DNA from: a virus
Virus record (IMG/VR): IMGVR_UViG_3300010885_078176
Coordinates: 1-28,951 of that record
Reading direction: 5' to 3' (one strand)
DNA length: 28,951 nt
Shown: positions 1 to 28,951 of the stretch, one piece after another
Position numbering within the stretch: the stretch's first letter is position 1
Layout of the letters: the number at the start of each line of letters is the position of its first letter
The notes under the pieces: model-generated
What the model saw: the letters and a program-made list of their open reading frames with translations, nothing else
The model's database searches: none
Told to the model about the DNA's origin: nothing
Program-made: the position numbers and the translations under genes

Positions 1-101
1 ATTTCTCACTTAAGAATTACCATTTAGGAAGTCCAGTTACTAAAATTACACCAATTGATGACCTTGATAAAAAAGAATTAGATTTTTTTATAAAAAAGTA
101 A
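1..101 (+). CDS. C-terminal end of an upstream gene (partial)
   Basis: An open frame runs from the window edge and ends at the TAA at 99-101. It encodes about 32 residues finishing in a lysine- and phenylalanine-rich tail (ends DFFIKK). The next gene starts only 8 nt later on the same strand, which fits a compact phage operon. Only the C-terminus is visible, so no function can be given. The reading frame is supported by being stop-free and by the close spacing to the next start. Confidence 0.55.
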   Translation, partial: FSLKNYHLGSPVTKITPIDDLDKKELDFFIKK

Positions 102-109
102 ATATAATA

Positions 110-376
110 ATGATACTTCCATTCAAAGAAACTAAATTAAGTGATAATGGATTTACCAGAACATTCAGTCAAATAACTGATTTTAGTGAATTTATGTGGC
201 ACCGAGACGAAGAAGCCAGAATAATTGAAGCAACTGAACATAGTGATTGGAAAATTCAACTTGAAAATGAACTACCAACTGACTTAAACTCTTCAGTAAA
301 AATAAAAGCTGGAGAGTGGCATCGATTAATAAAAGGTAATGGAAATTTAGAAATAAAAATAGTAAAAATATCTTAA
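110..376 (+). CDS. Small conserved phage protein, possibly cupin-like
   Basis: This 88-aa protein has no signal peptide or membrane segment. The visible pattern is W-H-R-D near residue 30, an alternating hydrophobic middle, and a C-terminal stretch with G-E-W-H-R-L-I-K-G-x-G followed by a beta-strand-like end. Two tryptophan-histidine-arginine clusters in a short beta-rich protein recall a single cupin-type barrel. Similar small proteins are, from memory, present in T4-like cyanophages without an assigned role. It is followed after 3 nt by the next gene, so the three genes at 110-1171 are probably co-transcribed. The function is unknown and the fold is only a suggestion. Confidence 0.6.
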   Translation: MILPFKETKLSDNGFTRTFSQITDFSEFMWHRDEEARIIEATEHSDWKIQLENELPTDLNSSVKIKAGEWHRLIKGNGNLEIKIVKIS

Positions 377-379
377 AGA

Positions 380-619
380 ATGAGCGTTTTAAAATTTAAT
401 CAATATCTAATATTGGAACAAGGCACAGATTCGTGTCCAGTAGCAACTAAAAAAGGATATTCTTTTTCTGACTTAAAACAGGAGTATATTAAAGGTCTAG
501 GCGCATTTTACTCTTCTGGTTCTAGACCAGGAATGTCTGCTCACCAATGGGCAATGGCTAGAGTAAACTCAGCGAGTCCAAGTAAGTCTTGGGCAAATGT
601 TAAAAAAGTAAAGGGATAA
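380..619 (+). CDS. Small phage protein with GLGAFYSSGSRPG motif
   Basis: This 79-aa protein begins with a short N-terminal tag (VLKFNQYLILE) followed by a domain containing G-L-G-A-F-Y-S-S-G-S-R-P-G and W-A-M-A-R-V. The second part matches a widespread small phage domain, remembered as similar to DUF5824, seen in many T4-like phages with no known activity. The tag looks like the capsid-targeting sequence of T4 internal proteins: an aromatic-containing helix ending in a hydrophobic-x-Glu site of the kind the prohead protease cuts. If so, this is a candidate packaged protein. The start lies 3 nt after the previous stop. The gene call is firm; the role is unknown. Confidence 0.65.
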   Translation: MSVLKFNQYLILEQGTDSCPVATKKGYSFSDLKQEYIKGLGAFYSSGSRPGMSAHQWAMARVNSASPSKSWANVKKVKG

Positions 620-622
620 TCT

Positions 623-1171
623 ATGTTACTTAACGTCAGGCAAAATGGTTTTATCATAACCTTTCCTCCAACCTATTTTTCAAATAAAGTAAAGGAAAAG
701 TACAAAAAGTACTATCAAAGCCTAATTTTACCTTATGATACGATTGAAGACTTTATGTCTTCAACTATTCAATCTATTGATTTTCCTGGATGGACTATGA
801 CTCTGGCTCAACAGACTCGTCCCTTAGGTAAAAGACAAGAGTATAAGAGTTCTATTCCAGTAATCGATAACTTTACTAGAGAGTTTACCATTACGTTTAA
901 GATGACAGACGCATACCTAAACTATTTTATCTTTTTGGAAAACAGTTTAGAATTTTTAGATTTTGACAATAAAAAACAAGTATACGATCCAATTAGATTA
1001 TCACTAATGGACAATCAAGGATATTTAGTAGCATCAATCATTTTTGTCGATCCGTTACTCAAAGGACAGGATGGATTTAAACTATCATATAGTTCAAACA
1101 CGCCTGATTTTAAAACCTTTCAGGCAAAATTCCAATACTTTAAATTTGATGTTGAATTAGACTTCAATTAA
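623..1171 (+). CDS. Tail-tube-like (T4 gp19-type) structural protein
   Basis: This 182-aa protein is beta-rich with no membrane segment. Its layout matches the T4 tail-tube fold as I know it. There is an N-terminal strand (GFIITFPPTYF), a central FTREFTITFKMTDAYLNYFIF segment, then PIRLSLMDNQGY and a C-terminal LSYS-x7-F-K-T-F-x2-K-F-x-Y-F-K block typical of tube and tube-initiator proteins. It could be the main tube protein or a baseplate-tube junction protein of the gp48/gp54 kind; the sequence alone does not separate these. Its TAA overlaps the stop of the convergent fibre gene by 4 bp, so there is no room for a conventional terminator between the two transcripts. Confidence 0.55.
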   Translation: MLLNVRQNGFIITFPPTYFSNKVKEKYKKYYQSLILPYDTIEDFMSSTIQSIDFPGWTMTLAQQTRPLGKRQEYKSSIPVIDNFTREFTITFKMTDAYLNYFIFLENSLEFLDFDNKKQVYDPIRLSLMDNQGYLVASIIFVDPLLKGQDGFKLSYSSNTPDFKTFQAKFQYFKFDVELDFN

Positions 1172-3573
1172 GAAGTTAACCTGATTTCTACTCCATCGAT
1201 ATGAGCAAGAACTCTCAAGTACGTTCCTGAGATTGCACCTACTGCGACCTCAATCTTTAAAAAATCGTTTAAGTCATTTGCCGTAACTGCAACTGACACT
1301 GCTGCACTTGCATCCTCGTCTGTACCTAATGTAATGACTGATCCGACTAGCGTAGTTGTTCCTCCAAGGTTTTGAATAGTTACCTGGCGTAGGAATCTAA
1401 CTGAAGTTAAGCCATCGTCTGAGATACCTACTATATTTAACGTTCCTGAAAAAATACTGTTCTGCTGAACATCGAATCTAGCTCCTAATTGATTTAAGTA
1501 TAAAACGTCAGTTGAAGATGCCAAAAATTCTGCTCTAGCTAAAGCTGAAACATGTTGAGCATCTCCTGGAAAATTAAAGATTCCGCTTGAACGAGCTACT
1601 TCTCCATAACGAGTAGAATGAGCGTAATATCCGCTGGCCGTTGAAATATCTCCAGTTGAAACGTTTCCTCTACCTCCGAGCACAATAGAATAATTTCCTA
1701 CCGCTGTGTTTAAACAACCTCCGGTAATGGAAGAAGAAGGACCTTCTGCACTGTTTAACTTTCCTCCGCTTATTATGCTATAATATCCAGATGCGCTATT
1801 GCAATATCCTCCACTTATCGTTGATCTTATTCCAAGTGCACAATTAAGTCTGCCTCCAGAAATAACAGTTGCATATCCACTTGCAGTGTTACAATATCCT
1901 CCGCTAACTGTTGAATTTTGACCACTTGCAGAATTTCCATATCCACCGCTAATGGTTGTTGTAATATTTAATGCACTATTATTTTTGCCTCCTCCAACTG
2001 TAGATCTAGCACAGGTTGCACAGTTATTTCTACCACCGGCAACGACTGTTCCAGTTCCATCAGTATAATTAAGATATCCTCCAGAAATAGTTGAATCTTG
2101 ACCATTTGCACAATTGTTTCTACCTCCACCAACTGTGCTGAAGAAACTAGTAGTACAATTCGAACACCCTCCAGATATAGTTGATGTGCCGCTATCTGAT
2201 TCATTAGCTTTGCCACCAGCAATTACGGAATATGTTCCACTAATAATATTTCCACAACCGCCTCCAATAGAAGAATAACAGCAGCTTACTACATTATTTC
2301 TTCCGCTTACCACTGCAGAATGGTTGCCAGAGGCAGTATTAGACCTACCGTTTCCAACGAAAGCGTAATCATTACTTGAAGTATTGTTACAGCCACCGCC
2401 GACACTTGAGTAGTATCCACTTGCACTATTACTGTAACCTCCACTGACCGTTGAATATTCGCAACTTGCAGTATTATCATAACCTCCGCTTACAGTTGAA
2501 TAGCATCCACTTGCAGTATTATTATAGCCTCCGTTTACAGTTGAATAGCCTCCGCTTGCAGTATTATTATAACCTCCACTAACGGTTGCGCCATATGCGC
2601 TAGCTGAATTGTTTAGATCTTTACGAACAGTTGTTCCAGCTAAGGTGTCTTGAATAATTACTGCATCACTCGATGCTGTAGTTACTCCTATTTCAATTCT
2701 ATTATTGAGTGTGTCATTGTTAAAGGTCCAAGTAGCACTAGGCGTAGGTAAAAAATTTAAAGTTCCTTGTGTGCCAACGGCAGTTCCGTCATCTTCTACA
2801 GAAATTTTAATATCTGCATCTGCGGTTAACGTATTTGAGAGATCATTATATGTCCATGTAATACTCGCAGAGTCTTGAATCAAATTTGAAACACGATCGT
2901 CTACTCTTTCATCTGTGAAATAAAGGTTAGCTCCTTCGCTTAGGTCTCCAGTGTTGAATGGAGTAAGAGAAACAGTAGGTGTAAGTCGACCTAGCGAATC
3001 GTTATATGCCCATGTAATAGAACTTGGGCCGCTTCCTTTAAGTCCAGTTCTAAGCAAGGCTGAGACTCTATCGTCTACTCGCTCGTCTGTGAAATAAAGA
3101 TTGGATATGCCTTCTGACAGGGCATCTGTGTTGAATGGAGTAAGCGATATTATTGGACGTAACGTGTTTGCCGCATCGTCATACTGCCAAGTAACGCTGT
3201 TTGCGCCTGTTCCAGTAAGACCAGTATTTAATAGAGAAGCAACTCTGTCGTCTGTTCTTTCATTAGTAAAGTAAAGATTTGTTCCTTCTGGTAAATCAGA
3301 TGTTGAAAATACAGATAATGAAACGTCTCCTTGTAAAGTTCCAGCAATTGAATTGTAGGTCCACGTCAAACCAGTTCCATTTAAGATAGAACTTGCGGTG
3401 AGCGCAATTGCGCTAATATTTACAAATGAAAGATTTCCTGAACCGTCTGTTGAAATTAATTGACCTGCGAGTCCATCGATTAGTGGAAACGTAAATTGAC
3501 CGAGAATTGTTAGTTTTTCGGCTTTTAATTCACCTACTATTTCAACGTCACTGTAAATTAACTTATCTGCCAT
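1168..3573 (-). CDS. Large tail fibre / adhesin with YadA-head-like repeats
   Basis: This 801-aa protein is a predicted virion fibre. Residues 1-60 form a short attachment region. Residues about 60-240 hold three full copies and partial copies of a unit containing x-T-W-x-Y-N-D followed by D-L-S-E-G-x-N-L-Y-F-T-D-E-R-V-D-D-R-V, common in phage fibres. Residues about 325-645 carry about 21 tandem 15-residue units of the type S-T-V-S-G-G-Y-x-N-T-A-S-G-x-Y, the left-handed beta-roll repeat of trimeric autotransporter heads (YadA/Hep_Hag). The last 150 residues are a non-repeated tip. The repeat block holds about 15 cysteines, unusual for a fibre. It is 13 nt downstream of another fibre gene and is likely read from the same promoter. 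A trimeric receptor-binding fibre is the best reading. Confidence 0.85.
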   Translation of the reverse strand: MADKLIYSDVEIVGELKAEKLTILGQFTFPLIDGLAGQLISTDGSGNLSFVNISAIALTASSILNGTGLTWTYNSIAGTLQGDVSLSVFSTSDLPEGTNLYFTNERTDDRVASLLNTGLTGTGANSVTWQYDDAANTLRPIISLTPFNTDALSEGISNLYFTDERVDDRVSALLRTGLKGSGPSSITWAYNDSLGRLTPTVSLTPFNTGDLSEGANLYFTDERVDDRVSNLIQDSASITWTYNDLSNTLTADADIKISVEDDGTAVGTQGTLNFLPTPSATWTFNNDTLNNRIEIGVTTASSDAVIIQDTLAGTTVRKDLNNSASAYGATVSGGYNNTASGGYSTVNGGYNNTASGCYSTVSGGYDNTASCEYSTVSGGYSNSASGYYSSVGGGCNNTSSNDYAFVGNGRSNTASGNHSAVVSGRNNVVSCCYSSIGGGCGNIISGTYSVIAGGKANESDSGTSTISGGCSNCTTSFFSTVGGGRNNCANGQDSTISGGYLNYTDGTGTVVAGGRNNCATCARSTVGGGKNNSALNITTTISGGYGNSASGQNSTVSGGYCNTASGYATVISGGRLNCALGIRSTISGGYCNSASGYYSIISGGKLNSAEGPSSSITGGCLNTAVGNYSIVLGGRGNVSTGDISTASGYYAHSTRYGEVARSSGIFNFPGDAQHVSALARAEFLASSTDVLYLNQLGARFDVQQNSIFSGTLNIVGISDDGLTSVRFLRQVTIQNLGGTTTLVGSVITLGTDEDASAAVSVAVTANDLNDFLKIEVAVGAISGTYLRVLAHIDGVEIRLTS
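1630..2600 (-). repeat. Tandem 45-bp coding repeats in the fibre gene
   Basis: About 21 degenerate 45-bp units encode 15-residue beta-roll repeats. The most conserved codons specify S-G-G and N-T-A-S-G, while the residues between them vary (Y, C, R, K). The best-preserved copies are at 2400-2600; units become more diverged toward 1650. This is coding sequence, not a CRISPR array. Confidence 0.85.
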
Positions 3574-3586
3574 TGCTTCTTATTTT

Positions 3587-5053
3587 TTATAGTTTTGCTT
3601 GGAGCACAATTGTTCCCTCAACGTTACCAGTAGTGGTGATTGAGATATTATTATCATCTAAGAAGATGAGATCAACTTCGATAGTTATGTCTGGACCAGA
3701 TGGAGAGAAATTAGTATTTTCGCGTACGCTATAAACAATATCCATTGTGCCTAGTCCATGATTTATTGTAAGAGGAGTATTTGCAATAGTCGTAAAGTTT
3801 TGAATGACTGTTTGCATACTCACTCCAGTTGAAAGATTTACAAAAAGTAATATACCTGATCCCAATAAATTAAATTGTCCGCCTGGCTGTAGAACCAGCG
3901 TGCCGTTTGCAATAACGACTTCGCCGTAATTATTCATGATTCCAGAGATCGTTAGATTTCCATAAATCCAATATTGATAATCTTGTAAAACGTTGATCGT
4001 GGTTCCAAAAGGGATATTCTTTTTGTTTCCATATGCTCCTCCAGCAATAGTAACGTCAGCGACTCCTCCACCAGCATCGGTCACTATCACTCCATCACCA
4101 ATAAAATTAACAGTAGTTACTATTGGCACAATTGGCGTACCTGCCTCACTAATTTCTATTGAACCTTGCCCAGTGCAATCAACCACAATTACCAATAATT
4201 TGACATTGTTAATTGTTTGCGAAGTAGTTATATCTAAGCTATTTAGTTGATAATTATCAACATATGCATCAATCAGTTCATTTGTACTCTGGTCGATCAA
4301 TTGAACTAAAAGATCTGTTGAATTAAGATTGTGTACAATGGTGAGAGGTAAGTTTGCTGCAAAGTTATAGATTCCTATAAACGAACAGCCTGATGTACTT
4401 CCTCCACCTGGCGAACCGCCATTGCCTATAACTAAGTCAAAAATCTGACCATTTTCATCAGTGTAATAAACAGTTTGTGAGGTTGGGGTATATGCGGTCT
4501 GATATCCTGGAGGACCTATCCAAATAATTCCTTGATTGTTTCCTGGATTTGGAGGTATCGGTGGACTCGTATTCAGTTCAGTTAATGTAATAAATCCTGA
4601 GCCGCTTTGGCCAGTTAGACTTACCCAGCCTGTTCCCTGTAAATATCCAATAAAATCTTCTCCAAATTCAGGTTTTTGATTTTGTACTCCTGTGTAAATT
4701 ATTTCACCAGGAACTCCAATTTCCGGCCAATCATTAAAATCAGTTAAACGTAGTCGTTTTGTTTCAGCGACCTTTATTAAAATTTCCTGACCGTTTATAC
4801 GGCCTAGCGAGTCAATTGTTAGAGTTGTTGTGCCACCAGTTGACAAGGTAAGAGTATCGGTGATTTCTACAAATTCAAACGTTCCCTTATATGCTTGGAA
4901 GCTATTCGTTGTCTCATCATAGCTAATGTTTCCCAAAAACTCTAAAACCCCATCTGAGAGATTCATAAAGTTTAAGTTAGTGATGTCTATGATAGACGTC
5001 AAGCTCGCATTAGTAAGTCTTCGTATAGCTTCTAAGTTAGCATAAACAGACAT
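3587..5053 (-). CDS. Tail fibre / baseplate-associated structural protein
   Basis: This 488-aa protein has no membrane segment and is rich in Gly, Thr, Ile and Asn in beta-type patterns. It contains two copies of a small domain starting with x-P-L-T-I-x-H-x-L-x-x-x-D (residues about 224-292 and 418-488). This repeat is often seen at the ends of phage fibres, where it forms a beta-sandwich. Between them is a region with strand-turn repeats (ITISGIMNNYGE-like) suggesting a beta-helix. The N-terminal 60 residues are helical and may be the docking segment. A proline/glycine linker lies at 163-173. It sits directly upstream of the 801-aa fibre gene and has its own NATAAATA site, so the two are probably made together as parts of one fibre system. 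Confidence 0.7.
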   Translation of the reverse strand: MSVYANLEAIRRLTNASLTSIIDITNLNFMNLSDGVLEFLGNISYDETTNSFQAYKGTFEFVEITDTLTLSTGGTTTLTIDSLGRINGQEILIKVAETKRLRLTDFNDWPEIGVPGEIIYTGVQNQKPEFGEDFIGYLQGTGWVSLTGQSGSGFITLTELNTSPPIPPNPGNNQGIIWIGPPGYQTAYTPTSQTVYYTDENGQIFDLVIGNGGSPGGGSTSGCSFIGIYNFAANLPLTIVHNLNSTDLLVQLIDQSTNELIDAYVDNYQLNSLDITTSQTINNVKLLVIVVDCTGQGSIEISEAGTPIVPIVTTVNFIGDGVIVTDAGGGVADVTIAGGAYGNKKNIPFGTTINVLQDYQYWIYGNLTISGIMNNYGEVVIANGTLVLQPGGQFNLLGSGILLFVNLSTGVSMQTVIQNFTTIANTPLTINHGLGTMDIVYSVRENTNFSPSGPDITIEVDLIFLDDNNISITTTGNVEGTIVLQAKL

Positions 5054-5074
5054 TTAGCGACTAATTATTTTTAT

Positions 5075-5082
5075 TATTTATT
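5075..5082 (-). promoter_or_regulatory. Late-promoter-like octamer AATAAATA
   Basis: Read on the minus strand, AATAAATA lies 21 nt before the ATG of the fibre gene starting at 5053. It matches the NATAAATA consensus described for T4-like cyanophage late promoters and has a spacing like the other copies in this window. Confidence 0.5.
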
Positions 5083-5112
5083 AATGTTTTAGAGAGCTTA
5101 GATGAATACACG

Positions 5113-6441
5113 TTATCTCTTGATTCTATCTAAGATTTTTGTTTTATCGTCAATTGTTGAATTTAGAGTAAAATTTCCATGTTTTACTAGACATTCACTT
5201 AGGTGAGCGTTTATCATTTTCTTTGGAGCGTTATCTAAATAACTAGAAAAGATCTCATTTGCTTCTCCTAAATAATCACAATTGATTATCTTTGAACTCT
5301 TTATAACATTGTTTGAAAAGATCGTGCATTCAACTAGTTTTGAATTCTTGATAGCACAATTCTCAAACAAACAGTTTTTGGAATCTGCTTCAATTTTGCA
5401 CTGATAGAATTCAATACCTTCAACTAGGATACTTTTTTTGATTTCAGCATCCTTTATCTGTAAAACCTTTCTTCTAGTATCGTAATTTATGATTCCTTCT
5501 GAAATACCTCCTCCGACAATCAGTTTAAATATTTTTTCTCTTAGGATAGTATAATTTGCCTCAATGAGCTGTCTATCTGGTTTAAGATCAATGTATATTG
5601 CAATATTTGGATATAGCGCTTTAAAGTTGAAGTAGCTTCTAGTTCCATCTATTGAGTTCCTAAATTCATTTACTATTTTTGAAATTTTTGATTTTTCCTC
5701 GGTAGTATATGAATAGTTATTCTTTAGAGTTTCATATACGTGTTCGATCACTATATTAATAGTAGAAACAGACTCTTTTTTCTTTTTAGTATAGTCTTTT
5801 CCAGAGATGTATCTTAGCGTTAAATAACTTTCACCTAAATGAGAAAAATCATTTGCAAAAAAATCTGATTCTGGAAAAGAAAATTCAGTAGGATCCATTT
5901 TTTCAATAAAACCTTCGGTTATTACAGTATTGTATATTTCCCTAGGCTGTATAAATTGCAAGTGATTCTGATAGATTATGTTACGCTCATTTTCAGTAGA
6001 AGGCCACATTTCAAAAAGATCTGCTTCATTTATTCCTAGTAAATATTTAAAACGATTAAGTTTACTAAGACCTGACTGCAATCCAAGATCACGTTCATTC
6101 ATTTTTAGGCTGGTCTGTACTGCGCAGCGATCTGTCGTAAAACCTATAGTATCAATAATATTCATGGTCTTTAGAAACATGTGCATTGCTTCTTGATATG
6201 GCATGAATCCAGTAGATAGAGTTATCTCTTTATATCCGTTTGAATAGGTTGGCGACACTTTAAATGTTTCACACGTCGGTTCAAAGCTCGGTGAAACCTC
6301 AGTAAACCACTTAATTTTCTTACCAAGCGAACGTGCAAATTTTGCAGCGACCTCTCTTTTATTGAGTGGAGTGAAAAATTCAAATACAAAGGATAGACTA
6401 GTCTGGTCGTAGATTTCTTTCTTTGACAGTACTTTAAACAT
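5113..6441 (-). CDS. Amidoligase-like protein with beta-helix-like C-terminus
   Basis: This 442-aa protein begins with a strand containing F-V-F-E-F-F-T-P (E at residue 21), then a helix, a Y-x-E-I-T-L-S-T-G-F-M-P-Y segment and a long helix followed by R-C-A-V-Q-T-S-L. This order resembles the N-terminal part of putative phage amidoligases (COOH-NH2 ligases, PF12224), where E-x-E starts the fold and a G-x-H-x-x-x segment completes the site. Here the expected histidine is a glutamine, so activity is doubtful. Residues about 345-400 show short repeats with N-C/S-x-(F/L)-x-(N/E)-C spacing, like a small right-handed beta-helix. It is transcribed with the fibre genes, so a role in tail or fibre assembly is possible. 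The assignment rests on remembered pattern only. Confidence 0.5.
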   Translation of the reverse strand: MFKVLSKKEIYDQTSLSFVFEFFTPLNKREVAAKFARSLGKKIKWFTEVSPSFEPTCETFKVSPTYSNGYKEITLSTGFMPYQEAMHMFLKTMNIIDTIGFTTDRCAVQTSLKMNERDLGLQSGLSKLNRFKYLLGINEADLFEMWPSTENERNIIYQNHLQFIQPREIYNTVITEGFIEKMDPTEFSFPESDFFANDFSHLGESYLTLRYISGKDYTKKKKESVSTINIVIEHVYETLKNNYSYTTEEKSKISKIVNEFRNSIDGTRSYFNFKALYPNIAIYIDLKPDRQLIEANYTILREKIFKLIVGGGISEGIINYDTRRKVLQIKDAEIKKSILVEGIEFYQCKIEADSKNCLFENCAIKNSKLVECTIFSNNVIKSSKIINCDYLGEANEIFSSYLDNAPKKMINAHLSECLVKHGNFTLNSTIDDKTKILDRIKR

Positions 6442-6459
6442 AGTAAAGCTGCTTTATTC

Positions 6460-6467
6460 TATTTATA
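6460..6467 (-). promoter_or_regulatory. Late promoter TATAAATA
   Basis: On the minus strand a perfect T4-type TATAAATA lies 18 nt before the ATG at 6441. It sits just beyond the terminator at 6470-6497 that would stop transcripts of the upstream lipoprotein gene, so it would give the amidoligase-like gene its own late promoter. Confidence 0.65.
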
Positions 6468-6469
6468 CG

Positions 6470-6497
6470 AAGTAAGGCCCCAGTTGGGGCCTTACTT
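6470..6497 (-). terminator. GC-rich hairpin terminator after the lipoprotein gene
   Basis: A perfect 12-bp inverted repeat (AAGTAAGGCCCC and its complement) encloses a 4-nt loop. It lies 18 bp past the stop codon of the minus-strand lipoprotein gene. The flanking T-tract is weak on the minus strand (TCGTATAAAT) and somewhat better on the plus strand, so it may work in both directions. Confidence 0.75.
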
Positions 6498-6515
6498 TAA
6501 TAGATTTAAGTTTAA

Positions 6516-6707
6516 TTATTTAACTGAATCTGTTATAGCTGAATCAATTTGTATAGCTGCACACGAGTCGATTGCACAAGAATCTAATGCAATTGAGTCA
6601 GTAATTAAAGAATCGGTACTTGTCGTAGCTTCTTCACTAGCGCTTCCAGAACATGCAGCTAATGATAATATAGCGCATATGCCGAATAACAGGATAACTT
6701 TTTTCAT
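6516..6707 (-). CDS. Small secreted lipoprotein
   Basis: This 63-aa protein has a lysine start (MKK), a hydrophobic core (VILLFGICAILSL) and the lipobox L-A-A-C, predicting cleavage before Cys19 and lipid anchoring. The mature part is about 45 residues. It begins C-S-G-S-A-S-E-E, an acidic stretch after the cysteine that recalls the surface-export signal of Bacteroidota lipoproteins. It continues with D-S dipeptides every five or six residues and two more cysteines. Small D/S/T-rich lipoproteins of this style are common in Bacteroidota genomes, which is one reason to suggest that host. A phage lipoprotein could block superinfection or alter the host surface; no function can be read directly. 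It is a single-gene unit with its own terminator. Confidence 0.75.
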   Translation of the reverse strand: MKKVILLFGICAILSLAACSGSASEEATTSTDSLITDSIALDSCAIDSCAAIQIDSAITDSVK

Positions 6708-6769
6708 TTGTTGGGTTTTTCTTTTTATTTAATTCAACAGTTCTGCCCTTTTTTATGGAGAAGTATTGG

Positions 6770-6797
6770 TTCGAAAAATATTATCCGATTGTTCGAA
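6770..6797. promoter_or_regulatory. Pair of TTCGAA palindromes in a divergent control region
   Basis: Two perfect 6-bp palindromes TTCGAA (6770-6775 and 6792-6797) are spaced 22 bp start to start, two helical turns. They lie in the 119-bp region between the divergent lipoprotein and baseplate genes, and the second ends 1 bp before the TATAAATA at 6799. The placement suggests a regulator or activator site. This is inference from spacing only. Confidence 0.3.
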
Positions 6798-6798
6798 A

Positions 6799-6806
6799 TA
6801 TAAATA
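6799..6806 (+). promoter_or_regulatory. Late promoter TATAAATA
   Basis: A perfect TATAAATA lies 20 nt before the ATG of the baseplate wedge gene at 6827. It would drive the baseplate and terminase operon 6827-11459, which has no other clear promoter inside it. Confidence 0.65.
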
Positions 6807-6826
6807 ATCTAAATAAATGACCCTAG

Positions 6827-8488
6827 ATGGCTAGTGCTACTGATACATTTAAAGTCTTTAATCGACTTAGCCTTTATGTTGAGGATATCCTCAGTCAGAC
6901 AATTACATATTTAACTAGCAAGTTTAACCAGAACCGAGTAGTGTTTACAGTCGCTTCGCCTTTTGGTCAAATACTATTAGTTGTTGAAAACCTAACACAA
7001 TTAGTATTTTACTATATCGAGGATTCAATTACTGAGCTAAATATCAATGAAGCAACTAGATTGACATCAGTGTATTCTTTAGCTAGTTTGTCTGGCCATA
7101 ATCCAAGTAGAGCAGTATCTGCGATTGGAGAAATATCTCTTTCAACAAATACAGAGGCTATTAATTCTCCGTATGATTTAGTAATTGTCCCAAATTTAAG
7201 CAGGATAAAAAATTTAAACAATGGATTAACATATTTGATGGATTTACCGCAAGACGAAATAAAATTTTCTCTTTCGGGAAAAGACAATGGTGTAAATATA
7301 CAAATTCGCCAGGGAATTATTGAGACCCAAACAGTTATTGCAAGGGGAGTACCAACTGAAAGTTTTTCAATAGGTAGTCCTCAAAATTTCTATATAGACA
7401 ATTTCTATATAAATGTATATGTAAATGGTGAAAAATGGACTAAATACGATTCAATCTTAGACATGCCTAGAGAAGAAAAAGCATATCTAGTAAAAACTGG
7501 AATCACTAGCGGAATCGATCTTTACTTTGGAAATGGAAATTTTGGAAAGATTCCTAATCGTGGAGCTGAGATTACAGTTGAATATTTAGTTACGGAAGGC
7601 GCAAATGGAAATATTAGAACCACTGACCTTGGCAAAGTCCAATTTGAATTTGTAGATACTGGATTCAGTATTTTAGGCGATGAGATCAACTTAAACGATT
7701 ATATTTCTGCAAAAACAACGCATAGCCCATTTTTTGGAGCAAATTCAGAAGACTCTGCCTTAACTAGGTTAATTTCACCTAGGCTTTCAAAGAGCTTTGC
7801 ATTAGTAAATGAAGACCACTATGAAATAGTATTAAGAAAATTAAAGTTATTTTCAATGATTAATGTTTATCTAGATTCAATCGACAACAGAATATTGAAT
7901 CTGTTCCTAATTCCAGACATTAGAAAAACATTTAGCACTGGCCAAGATTATTTTAATGCTGATCTTTCTAGATTTAAGATGACAACATTTCAAAAGAATG
8001 AGCTCTTAAAATATATTGAAAAGTCAGGATCCAAGCTAATTTCAACAGATATTGTATTAATCGATCCAGTACTTACAAACTATGTAATTAATGTGACTGT
8101 AATTGTTTTTGATGATGTTGCTATTGAATTAATCAAAAGAGACATTTTAAATACACTAGGCAAGTTTTTTATTGAAAACACAAGACGTACTCGAATTCCT
8201 AAAAGCGACTTAATTAAGATTGTTGAAGAAGTCAATGGAGTAGATTCTGTTTCTATTTATGTTGTTTCAAAGAACAATGAAATATCAAAGATGACAAACC
8301 CTAATGCTTCAGATACTGGATTAGATGAATTCAATGATATTATAATTGGAGAAAAAGAACTTCCTGTAATTCGAGGAGGATTTACTGATCGCTATGGAAA
8401 CGTATATGCAGAAGGTCTTTCTGATGAATCGTTAGGAGCCGTAAATATTCAAGTAAAATCGATAAATCCACGTCCAAAAATAGCATAA
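6827..8488 (+). CDS. 6: Baseplate wedge protein, gp6/J-like
   Basis: This 553-aa protein matches the baseplate J-like family that includes T4 gp6, a core part of the wedge that forms the ring around the hub in contractile tails. Visible family features are a beta-rich N-terminal half ending in a G-N-G-N-F-G-K-I-P-N-R-G-A-E-I-T-V-E-Y segment, followed by T-E-G-A-x-G-N-I. Near residue 301 come F-F-G-A-N-S-E-D and the conserved alpha-helical P-R-L-x-K-S-F-x-L-V-N-E-D-H-Y-E block. The C-terminal half has D-P-V-L-T-N-Y-V-I-N-V-x-V-type strands of the dimerisation domain. T4 gp6 is 660 aa, so this copy is compact. It heads an operon with the packaging genes and has a TATAAATA promoter upstream. Confidence 0.85.
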   Translation: MASATDTFKVFNRLSLYVEDILSQTITYLTSKFNQNRVVFTVASPFGQILLVVENLTQLVFYYIEDSITELNINEATRLTSVYSLASLSGHNPSRAVSAIGEISLSTNTEAINSPYDLVIVPNLSRIKNLNNGLTYLMDLPQDEIKFSLSGKDNGVNIQIRQGIIETQTVIARGVPTESFSIGSPQNFYIDNFYINVYVNGEKWTKYDSILDMPREEKAYLVKTGITSGIDLYFGNGNFGKIPNRGAEITVEYLVTEGANGNIRTTDLGKVQFEFVDTGFSILGDEINLNDYISAKTTHSPFFGANSEDSALTRLISPRLSKSFALVNEDHYEIVLRKLKLFSMINVYLDSIDNRILNLFLIPDIRKTFSTGQDYFNADLSRFKMTTFQKNELLKYIEKSGSKLISTDIVLIDPVLTNYVINVTVIVFDDVAIELIKRDILNTLGKFFIENTRRTRIPKSDLIKIVEEVNGVDSVSIYVVSKNNEISKMTNPNASDTGLDEFNDIIIGEKELPVIRGGFTDRYGNVYAEGLSDESLGAVNIQVKSINPRPKIA

Positions 8489-8494
8489 CATCAA

Positions 8495-8740
8495 ATGGTA
8501 AAAGATAGTATATTTCGTCCCATCTATGAGCGTAAGGAAAGCAGACTAAACGTTGGATATGATTATAAAGGAAAGATTTTAAAGAATTCATTGTCGAACC
8601 AAATGTTTGACGTAAATGAAACATTAACCACATATTTAAAAAACGTCGATTCTATTGTGTATGAGTGGGTTGAAGCAGTAAAGCAAATTAAAATTTGTGC
8701 TAATCCAGCGCTCGACAAATATGAATCCAAAATACGATAA
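8495..8740 (+). CDS. Small unknown protein between gp6 and the small terminase
   Basis: This 81-aa protein has no signal or membrane segment. The first half is basic with a short beta-like stretch (LNVGYDYKGK); the second half is helical. It starts 6 nt after the baseplate wedge stop and ends 3 nt before the terminase small subunit start, so it belongs to the same transcript. It could be a baseplate accessory or packaging accessory protein. I do not recognise a family. Confidence 0.6.
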   Translation: MVKDSIFRPIYERKESRLNVGYDYKGKILKNSLSNQMFDVNETLTTYLKNVDSIVYEWVEAVKQIKICANPALDKYESKIR

Positions 8741-8743
8741 TAC

Positions 8744-9478
8744 ATGTCAGATAAAAAATCTGGAATGAGTCGAGAAAATCGAACGCATTTAAGAGATGAA
8801 ATTCAATCTCTATTAGGCACAATAGGTGATCAAAATCAAACGGATCTTGTGATCGATAATGAACTAGCACAGAGCGCTCAGCCTGAAAGTCCATATGATT
8901 TTGAAGAAATGAGTAATCAATTTACTAAAAAAGCTAGAGATATTACCGACTCTTTATTTAAAAATTTTGTTGATCTTGAAATTTTTGAGAAAAATGATTA
9001 CGCAAGACACAAAAAAGAGATCGATACTATAAATATCTCCAATTTGTTTTTTCAATTAAAAACTCTAAAGATCACAATTATCAAGGTAATGGAACAAATA
9101 ACTTCCGGTAATACTCATCCTCGATTAATTGAGGTAATGGGCCAGCTACAGGACAAAATGGCAGACATTACAAAAACACAAGCCAACTATATTATTTTCC
9201 TTGAAGAAACTTATCAGAAATTAAATCGAGATATTCCAGTAAATTCAGATTCTACCAAGGTTGATTCTAGTTCAAGCGAAGGACAGTTTTTTATTACAGT
9301 CGGCACTAAAAATGCTATTAAGAGTCTATCTTCAGGCCAACCTAAAAACGAAAAGGAAAAAGTCTCTGGAGATTTAATTAACCCTAGTAAAAAATCAGAT
9401 TTGATGCGAGAAAGAAACATTCAAATTGACTCTGCTGATGATACTGATGATTTTATCGATCTTACTGAAATAATTTAA
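8744..9478 (+). CDS. 16: Terminase small subunit, gp16-like
   Basis: This 244-aa protein lies 4 nt upstream of the large terminase, the usual position of the small subunit. Residues about 95-165 form two long helices joined by T-H-P-R-L-I-E-V-M-G-Q-L-Q, matching the H-P-R-(A/L)-x-E-V-x-x-x-L signature of T4 gp16-type oligomerising cores. The family protein recognises DNA for packaging, forms rings and regulates the gp17 motor. T4 gp16 is 164 aa; this one has longer disordered acidic ends, including a Ser/Lys-rich stretch and an acidic C-terminus (DDTDDFIDLTE) that may contact the motor. Assignment rests on context plus the core signature. Confidence 0.7.
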   Translation: MSDKKSGMSRENRTHLRDEIQSLLGTIGDQNQTDLVIDNELAQSAQPESPYDFEEMSNQFTKKARDITDSLFKNFVDLEIFEKNDYARHKKEIDTINISNLFFQLKTLKITIIKVMEQITSGNTHPRLIEVMGQLQDKMADITKTQANYIIFLEETYQKLNRDIPVNSDSTKVDSSSSEGQFFITVGTKNAIKSLSSGQPKNEKEKVSGDLINPSKKSDLMRERNIQIDSADDTDDFIDLTEII

Positions 9479-9482
9479 AGCC

Positions 9483-11459
9483 ATGAGAGATGTTATGTCG
9501 AATCGGGGCGCTTTCACGTCTCGTAAGATTTCAGCTATTGGAGGATCAGATGATGATACGAATACCTCCATATGGACTACGTTAAGAATTAATTCTCTCC
9601 TTGATCAAATTGACAATGGATTAGACATCAAGGGTCTACATAATTCTCCTTTCAAGGACAATGACATTAATCTAAAGCGTGCAAGTTTACCATTTGAATA
9701 TACTCCAGAAGAGTGGACCGAACTTACAAAATGCAAAGACGATATTCTCTATTTTGCATGTAATTATGGATTTATTCAGACAAATGATGGAGTAATGTGT
9801 TTGAAGGACACCAAAGGTCTTCGAGATTTTCAAGAGGAGATTCTGCACTCATTAAAGGCAAACAAGTATAATATTTTGATGGCAAGTAGACAGATTGGTA
9901 AATCTGTTACTTCTGCTCTTTTTATCTGTTGGTTCTTGCTTTTCCATGCAGAAAAGACCGCGCTGATTGTTGCGGATAACTTTACTACTACTAGAGAACT
10001 CTTAGATAAGTTTAGGATTATCTTGGATAACTTGCCTTTCTTTATGAAGCCAGGTATAAAGCACATTAACACAGGTAATATTAAGTTTGACAACGATAGT
10101 CGTATTGTTGGTAGAACTACCACCAAGAAATCAGGTATAGGTTTAACAGTTAACCTATTGTACATTGACGAGTTTGCACATATTGATCAGGCAAAACTTG
10201 ATGAATTCTATCGAGCAATTTTTCCAACTATCTCGGCTGACCCTAATTCAAAAATCATCATTACTTCAACACCAAATGGAAAAAATAAGTTCTATGATAT
10301 TTGGAGCGATGCTATTGCAAATCGCAGCAATTTTGTTCCATTAAGAGTAGACTGGTGGCAGGTTCCAGGTCGAGACGAACAATGGAAACAGGAAACAATC
10401 GCGGATATTGGATCGATCGAAGACTTTAATCAGGAGTATGGGTTACAGTTTTTCTCATCAGATCAACTACTCTTAAATTCAACAGATTTGAAGAGGCTGT
10501 ATAATATTAAGGCAGATTATGTAAATTCTAAGTTTCCATTAGACGAGGACAGAATGTACATAAATGATTATCTATCGTTTCACCCAAAATATGCAAAATA
10601 TATACTAGACGATTTTAAATCAGATCCGTCCAATTTTGTATTTACGATCGATACTGCAGATGGAGTAGGTGGAGATTATTCAGTTCTTAATATTTACAAG
10701 GTGGTTGCTATGCCGGTTAAGGAATTACTTAAAAAGAAAGACGCCGTTCGTAATGAATTAGATACTATTTCATTAGTACAAATAGGTAAGTTTAGGACAA
10801 ATGAATTAGACGTTACTCAATTTGCAGCAGCCTCAGAATTTATCATATACCGAATATTCAATCCTGAAAAATCAAGGATAGTGATTGAAATGAACCATAA
10901 AGGAGAAATTATACATAATCGATTTGTAGATAATCCAAATTATTGGATAGGACAATTTGTTCACACTAAACATACTGAAATGGCGACCAATGTAAAACTA
11001 GGTCTAAGATTAGGGCCAACTAATCGAACGAAATACTGCGAACGATTCAAATATTTAGTTATGATTAATAAGATTATTCCTAATGATTTTGTTACAATAA
11101 TGGAGCTAATGTCATTTGGTAAATCTAGAGGAGGAATATATCGAGGACAAAATGGAAATGATGACCTGGCAATGACCTGCGTTAATCTTGCACCATTTTT
11201 TGATTCTTCTCAGTTTTGGGATATTGGTGTCGAAACCTATGAAAATGCTTCACCTGAATATAGGAAAGAAGTTGAGGAAAAAATATTTAACGTATATAGA
11301 GAAATTGGAACAAAAAATATGTATAATTTTGACGAATTACGAGAGTTAAATCATCCGGTCAATGGGTCAACTGGTGATACTATACTCAAAAATAATGTAT
11401 TTGATTTAGAATCGCGTGAACAAATGAAAAAATTAAGAGACCGTTTTTTTAAAAATTAA
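9483..11459 (+). CDS. 17: Terminase large subunit, gp17-like packaging ATPase/nuclease
   Basis: This 658-aa protein is the DNA-packaging motor. The ATPase domain shows an adenine-binding region (L-R-D-F-Q), Walker A A-S-R-Q-I-G-K-S (residues 134-142), Walker B L-L-Y-I-D-E-F-A (about 225-232, catalytic E230) and coupling motif I-I-T-S-T-P-N-G. The RNase H-like nuclease domain has D390 in F-T-I-D-T-A-D-G, E469 in V-I-E-M-N and D560-D561 in N-D-D-L-A, the three acidic groups that hold metal ions. Length is close to T4 gp17 (610 aa). A second in-frame ATG at 9495 (MSNRGAF) could be the true start; the first is kept because it is only 4 nt after the small subunit stop. It acts at the prohead portal. 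Confidence 0.95.
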   Translation: MRDVMSNRGAFTSRKISAIGGSDDDTNTSIWTTLRINSLLDQIDNGLDIKGLHNSPFKDNDINLKRASLPFEYTPEEWTELTKCKDDILYFACNYGFIQTNDGVMCLKDTKGLRDFQEEILHSLKANKYNILMASRQIGKSVTSALFICWFLLFHAEKTALIVADNFTTTRELLDKFRIILDNLPFFMKPGIKHINTGNIKFDNDSRIVGRTTTKKSGIGLTVNLLYIDEFAHIDQAKLDEFYRAIFPTISADPNSKIIITSTPNGKNKFYDIWSDAIANRSNFVPLRVDWWQVPGRDEQWKQETIADIGSIEDFNQEYGLQFFSSDQLLLNSTDLKRLYNIKADYVNSKFPLDEDRMYINDYLSFHPKYAKYILDDFKSDPSNFVFTIDTADGVGGDYSVLNIYKVVAMPVKELLKKKDAVRNELDTISLVQIGKFRTNELDVTQFAAASEFIIYRIFNPEKSRIVIEMNHKGEIIHNRFVDNPNYWIGQFVHTKHTEMATNVKLGLRLGPTNRTKYCERFKYLVMINKIIPNDFVTIMELMSFGKSRGGIYRGQNGNDDLAMTCVNLAPFFDSSQFWDIGVETYENASPEYRKEVEEKIFNVYREIGTKNMYNFDELRELNHPVNGSTGDTILKNNVFDLESREQMKKLRDRFFKN

Positions 11460-11503
11460 AAATTCTATAGTATATTAATAACGTCAACCAAAAAACTATT
11501 TTC

Positions 11504-11809
11504 ATGCAATATTTAAAATTTGATGCGGGCACAACGCTAGACGATGTGTTTCGACAACATCAGGATCTCATATATGAGAAAGTAATAGCTTCAATCAAAA
11601 ATGTGTATAAAGATTCTAGCATCGAAAACATTAACGTAATTACTATTGAAATCGGTAATTATGAGTATGCTATAAATCTTTCGCGTAACAAATTTGTTAG
11701 TTGTTTAGAAAATTCCCTAGATTTTTATCAAGAAGCCGAGCGTTATGAAGAGTGTAAAGTTTGTTTTGACATGATCACTGAACTAAAAGTAAAAAACATG
11801 GGAGCTTAA
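11504..11809 (+). CDS. Small unknown protein upstream of the sigma factor
   Basis: This 101-aa protein is mixed alpha/beta without a membrane segment. It ends with a helix containing E-E-C-K-V-C-F-D-M, where two cysteines are separated by two residues and could bind metal or be chance. It starts 44 nt after the terminase and ends 4 nt before the sigma-factor gene. A near-match to the late octamer (TATTAATA, 11473-11480) lies 23 nt before its ATG. T4-like phages often encode small transcription co-factors next to their late sigma factor; that is a guess here. I do not recognise the family. Confidence 0.6.
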
Positions 11810-11813
11810 TCAT

Positions 11814-12440
11814 ATGGGGTATGAAGAAACAAATCTTAAAATAAACGCTAGAATACAAGAAATTTCAGAAAAACTCTTAACAACTAAGATTACTGAGATT
11901 GAAAGAAATGAGTTAGCTACTTTAATTTATCCAAAGCTTAGGTACTATATTTGGAAATTCTGTAAAAATGACTTTGATACTGACGAGGCTTTACAATGGA
12001 GTCTAAAACGAATCTTTAGAAACGTTTTACAATTTGATTTTGAAAAAGGTAGATTTACTACTTGGATTTATACGATTGCTCGTAACGAAACACTATATTA
12101 TCTCTATCAAAAAAAGAAAAATTGTCATCTCGACATTGATGATCTCTACCATACAATCGATAGACCGGATGATTTTGAAGAAGTTCTATCAAGACATGTT
12201 GAGTTGGAAGAAGTATACGTAAAAACAGTAGACGAGATTTTTGGAATAAATGACGATCTTATGAAGAGCATTGCGATCGATAAGATGATCAAAAACAAAA
12301 AAGTAAAACAGATTGCTCATGAGTATGAAATGAACGAGAACACTGTTAAAACTAAATTACGGAAAATTCGTTCAGATATCAAGGCAGCAGTTATCAAAAA
12401 GAACCCTCAACTTGAAGAAAAAATAAGGCTAATTATATGA
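11814..12440 (+). CDS. ECF-like sigma factor, probable late-transcription sigma
   Basis: This 208-aa protein has the two-domain layout of a small sigma-70 factor. Region 2 (about residues 36-101) holds [10 protein letters not shown], then [14 protein letters not shown], then [18 protein letters not shown], the core-binding and -10 melting block. Region 4 (about 147-195) ends in a helix-turn-helix, [21 protein letters not shown]4 gp55, the late sigma, lacks region 4 and relies on gp33 and the sliding clamp; this phage protein keeps both. Its place beside packaging genes and the repeated NATAAATA sites suggests it reads late promoters. It overlaps the next gene by 4 bp. Confidence 0.8.
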
Positions 12441-12901
12441 TTCTAGACTATATTTTACCTAACCGCGTTTATGAAAGGCTGACTGAAAACATTGCAGAAC
12501 TTTCCAAATATTCCAAGTACCGACGTTTAATCTTTGATCTTGAAACTTCAGGCAAATTGGATGCAATGGGAATGTCTTTAGATCGAGATGGAAACAGTTA
12601 TATCGGTATTAATTTGAACCCAGAATTATTGACATATTCCGATACTTCTCAAACATCAGTTGAACTCAAACTGATTGGAGAAAAAATGGGTAAATACAAT
12701 GACTTTTTTACAAAAGAAGGTCTTCTTGACTCTATTAAAGTAGACTACGACAGGGTTAAAAATGACGATTATTATGGTTATATCTTAAAAATTACCTATA
12801 ATTTTAAAAAATATCGACGCAAGGATCTCATATATGATACGAGTTATTTTACCCTTCTTGGAGTTAGTATAGTTTCACTTGCAATATACTTACTATTGTA
12901 A
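12437..12901 (+). CDS. C-terminally membrane-anchored protein coupled to the sigma factor
   Basis: This 154-aa protein starts inside the sigma-factor stop (ATGA overlap), so it is translationally coupled to it. It has a soluble mixed alpha/beta N-terminal 130 residues, including [12 protein letters not shown] and a basic K-K-Y-R-R-K-D, then one C-terminal hydrophobic helix ([16 protein letters not shown]). This topology leaves the bulk in the cytoplasm, tethered to the inner membrane. In bacteria, ECF sigma genes are often followed by a membrane anti-sigma gene, so an anti-sigma or host-membrane role is conceivable, but no anti-sigma motif is visible. Function unknown. Confidence 0.6.
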
Positions 12902-12916
12902 AAAAGGCCTTTCTTA

Positions 12917-12924
12917 GATAAATA
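12917..12924 (+). promoter_or_regulatory. Late-promoter-like octamer GATAAATA
   Basis: GATAAATA lies 16 nt before the ATG at 12941 in the short gap after the sigma-factor operon. The surrounding AGATAAATAAC is identical to that before the gene at 25157. Confidence 0.5.
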
Positions 12925-12940
12925 ACAAAAATATCAAAAC

Positions 12941-13255
12941 ATGAAAACTCTAATAGATTCATTGAAGACTCATGCATGGAAAGTTTCAACTTTCTTATTC
13001 TTACTTCTTTTTTTATCAAAGGGTTGTACGAATAATAAGCTATCGAATCTAGATAAAAATTCCAAAGAGACTAGTCAGCGTCTTGAGCAAAAAATAGATT
13101 CTTTACAAGCATTAGTAAACACTTTTGCAACAACTAAGCAAGTTCGTGATGAAATGGAAAGAACTATGTTCGACTTTCTTATTTACGAAGACGATCTAGA
13201 TAAAGGCAAAAGCAGCCTATCTGATGTTAAAAATAAGATAGAATCAAATGACTAA
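12941..13255 (+). CDS. Membrane-anchored coiled-coil protein
   Basis: This 104-aa protein has a short cytoplasmic N-terminus, one hydrophobic segment (about residues 16-29, STFLFLLLFLSKGC) and a charged helical remainder with heptad-like spacing (LEQKIDSLQALVNTF). It could be an inner-membrane protein with a periplasmic coiled coil, the shape of an i-spanin or of a small structural membrane protein. The S-K-G-C after the hydrophobic core is a poor lipobox because the -2 residue is lysine, so a lipoprotein is less likely. It overlaps the next gene by 8 bp, which also encodes a membrane protein. A lysis role is possible but not shown. Confidence 0.6.
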   Translation: MKTLIDSLKTHAWKVSTFLFLLLFLSKGCTNNKLSNLDKNSKETSQRLEQKIDSLQALVNTFATTKQVRDEMERTMFDFLIYEDDLDKGKSSLSDVKNKIESND

Positions 13256-13973
13256 TTGGGTTGTTCGGAATGAGAAATCAATAATCCGAGCAGCATTTTT
13301 AATTCCAATTCTTTCTGTTGCCGCAATATCTATTTCTCACGTTGTTAGTTGGTATAGTCTAGCAAATCCTCTAAGCTGGGCAATCTATCTTTCTATTGCA
13401 GTTGAAATAGCTGCAATGTCATCTATTGCAGCTGCGTCTGTCAAAATTAAAGGTTTTTCTGTTTGGATCGTTTTTATTATTGTAACGTTAATCCAATTTA
13501 TAGGAAATATTTATTTCTGTTATTCAGAAATTGATGTTGCGTCTAAAGCATTTAAGGATTGGTCTGAATTAACTGGTCCGCTTTTTCAATCAATAGGAAG
13601 CGACCTTACTGATCTAATTGCACAGCGACGTTGGCTCGCGGTATTAGAAGGCGGGTTACTGCCTTTAATTTCCTTAACGTGTCTTCACTTTTTTATTCAG
13701 TATGGAGAAATAGATAAAATAAATGAGACTAGCATTAGGGAACCTAAAGTGGAATCGAGTGATTTGGTGGAACCTCCAATCGAGGCTACCGAAGATCAAA
13801 CGGATGACGTTCAAGTTGAGATAGTTGAAGAAATAATTGAACATAAACCTGCTCAAATTTCAACCGAAAAACCATCTCCTCTAAACATGCCTCATCCTGC
13901 AGATACTCAGATAAATCATGCATGGAAAAAACCTGAACTTAGCCAAATGATGAAAAAATCAAGAAGTAAATGA
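13248..13973 (+). CDS. Four-helix membrane protein with acidic cytoplasmic tail
   Basis: This 241-aa protein has four predicted membrane helices: about residues 12-33, 38-62, 68-92 and 130-150. They are separated by a larger loop (93-129) with aromatic residues. The C-terminal 90 residues are disordered, acidic and proline-rich, and end in a basic K-K-S-R-S-K. Small residues dominate helix 2 (A-A-M-S-S-I-A-A-A-S), good for helix packing. It is coupled to the genes on both sides (8-bp and 4-bp overlaps). It could be a holin-like or host-membrane remodelling protein, but it is larger than usual holins. Family not recognised. Confidence 0.6.
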   Translation: MTNWVVRNEKSIIRAAFLIPILSVAAISISHVVSWYSLANPLSWAIYLSIAVEIAAMSSIAAASVKIKGFSVWIVFIIVTLIQFIGNIYFCYSEIDVASKAFKDWSELTGPLFQSIGSDLTDLIAQRRWLAVLEGGLLPLISLTCLHFFIQYGEIDKINETSIREPKVESSDLVEPPIEATEDQTDDVQVEIVEEIIEHKPAQISTEKPSPLNMPHPADTQINHAWKKPELSQMMKKSRSK

Positions 13974-14506
13974 TTCCTAACTTAAATGAGGTTTGTGACT
14001 GCTGCGGCGGATATGAAAATCAACCTGTACTGCAAATTTTTAGCGATAATTGCTTTAGAGTAGTAGAAGGAAAAGACACACATGGAGAATTCTGTATTGG
14101 AAATTTTGCCTTTCCAGTAGATGGATATAGCTGCCTTGCATTAAATGCCGAGGTCAGCGGAGGAGAAATTACCGTTTTTGATAATGCGGTAAACGTACTA
14201 TCACCTAGCGAAGTTTTAGAAAGCGGAAAGCTATATGCCCGAGGAGTAATGATCCGAATCGTTTATCCTACGTATAATACAGACGGTGACTCTCTTGCGA
14301 CTATTGATAAATCTGTTAGAATTTCGATTGAAACAGCAGATACTTTGACTACTTCAGAATATCCGTTATACGACTTTTTCACAATATTTACGAATCCAAA
14401 GTCAAATAAGGTCGAGGATCTAATAAATAAGATAAAGATCATCAACACTAATGAGTTATATGCAGTTAGGGTTTCAGGTCTAGTACTGTTTGGAAAAGCT
14501 GTTTAA
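13970..14506 (+). CDS. Unknown protein with N-terminal cysteine cluster
   Basis: This 178-aa protein begins with N-E-V-C-D-C-C-G-G, a tight group of three cysteines, and has another cysteine at residue 28; these could bind a metal ion. The rest is beta-rich, resembling a small jelly-roll or tail-accessory protein. It overlaps the membrane-protein gene by 4 bp and is followed by two further small beta-rich proteins, so the three may form one structural unit. I do not recognise a family. Confidence 0.55.
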   Translation: MIPNLNEVCDCCGGYENQPVLQIFSDNCFRVVEGKDTHGEFCIGNFAFPVDGYSCLALNAEVSGGEITVFDNAVNVLSPSEVLESGKLYARGVMIRIVYPTYNTDGDSLATIDKSVRISIETADTLTTSEYPLYDFFTIFTNPKSNKVEDLINKIKIINTNELYAVRVSGLVLFGKAV

Positions 14507-14520
14507 AAAAATAAAAATAG

Positions 14521-14928
14521 ATGCTATCTAGCGCAATTGAATTAATAAATTTGACCCATGATGTTAGTTATGCTCCAACTTTTGTGAGCACAGACAAACG
14601 TATTCCTGCTGGAGGAAAAACTAGCCTTGGATATTGGCGAATTGGCGAAACTCAACAATATGGATATTCGTATGGTCCAGTGTTTAGAGTGGAATTTGTA
14701 AACATGGGAACAGCTGATTATGTAAAAATATGGGGATTAGAGAATAAAGATGACGATGCTGTCGTTTATCCAAAGACATATTTAATGAGTGCAACATATG
14801 CCAATAATAAAATTGACGTATACTTAATGAAATTTGCGTTTTGTGATATTACTGGTGCAGTGGTTAGTCCACCGAATACGTATTCAGTAATTGGTCACAA
14901 GAAGAAAACTATGCCTATTGCTTGGTAA
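14521..14928 (+). CDS. Small beta-rich unknown protein
   Basis: This 135-aa protein is rich in Tyr, Gly and Val with alternating patterns typical of an all-beta fold. It has no signal peptide or membrane segment. It starts 14 nt after the preceding stop, and its TAA overlaps the next start (TAATG). Co-expression with neighbours 13970-15395 suggests a shared role, possibly virion decoration or head/neck completion, but this is inference from position only. Confidence 0.55.
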   Translation: MLSSAIELINLTHDVSYAPTFVSTDKRIPAGGKTSLGYWRIGETQQYGYSYGPVFRVEFVNMGTADYVKIWGLENKDDDAVVYPKTYLMSATYANNKIDVYLMKFAFCDITGAVVSPPNTYSVIGHKKKTMPIAW

Positions 14929-15395
14929 TGGAACGCATAAACGAATTTAATAACGGAGCGTCAACGTTTAATCGGGGAGATTTTACCCGAGGCATTCCTT
15001 TTTATGGATCAAAGGGAGATTTCAATTTTACTTTAAGTCGTAGTAAGTTTACTCCAGGTATCTCAATCAGTCAGAAAGCTCTCACTGATATGTCAGTCAA
15101 AGGTGATCCAGGATTTTCTGATTTTGACACAGATATAAGTAAATTAAAATTCTTTTTTAAGCCCGGAGATAGAATCAGGGGACTTATTGTAAACTCTCAA
15201 TTAGATCACGAAAATGGCAAGATAGCGATAGGTAAACTACAAAAAATTGTACCTAATTATTCAAATAATACGCTTAGGGCCTGGATTAAAGATCCAAAAA
15301 CTCTTGAAATTAAGGAGATTTATCCTCAAACAATGGAGAGAATCTATGAATCGTCTTATCGTGCCTTAACTTTTTCACAGTTCATCAACTCATAA
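14928..15395 (+). CDS. Unknown protein ending in a FSQFINS motif
   Basis: This 155-aa protein is taken from the ATG at 14928, which overlaps the previous stop as TAATG. A TTG six bases earlier is possible but less likely. The centre has a small beta domain (F-K-P-G-D-R-I-R-G-L-I-V-N, then I-A-I-G-K-L-Q-K-I-V), similar in feel to an OB or SH3 barrel. The last ten residues A-L-T-F-S-Q-F-I-N-S match the short L-x-F-x-x-(F/Y) motif found at the ends of several proteins in this window. A strong terminator follows. Function unknown. Confidence 0.55.
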   Translation: MERINEFNNGASTFNRGDFTRGIPFYGSKGDFNFTLSRSKFTPGISISQKALTDMSVKGDPGFSDFDTDISKLKFFFKPGDRIRGLIVNSQLDHENGKIAIGKLQKIVPNYSNNTLRAWIKDPKTLEIKEIYPQTMERIYESSYRALTFSQFINS

Positions 15396-15418
15396 ACCAC
15401 AAATTCAATTTTATTATA

Positions 15419-15449
15419 AAGCAACTGGAATAGAACCAGTTGCTTTTTT
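15419..15449 (+). terminator. Rho-independent terminator
   Basis: A perfect 10-bp stem (AAGCAACTGG and CCAGTTGCTT) with a 7-nt loop is followed at once by four more T, giving a six-T run. It ends the operon that began at 12941 and lies 24 nt past the stop of the last gene. Confidence 0.85.
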
Positions 15450-15479
15450 GTTAATATAAGATAGAAAAAATAGAAGGCA

Positions 15480-16487
15480 ATGCAAAACGGAATTGATCAA
15501 AAAGGCGCCGAGAAATTTCTTGAAGAACAAGATAAAAAATATGGAGTTAATTCAATCGCTGAAAAGACTCAAGAACCATCTCCAGAAGAAACTAAGGTTA
15601 CTAGCTTAGGAAAAGCTCAATCTTATCACACTGAACCGGACATGTCAGCTGCATACGAATCTCCATGGAAGCTATTAGATCCTGCTTTACTTCCATCACA
15701 AGGACTTTTTTATCCAGAAGGTGCCGAGTTAATGCTAAGATCTGCAAAAACTAAAGAGATTCGTCACTGGTCTACAATAGATGAGACCGATCCAATTGAT
15801 GTCAGAGAAAAGATCAATTTTATTCTTAACGCATGTACCAAGTTCAAGATAAGAGGTAACGCAATGGCTTTAAATTTTAATGATTTTTTAGAGATAGATC
15901 GGTACCATATTCTTTTTAGAATATATGAGTTAACCTTTCCTAATCAGGAAAATAAACTTTGGGCATATATTAAATGTGAAGATGCTAAATGTGGATACGT
16001 TAATCAAACACAAGTAACAAGTAGAAATTTAAAAGGATTTCAATATCCTCAGGAATTAATGAAGTGGTATTCGCCAGAAGAAAAATGCTTTGTTATTAGA
16101 TCTGAGAAAATAGGCGAGGTTTTAAAATTTTACATGCCAACCATTGGAATTAAAAGTAAATTTCGACAAAAACGCCGAGAAGAAGAACAAAAAGGCGTAC
16201 AAATAGATGAATCTTTTTATTCACAGGGTCCATATTTAATAAATGATTGGCGGCGGGCAGACTCACAGTCACTTTCTTCTTTAAAAATAGCATCCTTAGA
16301 TTGGTCAGAAAATAAATTTGTAATTGTACATAAATTTACGGATCAATTGGAAAAATCAAACTTAAATAAAGCGGTAAGCGTTTGCGAAAAATGTAAGACA
16401 CAGACGGAGAGCCACATTTTTTTGGGAGGAAGCTTCACTGTCAAAGATATTTTCATTATTTCAGCTGGACTTGATGAACTTATTTGA
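15480..16487 (+). CDS. 26: Baseplate hub protein, gp26-like
   Basis: This 335-aa protein matches the T4 baseplate protein family (gp26, PF12322 as remembered). The signature runs L-L-P-S-Q-G-L-F-Y-P-E-G (residues 70-81), then K-E-I-R-H-W-S-T-I-D-E-T-D-P-I-D-V-R-E-K-I-N-F-I-L. It continues with D-R-Y-H-I-L-F-R-I-Y-E-L-T-F-P-N to residue 154. A cysteine pair at C166/C171 and another at C302/C305 could together hold zinc, as in tailed-phage hub proteins. The 60-residue N-terminal extension is acidic and disordered. T4 gp26 is 208 aa, so this form is longer. It starts after a terminator and overlaps the next gene by 14 bp. Confidence 0.8.
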   Translation: MQNGIDQKGAEKFLEEQDKKYGVNSIAEKTQEPSPEETKVTSLGKAQSYHTEPDMSAAYESPWKLLDPALLPSQGLFYPEGAELMLRSAKTKEIRHWSTIDETDPIDVREKINFILNACTKFKIRGNAMALNFNDFLEIDRYHILFRIYELTFPNQENKLWAYIKCEDAKCGYVNQTQVTSRNLKGFQYPQELMKWYSPEEKCFVIRSEKIGEVLKFYMPTIGIKSKFRQKRREEEQKGVQIDESFYSQGPYLINDWRRADSQSLSSLKIASLDWSENKFVIVHKFTDQLEKSNLNKAVSVCEKCKTQTESHIFLGGSFTVKDIFIISAGLDELI

Positions 16488-16686
16488 GCTTAATGCTCGC
16501 TTGGCGGTGAAGCTTGGCCAATCGTTTGATACATTATATGAAATGGAATACATGGAATACTCATACATCTTGAATATCGTGAAAAAGGATATTGATGAAA
16601 AGAATGAAAAAATTCTTAAAGAGGCGGACGATTCTACTAAACTCATGCCACACGTTAGTCTACCGGATCATTTGAGATTAAAATAA
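16474..16686 (+). CDS. Small helical protein, possible assembly chaperone
   Basis: This protein of about 70 aa is taken from ATG 16474; a TTG three bases upstream is the alternative. It overlaps the gp26-like gene by 14 bp. It is acidic and helical (E-M-E-Y-M-E-Y-S-Y-I-L-N-I-V-K-K-D-I-D-E-K), resembling the small tail or hub assembly chaperones that follow hub genes in contractile phages, such as the position of gp51 in related phages. No direct family match can be claimed. Confidence 0.55.
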   Translation: MNLFELNARLAVKLGQSFDTLYEMEYMEYSYILNIVKKDIDEKNEKILKEADDSTKLMPHVSLPDHLRLK

Positions 16687-16689
16687 ATA
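16682..16689 (+). promoter_or_regulatory. Late-promoter-like octamer AATAAATA
   Basis: AATAAATA overlaps the stop codon of the preceding small gene and lies 19 nt before the TTG start at 16709. The spacing supports that unusual start codon. Confidence 0.45.
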
Positions 16690-16708
16690 ATAAAAAATCC
16701 TCTTTCTT

Positions 16709-18403
16709 TTGGCAGAGAATTTTAAAGCCTTCATCGCTAGTTTTAATAAGGACCTCGATGAATCAATTGCAAAATATACTAAAAAAGCTGACGACTATCG
16801 TTCTGCAAGAGAAGTTGCGATTAAACTACCGGATCCTCTTGATCTAACGATTGGTACAAATTCTTTCAAGACAGCTGGCGAGCTTTTTGCATGGGTCTAT
16901 CCAAATGAGTTTGGAGGAGTTCAAAATATTCCATATGGTGACGAAGGAGTCGCGATACTTCTTGCTCTTTCTGGAAAAGATGCGTCTGATGATTCTAAAA
17001 AGAATTATACTATTCTAAAAAAGAATTGGAACGAAATCACTAACTTAAATAGGGCAAATCAAACAAAGACGGTTGGCGCTGAAAAATGGTTAGATTCATT
17101 TAAGTCTCAATTTTATAAACAGCTTTCATTAAGTAATTTAAAGGTTTCTGAGATCAAAGCAGAAGACTTTGAGGACGTACTTAGTGAGACTGGAATGAGC
17201 GCTGAGTATGGCGACCAATCTTTACTTTATAGTGCGTTAGTTACTCCAGAAGAAAAATCTTCTCCTGGAATAAATGAAGTTCCTACTGCTGATACACCTA
17301 CCGAAACTCCATCTGCTCAAATCAATGAAGCACAGCCAGCTCCAATAGCAGCGGAATCGGCTTCTGCAATAAATCCTGAGCAACCGGCAAAGAGTAAACC
17401 AGAAGAGGTTAAGAAAACTGAGAGTGCAGTAATTGGAGAAAAAGCAGAAGTTCCAACAGAAGAAGCTACTCCTCAAGCTCCAATAAATATTAACCTTGAG
17501 ACCAAGGAAGAAGCAGTAATTACACCACCTGCACCTGTTTCTTCAATTCAATCTCAGTCAACGTTATCTGAAAATACTACAGTTTCGTCTGAAAAAACAA
17601 CTATTGTAGAACAGCCGAGCGTTCAGCCTGCAGCACCAGTAAGCTCTCCAATTAATGGATCAAATCAAACGAGTTCAACCAATTCTACAACTTCAACCGG
17701 TTCTACTAACAGTCAAGTTACAAATTCGTTAAATCAAATCTTTGGAGGAATGTTTTCAGCTAAAGAACTTGCAGAAATAGAAAAAAGTCTAGTATCGAAC
17801 GTAGAGAATGAAAAGTCAATTGAATCTACTACATCTACTAATACTACTATAAATGAAAGCTCTGAAAATTTAAAGAAATCGGACAGTCAAACAAATTCAA
17901 CTAGTTCTACGTTAAATGAAGAAGTTAACAATTCCAAAACTAGCAAAACAAAAGCAGATATTGAGGCTGAAGAGCGATATATTAAATCTTTTCTTGGAAT
18001 TGAAGAAGAAAAACCTAAAGGATATGACACAGCTTCTTCTGAAACGACTATACAAACTACAGGGCAGACTACATCATTAGGTGAAGAAAAGAGTCCATCT
18101 GTAGAAGTAACAAAGTCATCTCCGTCTTTTTCTGAGAAAATTACGTCAAACACTCCGCCTGCCGCAACTTCTGAAAGCGGGTCGGCACCTGCAATGAGTA
18201 TGACCGGGCCAGTTTCTTTAACGGAGGTCAAAGAACCAAGTACGATGGTTCAAAATGAAACACCTTCAAGTTCACCAGGAACAGCGCAACCTGCACCGAC
18301 TGCTGCATCCAATGTTGGAATAGACATTAGCTCATTAGAGTACAGATTATCAAGATTAGAATATTTACTCTCTTCACCATTAGAAGTTAAAATAGTTGAA
18401 TAA
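16709..18403 (+). CDS. Large, mostly disordered protein with TTG start
   Basis: This 564-aa protein starts with TTG; no in-frame ATG lies nearby that would keep the well-formed N-terminus. Residues 1-170 look globular and helical (A-I-L-L-A-L-S-G-K-D, then W-L-D-S-F-K-S-Q-F-Y-K-Q-L). Residues about 180-535 are low-complexity, rich in Ser, Thr, Pro, Glu and Gln, with few aromatics. One island near 340-365 (N-Q-I-F-G-G-M-F-S-A-K-E-L-A-E-I-E) and one near 420-440 may be short helices. The last 25 residues form a leucine-rich helix. Such architecture suits a long tether or scaffold inside or along the tail. It is coupled to two following genes through a TAATG overlap and an ATGA overlap. Function unknown. 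Confidence 0.6.
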   Translation: MAENFKAFIASFNKDLDESIAKYTKKADDYRSAREVAIKLPDPLDLTIGTNSFKTAGELFAWVYPNEFGGVQNIPYGDEGVAILLALSGKDASDDSKKNYTILKKNWNEITNLNRANQTKTVGAEKWLDSFKSQFYKQLSLSNLKVSEIKAEDFEDVLSETGMSAEYGDQSLLYSALVTPEEKSSPGINEVPTADTPTETPSAQINEAQPAPIAAESASAINPEQPAKSKPEEVKKTESAVIGEKAEVPTEEATPQAPININLETKEEAVITPPAPVSSIQSQSTLSENTTVSSEKTTIVEQPSVQPAAPVSSPINGSNQTSSTNSTTSTGSTNSQVTNSLNQIFGGMFSAKELAEIEKSLVSNVENEKSIESTTSTNTTINESSENLKKSDSQTNSTSSTLNEEVNNSKTSKTKADIEAEERYIKSFLGIEEEKPKGYDTASSETTIQTTGQTTSLGEEKSPSVEVTKSSPSFSEKITSNTPPAATSESGSAPAMSMTGPVSLTEVKEPSTMVQNETPSSSPGTAQPAPTAASNVGIDISSLEYRLSRLEYLLSSPLEVKIVE

Positions 18404-18648
18404 TGCAAGACACACACATCAGAAAAATTTACGAACTTCACCTGGAATACGACAAAATTCGTAAAAAACTTGAGGCACTAAATGATACAGTTTCTCAATT
18501 AGTAGCAGAACAAAATACTCTACACCAGAATCTTTTAGATATTCGAAATGCAGAAGAGGATCTAATAAATAAGATAGAAGAAGAGATCGGCAGAAAATTG
18601 ACTCCAGAAGATCTAATTGCTGCAATCAAAATCAATGAACCTGCATGA
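18403..18648 (+). CDS. Small coiled-coil protein
   Basis: This 81-aa protein starts within the stop of the disordered protein (TAATG) and ends within the start of the next gene (ATGA). Almost the whole chain is a predicted coiled coil with regular leucines (L-H-L-E-Y-D-K-I-R-K-K-L-E-A-L-N), followed by I-G-R-K-L-T-P-E-D-L-I-A-A-I. Complete coupling on both sides indicates equal expression and probably physical interaction with its neighbours, perhaps through the C-terminal leucine-rich helix of the 564-aa protein. Function unknown. Confidence 0.6.
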   Translation: MQDTHIRKIYELHLEYDKIRKKLEALNDTVSQLVAEQNTLHQNLLDIRNAEEDLINKIEEEIGRKLTPEDLIAAIKINEPA

Positions 18649-20618
18649 GAAAAAGTAGATTTATAAGCCTAACACAATATTGCGTCGTTGAATACATGTT
18701 TGACGCATTAGGTTCAACCACATATTACACGGATGACTTTATTCTTTTTGATAATGCTCATTTGGGCATTCATCAGATAGTTAATGACGATAATTCATAC
18801 GGTACTACAAAAAATATCCGAGACTTAACTGCAGTACCAATTGGACATAACTCATTTGTCTATATTGACAGTGAAAAGTATCCAAATTATATTACATACG
18901 ACGATCAAATCAGTGAAACTACTCTAACTGGATATAATGTCGTGATGGACCAAGCCAGATTTCACTTTGTTGCTGGCTTTGATTTTGATAATTTTAAAGC
19001 TTTGATACTTAGCGTTAAGAATACTGAAAATGATGGCAAAAGCAATCTTTTTGCAAATATCTTACTTGCGCCAGAAACAATCGCTCAATTAATATCATTT
19101 AATCCAAAACCTTTGTTTTTGGGTAATGCACTATATGATCGATATATTGATTTAATGGTTCCATCCATTAAGAATATAAACGAAGATTATAAAACTGCTC
19201 CTGTACAGTCATCTACTTTTGCCGCTGCAATTACTCCAACTGATATTGGATATAGTGGGTTTATTTATAATAATCCTATTGCAATTGGACTTGCAGAATG
19301 CGGAAGCAGAAAGACAATTTATACTACAATTGGTCAGACATACGAATCATTTGAGGTAACTGAATATTTTGAAGCAACGTTATCACAGTCTAATGAATTT
19401 GATGATGTCGGTGCTGCTATATATGAAGCTCCAGATGGAGATTTTATCGAGTTTTATCTTACTTATACTAGTGGATTCCCTTCAGATTTTATTGCTATGC
19501 TGAATAGTCGAAATCCGGCAGACGACTGGATCATCATTCATCAAATCAGTGTTTTTGAGCAAGTAGGGTCGGCCTTTTTTAATACTTCACGATTTGTATT
19601 CTTTCAGGAAGACAAATACGATGAACCTAATTTCTTTCGGCCTGTGTTAAGAAAGGCAAACGATGCAGTTAGTATGTCAATCGATTATTTAGCACGTTTA
19701 ACAAATCGTAGAAATGGAGAACAGATAATTCGAGAAGCTTCATTCACTCTACTATCTCCAAAGAAATATGGTAAAAAGCTGATCACGATTCCTTTGATGG
19801 ATAAGCCACAGTCACAGAAGGTTTACAATAAAATAATTAAAAAGAATTTTGAGGCATCTAAACTCTTTATTGAACCTACGTTAAATAGTGAGCAAGCAAC
19901 TACTGTAACCTCCGTAAAAACTGTTACTAAAATCGAGTATGTACCGGTATTTTTTAATAATAGTAATGTTTCAATTTCTCATACTAATTCGTTAATTAAG
20001 AATAAAGACGAATCAGAAGAAGTAGTGTTTGGACCTGGAAAATTGAGATTTATACTTTCACCATTCGATAATGTGATTAAACTTAAAGTATTTACAACTA
20101 ATACCTTAAGTTCAAAAAATACGTTGATTTCATTAGATTTAAACGTTAACTCTACCAAGTATAGACTTGTTTTTGAAACAAGTAGCGGAAAGGTATCTAT
20201 AAACAACGTAAACGATTCAAATCTTGAGAATTTATCTACTGGTGTAATTACTTTTAATGTTTCAAAGAAAGATAGTGAGTCTATTCTACAGTCTACTATT
20301 CGAACTGTATATTTAGTAGCTGCTGCACAGGACGGTAAGGAGACCTTGATTTATACAGGAGAATGGAGAAAACCTACCGAACAGTCTGAAGTTGACTCTG
20401 CTGTTGCAACTGCAAAAGAAGAAGCAAATCAATCTGCTCAAGTTCAATCATCTTTGAACAACATTCAATCTTCGATTGACTCGAAAGACGTAAAACAATC
20501 AACAATTGACATTAAGGAAGCAAGTCCAGTAAAAAAGGTTGGAGTTGCCCCAGTTGTAAATAAGTTTGGAGTAACTACAGCTAAGTCAATTCAGCCTAAC
20601 TCTAACACGGCTACTTAA
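18645..20618 (+). CDS. Large beta-rich virion-like protein
   Basis: This 657-aa protein has no signal peptide or membrane segment. Residues 1-400 are aromatic- and beta-rich (repeated Y-x-D-D, F-x-x-F patterns), typical of a baseplate or tail structural protein. Residues about 415-570 look like an immunoglobulin-like beta domain with D-x-V-I-K-L-K-V-F-T-T-N and Y-R-L-V-F-E-T-S-S-G-K-V segments. The last 75 residues are disordered, rich in Ser, Gln, Val and Ala. It is translationally coupled to the coiled-coil gene and closes the 16709-20618 operon. Position after hub genes suggests a baseplate or tail part. Family not recognised. Confidence 0.6.
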   Translation: MRKSRFISLTQYCVVEYMFDALGSTTYYTDDFILFDNAHLGIHQIVNDDNSYGTTKNIRDLTAVPIGHNSFVYIDSEKYPNYITYDDQISETTLTGYNVVMDQARFHFVAGFDFDNFKALILSVKNTENDGKSNLFANILLAPETIAQLISFNPKPLFLGNALYDRYIDLMVPSIKNINEDYKTAPVQSSTFAAAITPTDIGYSGFIYNNPIAIGLAECGSRKTIYTTIGQTYESFEVTEYFEATLSQSNEFDDVGAAIYEAPDGDFIEFYLTYTSGFPSDFIAMLNSRNPADDWIIIHQISVFEQVGSAFFNTSRFVFFQEDKYDEPNFFRPVLRKANDAVSMSIDYLARLTNRRNGEQIIREASFTLLSPKKYGKKLITIPLMDKPQSQKVYNKIIKKNFEASKLFIEPTLNSEQATTVTSVKTVTKIEYVPVFFNNSNVSISHTNSLIKNKDESEEVVFGPGKLRFILSPFDNVIKLKVFTTNTLSSKNTLISLDLNVNSTKYRLVFETSSGKVSINNVNDSNLENLSTGVITFNVSKKDSESILQSTIRTVYLVAAAQDGKETLIYTGEWRKPTEQSEVDSAVATAKEEANQSAQVQSSLNNIQSSIDSKDVKQSTIDIKEASPVKKVGVAPVVNKFGVTTAKSIQPNSNTAT

Positions 20619-20643
20619 AATGACATTATTTGCACCCAATGCA

Positions 20644-20651
20644 GATAAATA
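20644..20651 (+). promoter_or_regulatory. Late-promoter-like octamer GATAAATA
   Basis: GATAAATA lies 22 nt before the ATG at 20674, in the only gap between this gene and the previous operon. Confidence 0.5.
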
Positions 20652-20673
20652 AAATAAAATAAATCGTTGCGAA

Positions 20674-22272
20674 ATGAATCAATTCTTGCAAAGAATATTA
20701 ACAGAGCTAAATAGTAATCCTTCTATTAACTCTGAGCCCTTGGTAAAAATGCTCGTTGGGTCAGCCAATAAATCGATTGCTTTGGGAGAAAGTACCGAAG
20801 CTATTTATACAGATCTTAAAAACAGTCTTACTTCGATCAATGAGAATCTTAATAATCCTACGATTAAAGTAATATTGAAGCAGTTTTCAAAAAATGAAGA
20901 TACTGTAGATTCTAGACTTTTAAAGATTGCAAAAGAATCAAACCTTCTTGATAAGATCAGCTTACTTAAAGAATCTCAACTTTATTCTGAACCGGTTGCA
21001 CAAGCAGCAATCGATCTTTTTGAAAGTGAATTAAATAGCGGAATCATTGCTGCTGCACTTTGTGGAAAATTTGTGGATGTTTTTGAACAATATTCATATG
21101 ATGTTACTGCAAAAACTGCAGTGGATAATGTGAAGAAATATATCACTGAGAATTGGGACAAACTTTTAATGCTACGTACAATCTATCAGATTGATAATAT
21201 GAGAGTTCCTTCTTATGCTGGTGTAGTTTCAGATCTAAAAAATATGTTAGTAAAAGAAACATATACTGCAGATATCCTAAAGATCAAATATAACAATACT
21301 GTTGCTCCTATCACGCATTTGATCAACGACCTTAGAATTTTTGAATCTCAAAAGAACGGAAGTTTCACAGTAGGTGAAGGAAATAGCGATACTGTAATTA
21401 ATAACCTAATTGCTCCTTCAACTAGAACAGCGGACGGAATGATTATTTACACAGATAATCGTTTCCTTTCTATTCGTGAAGCAAAAGGATTAATTGGAAC
21501 AGAAGTTAAAGTGCACTATGATGGAAACTTTAAGATCTCTGATTTGTCTCCAGAATACGTTAGTGAAAATCATTCTGATTTTTATAATTTATGTGAAGCG
21601 TATCATAGTCTAGGTTTTTCAAAAACTCAAGACGGTCTAGGTGTTGAAACACATAACATCAAAAATCTTAGAGTAGGTTTAAGAATGAATGAAAACAAAA
21701 GTCTTGATGTCTTTATTAATGGTGAAAAGATTGGCGAGCCTAAGAGTATTAACGTTTCTGAAGCATTAGCTCTTGATAGCAACTTAAATAAAACAAGACT
21801 TACTACTATTCTTGAAAACATTGAAACTATTTATAACTTTGAGTTTATTAAAGAAGTTTCAAATGATCGTCGTATTGCTGAAGCATCAATCTTAAATCTA
21901 AATAAAGATTTTTATATCTGCGAAAAAGTAAATTCTGCAGATCGTGTATGGACTAAAGTTGACGAATTTGAATTATATGAATTCTTCAAATCAAAATTCG
22001 ATTATGACATTAGTCCAATTTTTAAAACTAAAATCGAAGAATCAGTCGATGCTTTAAATAAAGCAGAAGCTGCAAAATCTAAGATTAACAGTGATATTCA
22101 AAAATTAGAAGAATCTATTCAAAAGCTTGATACTGCAATTGAAAATCCAAACTTAACGGATGCTGAAAGCGGAAGACTTAGCTCAATCAAAGAATCTATT
22201 GAATCTACGATTAAGGAACTTAAAGAAACATATATTCGAATCGATCTTTTAAAAAAAAAGGAGCTAGCGTAA
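20674..22272 (+). CDS. Unknown structural-type protein, zero-frame product of a probable frameshift gene
   Basis: The zero-frame product is 532 aa and ends K-K-K-E-L-A. Residues 1-240 are strongly helical with S-L-T-S-I-N-E-N-L-N-N-P-type repeats. A central part (about 240-400) has a beta domain (G-T-E-V-K-V-H-Y-D-G-N-F-K-I, then V-G-L-R-M-N-E-N-K-S-L-D-V-F-I-N-G-E). The C-terminal 80 residues form a coiled coil ending at a run of nine A. Directly after the slip site a second frame continues for 86 codons with a KOW-like domain and no start codon of its own, so the full product is probably about 615 aa. No family is recognised. A late-type octamer lies upstream and a terminator follows the extended frame, which supports treating both frames as one gene. 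Confidence 0.65.
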   Translation: MNQFLQRILTELNSNPSINSEPLVKMLVGSANKSIALGESTEAIYTDLKNSLTSINENLNNPTIKVILKQFSKNEDTVDSRLLKIAKESNLLDKISLLKESQLYSEPVAQAAIDLFESELNSGIIAAALCGKFVDVFEQYSYDVTAKTAVDNVKKYITENWDKLLMLRTIYQIDNMRVPSYAGVVSDLKNMLVKETYTADILKIKYNNTVAPITHLINDLRIFESQKNGSFTVGEGNSDTVINNLIAPSTRTADGMIIYTDNRFLSIREAKGLIGTEVKVHYDGNFKISDLSPEYVSENHSDFYNLCEAYHSLGFSKTQDGLGVETHNIKNLRVGLRMNENKSLDVFINGEKIGEPKSINVSEALALDSNLNKTRLTTILENIETIYNFEFIKEVSNDRRIAEASILNLNKDFYICEKVNSADRVWTKVDEFELYEFFKSKFDYDISPIFKTKIEESVDALNKAEAAKSKINSDIQKLEESIQKLDTAIENPNLTDAESGRLSSIKESIESTIKELKETYIRIDLLKKKELA

Positions 22273-22291
22273 ACGAATCGCTGGACGTTAG
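22254..22291 (+). other. Probable programmed -1 frameshift site
   Basis: The heptamer A-AAA-AAG (22254-22260) is in phase with the zero frame and is the same sequence used by E. coli dnaX. It is preceded by more A and T. A stem CTAGCGT (22264-22270) can pair with ACGTTAG (22285-22291), seven pairs with one G-U, starting 3 nt after the slip; a shorter alternative AGCG/CGCT exists inside. Shifting back by one gives an open frame to 22520. A homopolymer sequencing error is the main alternative. Confidence 0.5.
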
Positions 22292-22520
22292 AATAAAGTC
22301 TCATAAATATCGAATAGGACAATCTGTCACACTAAAAGGTAAAATAGGAAAAGTTACAGCAATCAATGGAGCAACCGGAGATTATCTAGTAATGTTAGAT
22401 TCAAAAAACGAAAGATGTAAAGAATCTCAACTTTCTCCAGTAGAAATAAAATCCAGAAAGCCAAAGAAAAAAGACGTTCAACGAAAAGCACTACCAAAGG
22501 AAAAGAAATCATCACTTTAA
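22260..22520 (+). CDS. C-terminal extension in the -1 frame, KOW-like domain
   Basis: In the frame reached by a -1 slip, 86 codons run from the slip site to TAA at 22518-22520. The frame is closed upstream by a stop at 22221 and contains no ATG, GTG or TTG near its start, so it cannot readily be expressed alone. The product reads N-E-S-L-D-V-R-I-K-S-H-K-Y-R-I-G-Q-S-V, then a barrel-like K-G-K-I-G-K-V-T-A-I-N-G-x4-Y-L-V-M-L-D, typical of KOW/SH3-like nucleic-acid- or protein-binding domains, and a very basic tail (K-S-R-K-P-K-K-K). It is followed at once by a terminator. It is either the frameshifted end of the 20674 gene or, if an A was lost or gained in sequencing, its normal C-terminus. Confidence 0.6.
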   Translation, partial: GASVNESLDVRIKSHKYRIGQSVTLKGKIGKVTAINGATGDYLVMLDSKNERCKESQLSPVEIKSRKPKKKDVQRKALPKEKKSSL

Positions 22521-22521
22521 T

Positions 22522-22547
22522 AAAAAGGAGCATTTTGCTCCTTTTTT
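22522..22547 (+). terminator. Rho-independent terminator
   Basis: A perfect 11-bp stem (AAAAAGGAGCA and complement) with a 3-nt loop and a T-run lies immediately after the TAA of the extended frame. It isolates the preceding gene from the methyltransferase gene. Confidence 0.85.
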
Positions 22548-22594
22548 GCTTTTATAGGGTCCAGAAATATAGTATTATATTCAAGAAAACTAAT

Positions 22595-22614
22595 CTTGTA
22601 TCAAGCAGTACAAG
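22595..22614 (+). promoter_or_regulatory. Inverted repeat in the leader of the methyltransferase gene
   Basis: CTTGTA (22595-22600) and TACAAG (22609-22614) form a 6-bp inverted repeat with an 8-nt spacer, between the terminator and the ATG at 22631. An AT-rich stretch upstream (ATAGTATTATAT, near 22570) could be a promoter of a different class from the NATAAATA sites. It could be an operator or a weak leader hairpin; support is modest. Confidence 0.25.
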
Positions 22615-22630
22615 AAATAAAAACTTTATA

Positions 22631-23434
22631 ATGGATACAAGAATCGACTTCAAAACTGCTAAGAAATTTGACCAACTTGAACTTATTGATTGGAAAACAA
22701 AGTATGCAGATTTTAAGTTTTATGTACGCAAGGGTCTAAACGAAGTAAAATATAACGTTGGCACTAATATTACAAAGAGCGCAACTAGCGGAGAATATAT
22801 TAAACCTTTTACTTCTGACATATATGGACCGGTCCTAAATATTACTGAAGTTTTAAATCAGGCCGATACTTGGTTAGACATTGGCGGTCACATGGGATTT
22901 TTTGCAATCCGAATGGCAAAGCAATTTCCAAATATTAAGAAAGTCGTTTCATATGAAGCACTTCCACATAACGTATCATTTGCTTTAGAAAATATTAAAT
23001 TAAATGAAGTAGAAGATCGTTGCGAAGTAGTTCAGAAAGCAATAGTTCCAGGCAAAGAGGAAATGGTCAATTTCTTTATTTCAACCGATTCTGGTAAACA
23101 TTCAATCCTTGAAATTAAAGGTCGTGATGTGATCTCAGTTCCTGCTATCAATATTGATGAAGCAATTAAAGAGCATGGAGTCACAGCATTTAAGATGGAC
23201 GTTGAAGGTGCTGAATATGAGTTAATCAAGTCTATTCAGGACTGGTCGAAAATCCGTATCGCAATTGTTGAATACCATTTCATGTATAAGCCTCTTAAGA
23301 AGAATCGCGTTGAAAAGTTTCAAGAGATCATGAGTATTCTTGAGAAAAACTTTGATTGTATTCGTAAAATCCAATCTGTTGAATATGGTAAAAACTTTAT
23401 AACGCATTTCGTAGCTTTAAAGACGAATGCCTGA
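22631..23434 (+). CDS. FkbM-family SAM-dependent methyltransferase
   Basis: This protein of 267 aa starts at ATG 22631; a longer frame from a TTG at 22535 would begin inside the terminator hairpin and is rejected. The SAM-binding motif I is W-L-D-I-G-G-H-M-G-F-F (residues 81-91), with the acidic residue for the ribose at Y-E-A (E109). The FkbM signature F-K-M-D-V-E-G-A-E-Y-E-L-I follows (D190), then a V-E-Y-H strand. FkbM enzymes usually O-methylate sugars or polyketide groups. Its gene overlaps the DNA glycosylase gene by 8 bp and is near a glucosyltransferase-like gene, so a sugar on DNA is one possible target; a virion or host-surface glycan is another. It lacks the late octamer upstream. 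Confidence 0.85.
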   Translation: MDTRIDFKTAKKFDQLELIDWKTKYADFKFYVRKGLNEVKYNVGTNITKSATSGEYIKPFTSDIYGPVLNITEVLNQADTWLDIGGHMGFFAIRMAKQFPNIKKVVSYEALPHNVSFALENIKLNEVEDRCEVVQKAIVPGKEEMVNFFISTDSGKHSILEIKGRDVISVPAINIDEAIKEHGVTAFKMDVEGAEYELIKSIQDWSKIRIAIVEYHFMYKPLKKNRVEKFQEIMSILEKNFDCIRKIQSVEYGKNFITHFVALKTNA

Positions 23435-23834
23435 GAGTCCATATAATTTACTACAAGAAATATACCGCGAGCATCCATGGAGGATGCTCGTTTGTTGCAT
23501 AATGCTAAATTGTACTTCGCGAAAACAGGTCGATCAAGTCAGAGACGAACTTTTTAGAAAATGGCCAGATGCAAAAGCAATGGTCGTGGCTAATCCTGAA
23601 GAAATTGTAGAGGTCGTGGCTAGTCTAGGTTTTAAAAACAAAAGAGCAAAAACTTTAATATTGTTCTCGATGCAATGGGAGAGCTATGACTGGACTGAAC
23701 CTAATGAATTATATGGAATAGGCAAGTATGGCCAAGATTCATGGGAGATATTCCAGAAGGGCAACCTGAATGTCATGCCGACCGACGGTGTGCTAAACAC
23801 GTATTTGGCTTGGGCAAAACCCTACCTAAACTGA
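23427..23834 (+). CDS. MBD4-like HhH-GPD DNA glycosylase
   Basis: This 135-aa protein covers almost exactly the catalytic domain of methyl-CpG-binding protein 4 and its relatives. Aligned features are the N-terminal P-W-R-M-L-V-C-C-I-M-L-N-C-T-S block, then L-G-F-K-N-K-R-A-K-T-L, and the helix-hairpin-helix L-Y-G-I-G-K-Y-G-Q-D-S-W. The catalytic aspartate is D120 in M-P-T-D-G-V-L-N-T-Y, matching P-E-D-H-K-L-N-K-Y in MBD4. Known family members remove T, U or 5-hydroxymethyluracil opposite G. No iron-sulfur cluster cysteines are present. The gene overlaps the methyltransferase by 8 bp and is 15 nt before the glucosyltransferase-like gene. A base-repair or base-surveillance role for modified phage DNA fits the neighbours. 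Confidence 0.8.
   Translation: MPESPYNLLQEIYREHPWRMLVCCIMLNCTSRKQVDQVRDELFRKWPDAKAMVVANPEEIVEVVASLGFKNKRAKTLILFSMQWESYDWTEPNELYGIGKYGQDSWEIFQKGNLNVMPTDGVLNTYLAWAKPYLN
23468..23490 (+). promoter_or_regulatory. Perfect hairpin inside the glycosylase gene
   Basis: CGAGCATCC and GGATGCTCG form a 9-bp stem with a 5-nt loop, 42 nt into the glycosylase coding sequence, followed by TTTGTTG. It is the strongest hairpin inside any coding region noticed here. It could act as a weak terminator or slow ribosomes and so lower glycosylase output relative to the methyltransferase. It may also be chance. Confidence 0.35.
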
Positions 23835-23849
23835 CAAGTACAAAATAAT

Positions 23850-24920
23850 ATGATTAGTTTATATGCATATTATGGTCTACTTGACCTACATGAAATAGAT
23901 TCTCCTGGACATTCGTTATATCAGATAGGTCTTTTAGATTCAATACGAGAAGAATATAGAGAAAACAAATTTGACTTTTTTTCATATTATCCAACTAGCG
24001 AAATTGAAAAGGTAGATCTAGAAAAGGCAAATTTTCCAGAAACTAATCTTGGAAAAATATTTAAAAAATATAGAGACGATCTTATTTACACATCATGTAT
24101 TGATTTAGATAAGGTTTTTACAAATATTGCAAATAAATCATATTCTAAACTTTACTTAAAGGCTAGATTTAGAAATTTATCAGCTCTTGCAAAAAAGTGG
24201 AAAGATGCAAGAGTTTTTGAGCAGATCATTGAGCTTGCAATTCATTCAGGCTATAGAAAAGAACAGATTATTATTCTAGACACCGATCTTTCGTTACCTA
24301 AAAATTTCGTTGAGAAATATAACAATTTAATAAGTATGGTTGTTCCGTCCATTGATTTTCCAGCAGTATCTTCAAAATTTTTAAATGAATGTATTGAGGT
24401 AAATCTTGTAACAATGGAAGATCGAAAGAAGAATGCTGTTTTTTACGGTAACCTTGATACTTCTAAATATAAGTCAGGTAATCAAAAAAACGAGATTCTA
24501 CAAACGGCTACTGCTTGGCTGACTTCGTACTATTCAAAGAAACATAGTTCAACTGGAGACTCATTTATTTTTATTTGTAAACAAAATGAAGTGGTTTCAA
24601 GTGAAGATGGAATAAGAGTAGTCGCTAGAAATAATCGACCTGAGATATTTGATACTCTTTCAAATTCTCTCGTAATGTTAAATGTCACCAAAGACAAATA
24701 CACTACCCATAAATTTATTCCTGCTAGAATATACGAAGCAATGCTCTTTGGAATGATACCAGTATCTTATAAATTTGAGTTTTTAAGTAAAGTATTTTCC
24801 TTTGAAACAATCGATGATCTATCCGAAATCATAAAATATTTAGACGAATGTGATGTTTCTGATTTAAAAATAGCGTACCTTCATTTTATCAATGAATATT
24901 TTAAATTTGTAAAAGTATGA
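23850..24920 (+). CDS. Glycosyltransferase resembling T4 DNA beta-glucosyltransferase
   Basis: This 356-aa protein has nearly the length of T4 beta-glucosyltransferase (351 aa) and shares several blocks in order. L-D-T-D-L-S-L-P (residues 143-150) aligns with the T4 segment F-T-D-I-R-L-P that holds the catalytic aspartate, here D146. Y-G-N-x6-Y-K-S-G-N-Q-K-N-E aligns with Y-G-G-S-F-R-S-G-Q-R-E-S, the phosphate-binding loop. K-F-I-P-A-R-I-Y-E-A-M (R293, E296) aligns with F-I-T-L-R-V-W-E-T-M, which binds UDP-glucose. The T4 enzyme glucosylates 5-hydroxymethylcytosine in DNA. A generic GT-B glycan transferase is the alternative, since R-I-Y-E-A also occurs there. It overlaps the next gene by 4 bp. 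Confidence 0.65.
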   Translation: MISLYAYYGLLDLHEIDSPGHSLYQIGLLDSIREEYRENKFDFFSYYPTSEIEKVDLEKANFPETNLGKIFKKYRDDLIYTSCIDLDKVFTNIANKSYSKLYLKARFRNLSALAKKWKDARVFEQIIELAIHSGYRKEQIIILDTDLSLPKNFVEKYNNLISMVVPSIDFPAVSSKFLNECIEVNLVTMEDRKKNAVFYGNLDTSKYKSGNQKNEILQTATAWLTSYYSKKHSSTGDSFIFICKQNEVVSSEDGIRVVARNNRPEIFDTLSNSLVMLNVTKDKYTTHKFIPARIYEAMLFGMIPVSYKFEFLSKVFSFETIDDLSEIIKYLDECDVSDLKIAYLHFINEYFKFVKV

Positions 24921-25108
24921 CCGAGATAGAAAAAGTTAAAACTTACGAAAAAGCAGTAAAAGTCATTGAAAGTTGCACTTCTGAGACTCAACTCAAATAT
25001 GCCCAAAAGTATATGGAGCTCTACTATCAAATTGTCAAAGATTTTGACAATTTTCGAAAGTTGGTAAATATTTATAATGATACTGTAGATAAATTGCAGT
25101 CTAGATAA
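24917..25108 (+). CDS. Small helical protein coupled to the glycosyltransferase
   Basis: This 63-aa protein begins in the stop of the glycosyltransferase gene (ATGA). It is almost entirely helical and charged (E-K-V-K-T-Y-E-K-A-V-K-V-I-E-S-C, then L-K-Y-A-Q-K-Y-M-E-L-Y-Y). Coupling suggests a partner or regulator of the upstream enzyme. Function unknown. Confidence 0.55.
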   Translation: MTEIEKVKTYEKAVKVIESCTSETQLKYAQKYMELYYQIVKDFDNFRKLVNIYNDTVDKLQSR

Positions 25109-25130
25109 ATTTTTGTAGTGCTCAAGTTGA

Positions 25131-25138
25131 GATAAATA
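25131..25138 (+). promoter_or_regulatory. Late-promoter-like octamer GATAAATA
   Basis: GATAAATA lies 18 nt before the ATG at 25157, within a 48-bp gap. AGATAAATAAC is shared exactly with the site at 12917. Confidence 0.5.
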
Positions 25139-25156
25139 ACAATAAAGTATCTTACT

Positions 25157-27112
25157 ATGAAGCATATTTTGCATTACTCAGAGAAATCTGATTCAGAATT
25201 AATTTCTAAATATTTTCAGGATAAGGAACAAGTTATTGCCAGTGTATTTACTGTTGAAAACTTTACTTGGGAAGCAAATCTCCTAAATTCAGTAGAATCT
25301 GTTCTTTCTGAAAATTTAGCATTCGACCTTCACTTTGACATGATTATTGACGGTGGACAAGAAGCAATTCAAGAATATTACCGACAAATTTCAGTAGGTT
25401 CTAACTCTATTTTAGAAAAAGCAAAAAGATATACTAGTGATCTTACTACGATCAATGAGTCACTTGATCTATTGAAGCAGCAGTTAAAACAGAGAGCTCT
25501 TCATTTTTTAAATGAACAGACTGCTTCTCTTGGTGGGCTCGATATAATTAATCAAGTAAACCAGTTACTTACTAAACCAGTAAGTGCACCAGCTACAGGA
25601 ATAAGTGCACCAGCTACAGGAATAAGTGCACCAGCGGCCCCTTCAGAATTAGATTCAGCGTTTGATAACGTGTTAGGCACACAAAAACCTGCAAGTGCAG
25701 AAGGCGATTGGTCAAGTTGGAGTGGAGTTTATACTAAAATTAAAAATCTTCTCTCTGCAATTACTGAAGGTGGATCACCGATTGGAATTTTGCATCTTTT
25801 GCTAGACTTAGCATCGTTTGTGCCAGCAATCGGTCCGCTCTTCGATATTATCAATAGCTGTATCTATTTCTATCGAGGAAATCAACCTAACGCTCCAAAG
25901 GGCATGTGGCTGTTAGGAACAATTTCTCTAATCTCCGGTGTAACGTTTGGTGCCGGTCAAGTTTTTAAAGGACTTAAGTTTGGTGCAAAATCAACAGCTG
26001 AGGTAATTGAACAAATGGCAAAAGGAGGCAGTAGGGCAGGAATAGAGGCATTATCTAAAGTTCCAGCGAAAGAAAAAGGGGTCGTTGTTAAATTATTATC
26101 TTTTATTGCAAGAAACGTAGGAGTGGCTTTAGGAAAAGCAACTAGCTTATTAGGTAAATCGACTGAAAAAATTATAGGAAAACTTTCTAGTTATATTCCG
26201 TTTATTGGTAAACCGCTAGAAAAAGTTTTTGGAATGATTGGTACCACGTTAACAAAGTATGGAGAAAAAATGGCAAAGTTTTCAAAAGACTTTGCTGAAG
26301 TTGAGAAAGGTGTATTGAAAGGAGGAGCAAAAGAAGGAGCTGAAATTGCAGCTAAAAACTCTGTCAAAAAAATGCTAGGAAAAGGTGGAATAATGGAAGT
26401 TGATGCAAAGGGAGTAGTTACAGTTTTAGACTCTAGCGGCAAAGAAATAGGTCGCTTCTCTAAAGAAGTATTAACCAGCCCTGAGCTTTGGGGACGTAAA
26501 GCTCCTGGCCTATTTGGAAAAGGAGAAGAAAAAGTTGCTGCTGGTTATTTTAATGGTGCAACTAAAGCTAGTGAAATGAGCGTTTTAGCAGGCGCAACTA
26601 GATTGTTAAAAGGAGCTGCAAAAGCTACTGGAAACGTCGCTAAACTCATGATTTTACTAGGTAAACAAGCGATTAAAGTGATGTTTGGTGAAGAAGCATT
26701 AGCCGATAACAAATATACTGAGAAGGAATTAGAATATTGGGGTAACTCTGCATTCAATAGTTATATGGATAACTTAAGAAAGAAACAGGAAAAAGAAACA
26801 GGTGCAGTATATAAACCAGACGTTATCCTAGATTCAAGCGAAAAAGAAGCATTTGAGCATATTACAAAGTATCAGCAAAATTATGCAAAACTGACGGGTC
26901 AACCTGACATCATTACGGTAGTGTATGACAAATACGGAAGTCAAGATACTGAAAATCAGTTTAAAGATTTTTGGGGCTCAGTTGCTGAAGGTAAAGTTAA
27001 AAGAGATGGTGCTAAAGATAAAATAGAACATAATTCAGATAAAGAATCCTCAAATGAATCTTTTATAAGAATGAAGCACATTACTTCATTTTCTAAATTC
27101 CATTTACGATAA
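25157..27112 (+). CDS. Large protein with pretoxin-like hydrophobic region, possible ejection protein
   Basis: This 651-aa protein has a helical N-terminal 140 residues, then an Ala/Pro linker with a S-A-P-A-T-G-I repeat. Residues about 205-270 are hydrophobic: L-H-L-L-L-D-L-A-S-F-V-P-A-I-G-P-L-F-D-I, then Y-F-Y-R-G-N and G-M-W-L-L-G-T-I-S-L-I-S-G-V. This D-x-x-x-x-x-P-x-x-G-x-x-x-D layout followed by x-Y-x-x-R-G and a second glycine-rich helix resembles the region that precedes toxin domains in polymorphic toxins. Residues 270-540 are glycine- and lysine-rich amphipathic helices. The last 13 residues (M-K-H-I-T-S-F-S-K-F-H-L-R) match the terminal tag motif of this phage. A membrane-active protein ejected with the DNA is a possibility. 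Confidence 0.6.
   Translation: MKHILHYSEKSDSELISKYFQDKEQVIASVFTVENFTWEANLLNSVESVLSENLAFDLHFDMIIDGGQEAIQEYYRQISVGSNSILEKAKRYTSDLTTINESLDLLKQQLKQRALHFLNEQTASLGGLDIINQVNQLLTKPVSAPATGISAPATGISAPAAPSELDSAFDNVLGTQKPASAEGDWSSWSGVYTKIKNLLSAITEGGSPIGILHLLLDLASFVPAIGPLFDIINSCIYFYRGNQPNAPKGMWLLGTISLISGVTFGAGQVFKGLKFGAKSTAEVIEQMAKGGSRAGIEALSKVPAKEKGVVVKLLSFIARNVGVALGKATSLLGKSTEKIIGKLSSYIPFIGKPLEKVFGMIGTTLTKYGEKMAKFSKDFAEVEKGVLKGGAKEGAEIAAKNSVKKMLGKGGIMEVDAKGVVTVLDSSGKEIGRFSKEVLTSPELWGRKAPGLFGKGEEKVAAGYFNGATKASEMSVLAGATRLLKGAAKATGNVAKLMILLGKQAIKVMFGEEALADNKYTEKELEYWGNSAFNSYMDNLRKKQEKETGAVYKPDVILDSSEKEAFEHITKYQQNYAKLTGQPDIITVVYDKYGSQDTENQFKDFWGSVAEGKVKRDGAKDKIEHNSDKESSNESFIRMKHITSFSKFHLR
25583..25635 (+). 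repeat. Tandem 21-bp coding repeat
   Basis: Two exact 21-bp copies (25583-25603 and 25604-25624) and the first 11 bp of a third encode S-A-P-A-T-G-I units in the linker of the 651-aa protein. Exact copies suggest recent slippage expansion and a site likely to vary in length among relatives. Confidence 0.85.
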
Positions 27113-27969
27113 TGTCACTAAAAAACTTTGAAGATTACGGTAAGCTGTATTCAAAGGATCCTAAAACCTTTGAAAAAAGGATTGCGTTTGCATGTCATGA
27201 AAATTATGGCTTAGACATATTTGAATTGATTAAAACACCATTTGATTTTAAAGGAACTAATGAGTCTCCAATTATTCGTTGGGGAGATTTTAGTTTTGAA
27301 TCTAATGACATTAATGAGAACTCGTTATTTCATTATAATGCTAATCCGCTGCCTAAATACAAGGACATTCTTAAAAAAATGGGCGAAGCTGATTTTTTAC
27401 CTAAATCTACAAAAGATAGACGTTTAGTAAAGAAATTAAAATTTCCTATTACTGCAAGTTCCGATAACTCAAAGGAAGAATTTAAAACCTATGGAAAATT
27501 TAAAAAATCAGAAAAGAACTTTGATTCTTTTGATGAAAAAATAACTCCTTTGACTCGATTTGATATTATTGCATATAAGAAGAAACCAATACACGTTCAG
27601 GAAAGAATCAATAAGATAGGATTCGACGTTGACCTTAGAGGATTCAAATATCTTGATGAGGCAAATTCAATATTAAAAAACATTTATGAAAAAAATCCAG
27701 CTGATTTCTATCACGTAGAAGTTTTAGAATCAAATGGAAAATTATTTTTAAACGATATTACTCAAACTTTTCCACTGACTCCATCTCAGGGAGTCAGAAT
27801 GTATGAAACAGCGTATTCGCAATTTTATGAATCTGAGTTGCCAGCTTGGTTTAAGAAAAAAGAATTATTTGAAAAGATAGTCCTGCCTTATTATAAAAAG
27901 CGATACTATGATTCTCTTTTAATAAAACCAAAACACTCAATAGACTTTAAAAAATATGGCGATTCTTAA
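27112..27969 (+). CDS. ATP-grasp-like protein
   Basis: This 285-aa protein starts in the stop of the previous gene (TAATG). The middle shows a pattern like an ATP-grasp ligase: a basic strand K-K-L-K-F-P-I-T-A-S-S, a loop, then a strand after a proline (I-T-P-L-T-R-F-D-I-I-A-Y). The end of the domain has F-Y-H-V-E-V-L-E-S-N-G-K-L-F-L-N-D-I-T-Q, where ATP-grasp enzymes place their metal-binding D/E and N. The N-terminus S-L-K-N-F-E-D-Y resembles the tag motif seen elsewhere. It overlaps the Nudix gene by 14 bp. The assignment rests on pattern only; a kinase-like or other nucleotide-binding fold is an alternative. Confidence 0.5.
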   Translation: MSLKNFEDYGKLYSKDPKTFEKRIAFACHENYGLDIFELIKTPFDFKGTNESPIIRWGDFSFESNDINENSLFHYNANPLPKYKDILKKMGEADFLPKSTKDRRLVKKLKFPITASSDNSKEEFKTYGKFKKSEKNFDSFDEKITPLTRFDIIAYKKKPIHVQERINKIGFDVDLRGFKYLDEANSILKNIYEKNPADFYHVEVLESNGKLFLNDITQTFPLTPSQGVRMYETAYSQFYESELPAWFKKKELFEKIVLPYYKKRYYDSLLIKPKHSIDFKKYGDS

Positions 27970-28444
27970 TTTTAATAACTACATAAAAGAAGAAAGGCTT
28001 ATAAAAAAACTAGTTGGCATTACAGCTGGAGTCGCTCTTATTTATGATAATAAGATTCTTTTGGTACATCCTACTAGTTCTAGCTGGAGTAAAGGTACAT
28101 GTGGAATACCTAAAGGTAGAATCGAAGAATCTGAAGATTCAATGGAAGCTGCTCTTCGTGAACTCAAAGAAGAAACAGGTATTCATCTGACTCCAGACCA
28201 ATTAAATTCATCTCCAGAAACCGTAGAAATTTTTAAGCCGACTGGTGAACTAAGTCGTCAGCTCACGTATTATGTGTGCGCGATCAATTCTTTAGATGAA
28301 GCAGGACTGTCTTCTGAAAGTATTCCTAAAGACCAACTGCAGGCAGAAGAAATAGATTGGGCAAAATTCGTGGGCATTGATGAAGCATATAGAATAACTT
28401 CAAGATCGCAATTAATTATATTAGATCGGCATCTTAGAAGATAA
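27956..28444 (+). CDS. Nudix hydrolase with N-terminal tag
   Basis: This 162-aa protein carries a perfect Nudix box at residues 54-76: G-x5-E-x7-R-E-L-K-E-E-T-G-I. The box coordinates metal for cleaving nucleoside diphosphates linked to another group. The substrate cannot be read from the sequence. The fold is complete, with L-V-G-I-T-A-G-V-A-L-I at its first strand. Ahead of it is a 17-residue extension, A-I-L-N-F-N-N-Y-I-K-E-E-R, not part of the Nudix fold. It ends in an I-K-E site like those cut by the T4 prohead protease, so this enzyme may be packaged and injected. Its gene overlaps the ATP-grasp-like gene by 14 bp, and its stop lies inside a late-type octamer. Confidence 0.9.
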   Translation: MAILNFNNYIKEERLIKKLVGITAGVALIYDNKILLVHPTSSSWSKGTCGIPKGRIEESEDSMEAALRELKEETGIHLTPDQLNSSPETVEIFKPTGELSRQLTYYVCAINSLDEAGLSSESIPKDQLQAEEIDWAKFVGIDEAYRITSRSQLIILDRHLRR

Positions 28445-28447
28445 ATA
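28440..28447 (+). promoter_or_regulatory. Late-promoter-like octamer GATAAATA
   Basis: GATAAATA overlaps the stop codon of the Nudix gene and lies 16 nt before the GTG start at 28464. Confidence 0.5.
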
Positions 28448-28463
28448 ATAAAAAATTTAGATT

Positions 28464-28951
28464 GTGTCTCACTTAAAAGATTTTTTTACTTGGAAAAAAT
28501 TAGTAGAAGCAGCAAACGGTGAAATTCCAACTGACCAGTTAAATCAAATCGAAGTTTTACCTGGAGAGTCAGCCAGGCACAAATTAAATCCGGTCGCTGC
28601 GTCCGCCTACAATCAAATGGTAGATGCTGCAAAAAAGGACGGTATTACTTGGGGAATCACAGATTCATATAGAACTTTAGATTCTCAAGTAAGAGTAGCA
28701 AAAAAGAAAGGCCTTTACTCTAAAGGAGGATTAGCTGCAAAACCTGGAACATCTAATCATGGATGGGGAAGTGCAGTAGATCTTGATTTTAAGAAAGGAA
28801 GTGGTAGCGCAGCAGGACAGTGGTTAAGAAATAACGCTGCTAACTTTGGATTTACAAATATCCCTAGAGAACCTTGGCATTGGGAACATAAAGCGAGTGC
28901 TTTACTAATCAAGAGTGGTTCTCCAGTTCCAAAAGATATTCAAACAAAACA
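28464..28951 (+). CDS. M15 (VanY-like) D,D-carboxypeptidase / endolysin, 3' end cut by window
   Basis: An open frame from a GTG start continues past the window end, giving at least 162 residues. No ATG is available at this position and the late octamer sits 16 nt upstream, which favours the GTG. The zinc-binding signature of M15 peptidases is complete: S-N-H-G-W-G-S-A-V-D (H99 and D106) and E-P-W-H-W-E-H (H139). A W-G-I-T-D-S-Y-R-T segment precedes it, as in VanY and phage L-Ala-D-Glu peptidases. These enzymes cut peptide stems of peptidoglycan. The N-terminal S-H-L-K-D-F-F-T-W-K-K-L-V-E-A resembles the tag motif with an L-V-E-A cleavage-like site. It may be a lysis enzyme or a virion enzyme used at entry. 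Confidence 0.85.
   Translation, partial: MSHLKDFFTWKKLVEAANGEIPTDQLNQIEVLPGESARHKLNPVAASAYNQMVDAAKKDGITWGITDSYRTLDSQVRVAKKKGLYSKGGLAAKPGTSNHGWGSAVDLDFKKGSGSAAGQWLRNNAANFGFTNIPREPWHWEHKASALLIKSGSPVPKDIQTK

Follow-up and report, generated by a model that had tools for sequence, protein, structure and literature searches.

Organization of the locus

The DNA analyzed here, referred to as the window, is an IMG/VR virus record of 28,951 bases (a 29-kb fragment). It contains an open reading frame (ORF) for a protein of 532 aa, referred to as the carrier, whose 3' codons, TTA AAA AAA AAG GAG CTA GCG TAA, include a run of nine A's that is the sole run of at least eight A's or T's in the window. The -1 frame is open from this run through its own TAA, and the 87 aa encoded from the AAA at 22257 (P0002) would give a predicted fusion of 615 aa (Table 1). 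An initial annotation of the window had placed the heptamer A AAA AAG 12 nt before the zero-frame stop, the TAA at 22270, which is correct when counted from the AAG codon; from the end of the heptamer the distance is 9 nt. The same annotation described an open -1 frame that lacks a start codon and ends just before a terminator, and this description is also accurate, the earliest start codon of the frame being an ATG within the barrel.

Table 1. Features of the recoding region in the window
Feature	Positions	Strand	Basis
Zero-frame ORF, carrier, 532 aa	20674..22272	+	AF2 pLDDT 87; site enrichment
Slippery run of nine A's	22251..22259	+	Run of 8 to 10 A's in 21/21 frameshift forms
In-phase heptamer A AAA AAG	22254..22260	+	Sequence scan
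-1 frame extension, 87 codons plus stop (TAA at 22518-22520): linker, SH3/KOW-like barrel, basic tail	22257..22520	+	Purifying selection
6-bp stem 3' of the slip site	22264..22284	+	22264-22269 pairs with 22279-22284; not conserved
Predicted prohead-protease site V-N-E/S, -1 frame, directly after the slip	22269..22280	+	[LIV]xE in 21/21 frameshift forms
SH3-like (KOW/Tudor-like) barrel	22305..22442	+	AF2 model; Foldseek
Lys/Arg-rich tail	22443..22517	+	pI 10.2 for the part after the V-N-E/S site
Terminator-like hairpin with T tail	22522..22546	+	Directly after the -1 frame stop

The nearest named relatives of the terminase include proteins of Flavobacterium, Tenacibaculum, and Prevotella phages (29 to 31% identity) and of Sphingomonas phage PAU (33%), and several of these suggest that the host probably belongs to the Bacteroidota. 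Long ORFs with many SGGYNNTASG-like repeats occur in the window (1168 to 3573, minus strand) and in a relative (L108, 13747 to 15519). Past the terminator, a stretch resembling TAGTATAAT was seen by eye to recur downstream of carriers in many loci and is perhaps a phage promoter.

Conservation of the frameshift arrangement

Single-sequence searches with the 532-aa protein or the extension gave no match in annotated phages or IMG/VR. Relatives were reached through the neighboring 335-aa gene (74 loci) and 657-aa gene (35 loci) and then with a profile, and most of the loci found through these neighbors contained a carrier homolog. The profile scan gave 69 loci, of which 18, taken as lying on new contigs, were examined. 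Sequence duplicates, L217 (with the same junction sequence as L210), and loci on contigs that end too early (L032, L042, L059, L094, L159, and L180) were left out of the counts.

Four arrangements were identified among the relatives. The frameshift form, in which the barrel is encoded in the -1 frame as in the window, was found at 21 distinct loci, including the window, from many metagenome records and down to 26 to 29% identity. The second arrangement has the barrel in an ORF of its own (10 rows, and in addition L169 and L172). In the third, found in several relatives including five rows of the profile-scan set, the carrier is extended in frame by other domains, and in the fourth it has no extension. 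A run of at least eight A's was present in all 13 frameshift rows and none of 28 others in the first set (Fisher P of 6e-11, a value that overstates independence, since the rows are kin), and in 8 of 8 versus 0 of 7 rows of the profile-scan set. Overall, a run of 8 to 10 A's accompanies every one of the 21 frameshift forms and none of the 35 relatives without a -1 overlap, and it lies 1 to 15 nt from the zero-frame stop in the 19 rows measured. The initial annotation had proposed comparing relatives for retention of the slippery site versus a continuous frame; the run is kept in all frameshift forms, and none of the relatives examined has the barrel fused in frame to the carrier.

The dN/dS in the -1 frame was 0.016/0.24 for the pair L082 and L098 and 0.113/0.92 for L064 and L067; the purifying signal was less clear in L078 and L081 (dN/dS about 0.5). 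As judged from close pairs, in which changes are mostly silent, purifying selection acts on the -1 frame. On a midpoint-rooted tree of 39 carriers, the frameshift form changes at least four times, a pattern that would fit either a single early origin followed by losses or several independent origins. The locus thus bears the marks of programmed -1 recoding, namely, an in-phase slippery sequence near the zero-frame stop, conservation in relatives, and selection on the extension, and the recoding step is very probably real, as the initial annotation had proposed.

Mode of slippage

The initial annotation had likened the site to that of dnaX, with a stimulatory stem of 7 bp downstream of the heptamer. 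The recoding that appends a barrel and a basic tail is supported, and neither the dnaX-like stem nor the fixed ratio of products foreseen in that annotation finds support. The stem comprises 6 bp and has an ordinary folding energy (z of 0.09 over 60 nt and -1.69 for a 37-nt cut), and no conserved downstream RNA stem was found in 19 rows (mean z, -0.19), with values of -2.5 in L215 and -1.9 in L218. Since a stimulatory 3' structure is unnecessary for slippage on an A-run, its absence counts against a dnaX-type site and not against recoding.

Ribosomal and transcriptional slippage are both possible, and the sequence by itself is compatible with either. In the transcriptional case, RNA polymerase and not the ribosome would slip, and transcripts with one extra A would carry the fusion in a continuous frame, a change that concerns only the first step of the mechanism proposed below. 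Runs of 8 to 10 A's that lie in two codon phases and lack a conserved downstream structure are consistent with this reading, and bacterial RNA polymerase slips efficiently at nine A's or T's, for example in Thermus dnaX (PMC5009743). On the other hand, an in-phase A AAA AAA or A AAA AAG is present in both phases of the run, as suits a ribosomal slip. Frameshifting in Escherichia coli cassettes amounted to 10% with 7 A's, 40% with 9, and 63% with 11 (PMC3711429), figures that by themselves do not discriminate between the two mechanisms. Slippage by the polymerase is regarded as a serious possibility that falls just short of probable.

The carrier as a predicted prohead core protein

The carrier has a C-terminal coiled coil and contains 12 [LIV]xE[SAG] sites. 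In phage T4, the prohead protease gp21 cuts after L/I-X-E and fragments core proteins such as gp22 and gp67 (PMC9026906), and the multiple L/I-X-E sites that typify T4-type core proteins are likewise found in the carrier. The [LIV]xE[SAG] motif was enriched over shuffles in all 41 homologs (mean of 11.9 versus 2.2 sites; P of at most 0.005 for each), and 14 of 15 other window proteins lacked such enrichment. The excess in the carrier is specific to this motif, at 5.43-fold versus 0.26- to 1.97-fold for ten related motifs. Glutamate occupies at least 80% of rows in 15 columns, 7 of which (29, 224, 269, 308, 363, 403, and 507) stand within the protease-like context in at least 60% of rows; this holds for none of 42 columns with conserved D, K, N, Q, R, S, or T. 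A 442-aa ORF in the window (5113 to 6441, minus strand) without a family match contains 7 sites versus 1.3 expected and is perhaps another inner head protein.

In two relatives, the protease-scaffold ORFs were enriched as well (15 and 17 sites versus about 2.6), and the capsid proteins of the same relatives had a weaker excess (4 versus 1.4). In record G002, scanned outside a part near 40 to 47 kb, 4 of 122 ORFs of at least 150 aa were strongly enriched: the protease-scaffold ORF, the carrier, and two others. In G001, scanned outside gaps near 40 to 44 kb and the last 5 kb, the same was true of 3 of 141 such ORFs, and the carrier (8 sites; P of 0.005) lay below that cut.

The carrier profile matched three of eight named phage records, those of Lak-B5, pT24, and LR756502. 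In Tenacibaculum phage pT24, a distant homolog that starts with MKNFQSFV, an aromatic leader, contains 25 sites versus 4.3 expected; in the clade of the window, the carrier N terminus lacks the second aromatic residue of this leader. The homolog in Lak-B5, also distant, is not enriched (5 versus 3.7 sites) and lies about 5 kb from the capsid gene. The pT24 gene BPT24_169 (L132, 14058 to 16868), annotated as "DNA ligase 1," matched the carrier profile with an E value of 1.7e-7, and this name is probably wrong.

The AF2 model of the carrier is confident (Table 1). It gave no clear match when compared with the PDB, and the VIA-align rows cover chiefly the coiled coil. Searches of PDB, Pfam, and PHROG gave no match naming the carrier as a head protein; one of 33 carrier rows matched a PHROG "tape measure" with an E value of 0.005, and among the neighbors of the carrier in the window are genes for tail and baseplate components, such as a gp6-like wedge and a tail tube-like protein. 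The abundance, specificity, and conservation of the sites suggest that the carrier probably belongs to the prohead core of a T4-like phage, as an inner scaffold-type protein, and the site-density test provides a simple sequence-based way of spotting such proteins.

In L105, L072, L025, L044, and L054, unrelated domains follow the carrier in frame at one point; the domains appended in this way are Cys-rich, acidic, or a possible second barrel. An [LIV]xE was found at the junctions of in-frame extensions in 12 of 13 parsable rows (14 tried). This is weak evidence because [LIV]xE is common in the carrier: shuffles gave about 0.1 to 0.7 per row, and 64 to 87% of segments taken from the carrier body contain one.

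Linker, barrel, and tail of the extension

The AF2 model of the extension contains five strands and has an overall pLDDT of 71, rising to about 86 in the barrel. The best Foldseek match of the barrel was NusG (E value of 5.4e-3; probability of 1.00), followed by Tudor domains. Pfam KOW models did not match the extension, for which only a sub-threshold DUF2606 was returned, and it is therefore called SH3-like; the model has the five-stranded fold of SH3-like small barrels, with Foldseek E values of 5e-3 or weaker. The KOW-like domain named in the initial annotation is thus borne out by the resemblance of the model to NusG-KOW and Tudor barrels and not by the Pfam KOW models.

Every one of the 21 frameshift forms has an [LIV]xE in the linker that joins slip and barrel, a linker otherwise variable in length and sequence. 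In the window, this predicted site is V-N-E/S (the slash marks the cut), and its E, column E7, is invariant in alignment A2. Cleavage there would leave a product of 66 to 82 aa with a pI of 9.8 to 10.3 (18 rows of A2); the tails of L215 and L218, the two most distant cargoes, do not appear basic. An N-terminal targeting leader is absent from the -1 extension of the window.

Prohead protease and leader-bearing genes in relatives

An S77 protease was found in G001, which is also a frameshift form, and in G002. These are the two longest of 10 records, and the other eight, all shorter fragments, contained none. In L108 (8878 to 10857) and L109 (8510 to 10486), the prohead protease and scaffold seem to be joined in a single ORF that also carries approximately nine repeats of 14 residues, rich in Y..Y[LIV]xE.

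The targeting sequences of T4 comprise 10 to 19 residues, of which residues 4 and 7 serve in targeting and residues 8 and 10 in processing (PMC9026906). Several of the separate barrel genes begin with a T4-like leader, such as MKNILSYLDYISASLNEAL. The leader pattern, aromatic-x-x-aromatic followed by [LIV]xE, was found at 14 of 223 gene starts versus 4 of 667 internal Met residues in G001 (Fisher P of 3e-6) and at 18 of 200 versus 4 of 590 in G002 (Fisher P of 3e-8); in the first set of loci, which was smaller, the pattern was only slightly overrepresented (28 of 1032 versus 139 of 8080). A derivation of the leader by copying from the 14-residue scaffold repeat was considered and rejected, gene starts being not clearly enriched (8 of 1032 versus 39 of 7213 at a threshold of 6). 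Leaders of the form aromatic-x-x-aromatic-[LIV]-x-E, resembling T4 capsid targeting sequences, were also seen on NUDIX-like and other unrelated proteins encoded in the window (27956 to 28444 and 380 to 619) and by many genes of G001 and G002. The initial annotation mentioned neither the density of protease-like sites in the carrier, nor the further such site just past the slip, nor the occurrence of the barrel as a gene of its own in relatives, some of which give it a leader resembling a capsid-targeting sequence.

In L015, L018, L019, L021, and L070, a small lipoprotein-like ORF, with a hydrophobic start followed by C and then CDAY, lies between the carrier and the separate barrel gene. The barrel forms the C-terminal domain of a separate protein of 230 to 250 aa in L021 (17650 to 18426), L024 (18002 to 18766), and L074 (17700 to 18458), and in L021 and L024 this protein has a leader.

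Proposed mechanism and alternative readings

The features read from the sequence, namely, the conserved slip arrangement, the selection on the -1 frame, the abundance of sites in the carrier, and the site that follows the slip, together with the protease and leader-bearing genes of relatives, are consistent with the following proposed chain. When the carrier gene is expressed, either the ribosome would slip at A AAA AAG or RNA polymerase would insert an extra A in the nine-A run, and a fraction of the product would thereby move into the -1 frame. The shifted fraction would gain at its C terminus the V-N-E/S protease site, the small SH3-like barrel, and the basic tail, and the core protein would bring this extension into the prohead. 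There, cleavage of the core protein by the S77 prohead protease, at numerous LxE sites, would liberate the extension within the head. As an internal protein, the extension might then bind DNA or enter the host along with it. It is considered fairly likely that the whole chain holds, with a frameshift loading cargo onto a self-destructing core protein and a protease releasing the cargo in the head. A word search of the open-access literature found no description of frameshift fusion combined with proteolysis in tailed phages and no paper on the virion proteomics of a close relative. If true, the chain would amount to a natural means of supplying phage heads with protein cargo in a defined proportion. 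It would also show that evolution can arrive at the same outcome either through recoding or through a targeting peptide, the two being interchangeable, and it would assign a function to a family of genes in uncultivated phages that otherwise lacks annotation.

Alternatively, the extension may stay attached and uncleaved, in which case a minor fraction of a virion protein would bear an additional C-terminal domain, either displayed or structural. In lambda G/GT, a -1 frameshift close to the stop of the gene appends a small domain, which offers a precedent. Further phage precedents are the coat proteins of T3 and A2 (PMC5009743), and the different in-frame domains borne by other relatives at the carrier C terminus also accord with a lasting attachment. 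This reading is nevertheless unlikely: it has to contend with a carrier rich in protease-like sites, with the [LIV]xE that every frameshift form has in its linker, and with the existence of a separate-gene form bearing a leader.

In another reading, the -1 ORF is a separate gene expressed through coupling or reinitiation, as might be imagined from the relatives that hold the domain as its own ORF, above all L022 and L028, in which the ATG of the barrel gene adjoins or overlaps the carrier stop. However, 20 of the 21 frameshift forms have no ATG, GTG, or TTG before the barrel (19 scripted and L218 by eye), the sole exception being L215 with a GTG, and in eight rows (L005, L058, L064, L067, L160, L205, L206, and L214), a stop codon bordering the run on its 5' side closes the -1 frame. 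Separate expression is accordingly very improbable. A sequencing or assembly error that lost or added a homopolymer base is made conceivable by the length of this run, which no other A or T homopolymer in the window matches, but the same offset recurs at 21 loci from many metagenome records across the identity range given above, and since one homopolymer indel would fuse the frames permanently, yet no relative has the barrel in frame, error is excluded in practice.

Comparison with known systems

The proposed loading of cargo onto the core protein by recoding and its release by proteolysis can be set beside several known systems. The frameshift in E. coli dnaX makes a shorter product, whereas recoding here gives a longer one, in an unrelated gene and with no conserved stem. 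The slippery element, A AAA AAG or nine bases, is the feature shared with dnaX, both as frameshift site in E. coli and as slippage site in Thermus (PMC5009743).

The T4 internal proteins IPI to IPIII and Alt resemble the predicted product as small basic head cargo with L/I-X-E cleavage (here predicted sites only), and the leader aromatics of the separate-gene relatives and of other genes are spaced like residues 4 and 7 of the T4 proteins. Unlike these proteins, the cargo of the window and of 20 other loci has no leader of its own, and the fusion would target it.

In contrast to the recoded proteins of T3, A2, and lambda G/GT, the carrier is a predicted core protein, not a coat protein or chaperone, the linker contains a protease site, and the A-run lacks a conserved structure. 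What is shared with the T3 coat and Lactobacillus phage A2 is the gain of a small domain through a -1 frameshift close to the stop codon of a virion gene (PMC5009743).

The enzymes of retroviruses and totiviruses are dosed and packaged by way of a frameshift fusion that is later proteolyzed. In Gag-Pol, being joined by frameshift to capsid components ahead of cleavage aids packaging (PMC5009743). As in retroviral and totiviral Gag-Pol, a minor frameshift product would here join cargo to a particle-forming protein, with cleavage later (PMC5009743). Several features set the system apart from Gag-Pol: it belongs to a DNA phage, an internal core protein is the predicted carrier, a small barrel takes the place of a polymerase as cargo, and the protease is encoded elsewhere, fused to the scaffold. 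The likeness is one of shared logic and does not imply common descent. It is slightly more likely than not that Gag-Pol logic operates in a clade of DNA phages, that the protease-driven destruction of a sacrificial core protein frees the cargo in the capsid, and that related phages attain the same outcome through a separate, leader-bearing gene or through other cargo appended in frame, the carrier C terminus then serving as a general loading dock.

Follow-up and report, generated by a model that had tools for sequence, protein, structure and literature searches.

A conserved FkbM methyltransferase-glycosyltransferase pair with an optional MBD4-type glycosylase, probably part of a modified-cytosine DNA system in a T4-like phage clade

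We propose that an FkbM-family methyltransferase and a GT-B glycosyltransferase, encoded together on a virus record, form part of a system by which a clade of T4-like phages makes DNA with modified cytosine. The interpretation as a whole is partly supported, and we give it a probability of about 60%. The window analyzed here is the entire virus record, 28,951 bases in length. Since genes neighboring the block match phage terminase, baseplate wedge, sigma factor, and NUDIX hydrolase genes, and since a T4-type portal (gp20), capsid (gp23), and prohead protease are present in one large relative, we consider the window to be a fragment of a T4-like phage; its clade probably infects Bacteroidetes. 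The analysis established the gene families of the block, the fold and catalytic residue of its MBD4-type glycosylase, the fixed pairing of the other two genes, and a hydroxymethylase-type gene in all nine large relatives.

In the mechanism we propose, a dCMP hydroxymethylase encoded elsewhere in the genome would make 5-hydroxymethyl-dCMP, and a gp56-like dCTPase would remove dCTP so that hydroxymethylcytosine (hmC) replaces cytosine. The 356-aa GT-B enzyme would attach a sugar to hmC in DNA, and the FkbM protein would probably O-methylate either the attached sugar or its nucleotide-activated form. Where present, the MBD4-type glycosylase would remove T or 5-hydroxymethyluracil (5hmU) opposite G. 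These bases would arise by deamination of modified cytosine and would be handled poorly by an ordinary uracil glycosylase.

Table 1. Positions of the gene block and its flanking signal in the window
Feature	Positions	Strand	Basis or remark
Terminator-like hairpin	22522..22546	+	11 pairs, T-rich tail; upstream of block
FkbM-family SAM-dependent methyltransferase, 267 aa	22631..23434	+	PF05050 match
MBD4-type mismatch-specific DNA glycosylase, 135 aa	23427..23834	+	Sequence, fold, catalytic Asp120 (PTDG)
GT-B glycosyltransferase, 356 aa, new phage family	23850..24920	+	Model, structural ranking, conservation
63-aa ORF, overlaps transferase stop	24917..25108	+	Conserved in part of near relatives, 27-44% identity

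The three genes that an earlier note had picked out from the letters of this DNA are real, and the motifs quoted there for the transferase both exist and are under constraint (Table 1). The ATG of the glycosylase gene overlaps the FkbM stop by 8 bases. For the 63-aa ORF, a PoNi_C match fell below the Pfam cut-off (0.013) and was dismissed. The note had also described the block as set apart by a terminator, which holds on the upstream side, where the hairpin lies, but not towards the downstream gene, where we found no terminator-like site. It had further read the lack of a "late octamer" in the block as a mark of early or middle genes. We dropped this argument: with 7 occurrences where 4.1 are expected, the octamer TATAAATA is not enriched in the window, so its absence from the block carries no weight. 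Between the upstream gene and the hairpin, at 22272-22520 on the plus strand, no ORF of at least 60 aa with a usual start is listed; the stretch seems to encode the tail of a short basic protein that resembles small ORFs of the relatives. Elsewhere in the window, three genes on the minus strand (1168-6441) are inverted relative to their surroundings, and the 801-aa product of one carries adhesin-type repeats (UspA1_rep) and is perhaps a fiber.

Being a 29-kb fragment, the window holds no thymidylate-synthase-family gene and no hydroxymethylase. The earlier note had held that a genome without a hydroxymethylase would speak against its reading, and our search of the relatives came out in favor of that reading: each of the nine contigs of 176-271 kb that bear the cassette has a dCMP-hydroxymethylase-type gene (about six of the nine are distinct, as four are near-identical). 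The gene was also found on a 254-kb contig that had been placed in the same bin as the genome of an uncultured member of the Bacteroidetes. Cassette contigs of up to 142 kb that lack the gene are incomplete, and the 131-kb one begins just outside that region. The encoded protein is a thymidylate synthase (TS)-family member of 290-300 aa, distinct from ordinary thymidylate synthase, whose best match in the PDB is T4 gp42 (E 4e-20), followed by MilA. Every copy that we aligned or inspected has Asp at the position of TS Asn177 together with the MRSND and DFVCT blocks, as in gp42; the separate thymidylate synthases of the same phages keep Asn. Asp at this position changes the preferred substrate from dUMP to dCMP and is a marker of metagenome contigs with modified cytosine (PMC8670742). 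Across the five genomes that we compared, the hydroxymethylase gene sits beside a gene reading as a dCMP deaminase, and a search for a dCTPase recovered a gp56-like enzyme in four of them (hhalign probability 99%, 33% identity to T4 gp56). Taken together, these genes are strong evidence for hmC-type nucleotide metabolism in the clade, and the window's own phage would be expected to encode the hydroxymethylase as well. The relatives also seem to have a GroEL-type chaperonin gene of their own, which is conserved across five genomes and was identified only from the start of its sequence.

The transferase was recognized by Pfam through a sub-threshold match only (Glyco_trans_1_2, 0.01). Searches with its sequence yielded chance matches in the PDB and no relatives in annotated phages at E ≤ 1. 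Its predicted model (pLDDT 89) has the GT-B fold, and D144-T145-D146-L147-S148-L149, Y207-K208-x-G210, and R293-x-x-E296 are each at least 97% conserved in 35 sequences; the invariant blocks of the family read DTDLSL/TDLSLP, LKARFRN, YK-x-G, and PAR-x-x-E. The stretch LKARFRNLSTL (residues 103-113) is nearly invariant, yet it runs into residues 109-115, where model confidence is lowest. It is a candidate acceptor-binding loop, and low model confidence is what a substrate loop might show.

The earlier note had likened the enzyme to T4 β-glucosyltransferase (BGT), a comparison that survives in part. The motif blocks are there, and a profile of the family scored 30.8 against six BGT sequences, while none of 120 column shuffles exceeded 24.1, and the alignment paired the UDP-site blocks of the two (YG..[FY][RK]SG and FIxxRx[YW]E). 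That best alignment did not place the invariant D146 of TDLSLP on BGT D100, however, and among 26 records, the window being one of them, none matched PF09198 (BGT, GT72) at E ≤ 1. Likewise, PF11440 (AGT, GT63) did not match the window protein and gave no match above cut-off in 13 relatives. The structure comparison was similarly divided: with VIA-align, T4 AGT and BGT were both among the six best structures at Z 15.6 (for BGT, rmsd 4.3 over 279 aligned residues), but only in a tie with each other and with cellular GT4 enzymes, which stand level at Z 15.6-16.6 (PimA and BshA about 16). A single-sequence BGT test on the whole proteomes of five genomes, which ranked the cassette enzyme first in one, second in another, and seventh or not at all in the remaining three, was not specific in those three and was rejected as a sign of BGT origin. 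AGT and BGT both adopt the GT-B fold although their sequences are not similar (PMC13216743), and a tie by fold is therefore what one would expect of a third family of DNA transferases; the same tie is equally expected of a glycan enzyme. Based on the sequence comparisons and the model, we describe the transferase as a new phage GT-B family apart from the BGT and AGT families and as a predicted 5hmC DNA glycosyltransferase. The circumstantial evidence that it acts on hmC in DNA is of moderate strength.

A single-sequence search of viral contigs with the transferase gave no matches and an alignment query was needed, which recovered 80 viral loci with the transferase down to 34% identity. FkbM adjoins it in all 77 loci that extend far enough upstream, an adjacency beyond chance, and the order c1-c2-FkbM-(MBD4)-transferase-c5 holds wherever the flanks are present. 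MBD4, on the other hand, is present in 40 of the 77 loci and absent from 37, and on a tree of 57 distinct transferases its state changes at least 4 to 9 times. The three-gene cassette proposed earlier must thus be narrowed: since the pair is found in every such locus while MBD4 was gained or lost between its members, the constrained unit is FkbM plus transferase, with MBD4 an optional addition. The genes around the pair are of late type (terminase, sigma factor, and baseplate), and the hydroxymethylase lies elsewhere. Because all FkbM-transferase loci come from one clade, its association with the hydroxymethylase does not amount to many independent events.

The FkbM protein lies well above the Pfam gathering score for PF05050 (E 9.5e-15, 55.6 bits versus 22.7), and its start, MDTRIDF, is conserved in relatives. 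Its one PDB match is a weak one to an O-methyltransferase and brings no substrate information. Among the enzymes of the block it is the weakest link to DNA chemistry, and our literature search found no phage DNA carrying an O-methyl sugar. Both points would fit a transferase that glycosylates hmC while FkbM, a neighbor by synteny only, has another substrate, such as a small molecule or virion glycan. We consider this rather unlikely, given that none of the 77 loci breaks the adjacency, even at transferase identities as low as 34%, while MBD4 comes and goes in between. That FkbM O-methylates the transferred sugar of DNA is nonetheless weakly indicated.

Could the pair instead serve to decorate a virion protein of the capsid, tail, or fiber with a methylated glycan, while the MBD4-like enzyme repairs deaminated bases as a passenger unrelated to them? 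Several points would suit such a glycan: glycans or small molecules are the usual substrates of FkbM and Glyco_trans_1_2 enzymes, the conserved block that contains the pair is close to the genes for terminase, sigma factor, and baseplate, and MBD4 is optional. One 207-kb relative also has a large cluster of sugar-metabolism and glycosyltransferase-like genes at 36-51 kb. This cluster is missing from the relatives of that phage, whereas all members of the clade have the FkbM-transferase pair. Moreover, every large member has the dCMP-hydroxymethylase-type gene, and the searches found no AGT- or BGT-family protein above cut-off for the glycosylation step. The cassette transferase is the only glycosyltransferase recognized by Pfam among the genes common to five divergent genomes, although another divergent one could be missed, since Pfam also misses the cassette enzyme in the relative scanned. 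That DNA is the acceptor is our inference, as are the nature of the sugar and what FkbM does to it; DNA is likelier than virion protein by about two to one, and the virion-glycan explanation is on balance unlikely.

The best-defined enzyme of the block is the glycosylase, for which the assignment made in the earlier note was borne out by both sequence and fold. In a PDB sequence search, residues 2-129 of the 135-aa protein matched MBD4 chains at E 3e-25, with endonuclease III the next family at 0.056, which places it nearer MBD4 than other HhH-GPD glycosylases. With the predicted model (pLDDT 86), all 16 listed MBD4 structures topped the ranking (Z 16.9-17.7 over 129-132 residues, rmsd 2.1-2.4), and endonuclease III followed at Z 13.1. 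The PDB entries among these structural matches include MBD4 complexes with T and with 5hmU. Asp120, in a P-x-D motif near the C terminus, is invariant in 15 aligned viral sequences and aligns with the Asp of PEDHKLN in MBD4. Relatives at 55-74% identity occur on 31 viral contigs. The evidence that the protein is an MBD4-type glycosylase is therefore strong. MBD4 excises T and 5hmU opposite G, and the vertebrate enzyme repairs deaminated 5-methylcytosine.

Among annotated phages, an MBD4-like gene was found in only eight records, namely the Bradleyvirinae and cyanophage S-TIM54. In AXL1 and Donnerlittchen it lies beside genes for a pyrophosphohydrolase, an Asp177 "thymidylate synthase" (GLPYD), a dCMP deaminase, and dihydrofolate reductase; in S-TIM54 the Asp-type enzyme (GVPLD) is accompanied by ThyX. 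An Asp-type dCMP synthase is thus present in all three independent MBD4 lineages that could be examined by genome (this clade, Bradleyvirinae, and S-TIM54); among phage records in general, a match of any kind to the Bradleyvirinae synthase is seen in about 7%. We regard this as strong evidence that MBD4 is linked with modified cytosine. According to the published analysis, from which we took the gene content of Xp12, AXL1 gp65, the product of the MBD4-like gene, was reported only in the related phage Xp12, whose cytosines are all 5-methylcytosine, and its activity received no confident assignment (PMC9206674). In a second viral lineage, the MBD4-like gene is flanked by genes for an RNA-ligase-like protein and a 235-aa 2OG-Fe(II) oxygenase-like protein. 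Its surroundings are a T4-type replication block (SSB, primase, UvsW-like helicase, and DNA polymerase); all functions other than MBD4 were assigned by eye.

HhH glycosylases occur in many phages, MBD4-less loci include persisting genomes with a hydroxymethylase, and the fragments of the second lineage yielded no hydroxymethylase, but the consistent presence of the Asp-type synthase in the three lineages makes it improbable that the MBD4-like enzyme is a general phage uracil/thymine mismatch repair protein independent of cytosine modification. Third-position G+C was higher in MBD4-bearing phages than in near relatives without the gene in seven of nine independent pairs (Wilcoxon 0.02, sign test 0.18, the test having been chosen after the trend was seen). 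The direction is that expected if MBD4 counters C-to-T drift, and is only suggestive; if true, loss of the repair gene may let a phage genome drift towards A+T.

In sum, phages of the clade probably decorate their DNA chemically and mend the kind of damage that such DNA typically suffers. The MBD4 type occurs in three unrelated phage lineages with a dCMP-modifying synthase, including the Xp12 group with fully methylated cytosine, which suggests that wholesale cytosine modification poses the same mutational problem, and has met the same solution, in viruses as in vertebrates. A likely function, MBD4-like repair, can now be proposed for AXL1 gp65. The FkbM-transferase pair, in turn, points to a sugar modification for which our literature search found no description. 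Tentatively, and with less than even confidence, we suggest that these phages carry an undescribed base, O-methylated glycosyl-hydroxymethylcytosine, which a new family of DNA glycosyltransferases makes together with FkbM, and that their MBD4-type repair is dedicated to deaminated modified cytosine.

Of the known systems, the hmC pathway of T4 (gp42, gp56, AGT of GT63, and BGT of GT72) shares with these phages the hydroxymethylase with Asp at TS position 177 and gp42-like blocks, the gp56 homologue, and transferases of the GT-B fold and similar length with TDxxLP, [FY][RK]SG, and RxxE blocks. It differs in that the phages described here have no AGT or BGT Pfam members above cut-off, carry a separate transferase family paired with FkbM far from the hydroxymethylase, and add MBD4-type repair. 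T4-like RB69 and Shewanella phage Thanatos likewise place a sugar on modified cytosine (PMC6024577, PMC12838424), but the sugar is arabinose or a deoxypentose and the gene sets are different, with no occurrence of FkbM in the RB69 text. Xp12-type phages (Bradleyvirinae, AXL1 gp62-gp65) have the MBD4-like glycosylase, the Asp-type TS homologue, the dCMP deaminase, and the pyrophosphohydrolase in common with the clade, whereas their modification is 5-methylcytosine and the stretches read contain no annotated glycosyltransferase or FkbM gene. Lastly, the glycosylase of the block is phage-encoded and, unlike vertebrate MBD4, has no methyl-CpG-binding domain, yet it matches the vertebrate MBD4 domain over its full length at 33-36% identity, shares its catalytic Asp, and finds in it the best fold match.
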